Below, piece by piece: positions 1-35,068 of a stretch of 35,068 nt of DNA. The translations under genes and the position numbers were made by a program. Origin of the DNA: Acidobacteriota bacterium (GTDB taxonomy: Bacteria; Acidobacteriota; Terriglobia; Terriglobales; Acidobacteriaceae); NCBI GenBank assembly GCA_003224855.1, contig QHZY01000015.1, forward strand, positions 1 through 35,068. The letters run 5' to 3'. Under the pieces are notes generated by a model that saw nothing but the letters and a program-made list of their open reading frames with translations, searched no databases and was not told the origin of the DNA. Positions within the stretch are counted from its first letter, which is position 1. Each line of letters opens with the position of its first letter.

Positions 1-2
1 CG

Positions 3-278
3 TTTTGCGTGGTGAAGGCAATTTCCGACGAAGCCGAATTCGAGATGCCGGGGCTGGAGAGATTCGTTGGGACTGGCGAGGGCGCAGGTTTCAGGCAGTG
101 GAGTTTCGCCGCTTACGTGATGTTCCGGCCCTGGCTATGGGGCCGCGCCTTTCAGCTGGGGTCAGGCAGCGCGAAAGCTGCGCGCGCACTTTGCCGTCAT
201 CTCAGCGCACTGGCCCGCTGTGCGCGGAACGAAACCGTGCCCCGCAGCGTTGATCTGGCGATGAGGACCAAGTGTTGA
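3..278 (+). CDS. hpnG: HpnG-like hopanoid-associated nucleosidase/phosphorylase, C-terminal part
   Basis: The reading frame is open to the left edge, so only about the last 90 residues are present. The fragment begins with a VKAISDEAEFEMP stretch, which matches the conserved 'KAISDEA' segment of the purine nucleoside phosphorylase/MTA-SAH nucleosidase fold. It is followed by RPWLWGRAFQLG and SAKAARALCRHL, the basic and aromatic tail I associate with hopanoid-associated phosphorylases. In known pathways HpnG removes adenine from adenosylhopane to give (phospho)ribosylhopane. The position fits: it runs into a hopanoid operon on the same strand, 182 bases before the first dehydrogenase. No second gene is visible in that gap. 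Identification rests on a short tail plus context, so another nucleoside phosphorylase-like protein remains possible. Confidence 0.68.
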   Translation, partial: FCVVKAISDEAEFEMPGLERFVGTGEGAGFRQWSFAAYVMFRPWLWGRAFQLGSGSAKAARALCRHLSALARCARNETVPRSVDLAMRTKC

Positions 279-460
279 GTTCAAATTGCACAAAGTCCCA
301 GATCCTGGTTGTACTCGCGGGGCTGAGCTTTGCCCAGCCGCAAGCTAAGCGGCTGATGGTGGAAAGCTTCCGCAAAGGGTCAACCCATATCGCGGAACGC
401 ACGCATGCAGGTCGAGGTCAAGCTCACAAATTCCAGCCCGAACCAGGCGAGCACTACTAG

Positions 461-1579
461 ATGGCTACCGCGCGCGAGATCGAACCGCAAGACAGGTCGT
501 TCAGAATTCCCGCAACCATGCAGGCCGCAGTGTATCGGGGATTGAACGATGTGCGCCTGGAAATGGTTCCAGTGCCTGAGATCGGGCCGGGAGAGATTCT
601 GGTGCGGGTCCACACCTGCGGCATCTGCGGCACTGACCTGAAGAAAATTTCTACCGGATCGCACTCCGCTCCGCGCATTTTCGGACATGAGACTTCCGGG
701 GTAGTGGCGGCCGTCGGGCAGGGCGTCAGCAATTTTGCTGCGGGCGATCGAGTGATGGTGTTTCATCACATACCGTGCGGGAATTGCTACTACTGCGAGC
801 ACAAAACTTTTGCGCAATGCCAGACCTACAAGAAAGTAGGCTGCACGGCAGGTTTCGAAGCTGCCGGCGGAGGGTTCGCAGAATACGTCCGGGTGATGGA
901 TTGGATTGTGAATGCGGGCACGGTGCGCATCCCGCATAATGTCTCGTTTGAGCAGGCCTGCTTCGTTGAACCCGTAAACACCTGCATGAAGGGAATCGAG
1001 TGTTTGCGGTTGCAGGCCGGCGAATCGGTTCTAGTGATAGGTCAGGGACCGATCGGCATCATGTTGGCAACATTGGCTCAAAGGGCTGGAGCCGATGTGA
1101 CCACTTCCGATTTGTATCGGGAGAGGCTTACAATATCAGCAACCTTCGGTTTGCGAAATTCTGTGGATGCTTCGCGTGACGACGTAGTACAGCGCGTGCG
1201 GGAACAAACGGATGGACGTGGAGCCGACGTCGCCATTCTGGCTGTCAACGGAAACAACCTGATTCGCACTGCGATGGATTCAGTTCGGCCGGGAGGTCGA
1301 GTGCTGCTTTTTGCGCAGACCGCGCGTGGCGAAGCCACCATAGATCCGGCCGCGATTTGCGTAGATGAGAAGACGTTGTTGGGGTCGTACAGCGCGTCGG
1401 TTGAGTTACAGGATCAGTCGGTGCGGTTGGTGATGGATCGTGAAATCGAGTTGGACCGGCTGATCAGCCATCGTTTTCCGCTGTCGCGCTGCGTGGAAGG
1501 TCTGAATCTGGCTGCCCATCCTAAACCTGACTCGATGAAGATAGTGATTCAGCCGGGTAGCTCGTGGGAAGGAATTTAA
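461..1579 (+). CDS. Zinc-dependent medium-chain dehydrogenase (MDR family), first of a pair
   Basis: A 372-residue zinc alcohol/polyol dehydrogenase of the medium-chain (MDR) superfamily. The GroES-like domain has the catalytic-zinc motif CGICGTD near residue 50, GHE near residue 75, and a four-cysteine structural-zinc loop (PCGNCYYCEHKTFAQC). A Rossmann domain follows with the GQGPIG turn. Closest relatives in appearance are threonine/sorbitol dehydrogenase-type enzymes that oxidise or reduce a secondary alcohol with NAD(P). The substrate cannot be read from the sequence. It sits between an HpnG-like gene and hpnC and abuts the next dehydrogenase without a gap, so a role in hopanoid side-chain chemistry is a reasonable inference. 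The start is uncertain: an ATG at 518 would begin at the conserved MQAAVYRG and neither site has a strong Shine-Dalgarno. Confidence 0.88.
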   Translation: MATAREIEPQDRSFRIPATMQAAVYRGLNDVRLEMVPVPEIGPGEILVRVHTCGICGTDLKKISTGSHSAPRIFGHETSGVVAAVGQGVSNFAAGDRVMVFHHIPCGNCYYCEHKTFAQCQTYKKVGCTAGFEAAGGGFAEYVRVMDWIVNAGTVRIPHNVSFEQACFVEPVNTCMKGIECLRLQAGESVLVIGQGPIGIMLATLAQRAGADVTTSDLYRERLTISATFGLRNSVDASRDDVVQRVREQTDGRGADVAILAVNGNNLIRTAMDSVRPGGRVLLFAQTARGEATIDPAAICVDEKTLLGSYSASVELQDQSVRLVMDREIELDRLISHRFPLSRCVEGLNLAAHPKPDSMKIVIQPGSSWEGI

Positions 1580-2629
1580 GTGAACGGAAAGATGACCGCT
1601 GCCGTCCTCTACGGTAAAGAGGACGTGAAAATCGAAAAAGTCCCGATCCCGCGCGTGGGTGAGGGTGAAGTACTGGTGAAGGTACAGGTAGCACTGACTT
1701 GCGGAACCGATCTGAAAGTTTATCAGCGCGGATACCACGCGCGCATGATCGTGCCCCCCGCATTGTTCGGCCATGAACTGGCAGGTGTTATCGAGGAAAT
1801 CGGGCCGGGAGTTCGGGGCTTCAAGCGCGGCATGCGAGTGGTTGCGCTGAATTCCGCGCCTTGTCAGATGTGCTTTTACTGCTCGAAGCACCAGGAGAAC
1901 CTGTGCGAAGACCTGTTGTTCAACAACGGCGCCTACGCTGAATACATTCGCGTGCCCCGGCGCATTGTTGAAACCAACATGCTGGCTGTTCCTCCTGATG
2001 TGAGCTATGAAGAGGCCGCGATGGTGGAACCGCTGGCCTGTGTGCTGCGCGGACTGCATGAGACGGAAGTTGAAATTGGCGACACGGTTACGGTTGTGGG
2101 GGGCGGTCCGATTGGCCTGATGTTCATGCAGGTCGCCAAAGCCATCGGCTGTAACGTGATTGCGGTGGTGAAGCGTGATTCGCAGGTGGCTGCGGCCAAG
2201 CGCATGGGGGCCCACGAAGCCGTGCAAATCACCAAAGTAAGCGACCCGGTAGAGGCGGTGCGCATGCTGACCACCGGGCGCCGCGGGTCCGACGTTGTGA
2301 TCGAAGCGGTTGGCCGCTCGGAAGCCTGGGAGTGGGCCATTGACATGGTGCGTAAAGGCGGAACGGTAAACTTTTTCGGTGGTTGCGCCAGCGGCACCAA
2401 AGTGCAACTCGACACCAATCGCCTTCATTACTCTGAGATAACTCTGAAGGCGACTTTCCATCACACGCCGGAAACAGTTCGCCGGGCGTTCGGGCTTATT
2501 TCCGAAAAGAAGATCCGCTCGAATGACTACATTACCGGAGAGGCGCCGCTTTCCCGGCTGACGCAGGTTTTGCGGCACATGCTGAACCGGAACGGCGACA
2601 TCAAGACCGCCATAATTCCCGGACATTGA
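1580..2629 (+). CDS. Zinc-dependent medium-chain dehydrogenase (MDR family), second of a pair
   Basis: A 349-residue MDR dehydrogenase paralogous to its upstream neighbour. It has a catalytic-zinc TCGTD motif near residue 42, GHE near residue 65, a CQMCFYCSKHQENLC structural-zinc loop, and the nucleotide-binding GGGPIG turn near residue 172. The GTG start directly follows the stop of the first dehydrogenase and is preceded by GGAAGGA at good spacing; an ATG at 1592 is the alternative. The zero-base junction implies translational coupling and possibly joint function of the two products. HpnC follows after 45 bases, so all belong to one probable transcription unit. The substrate is unknown; a sugar, cyclitol or ribosyl/aldehyde group on the hopanoid side chain is inferred from context only. 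Confidence 0.88.
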   Translation: MNGKMTAAVLYGKEDVKIEKVPIPRVGEGEVLVKVQVALTCGTDLKVYQRGYHARMIVPPALFGHELAGVIEEIGPGVRGFKRGMRVVALNSAPCQMCFYCSKHQENLCEDLLFNNGAYAEYIRVPRRIVETNMLAVPPDVSYEEAAMVEPLACVLRGLHETEVEIGDTVTVVGGGPIGLMFMQVAKAIGCNVIAVVKRDSQVAAAKRMGAHEAVQITKVSDPVEAVRMLTTGRRGSDVVIEAVGRSEAWEWAIDMVRKGGTVNFFGGCASGTKVQLDTNRLHYSEITLKATFHHTPETVRRAFGLISEKKIRSNDYITGEAPLSRLTQVLRHMLNRNGDIKTAIIPGH

Positions 2630-2674
2630 CGGTGCCGGCAGACCTGACTTCGCTGAGGCGATCCGAACCATCAG

Positions 2675-3601
2675 ATGAACACAGCTGTTACCGCCGACTC
2701 GCAATCGCCCTGGCGAACTCTGCCGGGCGAATACGCTATTCCTGAACATCCGCCAACTCTGGCAGAAGCTCGCGAGTATTGCCGGCGCTTGGCGCGCACC
2801 CACTACGAAAACTTTTCCGTAGCCACCTGGTTCCTGCCGCGTCATTTACGGCAGCACTTTTACAACGTGTACGCTTATTGCCGGATCTCGGACGATCTGG
2901 GCGATGAAACCAACAATCCAGCCGCTTCTCTTCAGTTATTGAGTGAGTGGGAAGCCGAGCTGGATGCGTGCTACACGGGACATTCTCGCCATCCGGTGTT
3001 TGTCGCTCTCTCTGAGACCATCAAGCAATTCGATATCCCCAAAGGACCATTCGCCGATTTGTTGAAAGCTTTTCGGCAGGACCAGACTGTTACCCGCTAC
3101 CCGACCTTCAACGACCTGCTCGGATACTGCGAGAACTCCGCTAATCCCGTAGGCCGGCTGGTGCTCTATGTCTGCGGTTATCGCGATCCTGAGCGCCAGG
3201 CATTGTCAGACTTTACCTGCACCGCGCTTCAGCTCGCGAACTTCTGGCAGGACGTCAGTGCTGACTGGAACAAGGGCCGCATCTATGTGCCGTTGGAGGA
3301 CCTGCGCCGGTTTGGGGTCAGCGAACAGGACATTGCGGAGTCCCGTAACAGCGAACCATTTCGCGAGATGATGAAATTTGAAGTAAAGCGCGCGCGCGAG
3401 TGGTTCCGGCAGGGGCTGCCGCTAATTAAGAGTGTTGACCGCTCACTGGCGCTGGACATTGAACTGTTCAGCCGTGGCGGTCAGGAAATTCTGAATGCGA
3501 TTGAAGCTCAGGGTTTCGTGGTGCTTGGGAGACGTCCATCAATCTCCAGGCGCCGCAAGCTGTACCTGGCGGCTGGTGCGGCGTTAAGGAATATGTTGTG
3601 A
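2675..3601 (+). CDS. hpnC: Hydroxysqualene synthase HpnC
   Basis: A 308-residue trans-isoprenyl diphosphate synthase of the squalene/phytoene synthase family. The first aspartate-rich motif reads CRISDDLGDE (about residues 69-78). The second reads NFWQDVSADWNKGR (about 189-202), matching the HpnC pattern 'LANFWQDV..D...GR'. In the three-step route HpnC converts presqualene diphosphate, made by HpnD, to hydroxysqualene. The gene overlaps hpnD by four bases (GTGA), so the two are translationally coupled. Order hpnC-hpnD-hpnE is the standard bacterial arrangement, which separates it from phytoene synthase. The ATG has a GAGGCGA upstream at rather long spacing. Confidence 0.95.
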   Translation: MNTAVTADSQSPWRTLPGEYAIPEHPPTLAEAREYCRRLARTHYENFSVATWFLPRHLRQHFYNVYAYCRISDDLGDETNNPAASLQLLSEWEAELDACYTGHSRHPVFVALSETIKQFDIPKGPFADLLKAFRQDQTVTRYPTFNDLLGYCENSANPVGRLVLYVCGYRDPERQALSDFTCTALQLANFWQDVSADWNKGRIYVPLEDLRRFGVSEQDIAESRNSEPFREMMKFEVKRAREWFRQGLPLIKSVDRSLALDIELFSRGGQEILNAIEAQGFVVLGRRPSISRRRKLYLAAGAALRNML

Positions 3602-4533
3602 ATGTCGCGGTAGAACCGGTCGCGGGCAGCTTTTCTCCCAGCTCTTCGCAGCTGGCGCTGGCTTATTCGGTGTGCCGCGGCATGGCCCGCGCCGCCGCCA
3701 AAAACTTTTATTATGCGTTCATGGTCCTGCCTCGTCCGAAGCGTCGCGCGTTATGTGCGGTGTATGCCTACATGCGGCATTGCGATGACATCAGCGATGA
3801 CGCCCTGATAATGGCGGACCTGCGGCGCCAGCGGCTGTCCGAATGGCTGGAAGCAACTCACAGAGCCTTTGCCGGCCAGCCTACCGATGATCCCATTCTG
3901 CTCGCGCTTACCGATACCCGGCGGAATTTTTCGATTCCGGTGGAACTGTTCGATGAGCTTGCCTACGGCACCGCCATGGACCTGCAGGTTACCCCGGACA
4001 CATCCGCCGCGGGCGATCCGGTGGTTTACTACCGCACGTTCGAGGATCTCCGGGTTTACTGCTATCGCGTCGCTTCCGTCGTGGGCCTGGTTTGCATACG
4101 CATCTTTGGGTACCGGGATAAGGCGGCGGAACGCTTTGCCGAGGATTTGGGAATCGCTTTCCAGCTCACTAACATTATTCGTGATGTGCGCGAAGACGCC
4201 GCCATGAGGCGGGTTTATATTCCTGCCGAAGAGCTCAAGCAATTTGAAATTGCCCCGCGCGATCTCATGTCTCCCAACATGCCGGTGCGCCTGCGATGGC
4301 TACTGGCAGCGGAAGCAGACCGCGCTCGTGGCTTTTATGCGGCCGCCGGAGAACTCATGGAATTGATTGACGAAGACAGTCAGCCGGCGCTCTGGGTACT
4401 GGTAACTATCTATCGCGGCCTGCTGGAGCGGATCGCGGCGCGCGAGTACGACGTGTACGGACCGAAGATCCGTCTAACCACCCGCGAGAAATTTCTAATT
4501 CTGGGAAAGGGTCTGTTGAAACGGATTGTCTGA
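3598..4533 (+). CDS. hpnD: Presqualene diphosphate synthase HpnD
   Basis: A 311-residue squalene/phytoene synthase family protein. The first aspartate motif is HCDDISDD (about residues 61-68). The second is TNIIRDVRED (about 191-200), followed by RVYIP; this is the classic DxxED form, typical of HpnD and phytoene synthase. HpnD condenses two farnesyl diphosphates head-to-head to presqualene diphosphate on the cytoplasmic membrane face. The GTG start overlaps the hpnC stop, and its own stop overlaps the hpnE ATG by one base (TGATG). The tight coupling of all three genes fits a metabolon passing hydrophobic intermediates. About 20 extra residues precede the first conserved helix. Confidence 0.95.
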   Translation: MNVAVEPVAGSFSPSSSQLALAYSVCRGMARAAAKNFYYAFMVLPRPKRRALCAVYAYMRHCDDISDDALIMADLRRQRLSEWLEATHRAFAGQPTDDPILLALTDTRRNFSIPVELFDELAYGTAMDLQVTPDTSAAGDPVVYYRTFEDLRVYCYRVASVVGLVCIRIFGYRDKAAERFAEDLGIAFQLTNIIRDVREDAAMRRVYIPAEELKQFEIAPRDLMSPNMPVRLRWLLAAEADRARGFYAAAGELMELIDEDSQPALWVLVTIYRGLLERIAAREYDVYGPKIRLTTREKFLILGKGLLKRIV

Positions 4534-5969
4534 TGGCCCAGCGCTGGTCACAAACACATTGGACCGATAGCCCACGGGTGGCGGTGGTGGGAGGCGGATT
4601 GGCAGGACTGGCGGCCGGCTGCGCGCTGGCCGAGAGCGGATTCCGCGTCTCGTTATTTGAGCGCCGGCCGTACCTGGGGGGCCGCGCCTCCTCCTATCTA
4701 CACCCTGCAACCGGCGAAGTCGTGGATAACTGCCAGCACGTTTTGCTGGGGTGCTGCACCAATTTACTGGAATTCTATCGGCGCACCGGAATTGATGATC
4801 AGATACGCTGGTTCGATCGCATGACCTTCCTCGAGCCCGGCGGACGTGCCTCTGTGATCGGGCCTTCCTCTCTGCCGGCACCGCTGCACGCTGCGCCCTC
4901 ATTCCTGGGCGCGGCCTGCCTTAATCTGACCGATAAACTAGGCATCGCTGCGGCCATGGCGAAACTTGCTCCGCTGACGCCTTACGACAAGGGGGAACCG
5001 TTCCTTGACTGGCTTCGCCGCCATGGCCAGACTGACCGCGCGATCGGACGTTTCTGGCGCACTATTCTGGTGAGCGCGCTGAACGAAGACATCGATTGCA
5101 TCTCTGTACCGTATGCAGCCCAGGTGATGCGAGAATCGTTTCTGAAATCCGCTGATGCGGGGAGAATGGGTATTCCGACTGCGCCGCTTACTGAGTTGTA
5201 CGACAAAGCCGGAGAATACGTCCGTGAACGGGGCGGAGAAGTTCACGTGCGATACGGCGTCGACGGGTTCCAGGCAGGGCCGGCGGGAGTGAAGCTGCGC
5301 TCCGGCAACCAAGAAGCTGATTTCGACTTTGTAATTCTGGCTCTTCCCTTTGATGGACTCTCAAGGATTCTGCCGGAAACCACCGCGGCTGACCCGTTGA
5401 GAAATGCGCTCTCTCATTTTCAGAGTTCTCCGATCACCGGCATCCACTTGTGGTTTGATCGCCAGATCAGCGATCTGGAACACGCCGTGTTACTCGACCG
5501 CACTATTCAATGGATGTTCCATAAATCAAAACTGCTGGCCGGACGCAACGGGCACAGCCGGAGTGGTGCAAGTGAGGGCAGCTATGTGGAAGTTGTGGTC
5601 AGTTCCTCCAAGTCGCTGGTTGAAACATCGCGGGCAGAGGTGGTGGAACTCGCGCTGAAAGAACTGTCAGAATTTTTTCCAGCGGTGCGCGATGCGGTGC
5701 TGCTGAAATCCACCGTGATCAAGGAAGTGCACGCAACTTACTCGCCCCGTCCCGGGGTGGACGAATACCGCCCTGCTCCGGAAACTGTCTGGCCGCGGGT
5801 TTTCCTGGCCGGCGACTGGATCGCCACTGGATGGCCTGCAACTATGGAGGGCGCAGTTCGCAGCGGGTATCTCGCAGCCCAGTGCGTGGCTCGCGCCGCC
5901 GGTCAAAAGACCGCGGCATTTCTGGTTCCTGATCTTCCGGCTTCAGGGTTTATGCGGTTGTTCGGATAA
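4533..5969 (+). CDS. hpnE: Hydroxysqualene dehydroxylase HpnE
   Basis: A 478-residue FAD-dependent amine-oxidase/phytoene-desaturase-like protein. The N-terminal dinucleotide-binding motif is VVGGGLAGLAAG (about residues 18-29), followed by FERRPYLGGRASS. The C-terminal FAD-contact segment is VFLAGDWIATGWPATMEGAV (about 431-450). HpnE reductively removes the hydroxyl of hydroxysqualene to give squalene, completing the HpnCDE route. This protein is about 10% longer than many homologues, with a short insertion around residues 335-350 rich in Ser and Gly. The stop lies four bases from the stop of the converging minus-strand transporter gene, so there is no room for a conventional terminator between them. 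Confidence 0.94.
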   Translation: MAQRWSQTHWTDSPRVAVVGGGLAGLAAGCALAESGFRVSLFERRPYLGGRASSYLHPATGEVVDNCQHVLLGCCTNLLEFYRRTGIDDQIRWFDRMTFLEPGGRASVIGPSSLPAPLHAAPSFLGAACLNLTDKLGIAAAMAKLAPLTPYDKGEPFLDWLRRHGQTDRAIGRFWRTILVSALNEDIDCISVPYAAQVMRESFLKSADAGRMGIPTAPLTELYDKAGEYVRERGGEVHVRYGVDGFQAGPAGVKLRSGNQEADFDFVILALPFDGLSRILPETTAADPLRNALSHFQSSPITGIHLWFDRQISDLEHAVLLDRTIQWMFHKSKLLAGRNGHSRSGASEGSYVEVVVSSSKSLVETSRAEVVELALKELSEFFPAVRDAVLLKSTVIKEVHATYSPRPGVDEYRPAPETVWPRVFLAGDWIATGWPATMEGAVRSGYLAAQCVARAAGQKTAAFLVPDLPASGFMRLFG

Positions 5970-5973
5970 ACTT

Positions 5974-6354
5974 TCAGCCCGCCAGCAGAGCCACTCCGGC
6001 AGCCACAAACAGGGCCGCTGTCCAGCGGCGGTGATCCACACGCTCGTGCAGAAAGAATCGTGCGGCAGCGGCATTGGCTACGAATGTCAGCGAAGCGGAA
6101 GCCGGGCCCACCAGGCTTACATCGGCCCACGACAACGCGAACAGCAAGCTATAAAATCCCACCGCCATCATGACAACACCAAGCGGAAAACTAGGGGTGC
6201 GCAATATTCGGGAAGCGACCGTCCATAGACAGGTTCTGCGCCACAGTTCTCCCACGTCACCTACTTGCTTCATGGCACGCGCCAGCAGAATGTCACCGGT
6301 GGTGGAAGCCAGCACAACCACTGCAATGGCGCCCCAGGTATATGCGTGTTTCAT
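5974..6354 (-). CDS. Small four-helix EamA/SMR-like membrane protein, second of a pair
   Basis: A 126-residue protein that is almost entirely hydrophobic, with four predicted helices at about residues 6-24, 51-70, 75-95 and 104-124. It ends in the HERVDHRRWTAALFVAAGVALL pattern typical of the last helix of EamA/DMT and small multidrug resistance (SMR) proteins. The ATG at 6354 overlaps the stop of the upstream paralogue (ATGA). A longer frame opening at 6486 only shadows the upstream gene. Half-size DMT proteins encoded as an overlapping pair usually form heterodimers, as in ArnE/ArnF, which move lipid-linked aminoarabinose. Its place directly after hpnJ suggests it handles a hopanoid or lipid-linked precursor. 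That role is inferred; drug or metabolite export is the alternative. Confidence 0.82.
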   Translation of the reverse strand: MKHAYTWGAIAVVVLASTTGDILLARAMKQVGDVGELWRRTCLWTVASRILRTPSFPLGVVMMAVGFYSLLFALSWADVSLVGPASASLTFVANAAAARFFLHERVDHRRWTAALFVAAGVALLAG

Positions 6355-6794
6355 TGCCGTGCACCCGGAAGAGCAGGTTCCGATTCTTTGAATCCGGCTG
6401 TCGGACTGTGCTGAGCCTGGGGTGTTAAAGCCGGCCCCTGAGTCACAAAGCCTACGCCGGAAGAGATCAGCAGTATCCCAAACCATCGCATGGGCGTGAT
6501 TTGTTCATGCAGCCAGAAGCGGGCGATGACGGCCAGGAGTACGTAACCCAGAGAACTTGCAGGCAGTACGTAGGTAAGATCAGCCCAGGAAAGTGCGGTG
6601 GTGTATGAGACAAAGAAGAACAGCAGGAAAACAATGCCCAGCGCCACCCAGGGATTGAATACTGCTGTGAGCACGCTGCTCCAGTGATTCAGCGAAATGC
6701 TGCCGACTTCCTTCATGCCATGAGAAAGAAGGGAATCACCCAGGGCGGCAAAGAGGGTAATGCCACCTAACACCAGATACTTGCGGAAGGTCAC
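6351..6794 (-). CDS. Small four-helix EamA/SMR-like membrane protein, first of a pair
   Basis: A 147-residue protein with four predicted helices at about residues 6-22, 48-69, 73-93 and 103-120. It carries the LSWADLTYVLPASSLGYVLL and WLHEQITPMRWFGILLISSG signatures of EamA/DMT half-transporters. A polar tail of about 25 residues, rich in Pro, Gln and Ser, follows the last helix and is absent in its partner. It starts with GTG, preceded by AGGAAG, 12 bases after the hpnJ stop, so it is probably cotranscribed with hpnJ. Its stop overlaps the start of the second half-transporter. Unequal size and sequence of the two suggest an obligate heterodimer with antiparallel or asymmetric topology. Confidence 0.82.
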   Translation of the reverse strand: MTFRKYLVLGGITLFAALGDSLLSHGMKEVGSISLNHWSSVLTAVFNPWVALGIVFLLFFFVSYTTALSWADLTYVLPASSLGYVLLAVIARFWLHEQITPMRWFGILLISSGVGFVTQGPALTPQAQHSPTAGFKESEPALPGARQ

Positions 6795-6806
6795 TCGTCT
6801 TTCTTC

Positions 6807-8300
6807 CTACGCCCCCGCCGGTTCAGCCGTGGCCGCCGACTCTTGCTTACTCCGTTTGTCCTTCACCCATTTGTGCCGCATGGCTCGGACTTTAAGGAAA
6901 GCTCTGGCTTCCCTGTAGAGACGTTTGCGGTCATCCCCGTTAAAAGCCGCTTTTTTGAGAATGCGGAAAATCGCCTTGGGCCTGAAGTAATATTCGTCGT
7001 AAAAGTGGTGGACTGAGTCGAGGATTTCGTCTGCCGGCAACCCGGGATATTGGATGTGAGCCAGTTGATGGCCGCCCTCATCCACCATGTTGGTATCGGC
7101 CACAATGAAGCCGTTCTTCACCGCATAGTCATAGAGCTCGGTACCCGGATACGCGTGCGCCACCGAGACCTGGATGGTCTCAACATCCAACTCCTTCGCG
7201 AAGTTGATGGTGTTGCGGATGGTTTCGCGTGTTTCTCCGGGCAGACCCAGAATAAAGTCGCCATGAACGACCAATCCAAGCCTGTGGCAATCCTTCGTAA
7301 ACTGGCGGGCACGCTCGATGGTCGCACCTTTTTTGATGTTCTTCAGAATCTGTTGATCGCCTGACTCATAGCCCACGATCAATAGGCGGCATCCCGCTTC
7401 TTTCATCGCTTTGAGCGTCTCAAAATCGGTGGTGACGCGAGAAGTGCATGACCAGGTCAGGTTCAGCGGCTTCAGCTTCGAGCAGAGCTCAACCGTTCGT
7501 GCCTTCTGAATATTGAACGTGTCATCATCAAAGAAGAACTCTTTTACGTGCGGCCAATATTCTTTGGCTTTGGCCATCTCGCGTGCCACGTCATCGGAAG
7601 AGCGCTTGCGCCACGGATGTCCGCTCAGGGTCTGCGGCCACAAACAAAACGTGCACTGCGCCGGGCAGCCGCGAGTTGTGTAAAGCGAAACGTATGGATA
7701 CAGCAGGAACGGCACGTTATAACGACTCACATCCAGGTCGCGTCGGTAAACGTCGGTGACATGCGGCAGTGCGTCAAGGTCCTGAATCTGTGGGCGATCG
7801 GGCGTGTGCACCACCTGTCCGTTCTTCAGATAAGAAATACCCACAATCTCTTCCAACGGCTTGCCCTGCGCGAATTCGACAATCTGCCCATCGAACTCCT
7901 TGCGGCAGATGAAGTCGATAGCATCGCAGTCGCGCAGCGACCTTTCCGGCAACACGGTTACGTGCGGCCCGACGAAGGCGATCTTGATGCGGGGATTCGC
8001 TTCCTTTATCTTCTGCGCCAGCCGGATGTCGCCGGGAAATCCGGGGGTGCTGGTAAACAACACCAGAAACTCGTAATCTCTTGCTATGTCAATGGTCTGC
8101 TGTGCCGAAACGTGGTGCGACGGCGCATCCAGCAGCCGCGAACCTTCCAGCATCCCAGCCGGATAGGCCAGCCACACCGGATACCAGTATGATTCAATCT
8201 CGCGGGTCGCAGGCCACCGTGAGCCGGCTCCGCCATCAAAGTTTTCAAACGACGGAGGGTTCAACAACAAGGTTTTTAAGGGCATATGTGTGAAGCTCAA
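6807..8300 (-). CDS. hpnJ: Hopanoid-associated B12-binding radical SAM protein HpnJ
   Basis: A 497-residue protein. The N-terminal B12-binding-like domain begins KTLLLNPPSFENFDGGAGSR, closely like known HpnJ proteins, and spans about 160 residues. The radical SAM core has the CxxxCxxC cluster motif in RGCPAQCTFCLWPQ (about residues 211-224), followed by EFFFDDDTFN and GYESGDQQIL. HpnJ takes part in forming the cyclitol-ether head group of composite bacteriohopanepolyols, in the pathway that uses HpnI and HpnK; neither partner gene is in this window. The TTG start at 8300 is chosen because GGAGGT stands seven bases upstream. The ATG at 8285 matches family N-termini but is 22 bases from that site. 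The two small membrane proteins follow closely. Confidence 0.92.
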   Translation of the reverse strand: MSFTHMPLKTLLLNPPSFENFDGGAGSRWPATREIESYWYPVWLAYPAGMLEGSRLLDAPSHHVSAQQTIDIARDYEFLVLFTSTPGFPGDIRLAQKIKEANPRIKIAFVGPHVTVLPERSLRDCDAIDFICRKEFDGQIVEFAQGKPLEEIVGISYLKNGQVVHTPDRPQIQDLDALPHVTDVYRRDLDVSRYNVPFLLYPYVSLYTTRGCPAQCTFCLWPQTLSGHPWRKRSSDDVAREMAKAKEYWPHVKEFFFDDDTFNIQKARTVELCSKLKPLNLTWSCTSRVTTDFETLKAMKEAGCRLLIVGYESGDQQILKNIKKGATIERARQFTKDCHRLGLVVHGDFILGLPGETRETIRNTINFAKELDVETIQVSVAHAYPGTELYDYAVKNGFIVADTNMVDEGGHQLAHIQYPGLPADEILDSVHHFYDEYYFRPKAIFRILKKAAFNGDDRKRLYREARAFLKVRAMRHKWVKDKRSKQESAATAEPAGA

Positions 8301-8307
8301 GTTTAAC

Positions 8308-8313
8308 ACCTCC
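8308..8313 (-). promoter_or_regulatory. Shine-Dalgarno that decides the hpnJ start
   Basis: GGAGGT on the minus strand lies seven bases before the TTG at 8300 and 22 bases before the ATG at 8285. Spacing favours the TTG, which adds five residues before the conserved MPLKTLLL. Confidence 0.55.
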
Positions 8314-8466
8314 GCGCGTTATTTCCTCGCTTTGCAGGGTATTCATCAGGTACTTCTTCGAACTTAGCCCTTTGTTTACAGCGCTTCGGCATAAAATCGG
8401 TTTGTTTCGGTCCGGCAGCCCTTGCGAATGACACGGGCGAACCTGGGACAGGTCTAATGCCTGCAT

Positions 8467-9777
8467 CTATTTACCCACCCAATTTTCCAGTTCTCCAGTT
8501 GCACGAAGCAGCATGATGCGGCTCTTCTCCAGTTCGAATTTCATATCCTGCAGAGAGAGGTAACGCTCGTTGACCTGTTGCTGGGCATCCGCGACATCGG
8601 CAAAAGCGCCCGATCCGCTATTCAGCCTGATCTGCAGCGACTCCAGATTAGTCTGGGCCAATTGACTCTCGAGCTCCGCCACTTGTTGTGCCGCGCTCAG
8701 TTGCTCAACCGAGCGTTGCAGTCGAAGCGTCTCCTCGGATACCTGGTTCCTGGCAGCAATGGCATCGCTTTTCGCTTTTACCGCCTCGGCATCGGCCGCC
8801 TGCGCATGGGCATGTTGAGCGGGATTCAGAAACGGAAATCTTATGGCCACGCCGAGGGTTGCGTTGTGGCGCTGAAATGAATTGGGCTGGAAGAATTTGT
8901 CGTAATTGTTGTAAGTAGCCAGTAGCGCATACTGGGCGGCGAAGTCTACCGACGGAAGCATAGACCGGTGCTCGCCGCGCGCGCGCAGAGAATACGCGGT
9001 GGCTCGAATCTGCGCGGCTTCCGCTGCCGGGCTGGCCGCCATCGCCTTGGCAGAAAGATCTTCTTCCTGTCGTACCTCGGGCAATGCAGGCGGCGCATCC
9101 ATGTTGTCGAAAGCAGCCGTGGCAAGCCCGGTCAGTTGCGACAGGTGTCGCTTTAGTACGTCGATCGAGCCATTGGCCTGGGTCAGCCGCAATCTCAAGC
9201 GGGCCGTATTCAGCCGTGCTTTTGTCTTCAGCGTCGGGTTGTCCACGCCTTCCTGAACTCTCTGCGCGGCCGCCTGTTCTGCCTTACCCGCGTCTTCGAA
9301 CTGCTGCTGCAGGTATGTGCTCAGGTTGCGCCATTTGGTCAATTCGGCATAGGCAATGGCGGTGTCCTGAATTACCTGGTTGCGCTGGTCTTTACTCTGA
9401 GCTGCACTCGCCTGATAGTCGGCCCGGGCGGCACGAATAAAATCCCGCAGCGCTGGGTTGATCAGGGCGGATTGCGCGGTGAGATTGACCAGGGAAGGCG
9501 CAGCTCCTTCCAGACTGAGTGGATATCCCCACGACGCACCCAATCCTGACCCGAGAAGAAACTGTGGCAGGTATTGGTTGCGGGCTTCGTGCAAAGAGGC
9601 AAAGGCGCGTTGCTGGTCGGCGCCCGACGCGGCGCTGGCCGTACTGTGCGCGAGTGCAAGATCAACCACCTGTTTGAGGGTCAGCGGATCTGCGGCGTGC
9701 AAAAAACCGTGCGCCCCGAAAAACAGCGCCAGAATCGCGCAGGCACGCGTCAACCGCGAGCTTGAACATGCTTTCAT
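8467..9777 (-). CDS. TolC-type outer-membrane efflux protein
   Basis: A 436-residue outer-membrane factor. A signal peptide (ACAILALFFGAHGFLHA) is followed by mature sequence starting ADPLTLKQVVDLAL, the usual entry of the OEP fold. Two long Ala/Gln-rich coiled-coil hairpins follow, each preceding a beta segment (about residues 50-240 and 250-430). Such proteins form trimeric channels through the outer membrane that dock on a periplasmic adaptor. The ATG at 9777 is preferred over a GTG at 9786 because AAGGTG sits upstream at suitable spacing. It lies 65 bases after the TPR gene and shares strand with the HlyD-type adaptor, so the three probably form one unit. The matching transporter is not adjacent. 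Confidence 0.9.
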   Translation of the reverse strand: MKACSSSRLTRACAILALFFGAHGFLHAADPLTLKQVVDLALAHSTASAASGADQQRAFASLHEARNQYLPQFLLGSGLGASWGYPLSLEGAAPSLVNLTAQSALINPALRDFIRAARADYQASAAQSKDQRNQVIQDTAIAYAELTKWRNLSTYLQQQFEDAGKAEQAAAQRVQEGVDNPTLKTKARLNTARLRLRLTQANGSIDVLKRHLSQLTGLATAAFDNMDAPPALPEVRQEEDLSAKAMAASPAAEAAQIRATAYSLRARGEHRSMLPSVDFAAQYALLATYNNYDKFFQPNSFQRHNATLGVAIRFPFLNPAQHAHAQAADAEAVKAKSDAIAARNQVSEETLRLQRSVEQLSAAQQVAELESQLAQTNLESLQIRLNSGSGAFADVADAQQQVNERYLSLQDMKFELEKSRIMLLRATGELENWVGK

Positions 9778-9842
9778 TGCGCTCACCTTTTTTTAAGGAG
9801 ATGGCCGAATAAGGTCGGAATTGTACCTGTCGCGGTTACCAA

Positions 9843-10808
9843 TTATCGATTGACTCGAGCCAGTGCTTCTTTGGCGCGGCCAAAGCCTTTGGCCAGAGAA
9901 AGGGCAGCCTGATATTCGCGCGCCGCGCCCTGCTTGTCGCCCTGTTTTTCCAAAGCGCTGCCCAGAAGGTAGTGCGCCTTGAAAGCCGGCGCCTGTTCCA
10001 CAAATTCTCCCGATGCCAGATAGCGGCGAAGCAATTGTGTCGCAGCGGGATAATTGCGTCCACTGCGAATCAGAATCTCGCCTGACTCCATCAGCACCTC
10101 CGGATGATCAATCTGTGCCTGCGTGGCTTTGGTAATGGTTTGCTCCATTTCATCCCAGCGCTGGGTATGGCGGTAAAACAAAGCCAGATTGAACCATGCC
10201 AGTGCACTGCCATGGCTGGCGTCAACCGCAGCGCGATACTCTCTTTCCGCAGTCGCCGGGTCTTTTTTCTTCTCGGCGATGCGGGCATTCACCCAATGTG
10301 CCCTGGCCGGAGCGCTGCGCGCGAGTATCTGCGACTGGGCCTCGGCCTTGTCCCGGCCTCCACCCACAATCCCTGGAGCCTCCAGATAGAACTCGGCCAG
10401 ATCGGTGCGCGCCTCGGCATTATCAGGACTTAGCTGCACGGCGCGCTCAAATTCATTGCGCACCTTCTTGGCCAGGCCGGCTGCGGACAAAAAACTGGAG
10501 GCATCGGCCTTCTCTCCATAAATCCGTCCCAGCCACATGTGATAAGTCGCATTATTGGGGTCGAGCGAGACTGCCTGCTCACAGGCTGCTATGCCGCGGT
10601 CCCAATCCTCCAGACTGAAGTACGCCCGGCACAACAGATTTTGTAACTTTGCATCCTGAGGAGAGCTTCTTATCTCGCCTTGCAAGGTGTTGATGGCATC
10701 ATCCACCCGGCCCGCCGCCAGCATGCCGGGGGCATTGTCAGCTGCGGGCGCCAGAGAAGCCGCTGCCAACGCACACAGCAATATGGTCGATTTGAAAGCC
10801 GTTTTCAT
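9843..10808 (-). CDS. Secreted tetratricopeptide-repeat protein
   Basis: A 321-residue protein with a clear signal peptide (MKTAFKSTILLCALAAASLAPAADN) and about seven or eight TPR-like helical pairs covering the rest. Examples include YFSLEDWDRGIAACEQAVSLDP and GSALAWFNLALFYRHTQRW. There is no catalytic motif, so it is likely a periplasmic scaffold. It starts two bases after the stop of the HlyD-type adaptor gene and precedes the TolC-type gene. That position suggests it helps assemble or regulate the envelope-spanning complex. Neither the partner nor the cargo can be read from the sequence. No lipobox cysteine is visible near the cleavage site. Confidence 0.85.
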   Translation of the reverse strand: MKTAFKSTILLCALAAASLAPAADNAPGMLAAGRVDDAINTLQGEIRSSPQDAKLQNLLCRAYFSLEDWDRGIAACEQAVSLDPNNATYHMWLGRIYGEKADASSFLSAAGLAKKVRNEFERAVQLSPDNAEARTDLAEFYLEAPGIVGGGRDKAEAQSQILARSAPARAHWVNARIAEKKKDPATAEREYRAAVDASHGSALAWFNLALFYRHTQRWDEMEQTITKATQAQIDHPEVLMESGEILIRSGRNYPAATQLLRRYLASGEFVEQAPAFKAHYLLGSALEKQGDKQGAAREYQAALSLAKGFGRAKEALARVNR

Positions 10809-10810
10809 AC

Positions 10811-12058
10811 TCAGGGCGTCACTTTCACCTGTTGACCGTCACGCAGAGGCTTTCCGTTCATGGGAGCGATCGCCAGCAGCGCGTTGTCTGTGATTCCTGC
10901 CGTCACTTCCACCTGGGTGAGATTGGAGATTCCGGTCTGCACATTGCGCCGCTGCAAAGCATCATTGGTGATCTGGAACACATAGGTCTGGTTGTCGTCC
11001 ACTCGTACTGCTTCGCGCGGGGCGGTCAAGACATTTTGATGCTCCGTGGCCACGATGGTCACTCCGACATTGATATTTGGAAGCAGCCTGAAATCCTTGT
11101 TCTCTACCAGGCAGGTAGTCTCACCAACATTGCGCGTGCCGCGAAGTTTCACGCTGGCGGGTACCGAGGCGATGGAACCTTGCCACTCACGTCCCGGCAA
11201 CGCGTCCCAGGTAACCTCAATCCGCTGCCCCGGTGACAGTCGGCCGATATCGGGCTCATCCACAAAAGCCCGCACCACTACCTTCGAAAGATCCGCCAGT
11301 TGCAGGATGAGGTCTCCGGGGTTGACATACGCGCCTGGACGCACCGGAAGGGAATACACGATTCCGTCAAACGGCGCCCTGATGTTAAGTTGCGCCAGCA
11401 CATTCTCGGCAGCGGAATACGCGCTCTGCGCTTCTGATTGTTGCGCCTCTACCCGGGAAATTTCCGCACGCGAATAACGGTCCCCTTTTTTCTGCTGCAG
11501 CAGTTTCAGGTTCGCTTCGGCAGTGGCCAGCTGATCCTGCGCGGCTTTCACTTCGCCCGGCGAGGCTGCGCCGTTCTGCTGCAATCGCTGAAGCGCTTCA
11601 AAATTGCGCTGGGCGGCATCCCGATCGGCTTGAGCTTTGACCATCTGCGCCTGCAAGGTCAGAACCTCTTCACGATTGCCGCCGCTTTCCACTGCGCTTG
11701 ACTCCGCCTGCGCCGATCGCACCTGCGCTAGCGCCTTGGCAGCATCACTGCGCGCGGCCGCATCATCCAACTGCACCAGAAGCTGACCTTTTTTAACGCG
11801 ATCGCCCTCTTTGATCAAAACTCGCTTTACAGTTGTTCCTGCCGGCGCGTGCGCTTCAAAATTTGCTATCGGCTCAACTTTACCGTTGGTGGAAATAACA
11901 CTTCGGATGCTGCCCCGTGATGCCCGAACGGTGCGCACCGGGACCACATCCCCGTGCGACATGAACGAAGCCATCAGGACGACCGCCAACACCACTGCCC
12001 CGGCCACCACCAGCAATCGATGGCGCGCAAAAAAGCCGTTATTTCCGTTCGATGCCAT
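10811..12058 (-). CDS. HlyD/MacA-type periplasmic adaptor (membrane fusion protein)
   Basis: A 415-residue adaptor. One N-terminal transmembrane helix (about residues 13-32) is followed by a first half-lipoyl segment (HAPAGTTVKRVLIKEGDRVKKGQLLVQLD). A long alpha-hairpin of about 140 residues follows. Then come the second lipoyl half (NIRAPFDGIVYSLPVRPGAYVNPGDLI), a beta-barrel domain, and a membrane-proximal domain ending GKPLRDGQQVKV. This architecture joins an inner-membrane ABC or RND pump to TolC. The class resembles MacA, which pairs with MacB-type permeases; such permeases occur 8 kb away on the other strand. It is the first gene of the HlyD-TPR-TolC unit and is divergent from queF, with 137 bases between. 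Confidence 0.9.
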   Translation of the reverse strand: MASNGNNGFFARHRLLVVAGAVVLAVVLMASFMSHGDVVPVRTVRASRGSIRSVISTNGKVEPIANFEAHAPAGTTVKRVLIKEGDRVKKGQLLVQLDDAAARSDAAKALAQVRSAQAESSAVESGGNREEVLTLQAQMVKAQADRDAAQRNFEALQRLQQNGAASPGEVKAAQDQLATAEANLKLLQQKKGDRYSRAEISRVEAQQSEAQSAYSAAENVLAQLNIRAPFDGIVYSLPVRPGAYVNPGDLILQLADLSKVVVRAFVDEPDIGRLSPGQRIEVTWDALPGREWQGSIASVPASVKLRGTRNVGETTCLVENKDFRLLPNINVGVTIVATEHQNVLTAPREAVRVDDNQTYVFQITNDALQRRNVQTGISNLTQVEVTAGITDNALLAIAPMNGKPLRDGQQVKVTP

Positions 12059-12195
12059 GCTCTGCGACGTAGTTAATTTAACACTCGTTCCCGGTTAAAT
12101 ACTCGGAACCAGTCTTATATTCTTAGATGCCAGGCCCGTGCCTTCGACACAAAACAAAGCGGTTATCAGGCTGCCTGGGTGTTTAGAATAGGTAG

Positions 12196-12591
12196 ATGAA
12201 CAAGGTGGCCGCATATACGCACCAGCACGCATCGGCCGGGCTGGAGCAGAAATTTCCAGAGATTGAAACCTGGCCGAACCAGTTTGCCGGTTATGAAATC
12301 GTCATTGATGACCCGGAGTTTACTTCCGTCTGCCCCAAGACCGGACTGCCTGATTTCGGAACCATCACTCTTCGCTACTGTCCTGACCGGCTCTGCCTGG
12401 AACTGAAGTCTTACAAAGAATATCTACAGTGCTACCGCAACGTAGGCATCTTCCAGGAAAACGTTGTAAATCGCGTTCTGGAGGATGTGGCGCAATGGGC
12501 GAAACCAGTCTGGGCGGAAGTAAAGGGCGAATTTCGACCACGGGGCGGTATTTCCACCGTCGTAGTTGCAAAATGGCCGCGTCCCAGATGA
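12196..12591 (+). CDS. queF: NADPH-dependent 7-cyano-7-deazaguanine reductase QueF
   Basis: A 131-residue single-domain (YkvM-type) QueF. It shows the catalytic cysteine in TSVCPKTGLPDFG (Cys about residue 45) and the diagnostic QueF segment CLELKSYKEYLQCYRN, with FQENVVNRVLED after it. The enzyme reduces the nitrile preQ0 to the amine preQ1 in the queuosine tRNA-modification pathway. Length is normal for the short QueF class, and start context (TAGGTAG before ATG) is acceptable. No other queuosine gene is nearby. I searched the 137-base upstream region for a preQ1 riboswitch pattern and saw none that I could support. Confidence 0.95.
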   Translation: MNKVAAYTHQHASAGLEQKFPEIETWPNQFAGYEIVIDDPEFTSVCPKTGLPDFGTITLRYCPDRLCLELKSYKEYLQCYRNVGIFQENVVNRVLEDVAQWAKPVWAEVKGEFRPRGGISTVVVAKWPRPR

Positions 12592-12734
12592 ATTTTCGGC
12601 ACTATTTTAAGCGTCTTTTTCATCGAAATCGGTTGTAGAATTAAGAGGTGTTCGATAGCTGCACGATGTGCAGGTCAGGCCGCCTCCCCGACAACTCTAA
12701 TCCACTTGCTACTTCCATCTGAGGCTGCCAAGCG

Positions 12735-13952
12735 ATGACCGCCCGCAAGGCGCAAGTCGCATTCGTGTCCGCGATCCTGCTGCTGCTGCTGAGCGGCGTA
12801 GCGGCCCTGCTTGCCTTCATGAACCTGCGTCGCGGTGAAAAACTGGTCGGCCACACCCACGCTGTTAAAGACTCGATCTCCGAAGTCGAGTCGCTCGGCG
12901 CCCGGCTCTCTCGATCGATGCTGGCCTACGTGCTTTCCGGTGACGAACGCTTTCTGGGCGAATACCAGACCAACCTGCCCTCTCTGCCCGAAGCGCTGGA
13001 CGGTCTGCAAAAGAAGACTGCCGACAATCCATTGCAGCGCACCAATGTCTCTCGTCTGACAGAAATGAGTGGCGAACGGATGGAGCTATGGAAGAGCGCG
13101 ATCGAGTTGAGGAAGAGCGGCACACCCGGCCGCGCCGAGCAGGAGGCTTATGCTTCCCGCAGCCTGGCGCTCGGGACCCGCATCGCAGAAATCACCCGTG
13201 CTATGAAAGACGAGGAAGAGGAATTGCTTGGCGAACGGCGGCAATCGGCAGATCGCCTGTTCAGGCTGACTTTGGCCATTATCGTCGGTGTGTTCGGCGC
13301 GGCTCTGGTCTTATTTTGTATTCACTACCGTCTGCTGCGCGGTGAACTGGCACGGCGCTAGCTGCCCGTTAATCCGGCCGATTCCCGCCAGGCGGCGCTG
13401 CTGGAAGATTGTGTGCGTATGACTGATCAATGCATCGGCGAGACTCGCACCATGTCATACCTGCTGCATCCGCCCTTGCTGGATGAATCGGGGGTAGCTT
13501 CCGCCGCGGAGTGGTATGTGAATGGTTTCGCGCAGCGCAGCGGTGTCTCCGTCAAGCTCGACTTGCCGAAAGAGAAACTGCGCCTGCCCCCGGCAGTTGA
13601 GCTCACTCTGTTTCGCATACTGCAGGAAAGCCTGACCAACATTCATCGGCACTCCAAAAGTCCCAGCGCCGATGTCTGTCTGACCATTGAATCCAGGCGG
13701 GCGGTGCTCAGCGTCAAAGATGCGGGGACCGGAATGCCGGAGCATTTTCTGGTCCGCTTTCATCGCGATGGTACGGGCGCTGGCGTCGGACTCACCGGCA
13801 TCAGCGAGCGCGTGCGCGAGCTGGGCGGCCACCTCGAAATAAACTCCTCATCAAGCGGCACCACTGTTATGGCAGTCATTCCTCTCACTCCCGAGCAGAT
13901 CGAATATGTGGACATTTCTGCTACCGCCAAACAGCATGGTTCCGCTGCGTAG
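12735..13952 (+). pseudogene. CHASE3 sensor histidine kinase with in-frame stop and loss of the phospho-acceptor region
   Basis: The first 208 codons encode a helix, a CHASE3-type periplasmic sensor domain (for example RSMLAYVLSGDERFLGEYQ), a second helix (about residues 177-195) and the start of a cytoplasmic linker, ending at a TAG at 13359-13361. The same frame continues after the stop with LLEDCVRMTDQCIGETRTMSYLLHPPLLDESG and a full HATPase domain. That domain shows the N-box ESLTNIHRHS, DAGTGMP and GAGVGLTGISERV. This belongs to the NarL-type HisKA_3 kinase class. The segment that should carry the HisKA_3 phospho-acceptor (typically ELHD) is absent between the two parts. Frame is preserved across the junction, so an internal deletion rather than a frameshift is likely. 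If two proteins are made, a second start at 13413 is possible. No partner response regulator is adjacent. Confidence 0.8.
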
Positions 13953-13982
13953 CTTCGGTTCGAGCATCCGACGTTTCTGGCT

Positions 13983-14456
13983 TCACAACGTCTTGCGGTA
14001 ATGCACACAACGATCGACCACTTCGTACCCCAGCGCTTCATGCACACGTTGCGAAACTTCATTATCGATCCAGGTATCTGAGGCCACCTCAATGCATCCC
14101 TGGCTGCGTGCCCAGTCTTCCGCCGCGGCCAAAAGTTTCCGGCCTATTCCTCTGGTGCGATAGCTTTCAGCAACGTACCACCCCTCGATATAGCCCACCG
14201 GACGCGAGGGGTTGCAGCCGTCCGCGTGGGAGCGCAAATCAACTTCCAAAAAACCGGCTAGCATACGATCACCCACATCGGCGACCAGGATGATGAGCGG
14301 CAGCGTTGTGACTGGCTTGCCTTCGAGAATCAACGCAAGCTCCCGGGCATGTTGCTCGGCGGAAGCGTCGGGCCACAGCGCCTCGCACATGCGCGCCAGT
14401 TGGTCGCAATCAGAGAGTTGAGCCCGCCTGATGAAAATATCCGGCACGTAGGCCAT
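13983..14456 (-). CDS. GNAT acetyltransferase resembling aminoglycoside 6'-N-acetyltransferases
   Basis: A 157-residue GNAT protein. The acetyl-CoA pyrophosphate loop is YRTRGIGRKLL (about residues 107-117). It is preceded by PVGYIEGWYVAESY and followed by EVASDTWIDNEVSQRVHEALGYEVVDRCVHYRK. The order 'P.-G.-EG.YV', 'EVASD...DN..S...H..LG' and 'V.Y.K' is the pattern of the AAC(6')-I group, which acetylates the 6'-amine of aminoglycosides. Sequence alone cannot show whether this chromosomal, environmental version confers resistance or acts on another amine. It converges on the broken kinase gene with 30 bases between. No cassette, integron or mobile element is visible around it. Confidence 0.85.
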   Translation of the reverse strand: MAYVPDIFIRRAQLSDCDQLARMCEALWPDASAEQHARELALILEGKPVTTLPLIILVADVGDRMLAGFLEVDLRSHADGCNPSRPVGYIEGWYVAESYRTRGIGRKLLAAAEDWARSQGCIEVASDTWIDNEVSQRVHEALGYEVVDRCVHYRKTL

Positions 14457-14539
14457 CGTAACCGAAATCAGTTTGTAGAACCCGCCAGCCTACATCCGGC
14501 ATGATTGCCGAGACTGGTAGACTAAATAATTAAGTTATT

Positions 14540-14616
14540 GGCCCCGTAGCTCAGTTGGATAGAGCAGCGGTTTCCTAAACCGTTGGTCGGCGGTTCGACT
14601 CCGCCCGGGGCCTCCA
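14540..14616 (+). tRNA. tRNA-Arg (anticodon CCT)
   Basis: A full cloverleaf can be folded. The acceptor stem GGCCCCG pairs with CGGGGCC, and the D arm is GCTC...GAGC. The anticodon stem GCGGT/ACCGT (one G-U pair) closes a seven-base loop TTCCTAA, giving anticodon CCT. The T arm is GGCGG-TTCGACT-CCGCC. CCA is encoded at 14614-14616. The discriminator position 14613 is T, where arginine tRNAs usually have A or G. It reads AGG codons. It converges on the sigma-factor gene. Confidence 0.96.
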
Positions 14617-14661
14617 GTTCTCAGAAAATTTTGCAGTAGCGCCTTTCGCGAAGACGAGAAA

Positions 14662-15318
14662 TTACAGTTCCCTCCAGCCGCTTCCTGAATCCGCACTGCG
14701 ACCGGAACCAGGCTCTGCGTCGGCAAATTCTTCCGCTTGATGAAAGTATTTGCTCAACCTTTCGCGAAGCTGCAACCGTGCTCGCCACGAGCGGGCCTTG
14801 ACCGCGGCCACACTCAGCCCCAGTGCCTTCGCCGCCTGCTCCAGTGAGAGTCCCTCAATGTCTCGCAGCACGAAAACCACTCTCAAACTCGGACCCAGCT
14901 CGTGTAAGGTTCTGCGAAGGATCTCCTGCAACTCGGTAGCTCTATATAGTTCCTCCGGATTCGGAGCCCAATCCGCGACATCGATCGGGAGTTGTTCTTC
15001 TTCTGCCTCAAAATCGTTGTCGATAGAAGTCTCTGCTATCTGGCGCCGCTTTCGCAGCTTCATCAAAGACTCGTTCAAAGCAATACGGATCAGCCAGGTG
15101 GAGAATTTTGAATTCTCCCGGAATTGTTCCAGGTTTCGAAAGGCCTTCAGAAACGCCTCCTGAACCACGTCCTGGGCGTCTTCCCGGTTGCGGGTGAGGT
15201 GTTGAGCGATACGAAACAGCTGGCGGTCGTATCGCTTTACCAGCTCCTCGAAGGCAGCGATATCCCCCATTTTGCTGGCATGCACCAGGGACAGGTCATC
15301 GCTTGCGGTTCCGTTCAT
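14662..15318 (-). CDS. ECF-type RNA polymerase sigma factor (sigma-70 family)
   Basis: A 218-residue ECF sigma factor. Region 2 covers about residues 18-85 (FEELVKRYDRQLFRIAQHL, then DVVQEAFLKAFRNL and FSTWLIRIALN). Region 4 covers about residues 130-185, with ELGPSLRVVFVLRDIEGLS and a helix-turn-helix EQAAKALGLSVAAVKARSWR. A 27-residue polar tail follows region 4. The ATG at 15318 is preferred; a GTG at 15345 adds nine residues. ECF factors are normally paired with an anti-sigma gene downstream, but here the next feature is a tRNA on the other strand, so no anti-sigma partner is visible. The gene upstream on the same strand is an OmpR-type DNA-binding protein, 83 bases away. Confidence 0.93.
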   Translation of the reverse strand: MNGTASDDLSLVHASKMGDIAAFEELVKRYDRQLFRIAQHLTRNREDAQDVVQEAFLKAFRNLEQFRENSKFSTWLIRIALNESLMKLRKRRQIAETSIDNDFEAEEEQLPIDVADWAPNPEELYRATELQEILRRTLHELGPSLRVVFVLRDIEGLSLEQAAKALGLSVAAVKARSWRARLQLRERLSKYFHQAEEFADAEPGSGRSADSGSGWREL

Positions 15319-15401
15319 GGCAAATTGCGCTGGTTGCTGACACACATGCTTTTCTCGTTTCTCCAGTTCCGGCCCGATGCTGGATCAGTTCGGGCCCCAG
15401 G

Positions 15402-16073
15402 CTAGGGCACGAATCTGTACCCGACCCGGTGAACGGTTCGAAAATGAACCGGGCGGGCCGGATCTTTTTCAAGTTTCTGGCGCAGTTTCAAGACGTGGTT
15501 GTCGACCGTACGGGTCTCAGGGTAGTCCTGATATCCCCACGCCTCATTCAGCAATTCGCCCCGCGAAAACACTCGATCTGGATTTGACAGGAAGCATTTG
15601 AGAGTTTTGAACTCCTGGACAGTCAGGGGGATTGGTTCACCTGACGATCGACTCACTTTCATTCTCGTAAAATCAATGCAAATATCCGCAAACCGGGCGA
15701 CATTACGCCTGGCTTGGGAATCAGAATCACGAACGAACTCCAGGACGCGGGCGATCAGTTCTTTCCAGCTGAAAGGTAAAAGAACCGCTGGCCCGGCAGC
15801 GAAAACCGGCTCCGCCGAGGATTTTCGGATAGTTTCCCACTCACGCCGGCGGACCAGTGCCACCTGGTAGTTATCCGATTCAAACATGTTCGGGAGAGCC
15901 AGAGGGTGCCGGGGATTGTCGCCGGGTGCCGAATTAGTTCCGATCTCCTTCGTGATCTCGGAGAATGACAACTCACGGTCTCGATCGTGTGGGTTGATCG
16001 GCATGAATTCTTGTCGTGTACGCTGCCCCATGCGCTGTGGATAACGGAAATTCAGCGAACTCTCATTTGCCAT
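15402..16073 (-). CDS. OmpR-type winged-helix regulator with a degenerate, largely missing receiver domain
   Basis: A 223-residue protein. The C-terminal half is a clear OmpR/PhoB effector domain (about residues 125-223): PIPLTVQEFKTLKCFLSNPDRVFSR, LLNEAWGYQDYPETRTVDNHVLKLRQKL and HRVGYRFVP. Just before it, AVLLPFSWKELIARVLEFVRD looks like the last helix of a receiver domain ('KPF...EL.ARV'). The first 90 residues are polar and low in structure and show no phospho-acceptor Asp, DD pair or switch Thr and Lys. It therefore probably binds DNA without classic phosphorylation. The ATG at 16073 has an AGGGA-like site upstream; a longer frame opens at 16112. It is divergent from the winged-helix/TPR gene. 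Confidence 0.85.
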   Translation of the reverse strand: MANESSLNFRYPQRMGQRTRQEFMPINPHDRDRELSFSEITKEIGTNSAPGDNPRHPLALPNMFESDNYQVALVRRREWETIRKSSAEPVFAAGPAVLLPFSWKELIARVLEFVRDSDSQARRNVARFADICIDFTRMKVSRSSGEPIPLTVQEFKTLKCFLSNPDRVFSRGELLNEAWGYQDYPETRTVDNHVLKLRQKLEKDPARPVHFRTVHRVGYRFVP

Positions 16074-16277
16074 CGTCCGGTCCCTTCCACCGCCAGCGTT
16101 GGCTGCAAGCACTGCGGCGTGCTCAGTGCGCTTGATCCAGCTGCGCGACAGGTTTATACGTCGGGTGACCTTGCGTCAATTCACTGCAACTTTTCCCTGC
16201 ATAAGCAATACATTTCCAGATAAGTTGCTGATTCTGCGTTATCTATTGATCGATATGTCCTGGCACGTTGTACAAAC

Positions 16278-18215
16278 ATGCTAGACTTCGACGCACGCCG
16301 TATGGGGCCATCGCGGCATACTTCCGTTGTGCGGTTCGGGACTTACGAAATTGCTCTCCATTCGGGAGAGCTTCGCAAGGCGGGTGTGCGCATCCGGGTG
16401 CAGCAGCAACCACTAAGGCTGTTGGAACTCTTATTGGAGCGCCCTGGAGAGGTTGTCACCAGGGAAGAACTCCGCAGTCGAATATGGCCCAATGAGAGTT
16501 TTGGCGATTTCGATCAGGCGGTCAACGTTGCTATCGCGAAGCTGCGGGGTGCGTTAGGGGACTCGGCCGACAACCCACGATTTATTGAGACTCTTCCCCG
16601 GCGCGGCTACCGCTTCATTGCGGAAGTGGCCGTAGTCGGTCCGCCTGCCGGCAGGCTGGAGCCTGAGCAGGCAGTCTCCCAGTCACAAGCAAGTGCTCCG
16701 ATGGAGCTGGTCGCGAAGCCGCCCGCCCGCAAACGTTCCCCTTGGCAGACGCTGGACCTGGGGAAGACGCTCGGCCTGGTGCTGGTCGCGGTGCTGTTAA
16801 TGGTGACGGTTTGGATATTTCTCCAAAGAAGCCGCCAGCCGACCAATATCTTGTCTGCCAGTCCGGTACGCTCACTCGCAGTACTCCCGCTGGAAAACCT
16901 CTCTGGTGATTCCGAGGATTACTTTGCTGACGGCATGACCGACCAGCTGATTACGGATCTGGCGCAGATCAGCGCACTGCGTGTGATCTCTCGCACTTCG
17001 ATCATGGCGTACAAAGGCGTGCGCAAATCGTTGCCGGAGATCGCGCGCGAATTGAACGTTGACACCGTAGTGGAAGGAACGGTGCTGCGTTCCGGCAAAC
17101 AGGTTCGAATCACGGCGCAGTTGATTCGAGCTCCCGCCGACAAGCACCTGTGGGCCCAGAGTTACGAAGGCGATGTCCGCGATACCCTGGCGTTGCAGAA
17201 GACGGTGGCGCGCGCGATCGCCGAGCAAATCCGCATCGAACTGACTCCACAGGAAGAAACCGTGCTGGGGAACGTGAAGATGGTAAATCCGGAAGCCTAC
17301 GAAAATTACCTGAAGGGACGATACTTCTGGAATAAGCGAAATGAAGATGGCTTGAAAAAGGCCGCCTACTACTTCGATCAGGCAATCAAAAACGATCCAA
17401 ATTACCCTTTACCCTATACCGGGCTGGCGGACATATACCAGGTGAGTGAACGTCCGCAGCTTGCCAGGAAAGCGGTTGACAAAGCGCTTGACCTGGATGA
17501 TGGACTGGCCGAGGCACACAATTCCCTGGCCAGGCTGCTTTACCTGTTCAACCGGGACTGGGAGGGCGCGGACAGGGAATTCAATCGCGCCCTGGAAATT
17601 GATCACAACTACGCTCCCGCCCACCACTGGTATTCCATGTACCTGGCGCGGAAAGGCCGCAGCGCGCAGGCGGTGGCCGAAGCCGAGAAGGCACACGAAT
17701 TGGATCCATTGTCGCCGGTGGTGGGCGCCAACCTGGCAAAAATCCTTCAGGAAGCGGGCCAGGATGATAAAGCGATCGCGCAAGCTAAAAGTACGCTGGA
17801 TCTGGAACCCAATTTCGCGGTGACCCACGCTGTGCTTGGCATCGCGTACCAGGATAAGGGTATGTATACCGACGCGATTGCCGAATACAAGAAAGCGTTG
17901 GAGTTGGGAGGTTCGGCCGGGGAAATACGCGGGCTTCTTGGCTACGCTTACGCTGCGTCAGGAAACCAAACCGATGCGAAAAAGACAATTGCCGAACTAA
18001 AAACATTGTGGCCTGCGCAACCCCGTGCTGCTCTGGATCTGGCGGTAGTATTTTCCGGATTGGGTGATAAGGAGAATGCCCTGTACTGGCTGGACAAGGC
18101 CCAGGAGATGCATGTGAGCGACCTGATCGGAATCGAACTGGACCCGCATTTTATTAAGCTGCAAGGTGATCGAGGCTTTCAAGCATTAGTGCAAAAAGTG
18201 GGAGTACCCAAGTGA
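16278..18215 (+). CDS. Membrane-anchored winged-helix regulator with TolB-like and TPR domains
   Basis: A 645-residue multidomain protein. Residues about 18-117 form an OmpR/CadC-type winged helix (RPGEVVTREELRSRIWPNES, ETLPRRGYRFIAEV). A linker leads to one transmembrane helix at about 164-183. Residues about 198-320 are a TolB-like/FlgO-like domain (RSLAVLPLENLSGDSEDYFADGMTDQLI). The rest is a run of about eight TPR units. The topology puts DNA binding in the cytoplasm and the TolB-like and TPR parts in the periplasm, as in one-component CadC-type regulators. The fusion is common in Acidobacteriota. The signal and targets are unknown. There is no convincing Shine-Dalgarno before the ATG; an ATG at 16302 is the alternative. 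The divergent regulator upstream could share its promoter region. Confidence 0.9.
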   Translation: MLDFDARRMGPSRHTSVVRFGTYEIALHSGELRKAGVRIRVQQQPLRLLELLLERPGEVVTREELRSRIWPNESFGDFDQAVNVAIAKLRGALGDSADNPRFIETLPRRGYRFIAEVAVVGPPAGRLEPEQAVSQSQASAPMELVAKPPARKRSPWQTLDLGKTLGLVLVAVLLMVTVWIFLQRSRQPTNILSASPVRSLAVLPLENLSGDSEDYFADGMTDQLITDLAQISALRVISRTSIMAYKGVRKSLPEIARELNVDTVVEGTVLRSGKQVRITAQLIRAPADKHLWAQSYEGDVRDTLALQKTVARAIAEQIRIELTPQEETVLGNVKMVNPEAYENYLKGRYFWNKRNEDGLKKAAYYFDQAIKNDPNYPLPYTGLADIYQVSERPQLARKAVDKALDLDDGLAEAHNSLARLLYLFNRDWEGADREFNRALEIDHNYAPAHHWYSMYLARKGRSAQAVAEAEKAHELDPLSPVVGANLAKILQEAGQDDKAIAQAKSTLDLEPNFAVTHAVLGIAYQDKGMYTDAIAEYKKALELGGSAGEIRGLLGYAYAASGNQTDAKKTIAELKTLWPAQPRAALDLAVVFSGLGDKENALYWLDKAQEMHVSDLIGIELDPHFIKLQGDRGFQALVQKVGVPK

Positions 18216-18749
18216 GCGTCGGTGCGTTTTTCCACCTAACGCCCTCCACATAGCTTGCCTAATGATGCTCGAGGCCGAACATCCGACCGGCGGGAAAGTA
18301 AGCGGCTGGCGAAGACGCTGAGTTCATCATCGTCGCACTGACGTTGAAATCTTTCGTACCCGCATGCGCGGCGCCAGACGATGATTTTTATCTTCTTCTC
18401 CTCTCCTCGTCTCCTTGTCTTCCTGGGCAAGCATGTAGAAAAGATGGCGGTTTCCATCCATCGCTGCGTTCTGCCAGTTTCGATTTCCGAGTCTTTGTAA
18501 GAATCAGTGACATGCTTTGACCGTTTCGCGCATTAGTGGACAGGGAGGTGTCAGATGCGCTCGTTTCTCTCAGGGGCGCGGCTGACGTGAGGCGCACGCC
18601 TCTAGAGTACCGTTCTCGTTCCTGACCGGAATCTTCTCAAAAAGTTGAGCTGCTAAAGGTGATTTGTGCCCCAGTGTGGCTACGGTCGCGTCTCGATCGT
18701 TCAGTGATGACACCAGCTTTCCGGGCAACCGATTACATGGAGGATTGCA
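18216..18749 (+). other. 534-base intergenic region without a recognisable gene
   Basis: Frames on both strands are short and none resembles a known family. The stretch holds a pyrimidine-rich tract at about 18381-18425 (purine-rich on the other strand). A good Shine-Dalgarno, GGAGG, lies just before the haloperoxidase gene at about 18740. I see no RNA gene or clear terminator. Confidence 0.5.
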
Positions 18750-20024
18750 ATGAAAGACGTACGCAGACAAGGAACTTCTTCGCGTATCAACTCGCCGCTG
18801 CTGTTGGTATTGCTTACCGTAATGTTCTCGGTTCGAGTGGTTGCGGCCGTGCCCGATCCAGTATTGCAGTGGATCGACATCATGAATACTACGGTGCTTG
18901 CGGGAGGGACCAATCCGCTGGCGACGACTCGGGTTGTGGCTCTGGTTTCAGGATCGATGTTTGACGCAGTCAATGGCATCGACCCACGCTTCGCGCCGTT
19001 GCACGTTACAACGGAAGCGCCGGCATCCGCTTCGCAACGCGCAGCAGCGGTCCAGGCTGCATTTGTGATGCTGGTCAAACTCTATCCCGCACAGAGCGGC
19101 GCTTTGAAGGCACAACGAGATGCTTCGATCGCAGCGATCGCGGCCCAAGAAAGCGCGGCTTCAGTAACTGCCGGCGTGCAATGGGGACAACGGGTGGCCA
19201 GTGCGTTTTGGGGCTGGCGCCTCAGCGACGGCCTTAGCCCTGAACCGCCACCCTTCCGCGGAGTGGAAAGTCTGGCAGGTACGCCAGCCGCTGTCGGTGC
19301 CTGGCGGCCAACGCCTCCATTCAACGCCTCTGGTGCCGCACCGCAGTTTGCCAGCATGACTCCCTGGGTAATTATTCGGCCAAGTCAGTTTCGATTGCCG
19401 CCGCCACTAGCACTCTCCAGCGCTGAGTACCTTGCGGATTACAACGAAGTGCGCACCATGGGAGTTTTCGATGGTTCGGGAAGAAGCAGCGACCAGTCCG
19501 AGCTGGCGCTTTTCTGGGCGGGCAACACGCCGCTATATTGGAACCGCATCGCGTTACAGATTGCCGCCGCGCGGTCGCTGACTCTGTCGCAAAACGCGCA
19601 TTTGTTCGCGCTGATGAATGTCGCCATTGCCGACGCAGGAATTGCGTGCTGGGACAGCAAATATCGATATGTGTTCTGGCGCCCGATCACGGCCATTCGT
19701 GACCCTGGGAGCGTAAATTCCGACGCGGCCTGGATTCCCTGGCTTCCCGGAACCCCAGCACATCCCGAGTATCCATCCGGCCATTCGACGGTCAGTGGCG
19801 CGGCCGCATTCATACTGAGTCAGAAATTCGGGGACAGCACAGCTTTCACAGTGACCTCTGACGTACGACCTGGTACACGGTCGTTTCCGAGTTTCTCGGC
19901 TGCGGTCGCTGAGATAGCAGATGCGCGCGTGTTTGGTGGCATTCATTACCGAACCTCATGCGTGCGCGGAAACTTACTCGGTCAGTCAGTCGGCCACTAT
20001 GTTTTGGTTCATGCCATGAGGTGA
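18750..20024 (+). CDS. Secreted vanadium-dependent haloperoxidase/PAP2-like protein
   Basis: A 424-residue protein with an N-terminal hydrophobic export signal (about residues 14-33). The vanadate- or phosphate-binding motifs of the vanadium haloperoxidase/acid phosphatase superfamily are in order: Lys304 with RP at 311-312 (KYRYVFWRP), PSGHS at 342-346 and ARVFGGIHY at 392-400, supplying the Arg393 and His399 ligand positions. The mainly helical N-terminal half is typical of bacterial haloperoxidase-like proteins of soil bacteria. Such enzymes either oxidise halides with peroxide or hydrolyse phosphate esters; the sequence does not decide which. GGAGGATTGCA precedes the ATG. A strong inverted repeat follows the stop. 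There is no apparent operon partner. Confidence 0.88.
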   Translation: MKDVRRQGTSSRINSPLLLVLLTVMFSVRVVAAVPDPVLQWIDIMNTTVLAGGTNPLATTRVVALVSGSMFDAVNGIDPRFAPLHVTTEAPASASQRAAAVQAAFVMLVKLYPAQSGALKAQRDASIAAIAAQESAASVTAGVQWGQRVASAFWGWRLSDGLSPEPPPFRGVESLAGTPAAVGAWRPTPPFNASGAAPQFASMTPWVIIRPSQFRLPPPLALSSAEYLADYNEVRTMGVFDGSGRSSDQSELALFWAGNTPLYWNRIALQIAAARSLTLSQNAHLFALMNVAIADAGIACWDSKYRYVFWRPITAIRDPGSVNSDAAWIPWLPGTPAHPEYPSGHSTVSGAAAFILSQKFGDSTAFTVTSDVRPGTRSFPSFSAAVAEIADARVFGGIHYRTSCVRGNLLGQSVGHYVLVHAMR

Positions 20025-20059
20025 GTCTGCAGGTGGGGCAGGTTTGACCATTGTCGAAG

Positions 20060-20087
20060 CATGAGCTGCGCTCAAGCGCAGCTCATG
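20060..20087. repeat. Perfect 13-base inverted repeat with two-base loop
   Basis: CATGAGCTGCGCT (20060-20072) and its exact reverse complement (20075-20087) are separated by CA. It lies 35 bases after the haloperoxidase stop and 68 bases before the permease start. No T-run follows on the plus strand, so an intrinsic terminator is not assured; a processed 3'-end hairpin, a rho-independent stop without a tail, or a protein-binding palindrome are options. Confidence 0.8.
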
Positions 20088-20155
20088 TGTACTCGAGGGA
20101 CATAGTTTCTGGCTCTATCCGGCTCACAACCCTCCCGTCTATCATGTAGTCTCCC

Positions 20156-21406
20156 TTGCGTGTTCTCTTCGAAATCTTCGGCCAGACCCTGAGCACGCTC
20201 TGGGCGCACAAGCTGCGCTCATTTCTTACCATGTTCGGAATTGCATGGGGCGTGGGCTCGCTGCTGCTGCTGGTGGGCCTGGGAGAAGGTTTCCGCTCCG
20301 GCAACAAAAAACAATTCAGCGACCTGGGCGAAAACGTAATGTTCATCTGGTCTGGACGCGCCCCCGCCTTGAACGGCAGTTTCACCGGACTTCGCCAGTA
20401 CTACCTGACCGAGAATGACTATGACGACGTCGTGCGCGAGGCGCCCCACGTCAAAATCGCTGTGCCGGTGCTTTCCCGTGGCGACGTTCGGGCAGTCAGC
20501 GAGTTCTTCAACAGCAGCGGCCAGTTGCTTGGCGTACCCCCGGCTTTCAACCAAATCCGCTACATTCCCATCGACGATGGACGGTGGATGAACGATCTCG
20601 ATAATTCAGAAAAGCGCGCCGTGGTGGTGCTTGGTGATGAAGCGCGCCGCGTGCTTTTTCCCGGCCGTCCATCAGTGGGCAGTATCATCCTGCTGAACGG
20701 CATTCGCTTCCAGGTGGTTGGCACTCTGAAGCGCATCGGCCACGGCGACAATAACACTCTCAATCTGCGCATTTTCATTCCTTACAACACTATGCGCCAG
20801 TACTATCCCCCGACCGGCGTGGGCGAGTTGCAGAATGCCATCAATTTCATCAACTATCAGCCGGTCAGCCGCGAAGTGCACGAGCTCGCTCGGCAGGAAG
20901 TCCACAAGATCATTGCGCGCAATCACGGTTTCGACTACCAGAACCCCGATTCCTTCGATGAATGGGACACTATTCGCACCGTAGACCAGATCGGAAAGAT
21001 CTTCGACGCCATGAATGTGTTCCTCGGCAGCGTAGGCCTGGTTACGCTGGCATTGGGCGCCATTGGAATCGTCAACGTAATGCTGGTGGCCGTGGCCGAC
21101 CGCACCCGCGAAATCGGACTTCGTAAAGCGCTGGGCGCCACCAACGGCAGCGTCATGTTCCAATTCTTTGTAGAAGGAGCTTTTCTCACGCTGGTCAGTG
21201 GCGTGATCGGGATGGCGGGAGCGGCCGCAATCATGGCCGGGCTGGCGCAATTGCCGCAGCCGCCAGGCTTCGATACGCCGCGCCTGGTTCCGACCACTGC
21301 GGTGCTGGCGATATCATCACTGGCGGTCGCCGGTATTCTCGCGGGGCTGTACCCGGCGAGCAAAGCTGCGGCTCTGCAACCCGTCGAGGCCTTGCGAAAA
21401 GAGTAG
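20156..21406 (+). CDS. MacB/FtsX-type ABC transporter permease, first of a pair
   Basis: A 416-residue permease in the MacB class: one helix (about residues 22-45), a large periplasmic MacB_PCD domain (about 46-280), then three helices with the FtsX core. The signature ADRTREIGLRKALGA is near residue 320 and the C-terminus is ASKAAALQPVEALRKE. It lacks the fused ATPase of MacB itself and needs a separate ATP-binding subunit, which is not in the window. The start is a TTG, because an in-frame TAG stands nine bases upstream and the next ATG would remove part of the first helix. Two bases separate it from the second permease. An assembly with the HlyD-TolC unit 8 kb away is inferred. Confidence 0.9.
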   Translation: MRVLFEIFGQTLSTLWAHKLRSFLTMFGIAWGVGSLLLLVGLGEGFRSGNKKQFSDLGENVMFIWSGRAPALNGSFTGLRQYYLTENDYDDVVREAPHVKIAVPVLSRGDVRAVSEFFNSSGQLLGVPPAFNQIRYIPIDDGRWMNDLDNSEKRAVVVLGDEARRVLFPGRPSVGSIILLNGIRFQVVGTLKRIGHGDNNTLNLRIFIPYNTMRQYYPPTGVGELQNAINFINYQPVSREVHELARQEVHKIIARNHGFDYQNPDSFDEWDTIRTVDQIGKIFDAMNVFLGSVGLVTLALGAIGIVNVMLVAVADRTREIGLRKALGATNGSVMFQFFVEGAFLTLVSGVIGMAGAAAIMAGLAQLPQPPGFDTPRLVPTTAVLAISSLAVAGILAGLYPASKAAALQPVEALRKE

Positions 21407-21408
21407 CC

Positions 21409-22650
21409 ATGAAGCGTGATCTTCTACAGCAGGCTTATGACGCAATGCGGCACGACCTTCGCAAGACCGTGCTTACTATGTTGGGCATGGCCTGGGGCAT
21501 TGCAACTGTGGTTCTGCTGCTGGCCTACGGCGAAGGTTTTGGCCGCGCCGTTCAGAACATCTTCGAAGCTTTTGGCGCCACTGCCATCGGCATCTTTCCC
21601 GGCCGCACGTCCCAGCAGGCTGGCGGAAACAAGGCCGGCGTGCAGGTGCGTTTCACCAACGACGACATTGAGATGATTCGCAACGTGGTGCCGCTCGTCC
21701 GCCACGTTTCCCGTGAATCGGATAAAGAGTGCACCGTCCAGTACGGGCCGCGCAGATTTACTTTGCCAGTGCAGGGAACCGATCCCACCATTGCCGACAT
21801 ATGGAACCTGGATATTTCATCCGGGCGCTTTTTTAACGATCAGGACAATGCCAGCCACGGCCTGGTCGCAGTCATCAGCTCCGAAGCCAGAGACAAGCTG
21901 TTTTCGGGAATCAGCCCGGTAGGCGATTCCATTCGTATTAACGGCGTGAGCTTTCAGGTGATTGGGGTGATGCGCCCGCGCATGCAGGAAGGCGATAATG
22001 ACATCAATCGCGTCATTTATATCCCGTTCACCTCCATGGACGTTCTGCAGGACACGCACTACCTGGGCGGGATCTGGATTGACTCGGTCGGGCTCGACAA
22101 TAATCATCTGACCAAAATAGTCCGCGACTCTCTCGCTCTGGCGCATGGCTTCAAGCCCGACGATGAGCGCGCGGTACAGATTTTCGATGCACAAAAACAG
22201 CTCTCGCAATTCGCGATCATCAGCCTCGGGCTTAAGGTGCTGCTGGCCTTCATCGGGACCGTTACCCTCGGCATCGGCGGTATCGGCCTGGCCAACATCA
22301 TGCTGGTCAGCGTTACTCAACGTACGCGCGAAATCGGCGTCGAAAAAGCACTGGGCGCCCGCAGACGGGATATTCTGTTCCAGTTTCTGGCAGAAGCTAT
22401 GGTGATAACCGCGGTGGGCGGCCTGTGCGGAATCCTGCTTTCTTATGTCGTTTCGTTTTCTGTCGGCACTCTGACTCTGTACAGTGCGCTGGCCAAGCAT
22501 GGCGAAGCGGGTGATATTCGATTGATTGTCGCGCCCAAGATTGTCCTGATCGCAACCGCCATCCTGGCTGTGGTCGGTGTAATCAGCGGCATGTTTCCCG
22601 CGGTCCGCGCCTCGAAGCTCGACCCAATCGAAGCGCTGCGCTACGAATGA
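21409..22650 (+). CDS. MacB/FtsX-type ABC transporter permease, second of a pair
   Basis: A 413-residue paralogue of the preceding permease with the same layout. The first helix is at about residues 19-40, followed by a periplasmic MacB_PCD domain with VRFTNDDIEMIRN and YIPFTSMDVLQ. The FtsX core has TQRTREIGVEKALGARRRDILFQF near residue 305-328, and the C-terminus is VRASKLDPIEALRYE. The two permeases probably form a heterodimer. The stop overlaps the start of the beta-propeller gene by four bases (ATGA), coupling it to a probable substrate- or cargo-related partner. There is no ATPase gene adjacent on either side. Confidence 0.9.
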   Translation: MKRDLLQQAYDAMRHDLRKTVLTMLGMAWGIATVVLLLAYGEGFGRAVQNIFEAFGATAIGIFPGRTSQQAGGNKAGVQVRFTNDDIEMIRNVVPLVRHVSRESDKECTVQYGPRRFTLPVQGTDPTIADIWNLDISSGRFFNDQDNASHGLVAVISSEARDKLFSGISPVGDSIRINGVSFQVIGVMRPRMQEGDNDINRVIYIPFTSMDVLQDTHYLGGIWIDSVGLDNNHLTKIVRDSLALAHGFKPDDERAVQIFDAQKQLSQFAIISLGLKVLLAFIGTVTLGIGGIGLANIMLVSVTQRTREIGVEKALGARRRDILFQFLAEAMVITAVGGLCGILLSYVVSFSVGTLTLYSALAKHGEAGDIRLIVAPKIVLIATAILAVVGVISGMFPAVRASKLDPIEALRYE

Positions 22651-23654
22651 CAACTATGCTCCGAACCATGGTTCTGATTACGATTCTGACAATGGCAAAT
22701 ATTGAAGCAGGCTCCGCGCAGTCAAGGACCGAGGTGCTGCTGGTCGCTAACCAGGGAGACCACACTATCAGTCTGCTCGATCCGGCGAGCGGGAACCTGC
22801 TCAAAAATGTCCGCACTAACGGCGATCATGCGCATGAAATCGCAGTATCGCCTGACGCGCACCTTGCATATCTTCCTATTTACGGCGACTCCGGTGTGGG
22901 CCGGCCCGGAACCGATGGTCGCACCATTGAAGTGCTCGATTTCGCGACGCACACCATCACTCATATCATCGATCTCGGCCGTCCCACGCGTCCGCACTGG
23001 GCAGGTTTCGGGGCCGATGGAATGCTCTACGTTTCCGCAGAACTCGCGGAGGCGATGGATGTGATCGATCCGAAAACGCTCAAAGTCGTCGCTTCGATTC
23101 CGACTGGAGCCCCGCAATCCCACATGGTCGTGTTTTCCCATGACGGAGCCAGGGCTTACACCTCGAACGTGAACAAAGGCAGCGTCAGCGTGCTCGATCT
23201 CGCCGCGCGCAAACTGATCAAAGTGATTCCGGTGAGCGAGACCGCACAACGCATCTCGATTTCCGCGGATGACCAATTTGTCTTCACGGCCGATCAGACA
23301 CAGCCGCGCATGGCTGTGATTGATACGCACCAGCTGAAAGTGAGCAGATGGATTGACCTGCCCTCAGTCGGATTCGGCAGCACCGCCACGCCGGATGGCA
23401 AGTGGCTGCTGGTCACGCTCCCGCAAACCGATCAGATAGCCGTGATCGACCTGGCAAGTTCCAAGCTCGTTCAAACTGTGGCCGTGCCCTCTCATCCGCA
23501 GGAGATTCTGGTTCGCCGTGACAAACCGATCGCTTACGTGTCATGCAATCAAAGTGGCAAGGTTGTTGTTTTAAATCTGCAGACCTGGAAGATCGAGCGA
23601 GCTTTTACGGCCGGGCCGGGGGCTGATGGCCTGGCCCTTGCAATCGGCAGATAA
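22647..23654 (+). CDS. Secreted YVTN-type beta-propeller protein
   Basis: A 335-residue protein with an N-terminal signal peptide (ending near GSAQS) and about seven repeating four-strand blades. The repeats read LLVANQGDHTISLLDPASGN, YTSNVNKGSVSVLDLAARK and YVSCNQSGKVVVLNLQTWK. This is the YVTN/surface-layer beta-propeller pattern, which serves in binding rather than in a recognisable catalytic role. Overlap with the permease stop points to translational coupling and to a periplasmic role tied to the transporter. ATG at 22656 is an alternative start giving a slightly shorter signal peptide. Ligand and partner are unknown. Confidence 0.87.
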   Translation: MTTMLRTMVLITILTMANIEAGSAQSRTEVLLVANQGDHTISLLDPASGNLLKNVRTNGDHAHEIAVSPDAHLAYLPIYGDSGVGRPGTDGRTIEVLDFATHTITHIIDLGRPTRPHWAGFGADGMLYVSAELAEAMDVIDPKTLKVVASIPTGAPQSHMVVFSHDGARAYTSNVNKGSVSVLDLAARKLIKVIPVSETAQRISISADDQFVFTADQTQPRMAVIDTHQLKVSRWIDLPSVGFGSTATPDGKWLLVTLPQTDQIAVIDLASSKLVQTVAVPSHPQEILVRRDKPIAYVSCNQSGKVVVLNLQTWKIERAFTAGPGADGLALAIGR

Positions 23655-23949
23655 TTCAGATCACCATGGAACTCTTAAATATGTCACGCAGCGGCGCGTT
23701 TTTGCTCGCCTGGGCATAGAAATATTTCGCGCTCGCATGTCCGCCGGTATTGTTCGGCTGGTGCTCTCGTACAGAGTTCGCTGTATTTCGTAACAATTAA
23801 ATCCCCGCATGCTCATCATCATTTGTCCCTAAGCGGCTACGCTGCAACAACGCCCATCCAGCTACTCTCGAATTTGCGTTCTGCAATCAACCTTTGGCTG
23901 ACCGCATGCTTCCAAGTCCTGAATTAAGCAAACCGAACTCGGAGGTTTT

Positions 23950-24432
23950 ATGAATTCAAAGTTTCTCGGACTGTCCGCAGTCCTGTTACTCGCGGTAGGT
24001 ACTCTGTGCGCGCAATCGTCATCCCTGCCAGGCCAGGAGTATCCCTCGCAATCGCCTTCTACGCAGTCGCCTTCGGCTCAGCCTTCAACGCCGCCGGCAC
24101 AAACCCCGGACACTCAGGCTCCGCCACCATCGCAGGCTCCTGATCAGACCGCGCCGTCCAGCCAGACCGCGCCGTCCAGCCAGACCGCGCCATCCAGCCA
24201 GACCGCGCCACCCGACCAGAGCGGCACGGCTTCAACCACCGATTCGACTGCCGGCACACAGACCTTTACCGGAACTGTTGTGAAGCAGGGCGACAAATAT
24301 GTTCTGCAGGATTCCGCCAGCGGCAAGAGCTATGAGATCGATCATCAGGATCAGGTGAAGCAGTTTGATGGCAAGCGGGTTCGCGTTCACGGTACTCTGG
24401 ACGCAAGCGGCAACATGATCCACATTCAGTAG
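23950..24432 (+). CDS. Secreted Pro/Gln/Ser-rich protein with C-terminal DUF5818-like domain
   Basis: A 160-residue protein. Residues 1-22 are a signal peptide (MNSKFLGLSAVLLLAVGTLCAQ). Residues about 23-100 are a low-complexity linker of Pro, Gln, Ser, Thr and Ala that contains four copies of a six-residue unit. Residues about 105-160 form a small beta domain with TFTGTVVKQGDKYVLQDSASGK and GKRVRVHGTLD, resembling the DUF5818/OB-like domain common in Acidobacteriota exported proteins. Function is unknown; a periplasmic or surface ligand-binding role is plausible. CGGAGG precedes the ATG at good spacing. The 295 bases upstream (23655-23949) show no gene or RNA that I can support. A canonical terminator follows the stop. 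Confidence 0.85.
   Translation: MNSKFLGLSAVLLLAVGTLCAQSSSLPGQEYPSQSPSTQSPSAQPSTPPAQTPDTQAPPPSQAPDQTAPSSQTAPSSQTAPSSQTAPPDQSGTASTTDSTAGTQTFTGTVVKQGDKYVLQDSASGKSYEIDHQDQVKQFDGKRVRVHGTLDASGNMIHIQ
24145..24216 (+). repeat. Four tandem 18-base units in the coding linker
   Basis: Units begin at 24145, 24163, 24181 and 24199. The first two are identical (CAGACCGCGCCGTCCAGC); the third differs by one base and the fourth diverges in its last third. Each encodes QTAPSS or a variant, so copy-number changes keep frame. Confidence 0.92.
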
Positions 24433-24453
24433 CGTGATCTTTCGTTAATGACG

Positions 24454-24476
24454 GGCCGGCGCAAGCCGGCCTTTTT
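24454..24476 (+). terminator. Intrinsic terminator after the DUF5818-like gene
   Basis: A seven-base-pair GC stem GGCCGGC/GCCGGCC closes a GCAA tetraloop and is followed by five Ts. It stands 21 bases after the stop and directly before the converging amidase stop. Confidence 0.9.
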
Positions 24477-24479
24477 CGT

Positions 24480-26108
24480 TCACCCCTGCAGCTTCACTGT
24501 CGGGAGGAACTGCGGCTTGGTCCGGGCCTTGGTCAGCTGCTCGAATGCATACGCAATCTTCAGCAACGCCGGCTCGCTCCACGCGCGTCCGAAGAATGAG
24601 ACGCCAACCGGCAATCCGAACACAGATCCCGCCGGCACCGTGATGTCCGGATATCCCGCGACTGCGGCCGCGTTTGAACTCCCGCCACCTGCATGATCTC
24701 CATTCACCAGATCGGAAAGCCACGCCGGACCTGCGGTCGGTGCCATGATTGCGTCGAGCTGATTCTTGTCCATCACCGCATCGATCCCCTCTGCCCGTGA
24801 GAGCCGGTGATTGGCCTCGAGCGCATCCGTGTACTCTTTCGAGGTGAGCGGCCCCTTCGCTTCAGCTTTGATGAACACATCCTGCGCAAAGTAAGGCATC
24901 TCTTTCAGCCGGTCGCGCTCGTTGAACTCAATCGCATCCTTGAGGGTACGAATCTTCGCGTCAGGGAGGCGGGCAAGATACTTCTCAAGATCGGCTTTCA
25001 ACTCATACAGCAGGACGGTGAATTCGGTATCATCGAACTTTCCATGGGTCGGCAAGTCGGCCGGATCAACGATGACTGCGCCCTGCTTTTTCATTTCGTC
25101 GATCAGCGTATTCATCATGTCGTCCACGGCATCGCTGAAGCCGAAATATTTGCGCGCGATTCCGATCCGCGCGCCCTTCAAGCCACTGGGATCCAAAAAA
25201 CGGGTGTAATCGGTGCGGTTGGTGTCGCTCTCCTTGGTCGCTTCATCATTCGGATCAGAGCCCGCCAAGGCAGTCAGCAGGATCGCCGCATCTTTCACCG
25301 TTCTCGCCATGGGGCCGGCAGTGTCCTGACTGTGGGAGATCGGAATTATCCCCGCACGGCTGATTAATCCAAGTGTCGGTTTGATTCCAACCAGTCCGTT
25401 TGCCGATGACGGACAAACGACCGAGCCATCCGTTTCGGTTCCTACTGCGAGCGCACAGAAATTCGCCGCGGTTGCCGCCCCCGATCCAGAACTTGAACCG
25501 CAAGGATTACGGTCCAGGGCATATGGGTTGCGGGTCAGGCCGCCGCGCCCGCTCCATCCGCTGGTGGAATGACTGGAGCGGATATTGGCCCACTCGCTGA
25601 GATTAGTTTTACCCAGGATTACAGCTCCTGCATCGCGCAGCTGGTGCGCGACAAACGCATCGCGCAACGGTTTCGAGCCGACTAGCGCCAGTGATCCCGC
25701 GGTAGTCTGCATCTGGTCAGCGGTGTCGATATTGTCTTTGATCAATACCGGAATCCCATGCAACGGCCCGCGCACTTTGCCGGCTCTGCGCTCACGATCC
25801 AGGTCAGCTGCAATCGACGATGCGTCAGGATTCAGTTCAATCACGCTGTTCACGCCTGGACCGGATTTGTCGAGCGCCTGAATCCGTGAAAAATATTTTT
25901 CGACCAGGGACTGCGCCGTATGTTTCCCGGAAACCATTCCGGCCTGGAGGTCAGCAACGGTAATTTCATCCAGTTCAAATTCTGCGACCGCGGCCCGCGC
26001 TTCCGGCGCTGCAAGTTCCCGCGCGGCAGAAAGAGCCGGCATGAGTCCGGCAGTCGCCGCGCCCAACCCGGCGGTCTTCAACAAGTGGCGGCGGGATGTC
26101 TTCACCAT
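24480..26108 (-). CDS. Tat-exported amidase-signature family hydrolase
   Basis: A 542-residue amidase-signature enzyme. The N-terminus SRRHLLKTAGLG plus a hydrophobic stretch is a twin-arginine export signal. The Ser-Ser-Lys catalytic triad is visible at about Lys124 (PVLIKDNID), Ser205 region (NPCGSSSGSG) and Ser229 (GTETDGSV), with spacing like that of peptide amidases. The family hydrolyses C-terminal or aryl/alkyl amides; the substrate is not predictable here. ATG at 26108 is chosen because GGGAGGAAAC directly precedes it and the Tat motif then falls at the N-terminus; a TTG at 26138 would add ten residues read from a duplicated ribosome-binding segment. It converges with the DUF5818-like gene. 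Confidence 0.92.
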   Translation of the reverse strand: MVKTSRRHLLKTAGLGAATAGLMPALSAARELAAPEARAAVAEFELDEITVADLQAGMVSGKHTAQSLVEKYFSRIQALDKSGPGVNSVIELNPDASSIAADLDRERRAGKVRGPLHGIPVLIKDNIDTADQMQTTAGSLALVGSKPLRDAFVAHQLRDAGAVILGKTNLSEWANIRSSHSTSGWSGRGGLTRNPYALDRNPCGSSSGSGAATAANFCALAVGTETDGSVVCPSSANGLVGIKPTLGLISRAGIIPISHSQDTAGPMARTVKDAAILLTALAGSDPNDEATKESDTNRTDYTRFLDPSGLKGARIGIARKYFGFSDAVDDMMNTLIDEMKKQGAVIVDPADLPTHGKFDDTEFTVLLYELKADLEKYLARLPDAKIRTLKDAIEFNERDRLKEMPYFAQDVFIKAEAKGPLTSKEYTDALEANHRLSRAEGIDAVMDKNQLDAIMAPTAGPAWLSDLVNGDHAGGGSSNAAAVAGYPDITVPAGSVFGLPVGVSFFGRAWSEPALLKIAYAFEQLTKARTKPQFLPTVKLQG

Positions 26109-26140
26109 GTTTCCTCCCAAATCGAAGTTTCCTCCCAAAT
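26109..26140 (-). repeat. Tandem duplication of the amidase ribosome-binding segment
   Basis: Two identical 14-base copies, ATTTGGGAGGAAAC on the minus strand, lie at 26109-26122 and 26127-26140 with an 18-base period. The proximal copy ends directly at the ATG; the distal copy could act as a standby site. Confidence 0.85.
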
Positions 26141-26274
26141 TGAACGTGCATTATACCGGTCACCTGGAGACGGTCCCGGCTGTGGCCCATTCAAGCCTGT
26201 ATTTTGGCTTGAGTGGGTTACACCTGGGGACACGGCCTTGAACAAAACAATCGCTAAAAACACCTGGGATTCCG

Positions 26275-26280
26275 TATAAT
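26275..26280 (+). promoter_or_regulatory. Consensus -10 hexamer TATAAT close to the glycosyltransferase start
   Basis: A perfect TATAAT ends nine bases before the ATG at 26290. A start site six to nine bases downstream would leave almost no leader, and no Shine-Dalgarno is present. No good -35 element is seen at 16-18 bases. Confidence 0.5.
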
Positions 26281-26289
26281 CAAAGTTTC

Positions 26290-27267
26290 ATGCCCAAGTA
26301 TTCGATTGTGGTTCCTCTGCATAATGAGCAGGAGAACGTGACGGATCTCTATGACCGCCTGAAGGCTGTCATGGAGATGAATTCGGAGAGCTTCGAACTG
26401 GTGCTGGTGGACGATGGTTCCACCGATCGCACCTTCTATATGCTGCGCGAAATCGCGGCCGTGGACAGCCGCGTCACGGTAGTCAAGTTGCGTCGAAACT
26501 TCGGGCAAACCTCGGCGCTGGCCGCCGGGTTTGATCACACTCGGGGCGAATACATAATTGCCATGGATGGCGACCTGCAGCACGACCCGGCCGACATTCC
26601 GATCTTCCTCGAAAAAATTGCCGAGGGTTATGACATCGTCAGCGGCTGGCGCAAACGCCGGATCGATAATTTCTGGCTGCGCCGCATTCCTTCGCGCTGC
26701 GCCAATTGGCTCATGGCGAAGCTCAGCGGCGTCGATATCCACGACTTCGGCACGACGTTCAAGGCTTATCGCCGCGAGATCATCGAGCAGGTTCCGTTAT
26801 ATGGGGAGCTGCACCGCTTCATCCCGGCGCTGGCATCGTGGCATGGAGCCTCAATTTGCGAAGTGCCCATTCGCAACGTGAACCGCGAGCGCGGTGCCTC
26901 GCACTACGGCATCTCGCGCACTTTCCGCGTCTTCTTTGACCTGATCACCATCCGTTTCCTGCTGCGCTATCTCTCGCGCCCGCTGCACTTTTTCGGGACC
27001 GTCGGCATGATCAGTATTATGAGCGGGTCCGCGCTGGCGTTCTGGCTTTTAATGGAAAAGTTCTTGCGCCACGCATCCATCATGACGGCGCACGGCCCCG
27101 CCATGATGACCGCTTTTGGCCTGCTGCTGGGTGGTCTTCAGATGCTGGCGTTCGGATTGTTAGGCGAGATGCAGGTGCGCCACTATCACGAGCCTACCCG
27201 TCGCGCCCCGTACTCCGTTGATCGGATACTGCGCGCCCAAAGCGAAGAGCAGAACGTTTCGGAGTAG
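26290..27267 (+). CDS. GtrB/DPM-type polyprenyl-phosphate glycosyltransferase, family 2
   Basis: A 325-residue GT2 enzyme. The GT-A domain begins YSIVVPLHNEQENV and shows VDDGSTD near residue 41-47 and MDGDLQHDPADIP near residue 93-105. FGTTFKAYRREII and FIPALASW follow, both conserved in GtrB/dolichol-phosphate-mannose synthase-like enzymes. Two transmembrane helices lie at about residues 235-258 and 273-296, as in GtrB. Such enzymes move a sugar from a nucleotide to undecaprenyl phosphate on the inner face of the membrane. The acceptor and sugar are inferred from the family. No flippase or acceptor transferase gene is next to it. It is divergent from the amidase and converges with the CoA-transferase, 14 bases between stops. 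Confidence 0.9.
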   Translation: MPKYSIVVPLHNEQENVTDLYDRLKAVMEMNSESFELVLVDDGSTDRTFYMLREIAAVDSRVTVVKLRRNFGQTSALAAGFDHTRGEYIIAMDGDLQHDPADIPIFLEKIAEGYDIVSGWRKRRIDNFWLRRIPSRCANWLMAKLSGVDIHDFGTTFKAYRREIIEQVPLYGELHRFIPALASWHGASICEVPIRNVNRERGASHYGISRTFRVFFDLITIRFLLRYLSRPLHFFGTVGMISIMSGSALAFWLLMEKFLRHASIMTAHGPAMMTAFGLLLGGLQMLAFGLLGEMQVRHYHEPTRRAPYSVDRILRAQSEEQNVSE

Positions 27268-27281
27268 GCCCCCCACTCTCG

Positions 27282-28670
27282 TCACTTTGTCGCTGTTATT
27301 TTCGCCGCAGCGCCGCGCGCCGAAGATTCATTATGCGCCGGACGCGCTGACAAGCAAAGCGAAACACCACGAGGAATAAGGCGGTTTTCACACGCCTGGC
27401 GTTCCAGATCTTCACGAAAATCAGGATGCGCGAGCCCAATGAGCGCCTTCGCGCGCTCCGCCACTGACCTTCCCTTCAAATTGACCATTCCGAACTCGGT
27501 AACCACATACATCACATCGGAACGCGGAGTGGTGACGATGTTGCCGGATGTCAGTGTAAACACGATCCGGCTGCGGCGCTCACCTCGCTTCTCGTAGGTT
27601 GAAGACAGGCAGATGAACGACTTGCCTCCCTTCGAAGCGTAAGCGCCACGCACGAATTGCAGCTGCCCTCCGGTCCCGCTGAGGTGGCGATGGCCGTCGG
27701 ATTCCGAAGCCACCTGTCCCTGCAGATCGATTTGCGTAGTGTTGTTGATCGACACTGCTTTCTCGTTTTGCATAATGATGTGCGGCGAGTTCGTATAGTC
27801 CACCTGATGGCAGTACAAATGCGGGTTGCGGTTAGCTGTTGCATAAAGTGCGAGCGAGCCGAGGGCGAATGTATAAACCACCTTGCCTGGATCGAGCGTC
27901 TTGCGCGATCCGGTCACGCGGCCCGAACGATAGAGCAGGCCCAGTCCGTCGGTCAGCATTTCGGTGTGGATTCCCAGATCTTTCACCCCGCTTTCCAGCA
28001 ACAGGGAACACACGGCATTCGGCATTCCGCCGATTCCAATCTGCAGGCACGAGCCATCCTCGACTTCAGCTGCAATCCGGCGGGCTACCACCCGATCAAT
28101 CTCGCTTGGTTCAGAGTTGGGCAGCTCCGCGCACGGTTGATCATCGCCTTCAATCACGAAATCAACCTCGCTCACATGCACACCGTTCTCTTTGCCGAAC
28201 ACGTAAGGCATCTGGCGGTTGACCTCGACAATCACCAGCCTGGCTCTTTCAATCACGGCCCGCTGCCACATGTTTGTCGGGCCAAAGTTGAAGTACCCTC
28301 CGTCATCCATGGGGCAAGTTTTGAGTATCACGATGTCGACCGGGTCAAGGAATCGCCGGTAATAGTCCGGTACTTCTCCGAGATTCAAAGGCGTGTAATT
28401 ACAGCGGCCGAGATCGTGTTTTTTGCGCTCGTAGCCGGAAAAATGCCAGCTGAACAGGTGGAAATGCTTGCCTTCGGGATCCTCTTCGATCACAGCGCGG
28501 GGACGCAGCGAGAGGCAGCTGCGAATTTTTACATTCTCCAGTTCGTGTTTGCGTGCTGCCAGCGCTTTATCGAAGACATCGGGCTCACAGTGGCTCGCAC
28601 CATAGTCCAGCCACATGCCTGACGTGACGAAGCCGGCGGCCTGCTCTGCGGAAATGGTTTCGCTTGTCAT
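27282..28670 (-). CDS. Acetyl-CoA hydrolase/transferase family protein (4-hydroxybutyrate CoA-transferase-like)
   Basis: A 462-residue class I CoA-transferase. The N-terminal half has WLDYGASH and the C-terminal half has GIGGMPNAV near residue 212-220. LGIHTEMLTDG follows, whose glutamate at about residue 237 corresponds to the catalytic Glu that forms the CoA-thioester intermediate. FVRGAYASKGGKSFICLSST and VVTEFGMVNLKGRSVAERA complete the fold. It would move CoA between acetyl-CoA and a short acid such as 4-hydroxybutyrate, or hydrolyse it; which cannot be told. The ATG at 28670 places Glu237 where the family expects it; a longer frame from 28793 adds unmatched residues. The C-terminal tail of about 25 residues is polar. 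There is no strong Shine-Dalgarno. Confidence 0.9.
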   Translation of the reverse strand: MTSETISAEQAAGFVTSGMWLDYGASHCEPDVFDKALAARKHELENVKIRSCLSLRPRAVIEEDPEGKHFHLFSWHFSGYERKKHDLGRCNYTPLNLGEVPDYYRRFLDPVDIVILKTCPMDDGGYFNFGPTNMWQRAVIERARLVIVEVNRQMPYVFGKENGVHVSEVDFVIEGDDQPCAELPNSEPSEIDRVVARRIAAEVEDGSCLQIGIGGMPNAVCSLLLESGVKDLGIHTEMLTDGLGLLYRSGRVTGSRKTLDPGKVVYTFALGSLALYATANRNPHLYCHQVDYTNSPHIIMQNEKAVSINNTTQIDLQGQVASESDGHRHLSGTGGQLQFVRGAYASKGGKSFICLSSTYEKRGERRSRIVFTLTSGNIVTTPRSDVMYVVTEFGMVNLKGRSVAERAKALIGLAHPDFREDLERQACENRLIPRGVSLCLSARPAHNESSARGAAAKITATK

Positions 28671-28826
28671 GTGCAAGCTTTTTGGCGGGCGGTGAAATTC
28701 GTCCGGAAAGAGTTTATACCGGAATGGCGATTGGCGGACTGAAGAATTGCTCCCCCAAACATCAGTTCCGCCGCCCGAGAACCTGAACGGCATGCGTATT
28801 CATCCAATTCTTCTCAGGAGGAGAAC

Positions 28827-29159
28827 ATGCATCACGTTCGTCGGGAAAGCCTGCCATTGGTAGGCAGTTCGCATGAGTTTGTGGGAGCGGAGCAAGGCAA
28901 CACCAATGTTTCTGTCTTCCTGTTCCACGGACAGCCTGGCTCCGGACCGGGGCCGCACCGTCATCCTTACGATGAGATTCAGTTCATTCGTGAAGGACGC
29001 GGAATGTGGACCGTCAACGGTAAAACCTTCGAAGCCGGCGCCGGAGACATCTTCGTCATCAAGGCTGGGGAGATTCACAGCTTTACGGCAATTGGGGATT
29101 CACCACTGGTGCAGGTGGACGTACACCTCAGCCCGCGATTTATTCAGGAAAATTTGTAG
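28827..29159 (+). CDS. Single-domain cupin protein
   Basis: A 110-residue protein carrying both cupin motifs. Motif 1 is GPGPHRHPYDEIQFIREGRG (about residues 39-58), giving two His and a Glu metal ligand. Motif 2 is GDIFVIKAGEIHSF (about 71-84), giving the third His. Such small cupins bind a divalent metal and act as dioxygenases, isomerases or ligand sensors; the substrate is not predictable. AGGAGGAG lies four bases before the ATG, one of the strongest ribosome-binding sites in the window. It is divergent from the CoA-transferase (156 bases between) and converges with the DUF885 gene. Confidence 0.9.
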   Translation: MHHVRRESLPLVGSSHEFVGAEQGNTNVSVFLFHGQPGSGPGPHRHPYDEIQFIREGRGMWTVNGKTFEAGAGDIFVIKAGEIHSFTAIGDSPLVQVDVHLSPRFIQENL

Positions 29160-29217
29160 CCATCTGGAGTTTCTGCCAGCAGGCTAGTTCCCGGGGATAA
29201 GACCGCACTCCCACACG

Positions 29218-30984
29218 CTATTTAAGCGTTACCTGCTTCTCCGCCTTCTCCATCCAGCTGTTCACTTGTTTTTCCAATACGGTCAACGGAAGCGGGCCTT
29301 CGAGCAGCAGCGAATCATGGAAGGCGCGCACATCGAATGAGTGGCCCAGCTGTTTCTCGGCTCGTGCGCGCATTTCTTTCATCCGCAGCTCGCCGATTTT
29401 ATAGGCCAGCGCCTGCCCGGGCCAGGAGATGTAACGGTCGACTTCGGTAGTAGCGTTATATTCAGTGGTGGCCACGTGCTGCAGGAAATAATCGATGGCT
29501 TGCTGGCGCGTCCAGTGTTTGTAGTGCATGCCGGTATCGACGACCAGCCGCACCGCGCGCCACATCTCGTTGCTTAAGCGTCCGAATCGTACGTAGGGAT
29601 CTTTGTACAAGCCCATCTCGTCGCCGAGTCCTTCGCAATACAGCGCCCAGCCTTCCTGGTAGGCGCTGTATCCGCCGTAGCGGCGGAATTTGGGCAGGTC
29701 TTTGAGCTCGATGGCGATTCCTCCCTGAAAAGTATGGCCGGGAATGGCTTCGTGCAGGATAAGAGAAGTGATGTCGTACTTGGGGCGGGTCTCGGGTTTA
29801 TAGGTATTGATGAAAAACTGCCCGGGACGTGAACCATCGGGGGCCGCCTGCTCAGCGTACGCCGCGGGCATTCCGGGAGCAATCTCGGATGGAACCGGTT
29901 CAACTCCGTACGGAAGACGCGGGAATGTGCGGAACAGCTTGATCAGCAGTGGATCAATTTCTTTCGCTCTGGCGCGGGTGTATTCGAGCAGGTCGTCGCC
30001 GCTGGCCGCATAAAAGCGGCGATCAGTACGAAGAAAGTTGAAGAAATCCTGCATGCTGCCGGAAAAGCCCGATTCAGCTTTGGCTCTTTCCATCTCGGCG
30101 CCGATGCGTTCCACTTCTTTCAAGCCAGTTTCGTGCACCTGCTCAGGCGTCATGTTGCTGGTGGTCATGTGGCGAACCAGGTAGGCGTAAGTTGCATCGC
30201 CATCGCGCGCTTGCCAGATGCCGGCTTCAGGAATCGAAGCGGGAAGGTATTGGTTGCGCATGAAGGCGCGGAAGCGCTGGAATGCTGGAAGGACATCCGC
30301 ACGGATCGCCTGTTGTGCGGCGGAAGTGAGCCGTTGTTTTTCCTGATCGGAAAATGCCGCAGGCATGTTCTTGAAGGGGGTGTAGAAGCCGTGTCTGGTT
30401 GGGTCCTGATAGTCCATGCGATCAAGCTGGGTCAGGACTTTCTCGGTGATCACTTTTGCGATCACCACGTGCAGCTTGATGCCTTCCCCCATAAGCTCGA
30501 TGTTCTGGTCCATGTAGCGCGGGAAGTTGTGCAGGCGACCGATCCAGTCGTCGTAGTCCTTTACTGTTTCAAAGCGCAACGAGTGAACCGTGCCCTCAAC
30601 GGTCTGAATTCCACTGAAGGTGTTGGTGCGGACGAGATACCACTTGTACGGTTCGCCGGCGAGAAAATCACTGGTGTTGAACTCGAATACGTCATAGCTG
30701 ACCTGATCTTCGGGCGAGAGCTGCGCGCGGGTGATTGCGTGAAGATCGTTCAGGACCTGTTTCGCGTGGCGGAATTCTTCCTGCTTGGCCGCGGGACTGT
30801 CGTCAGGCCATTGATCGTTCCAACGGCGGTCGCCGAGAGATGAGGCAGCAACGGGATTATGCGACATTTCGTATTCCCACTCGCGGTCGAACAGGGAATG
30901 GAGGGCGCGAGTGGAGCCAGTGTCGGCGGCGCTGAGCGAGGCTGAAAGCGTCATCAGGATCAGAGTACAGAGAAGTTTGTACAT
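29218..30984 (-). CDS. Secreted DUF885 family protein, putative metallopeptidase-like
   Basis: A 588-residue DUF885 protein. The signal peptide is MYKLLCTLILMTLSASLSAAD. The family hallmark HEAIPGH stands at about residues 411-417 (LILHEAIPGHTFQ), an HExxxxH-like arrangement suggesting metal binding. It is followed by YQEGWALYCEGLGDEMG and by RYISWPGQALAYKIGELRM near the C-terminus, all typical. Family members are exported proteins thought to act as peptidases, but the activity is poorly characterised. The ATG at 30984 is preferred over a TTG at 31008 because it begins the signal peptide cleanly. It converges with the cupin gene; no partner gene is apparent. Confidence 0.92.
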   Translation of the reverse strand: MYKLLCTLILMTLSASLSAADTGSTRALHSLFDREWEYEMSHNPVAASSLGDRRWNDQWPDDSPAAKQEEFRHAKQVLNDLHAITRAQLSPEDQVSYDVFEFNTSDFLAGEPYKWYLVRTNTFSGIQTVEGTVHSLRFETVKDYDDWIGRLHNFPRYMDQNIELMGEGIKLHVVIAKVITEKVLTQLDRMDYQDPTRHGFYTPFKNMPAAFSDQEKQRLTSAAQQAIRADVLPAFQRFRAFMRNQYLPASIPEAGIWQARDGDATYAYLVRHMTTSNMTPEQVHETGLKEVERIGAEMERAKAESGFSGSMQDFFNFLRTDRRFYAASGDDLLEYTRARAKEIDPLLIKLFRTFPRLPYGVEPVPSEIAPGMPAAYAEQAAPDGSRPGQFFINTYKPETRPKYDITSLILHEAIPGHTFQGGIAIELKDLPKFRRYGGYSAYQEGWALYCEGLGDEMGLYKDPYVRFGRLSNEMWRAVRLVVDTGMHYKHWTRQQAIDYFLQHVATTEYNATTEVDRYISWPGQALAYKIGELRMKEMRARAEKQLGHSFDVRAFHDSLLLEGPLPLTVLEKQVNSWMEKAEKQVTLK

Positions 30985-31157
30985 TGTTGAAAAGTTAGCA
31001 GAGGGCAACAGCGGTTGTCATTCGGCCACCTGCTCTCCAAAAAATTCCGTACTACCTCGCCTTGGGCTGGACGGCACGGAAGACATGGGGAGGGGAGGGC
31101 GAAGCGCTCCGGACCTGGAATTGACCCGGTGTTCGTTTGAACGGATAATCACAGTGG

Positions 31158-32012
31158 ATGGATCTCTACGAAGAAATCGTCGCATTGCGACGGCAGGGAA
31201 GGCGCGGCGCGGTGGCGACCATTGTGAGCGCGCGCGGCTCAATCCCTTCGTTCAAAACTGCGAAAATGCTGGTGCGCGATGACGGTTCGATCTTGGGTAC
31301 GATCGGGGGCGGATGTGTCGAGGCGGAAGTCTGGCAGGCGGCGCGCGAGGTGATGGAATCGGAGAAGCCCCGCACGCTCAGTTTCGATTTGAACCAGGAC
31401 CCGAAGTATGACACCGGGCTGGTGTGCGGCGGGACATTGGAAGTATTCGTGGAACCGGTGCTGCCGCCGGCATCGCTTTATGTTTTCGGGGCAGGGCACG
31501 TTGCCGTGAATCTTTATCGAGTGGCACAGAATGCCGGTTTTGATGTCACGGTGATTGATGATCGAGAAGCTTACGCAAGTCGCGAGCGCTTCCCGGACGC
31601 GAAGGAAGTGATCGCCGAAGAGTTCGAAAACGCGATGGCAAAACTCCAGCCTTCAGAAGCTTCGTATATTGTGATCACCACGCGCGGGCATCGCGATGAC
31701 ATGCGGGTGCTGCGGTGGGCGGTGCAGACGAGGGCGCGTTACATCGGCATGATCGGATCAAAGCGAAAGACGATTTCGATTTTTCGCGAGTTGACGAAAG
31801 AGGGTATTCCCGCGCACCTGTTTGATCGGGTGCATGCGCCGGTCGGACTCGATATCGGCGCGGTCACGCCGGAAGAAATTGCGGTTGCGATTACCGCGGA
31901 GCTGATTGCGACGCGTCGGCAGGCTGAAAGAGAACTGCCGCATATGAGCTGGTTCAAGCTGCGTGAAGCGGAGAGTTCCGGGGCTGCTGTGAAGGAACCC
32001 GAGCAGCGATAG
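31158..32012 (+). CDS. XdhC/CoxI family molybdenum-hydroxylase maturation factor
   Basis: A 284-residue protein with the two expected domains. The N-terminal XdhC_CoxI domain has ATIVSARGSIPSFKTAKMLV and TIGGGCVEAEVW. A conserved GLVCGGTLEVFVEP segment lies near residues 89-102. The C-terminal Rossmann-like domain begins YVFGAGHVAVNLYRVAQ, with TRGHRDDMRVLRWAV and YIGMIGSKRK later. XdhC binds molybdenum cofactor and helps insert its sulfurated form into xanthine or CO dehydrogenase-type enzymes. A MobA/MocA-like gene follows on the same strand after 262 bases, a common pairing. No hydroxylase structural subunit is in the window. Shine-Dalgarno is weak. Confidence 0.92.
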   Translation: MDLYEEIVALRRQGRRGAVATIVSARGSIPSFKTAKMLVRDDGSILGTIGGGCVEAEVWQAAREVMESEKPRTLSFDLNQDPKYDTGLVCGGTLEVFVEPVLPPASLYVFGAGHVAVNLYRVAQNAGFDVTVIDDREAYASRERFPDAKEVIAEEFENAMAKLQPSEASYIVITTRGHRDDMRVLRWAVQTRARYIGMIGSKRKTISIFRELTKEGIPAHLFDRVHAPVGLDIGAVTPEEIAVAITAELIATRRQAERELPHMSWFKLREAESSGAAVKEPEQR

Positions 32013-32163
32013 CTGAATGAATCGTGGTTGCGTTCGCCGCCACGCAGACCCACTTTCCATTTTTGTTGACCCAGGCGTCGAGCAAACGCTCTCGCTTGGC
32101 GTACTTCTTTCCAGCTTCGACTACTTTTGCCTGGAATATGCCCGTGGCGATGGCGGCAAAGAG
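32012..32163 (-). pseudogene. Remnant of a DUF4440/SnoaL-like (NTF2 fold) gene
   Basis: On the minus strand, one frame between xdhC and mocA reads about 50 residues beginning LFAAIATGIFQAKVVEAG, with RERLLDAWVNKNGKWVCVAA further on. This matches the last third of DUF4440/SnoaL-like proteins (alternating 'TG.F..K....GK....R...D.W....G.W..V'). In-frame stops stand directly upstream at 32164-32166 and again shortly before, so the first two thirds and the start are gone. Read-through into xdhC on the other side ends at 31954. It is best seen as a decayed 3' fragment; a short functional peptide is not supported. Confidence 0.6.
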
Positions 32164-32274
32164 TCATAGTCAGACTGGTCGGCAGCCAGTAAGCAAGGAA
32201 GGCCTCAACTTTACTCTCAGTCGTAATTAGATGAGCCGTTCAGGATGACAGCAGTTTTCTGTTATCTTCGCGCT

Positions 32275-32901
32275 ATGCCTCGTTCTCCCGGGTGGTGCGG
32301 CGTGATTCTTGCTGCGGGCGAGTCCTCGCGTATGGGAACTGATAAAGCCATGTTGCGTTGGCCTCCGGGTGCGGTCTCAAACCAGACGTTTCTGTCGGCA
32401 GCAGTGCGGTCGCTTCTATTGTTTAACGACCTGGTGATCGTGGTGGCTGGCAGAAACGAGAGCACGATCGAGTCTGAAGTGTATGCAACGAATGCCAGCA
32501 TGGTGTGCAATCCTGAACCTGAACGCGGGCAATTCAGCTCACTGCAGGTTGGTCTTCAGGCGGTGCTGAATCGAGGGCGCGACGCGGCCATGATCACGCA
32601 TGTGGATCGTCCTCCGGCTGAGCGGGCGACGCTCGCTGTGCTGCGTGATGCCTTCGTGGCGTCGCCGGACGAGAAATGGGCGGTGGTCCCGGAATTTCGA
32701 GGCAAGCATGGCCATCCCATCCTGGTCAGTCGCGACATGATTGAAGTGTTCCTGAAAGCGCCGGCCACGGCGGTTGCTCGCGAGATCGAACATCAGCACC
32801 AGCACCATATTGAATATTTCCCTGTGGATGATCCTCGCGTTACTCTCAACGTGAATACTCCGGAAGAGTACGCTGCACTCGTGAGCGCGTACGGACGTTA
32901 G
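32275..32901 (+). CDS. MobA/MocA-like nucleotidyltransferase for molybdenum cofactor
   Basis: A 208-residue GT-A-like nucleotidyltransferase. The N-terminal signature GVILAAGESSRMGTDKAML (about residues 9-27) is the MobA/MocA nucleotide-binding loop with the conserved Lys. HVDRPP near residue 105-110 takes the place of the usual Asp-containing metal site. RGKHGHPILVSRDM follows. VNTPEEYAAL near the C-terminus is also typical. MocA-type enzymes attach CMP, and MobA GMP, to molybdopterin. Pairing with an XdhC-type gene favours MocA, but this is context. The ATG at 32275 is preferred; an upstream ATG at 32245 would add ten residues that lack family similarity. Confidence 0.85.
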   Translation: MPRSPGWCGVILAAGESSRMGTDKAMLRWPPGAVSNQTFLSAAVRSLLLFNDLVIVVAGRNESTIESEVYATNASMVCNPEPERGQFSSLQVGLQAVLNRGRDAAMITHVDRPPAERATLAVLRDAFVASPDEKWAVVPEFRGKHGHPILVSRDMIEVFLKAPATAVAREIEHQHQHHIEYFPVDDPRVTLNVNTPEEYAALVSAYGR

Positions 32902-32907
32902 CCAGGA

Positions 32908-33609
32908 ATGCCAGCAAAACTGCCGAAATCAGTAGCTTTTGTCGAATCGGTGTTGAGCCTGAAGCCGGGGGTCGCGACATTCGATTGCGATGGCACTCTG
33001 TGGTCAGGAGATGCGGGCGAAGGATTTTTCTCGTGGGAGTTGAAGCAGGGATTTTTATCAGACGAGATTATCGACTGGGCGCCAAAACGCTACGCTGCCT
33101 ATCGCGAAGGAAGAGTCAGTGAGGAGCAGATGTGCGGCGAGATGGTGACCATGCATCGCGGCCTCACTGAGGCAGAGGTGCAGCGCGCGGCCACGCGATA
33201 TTTCGACAATCATTTTGTCGACAACATCTTCCCGGAGATGCAACTGCTGGTGACCATGCTGCAGGCGGCGGAGTGCGAGGTGTGGGCGATCTCGTCGAGT
33301 AACCAATGGTTGATCCAGGCCGCGATGCGCCACTTCGGAATTCCGGAAAACCGAGTGCTGGCGGCGGCGGCGCGCGTGGTAGATGGGAAAATTACCGATC
33401 GTTTGTTGCGCGTTCCCAGCGGAGACGGAAAGCCGAGCGCTATCCATGAATCGATACGGCACTCGCCCGATGTTGCGTTCGGCAATTCAATCTGGGATGC
33501 CGCGATGTTGGGGATCGCGCACCACCCGTTTGTGATCAATCCCACGCCGCAGTTGAAGAAGATCGCCGAGCAGCGGCACTGGCCGGTATACCAGCCGGAA
33601 GCGCAGTGA
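32908..33609 (+). CDS. HAD-superfamily IB (SerB-like) phosphatase
   Basis: A 233-residue HAD hydrolase of subfamily IB. Motif I is FDCDGTLWSG with nucleophile Asp26 and general acid/base Asp28. A helical cap follows (about residues 40-105). Motif II is AISSSNQWLI (Ser about 131-133), the Lys of motif III is in the GDGKPSAIHE loop, and motif IV is FGNSIWDAAMLG near 194-205, where the usual GD..ND pattern is replaced by GNSIWD. Phosphoserine phosphatase-like small-molecule phosphatases have this layout, but the substrate is not known. It starts six bases after the MocA-like stop, so it is probably cotranscribed with it, and it converges on glpD. Confidence 0.87.
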   Translation: MPAKLPKSVAFVESVLSLKPGVATFDCDGTLWSGDAGEGFFSWELKQGFLSDEIIDWAPKRYAAYREGRVSEEQMCGEMVTMHRGLTEAEVQRAATRYFDNHFVDNIFPEMQLLVTMLQAAECEVWAISSSNQWLIQAAMRHFGIPENRVLAAAARVVDGKITDRLLRVPSGDGKPSAIHESIRHSPDVAFGNSIWDAAMLGIAHHPFVINPTPQLKKIAEQRHWPVYQPEAQ

Positions 33610-33697
33610 CAGGCACCAAGTGCTACGCTGCGCAACACCACACAACAAAAGATCGCTCGCGCGAAGCGAATGGCAATGCTGCCCCGGGCTGACAAGA

Positions 33698-35068
33698 TCA
33701 GGGTCGGTGCAGGAAGGCGCTGCGTTCCTGGTCGAAAGTTTCCACTTCAAGCGCAATGCGTGATTCGGCCCAGCCCATGGCGGCTCCGATCCTGCTGGCC
33801 GCAACCCGAGTGCAGTGATTATCCCAGCAAGCGCCCAGCGCCACCGGCACACGACGAAGCAGCACGTCGGCCAGCGTCCCGGCGCACTGAAAATCGAACG
33901 CGTCAGTGGCTTCGGCAACGATGTGGCGGGAGTGTTCACATAACGGAGCGGCAAGCTCCGGTCTTTGGCGGAGAGCGGCTGCCAGACGCAAGGAACGGGC
34001 TCCGTTCCAGGTGAATACCGCTCGGGCAATTGTCGGCGACAGGCCGGCTTGAGCGAGCGCCATAATCGATTGGTTGTTTTCAAGGCTCGCGTCCGCGACA
34101 GCGAAAACCGGTCGCGGACTTCCGTGCAGCCCCAATTTCGCGGCGCACTGGCGAGCGAGTTCGCCGGCAGTAGTCAGCTTGCCTCCGATGACCGAGATCA
34201 TGCCGGCTGCACCGTCATCGCGATGATCGTAAAGGATGTGATTACGAGTGATAGCCCCGAGCTTTTTGCCGGAAGTATAGGGAAGCGGGCGAATTCCGGC
34301 GAAAGCGTAGCGCGTGTGCGATATTGCAGTGTGAGCGCCGGCGAATAATCTGAGCAGTGAGTTGCGCAGGTATTGAATTTCATCGGGGTCGGGGGTGGCG
34401 CGTGCGGGGTCATCGTGGTCGGGCACTTCGGTGGTGCCGACCAGCACCTGGCCATTCCAGGGGATGACGAAAATGGGCCTGCCATCGATCGCCTCGGTAT
34501 AAACAGCAGCGTCGGGCATACCCGCGAATGATGGAACAACGATATGCGAGCCGCGCACCCCGCCGATCAGGTTATGCGGGGTTGAAATTCCGCCAGACTG
34601 TATTACCCGGTCGACCCAGGGGCCAGCCGCGTTGATGATGCGGTTGACCTCGACCCGTTTCTCAGTTCCGTTGTTGAGATGCCGCAATCTGAGTGCGGCG
34701 ACTTTGCCATTGCGGACCTCAACTGCCAGCGCTTCGGTGTGATTGCGGACGGTGACACCGGCAGCGATTGCTTCGAGGAGCCAGTCCGCGACTAATCTTT
34801 CCGGGAATTCGCATTGCCCATCTTCGAAATCGAAAACCGACCACTGGTGGCCGCTGTCGAGCACTTGTTCAAGCCTGCGGGCTTCGTGCTTGCCGTCAAT
34901 CGCTGAAAGCCGCCCGCCAAGATGACGGTACATCCACAACCCGGTCCGCACCGCCAGGGCATTGCGGCGGCTGCTTTCATCCATGGCCAGCAGGAAATGA
35001 ATCGGACGGACGAGATGTGGCGATTCGCGAAGCAGGCGTTGCCGCTCGCGTAAGGACTCGCGCACCAA
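33698..35068 (-). CDS. glpD: FAD-dependent glycerol-3-phosphate dehydrogenase, 5' end outside window
   Basis: At least 456 residues are present; the reading frame is open at the right edge, so the N-terminal FAD-binding GxGxxG segment (roughly 70-80 residues) is missing. The visible part starts VRESLRERQRLLRESPHLVRP. It has RIINAAGPWVDRV near residue 143, GGVRGSHIVVP, FVIPWNGQVLVGTTEVPD and AGIRPLPY. GMISVIGGKLTTAGELARQ leads into the C-terminal DAO_C helical domain. These are conserved features of GlpD/GlpA, a membrane-bound quinone-linked enzyme that oxidises sn-glycerol 3-phosphate to dihydroxyacetone phosphate. No glpK or glpF is in the window. The 88 bases beyond the stop show no clear terminator. 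Confidence 0.93.
   Translation of the reverse strand: MVRESLRERQRLLRESPHLVRPIHFLLAMDESSRRNALAVRTGLWMYRHLGGRLSAIDGKHEARRLEQVLDSGHQWSVFDFEDGQCEFPERLVADWLLEAIAAGVTVRNHTEALAVEVRNGKVAALRLRHLNNGTEKRVEVNRIINAAGPWVDRVIQSGGISTPHNLIGGVRGSHIVVPSFAGMPDAAVYTEAIDGRPIFVIPWNGQVLVGTTEVPDHDDPARATPDPDEIQYLRNSLLRLFAGAHTAISHTRYAFAGIRPLPYTSGKKLGAITRNHILYDHRDDGAAGMISVIGGKLTTAGELARQCAAKLGLHGSPRPVFAVADASLENNQSIMALAQAGLSPTIARAVFTWNGARSLRLAAALRQRPELAAPLCEHSRHIVAEATDAFDFQCAGTLADVLLRRVPVALGACWDNHCTRVAASRIGAAMGWAESRIALEVETFDQERSAFLHRP

Follow-up and report, generated by a model that had tools for sequence, protein, structure and literature searches.

Gene content of the locus

The window, that is, the whole stretch of 35,068 nucleotides of acidobacterial DNA analysed here, is a single contig (C145) of a 3.7 Mb assembly comprising 274 contigs. 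It opens within a hopanoid (hpn) operon: the 3' end of hpnG is followed by a short open reading frame, two genes for MDR dehydrogenases, here termed MDR1 and MDR2, and the genes hpnC, hpnD and hpnE (Table 1). The terminal stretch of a second contig from this genome (G000:C177:24161-25579) carries hpnA together with the 5' portion of hpnG that complements the 3' end found here. The two dehydrogenase genes abut with a gap of 0 bases, their zinc motifs are intact and MDR2 terminates 45 bases before hpnC, as described in an earlier note on this DNA. That note had also placed the pair directly after an HpnG-like tail: the tail is indeed present upstream, but the spacing between hpnG and MDR1 amounts to 182 bases that harbour the 61-codon reading frame. 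In 17 relatives this place is occupied by an intact gene for the ~177-residue secreted protein (for example L010:8328-8861).

Table 1. Features of the window, with positions counted from its first nucleotide
Feature	Position	Strand	Remarks
hpnG 3' end (adenosylhopane phosphorylase-like)	3-278	+	39% identity over 57 aa to a relative's HpnG
61-codon ORF, remnant of a secreted ~177-aa protein of unknown function	275-460	+	resembles the start of the relatives' protein
MDR1, zinc MDR dehydrogenase, predicted NAD-type (Asp217), 372 aa	461-1579	+	intact ORF; TAA at 1577-1579
MDR2, zinc MDR dehydrogenase, predicted NADP-type (Lys198-Arg199, no acidic residue), 349 aa	1580-2629	+	intact ORF; GTG at 1580
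hpnC	2675-3601	+	TIGR03464, 347.6 bits (cut-off 250.45)
hpnD	3598-4533	+	TIGR03465, 244.2 bits, just under cut-off 278.6
hpnE	4533-5969	+	TIGR03467, 466.4 bits (cut-off 283.05)
Small EamA/DMT-type membrane protein	5974-6486	-	
Small EamA/DMT-type membrane protein	6351-6794	-	
hpnJ, cyclitol head-group radical SAM enzyme	6807-8309	-	TIGR03471, 786.8 bits (cut-off 577.6)
ArnC-like polyprenyl-phosphate glycosyltransferase	26290-27267	+	199 bits to NF007986 (cut-off 529); away from the hpn genes

The two overlapping genes for EamA/DMT-type proteins lie beside hpnJ, and homologs accompany hpnI, hpnJ and hpnK in other families (L174, L181, L187). The arrangement points to a flippase of the ArnE/ArnF kind that would act on hopanoids bearing sugars.

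Two zinc dehydrogenases with opposite cofactor signatures

MDR1 and MDR2 are paralogs, about 33-35% identical, and both match the ADH_N and ADH_zinc_N domains. The catalytic zinc ligands (C56/H76/E77/E170 in MDR1; C41/H65/E66/E150 in MDR2) and the structural cysteines (C106/109/112/120 and C95/98/101/109, respectively) do not vary among the aligned relatives, and the zinc residues are also kept in further loci from the window's class (25/25 for MDR1, 25-27/27 for MDR2). AlphaFold models of the two proteins are confident (pLDDT 93.7 and 91.0), display the two-domain MDR fold and match sorbitol, threonine, butanediol and related dehydrogenases in Foldseek (E about 1e-33). By domain content, zinc sites and fold, MDR1 and MDR2 are zinc MDR dehydrogenases of the polyol/threonine type. 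Assignment to a named family through curated models was discarded: every equivalog score falls far under its cut-off, the best being that of L-threonine 3-dehydrogenase (TIGR00692; 167.3 and 167.9 bits against 458). A match to the HpnZ model was likewise set aside, the name being phosphonate-associated and not hopanoid-related.

A Rossmann-fold enzyme that lacks the carboxylate ending the second strand, and has basic residues beside that position, usually uses NADP. This carboxylate binds the cofactor ribose (PMC4777477). Asp217 of MDR1, which closes the second strand of the nucleotide-binding domain, is conserved in 92/93 orthologs; MDR2 orthologs feature Lys-Arg at the cofactor position in 96 of 101 cases and almost never an acid. 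The class loci follow the same rule, with Asp in all 25 MDR1 proteins and a basic residue (Lys or Arg) at position 198 of all 27 MDR2 proteins. These residues point to an NAD-type MDR1 and an NADP-type MDR2, and the split is conserved.

The pair is under strong constraint. As dS is saturated, dN alone, and not dN/dS, is usable as a measure: among six genes of the locus MDR2 shows the lowest values (0.05-0.10), followed by HpnJ (0.07-0.12), with MDR1, HpnC, HpnD and HpnE ranging between 0.14 and 0.34. Pairwise distances of MDR1 and of MDR2 each correlate with those of HpnA (r = 0.91), which is expected under joint descent, although shared ancestry alone also gives high r.

Phylogenetically, the two proteins form two clades, and the sister group of each includes members of other tandem pairs located outside hpn loci. 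The same NAD/NADP split is displayed by the unlinked sister pairs of three genomes (G051, G063, G132), not by that of a fourth (G078), and a related tandem pair is present in genomes devoid of hopanoid genes (G078, G132). Since the sister clades hold unlinked pairs with the same split, the two-enzyme unit may be older than its position in the hopanoid operon. No common pathway emerged from the neighbours of the unlinked sister pairs that were examined. The closest plasmid homolog of MDR2, from Rhodococcus opacus (45.6%), is accompanied by genes for an FGGY kinase, a DeoR regulator and a class II aldolase, a combination reminiscent of sugar-alcohol metabolism, and MDR1-like proteins adjoin aldolase genes in the two places inspected. 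These neighbourhoods fit polyol or sugar substrates for MDR1 and MDR2.

Conservation of the locus across Acidobacteriota

A scan of 84,980 species genomes retrieved 80 loci with an MDR2 that is 82-93% identical to that of the window, all in Acidobacteriota. Where the flanks are readable, MDR1 lies directly upstream (71/71), hpnG is found upstream in 54/64, and hpnC and hpnE are located downstream in 73/76 and 59/59, respectively. Because this set consists of close relatives, wider samples were used: 149 genomes drawn evenly from the phylum and 111 genomes of the window's class. The ortholog and co-occurrence searches cover Acidobacteriota genomes, and some absences may be assembly gaps.

In the phylum sample, MDR1 orthologs occur in 20 genomes and MDR2 in those 20 and one more. 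HpnA scores above its cut-off in 20/20 MDR1 genomes and HpnH is present in 19/20; the association with HpnA extends outside the window's own family (6/6 MDR1 genomes versus 14/128, p 5e-6). The class sample shows the same trend: MDR1 is found in 67 genomes and HpnH in 81, and the two coincide in 66 (Fisher p 1.4e-14). The sole MDR1 genome without hpnH derives from an assembly that is 81% complete. In 43 of the 66 genomes with both genes, spread over six families, MDR1 is encoded on the same strand as hpnH and 1.6-4.1 kb downstream of it.

The order hpnA-hpnG-MDR1-MDR2 is common to all 25 MDR1 loci fetched from the class, which represent seven families (f1, f64, f65, f66, f67, f68, f73), and hpnC comes next in 21 of the 24 with that side readable. 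The arrangement is mostly ispA-shc-(hpnH)-hpnA-hpnG-MDR1-MDR2-hpnC-hpnD-hpnE; hpnH is part of it in families f1, f65, f67, f68 and f73, where MDR1 is 46-71% identical to that of the window. A genome of another family (G095), placed no more closely than in the same phylum, exhibits a closely similar order. The linkage of both genes to hpnG and hpnC, for which the earlier note had asked, is thus conserved over many families; its absence from relatives would have spoken against a hopanoid role.

Deviations from the canonical arrangement

Three genomes of family f69 (G154, G182, G188) harbour hpnA-hpnG-MDR2-hpnC, with MDR1 missing in between and an MDR2 bearing the NADP signature; a search for MDR1 elsewhere in these genomes found none at E 1e-90. 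As f69 keeps MDR2 without MDR1, MDR2 is the member retained when one is lost. Seven members of the window's family have MDR1 and MDR2 far apart (G036, G049, G061, G094, G103, G112, G147). In the two that were mapped, MDR1 resides with shc-hpnH-hpnA-hpnG and MDR2 with hpnC-hpnD-hpnE.

Family f27 (L192, L193, L194, L195) presents the order ispA-hpnA-MDR1-MDR2-hpnD, an operon without recognisable hpnG, and the only match in the HpnC search is the HpnD-like gene beside MDR1-MDR2. The f27 genomes without hpnG in the operon nevertheless carry hpnH or shc. In one further genome (G066) the pair is located away from the hpn genes. The notion of a strict tie of the pair to squalene synthesis is weakened by f27, with its HpnD-like gene only, and by G066.

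The pair is absent altogether from 15/35 hpnH genomes of the phylum sample, most of which retain shc-hpnH-hpnA-hpnG; many hpnH genomes outside the class and family f70 within it show this reduced core. HpnA above its cut-off accompanies HpnH in 33/35 genomes, with one genome containing HpnA only, which strongly indicates that HpnA is important for the side chain. The idea that the pair substitutes for HpnA is ruled out by the presence of HpnA in 20/20 MDR1 genomes of the phylum sample. Since many hpnH lineages are devoid of the pair, it supplements HpnA in some lineages of the phylum and is not a universal step.

Other variations were encountered in individual genomes. One (G007) contains hpnH and hpnJ and is devoid of hpnA, hpnG, MDR1, MDR2 and hpnC; transposase-like reading frames occupy the place where hpnA would begin (L196:9045-10081) and the contig ends about 0.6 kb later. 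Another (G089), which does not carry the MDR pair, has a gene for an F420-type LLM oxidoreductase after hpnG (L183:7746-8648, minus strand), followed by a PLP decarboxylase; the oxidoreductase is possibly another solution for the reductase step. Furthermore, one type of hpnH is followed by a gene termed ug3 (L010:6042-6428; also L211, L246, L253), whose product of ~130-146 residues matches nothing in Pfam or NCBIfam. This HpnH type is 75-86% alike across families and, in several genomes that have no hpnH in the operon, is encoded outside it, as if hpnH were exchanged between lineages.

A probable role in side-chain synthesis

Hopanoids are sterol-like membrane lipids of bacteria; bacteriohopanetetrol (BHT) is a widespread member and the source of geological hopane biomarkers. 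Cell extracts are known to reduce ribosylhopane to BHT (Bodlenner et al. 2015, as cited in PMC12583986); as of November 2025 no enzyme had been assigned to this reaction (PMC12583986).

The observations themselves concern the order of the genes, their co-occurrence, the intact zinc sites, the cofactor-type residues and the constraint. It appears probable that the MDR pair takes part in making bacteriohopanepolyols at all. The pair would belong to the section of the operon devoted to the C35 side chain. HpnH attaches 5'-deoxyadenosine to diploptene, and HpnG strips off the adenine to leave ribosylhopane, whose open form is a sugar aldehyde carried by a lipid. A zinc dehydrogenase, most likely MDR2 with NADPH, would then convert the open-chain aldehyde into BHT; MDR1 may be an NAD-linked dehydrogenase with an accessory task on the same polyol chain, where it would, for instance, oxidize a hydroxyl to a ketone or work in the reverse direction.

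We tentatively propose MDR2 as the NADPH-dependent ribosylhopane reductase of this lineage, a role for which we infer substrate, direction and cofactor. A zinc dehydrogenase of sugar type and predicted NADP type that is fixed beside hpnG and kept alone in f69 is the best fit for this task; MDR1, of predicted NAD type and dispensable in f69, is more likely oxidizing or accessory. Counted against this role of MDR2 are its separation from hpnG in several genomes, where it remains with hpnC, the tighter association of HpnH with HpnA, also an oxidoreductase-family protein, and the related pair in genomes without hopanoid genes. Enzymes of this MDR type, moreover, mostly act on secondary alcohols, and ribosylhopane requires reduction of a terminal aldehyde. 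Linkage to and co-occurrence with hpnH and hpnG, as would be expected of a ribosylhopane reductase, are both found for the pair; presence in all BHT-making genomes is not, given the 15/35 hpnH genomes mentioned above, and Chloracidobacterium thermophilum produces BHT without ug2 (PMC5462960), the published counterpart of MDR2 (see below). A lineage-specific reductase is still compatible with this distribution. The interpretation in the earlier note is partly supported. Its side-chain role survives a stringent test, with linkage to hpnA, hpnG and hpnC conserved and MDR1 confined almost entirely to genomes with hpnH. The pair cannot be the missing reductase in general, because hpnH lineages without it are numerous.

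A rather doubtful alternative is that HpnA is the ribosylhopane reductase phylum-wide and the MDR pair performs lineage-specific tailoring of the finished polyol chain. HpnA does track HpnH, including in lineages where shc-hpnH-hpnA-hpnG is the whole core and the pair is absent; yet hpnA is dispensable for BHT in Burkholderia cenocepacia according to evidence cited in PMC5462960, is missing from 6/48 hpnH Alphaproteobacteria (PMC12583986) and, at a score above cut-off, from one genome that has hpnH and hpnG (G059). It is unlikely that MDR1 with NAD oxidizes a side-chain hydroxyl to a ketone that MDR2 with NADPH reduces from the other face, generating an epimeric polyol, for example 34R. Secondary-alcohol chemistry is typical for this MDR type, and the cofactor split is conserved in orthologs, in class loci and in most unlinked sister pairs. 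Such an inversion sits uneasily, however, with the retention of MDR2 without MDR1 in f69 and with the separation of the two genes in seven f1 genomes, and stereoisomer data for Terriglobia were not found in the literature. Improbable, too, is the combined scheme in which MDR2 is the NADPH-dependent ribosylhopane reductase and MDR1 carries out an NAD-linked oxidation, resulting in a keto- or epimerised bacteriohopanepolyol in Terriglobia and related Acidobacteriota; if true, this would be a lipid overlooked so far in surveys.

Paralogous tandem pairs in genomes without hopanoid genes and plasmid homologs in sugar clusters raise the question of whether MDR1 and MDR2 are general sugar-alcohol dehydrogenases without a hopanoid substrate, sharing the operon by chance or for regulation. 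This is quite improbable: the pair occupies the same slot over many families, is strongly constrained and is nearly absent from hpnH-negative genomes of the class. Least probable of all, to a degree that makes it very unlikely, is a function in the sugar or cyclitol head group built by HpnI, HpnJ and HpnK, as the earlier note had also contemplated. Although hpnJ lies 4 kb away in the window, on the other strand, co-occurrence with hpnJ and hpnK fails: outside the window's own family hpnJ is present in only 1/6 MDR1 genomes (p 0.24), and within it curated hpnK is absent from 14/14.

The last side-chain step of BHT has no assigned gene (PMC12583986), and the pair offers candidates for it. With a dehydrogenase fixed between hpnG and hpnC in many families, the list is short and headed by MDR2, followed by HpnA and then MDR1. 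A lipid marker for a major group of soil bacteria would also be predicted if the pair alters stereochemistry or oxidation state.

Comparison with known systems

MDR1 and MDR2 share domains, fold (TM 0.76-0.90) and both zinc sites with the sorbitol/threonine-dehydrogenase branch (1e3j, 1pl6, 2dfv, 4ej6, 4cpd), but they are only about 25-30% identical to its members and form two clades of their own. The NADP(H)-dependent ketose reductase 1e3j is among the closest solved sequences to MDR2, and both are devoid of an acidic residue at the NAD position; whereas 1e3j acts on fructose/sorbitol, the His-His of MDR2 (294-295) is aligned with its Phe-Arg-Tyr. HpnA (TIGR03466), an NAD(P)-binding oxidoreductase-family protein encoded beside hpnG, was proposed for the same step in 2017. 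In contrast to the MDR pair, it belongs to the short-chain dehydrogenase superfamily and is present in almost all hpnH Acidobacteriota, including those without the pair.

The nearest precedent is provided by ug1 and ug2, 'unknown genes' of acidobacterial hopanoid clusters to which no function was assigned (Sinninghe Damste et al. 2017; PMC5462960). In that work ug2 is a Zn-binding alcohol dehydrogenase of ca. 350 residues before hpnC, and ug1 follows hpnA-hpnG; MDR1 and MDR2 occupy exactly those two places. MDR2 is ug2, and MDR1, matched by position only, is probably ug1. The clusters of the split-pair genomes correspond to cluster C (with ug1) and cluster A (with ug2) of that paper, which gives no paralogy and whose text is silent on the ug1 product. 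New with respect to it are the recognition of the two as paralogs of seemingly opposite cofactor type, their place in the operon core of many families, the loss of MDR1 with MDR2 kept in f69, and the independence of the pair from hpnJ and hpnK.
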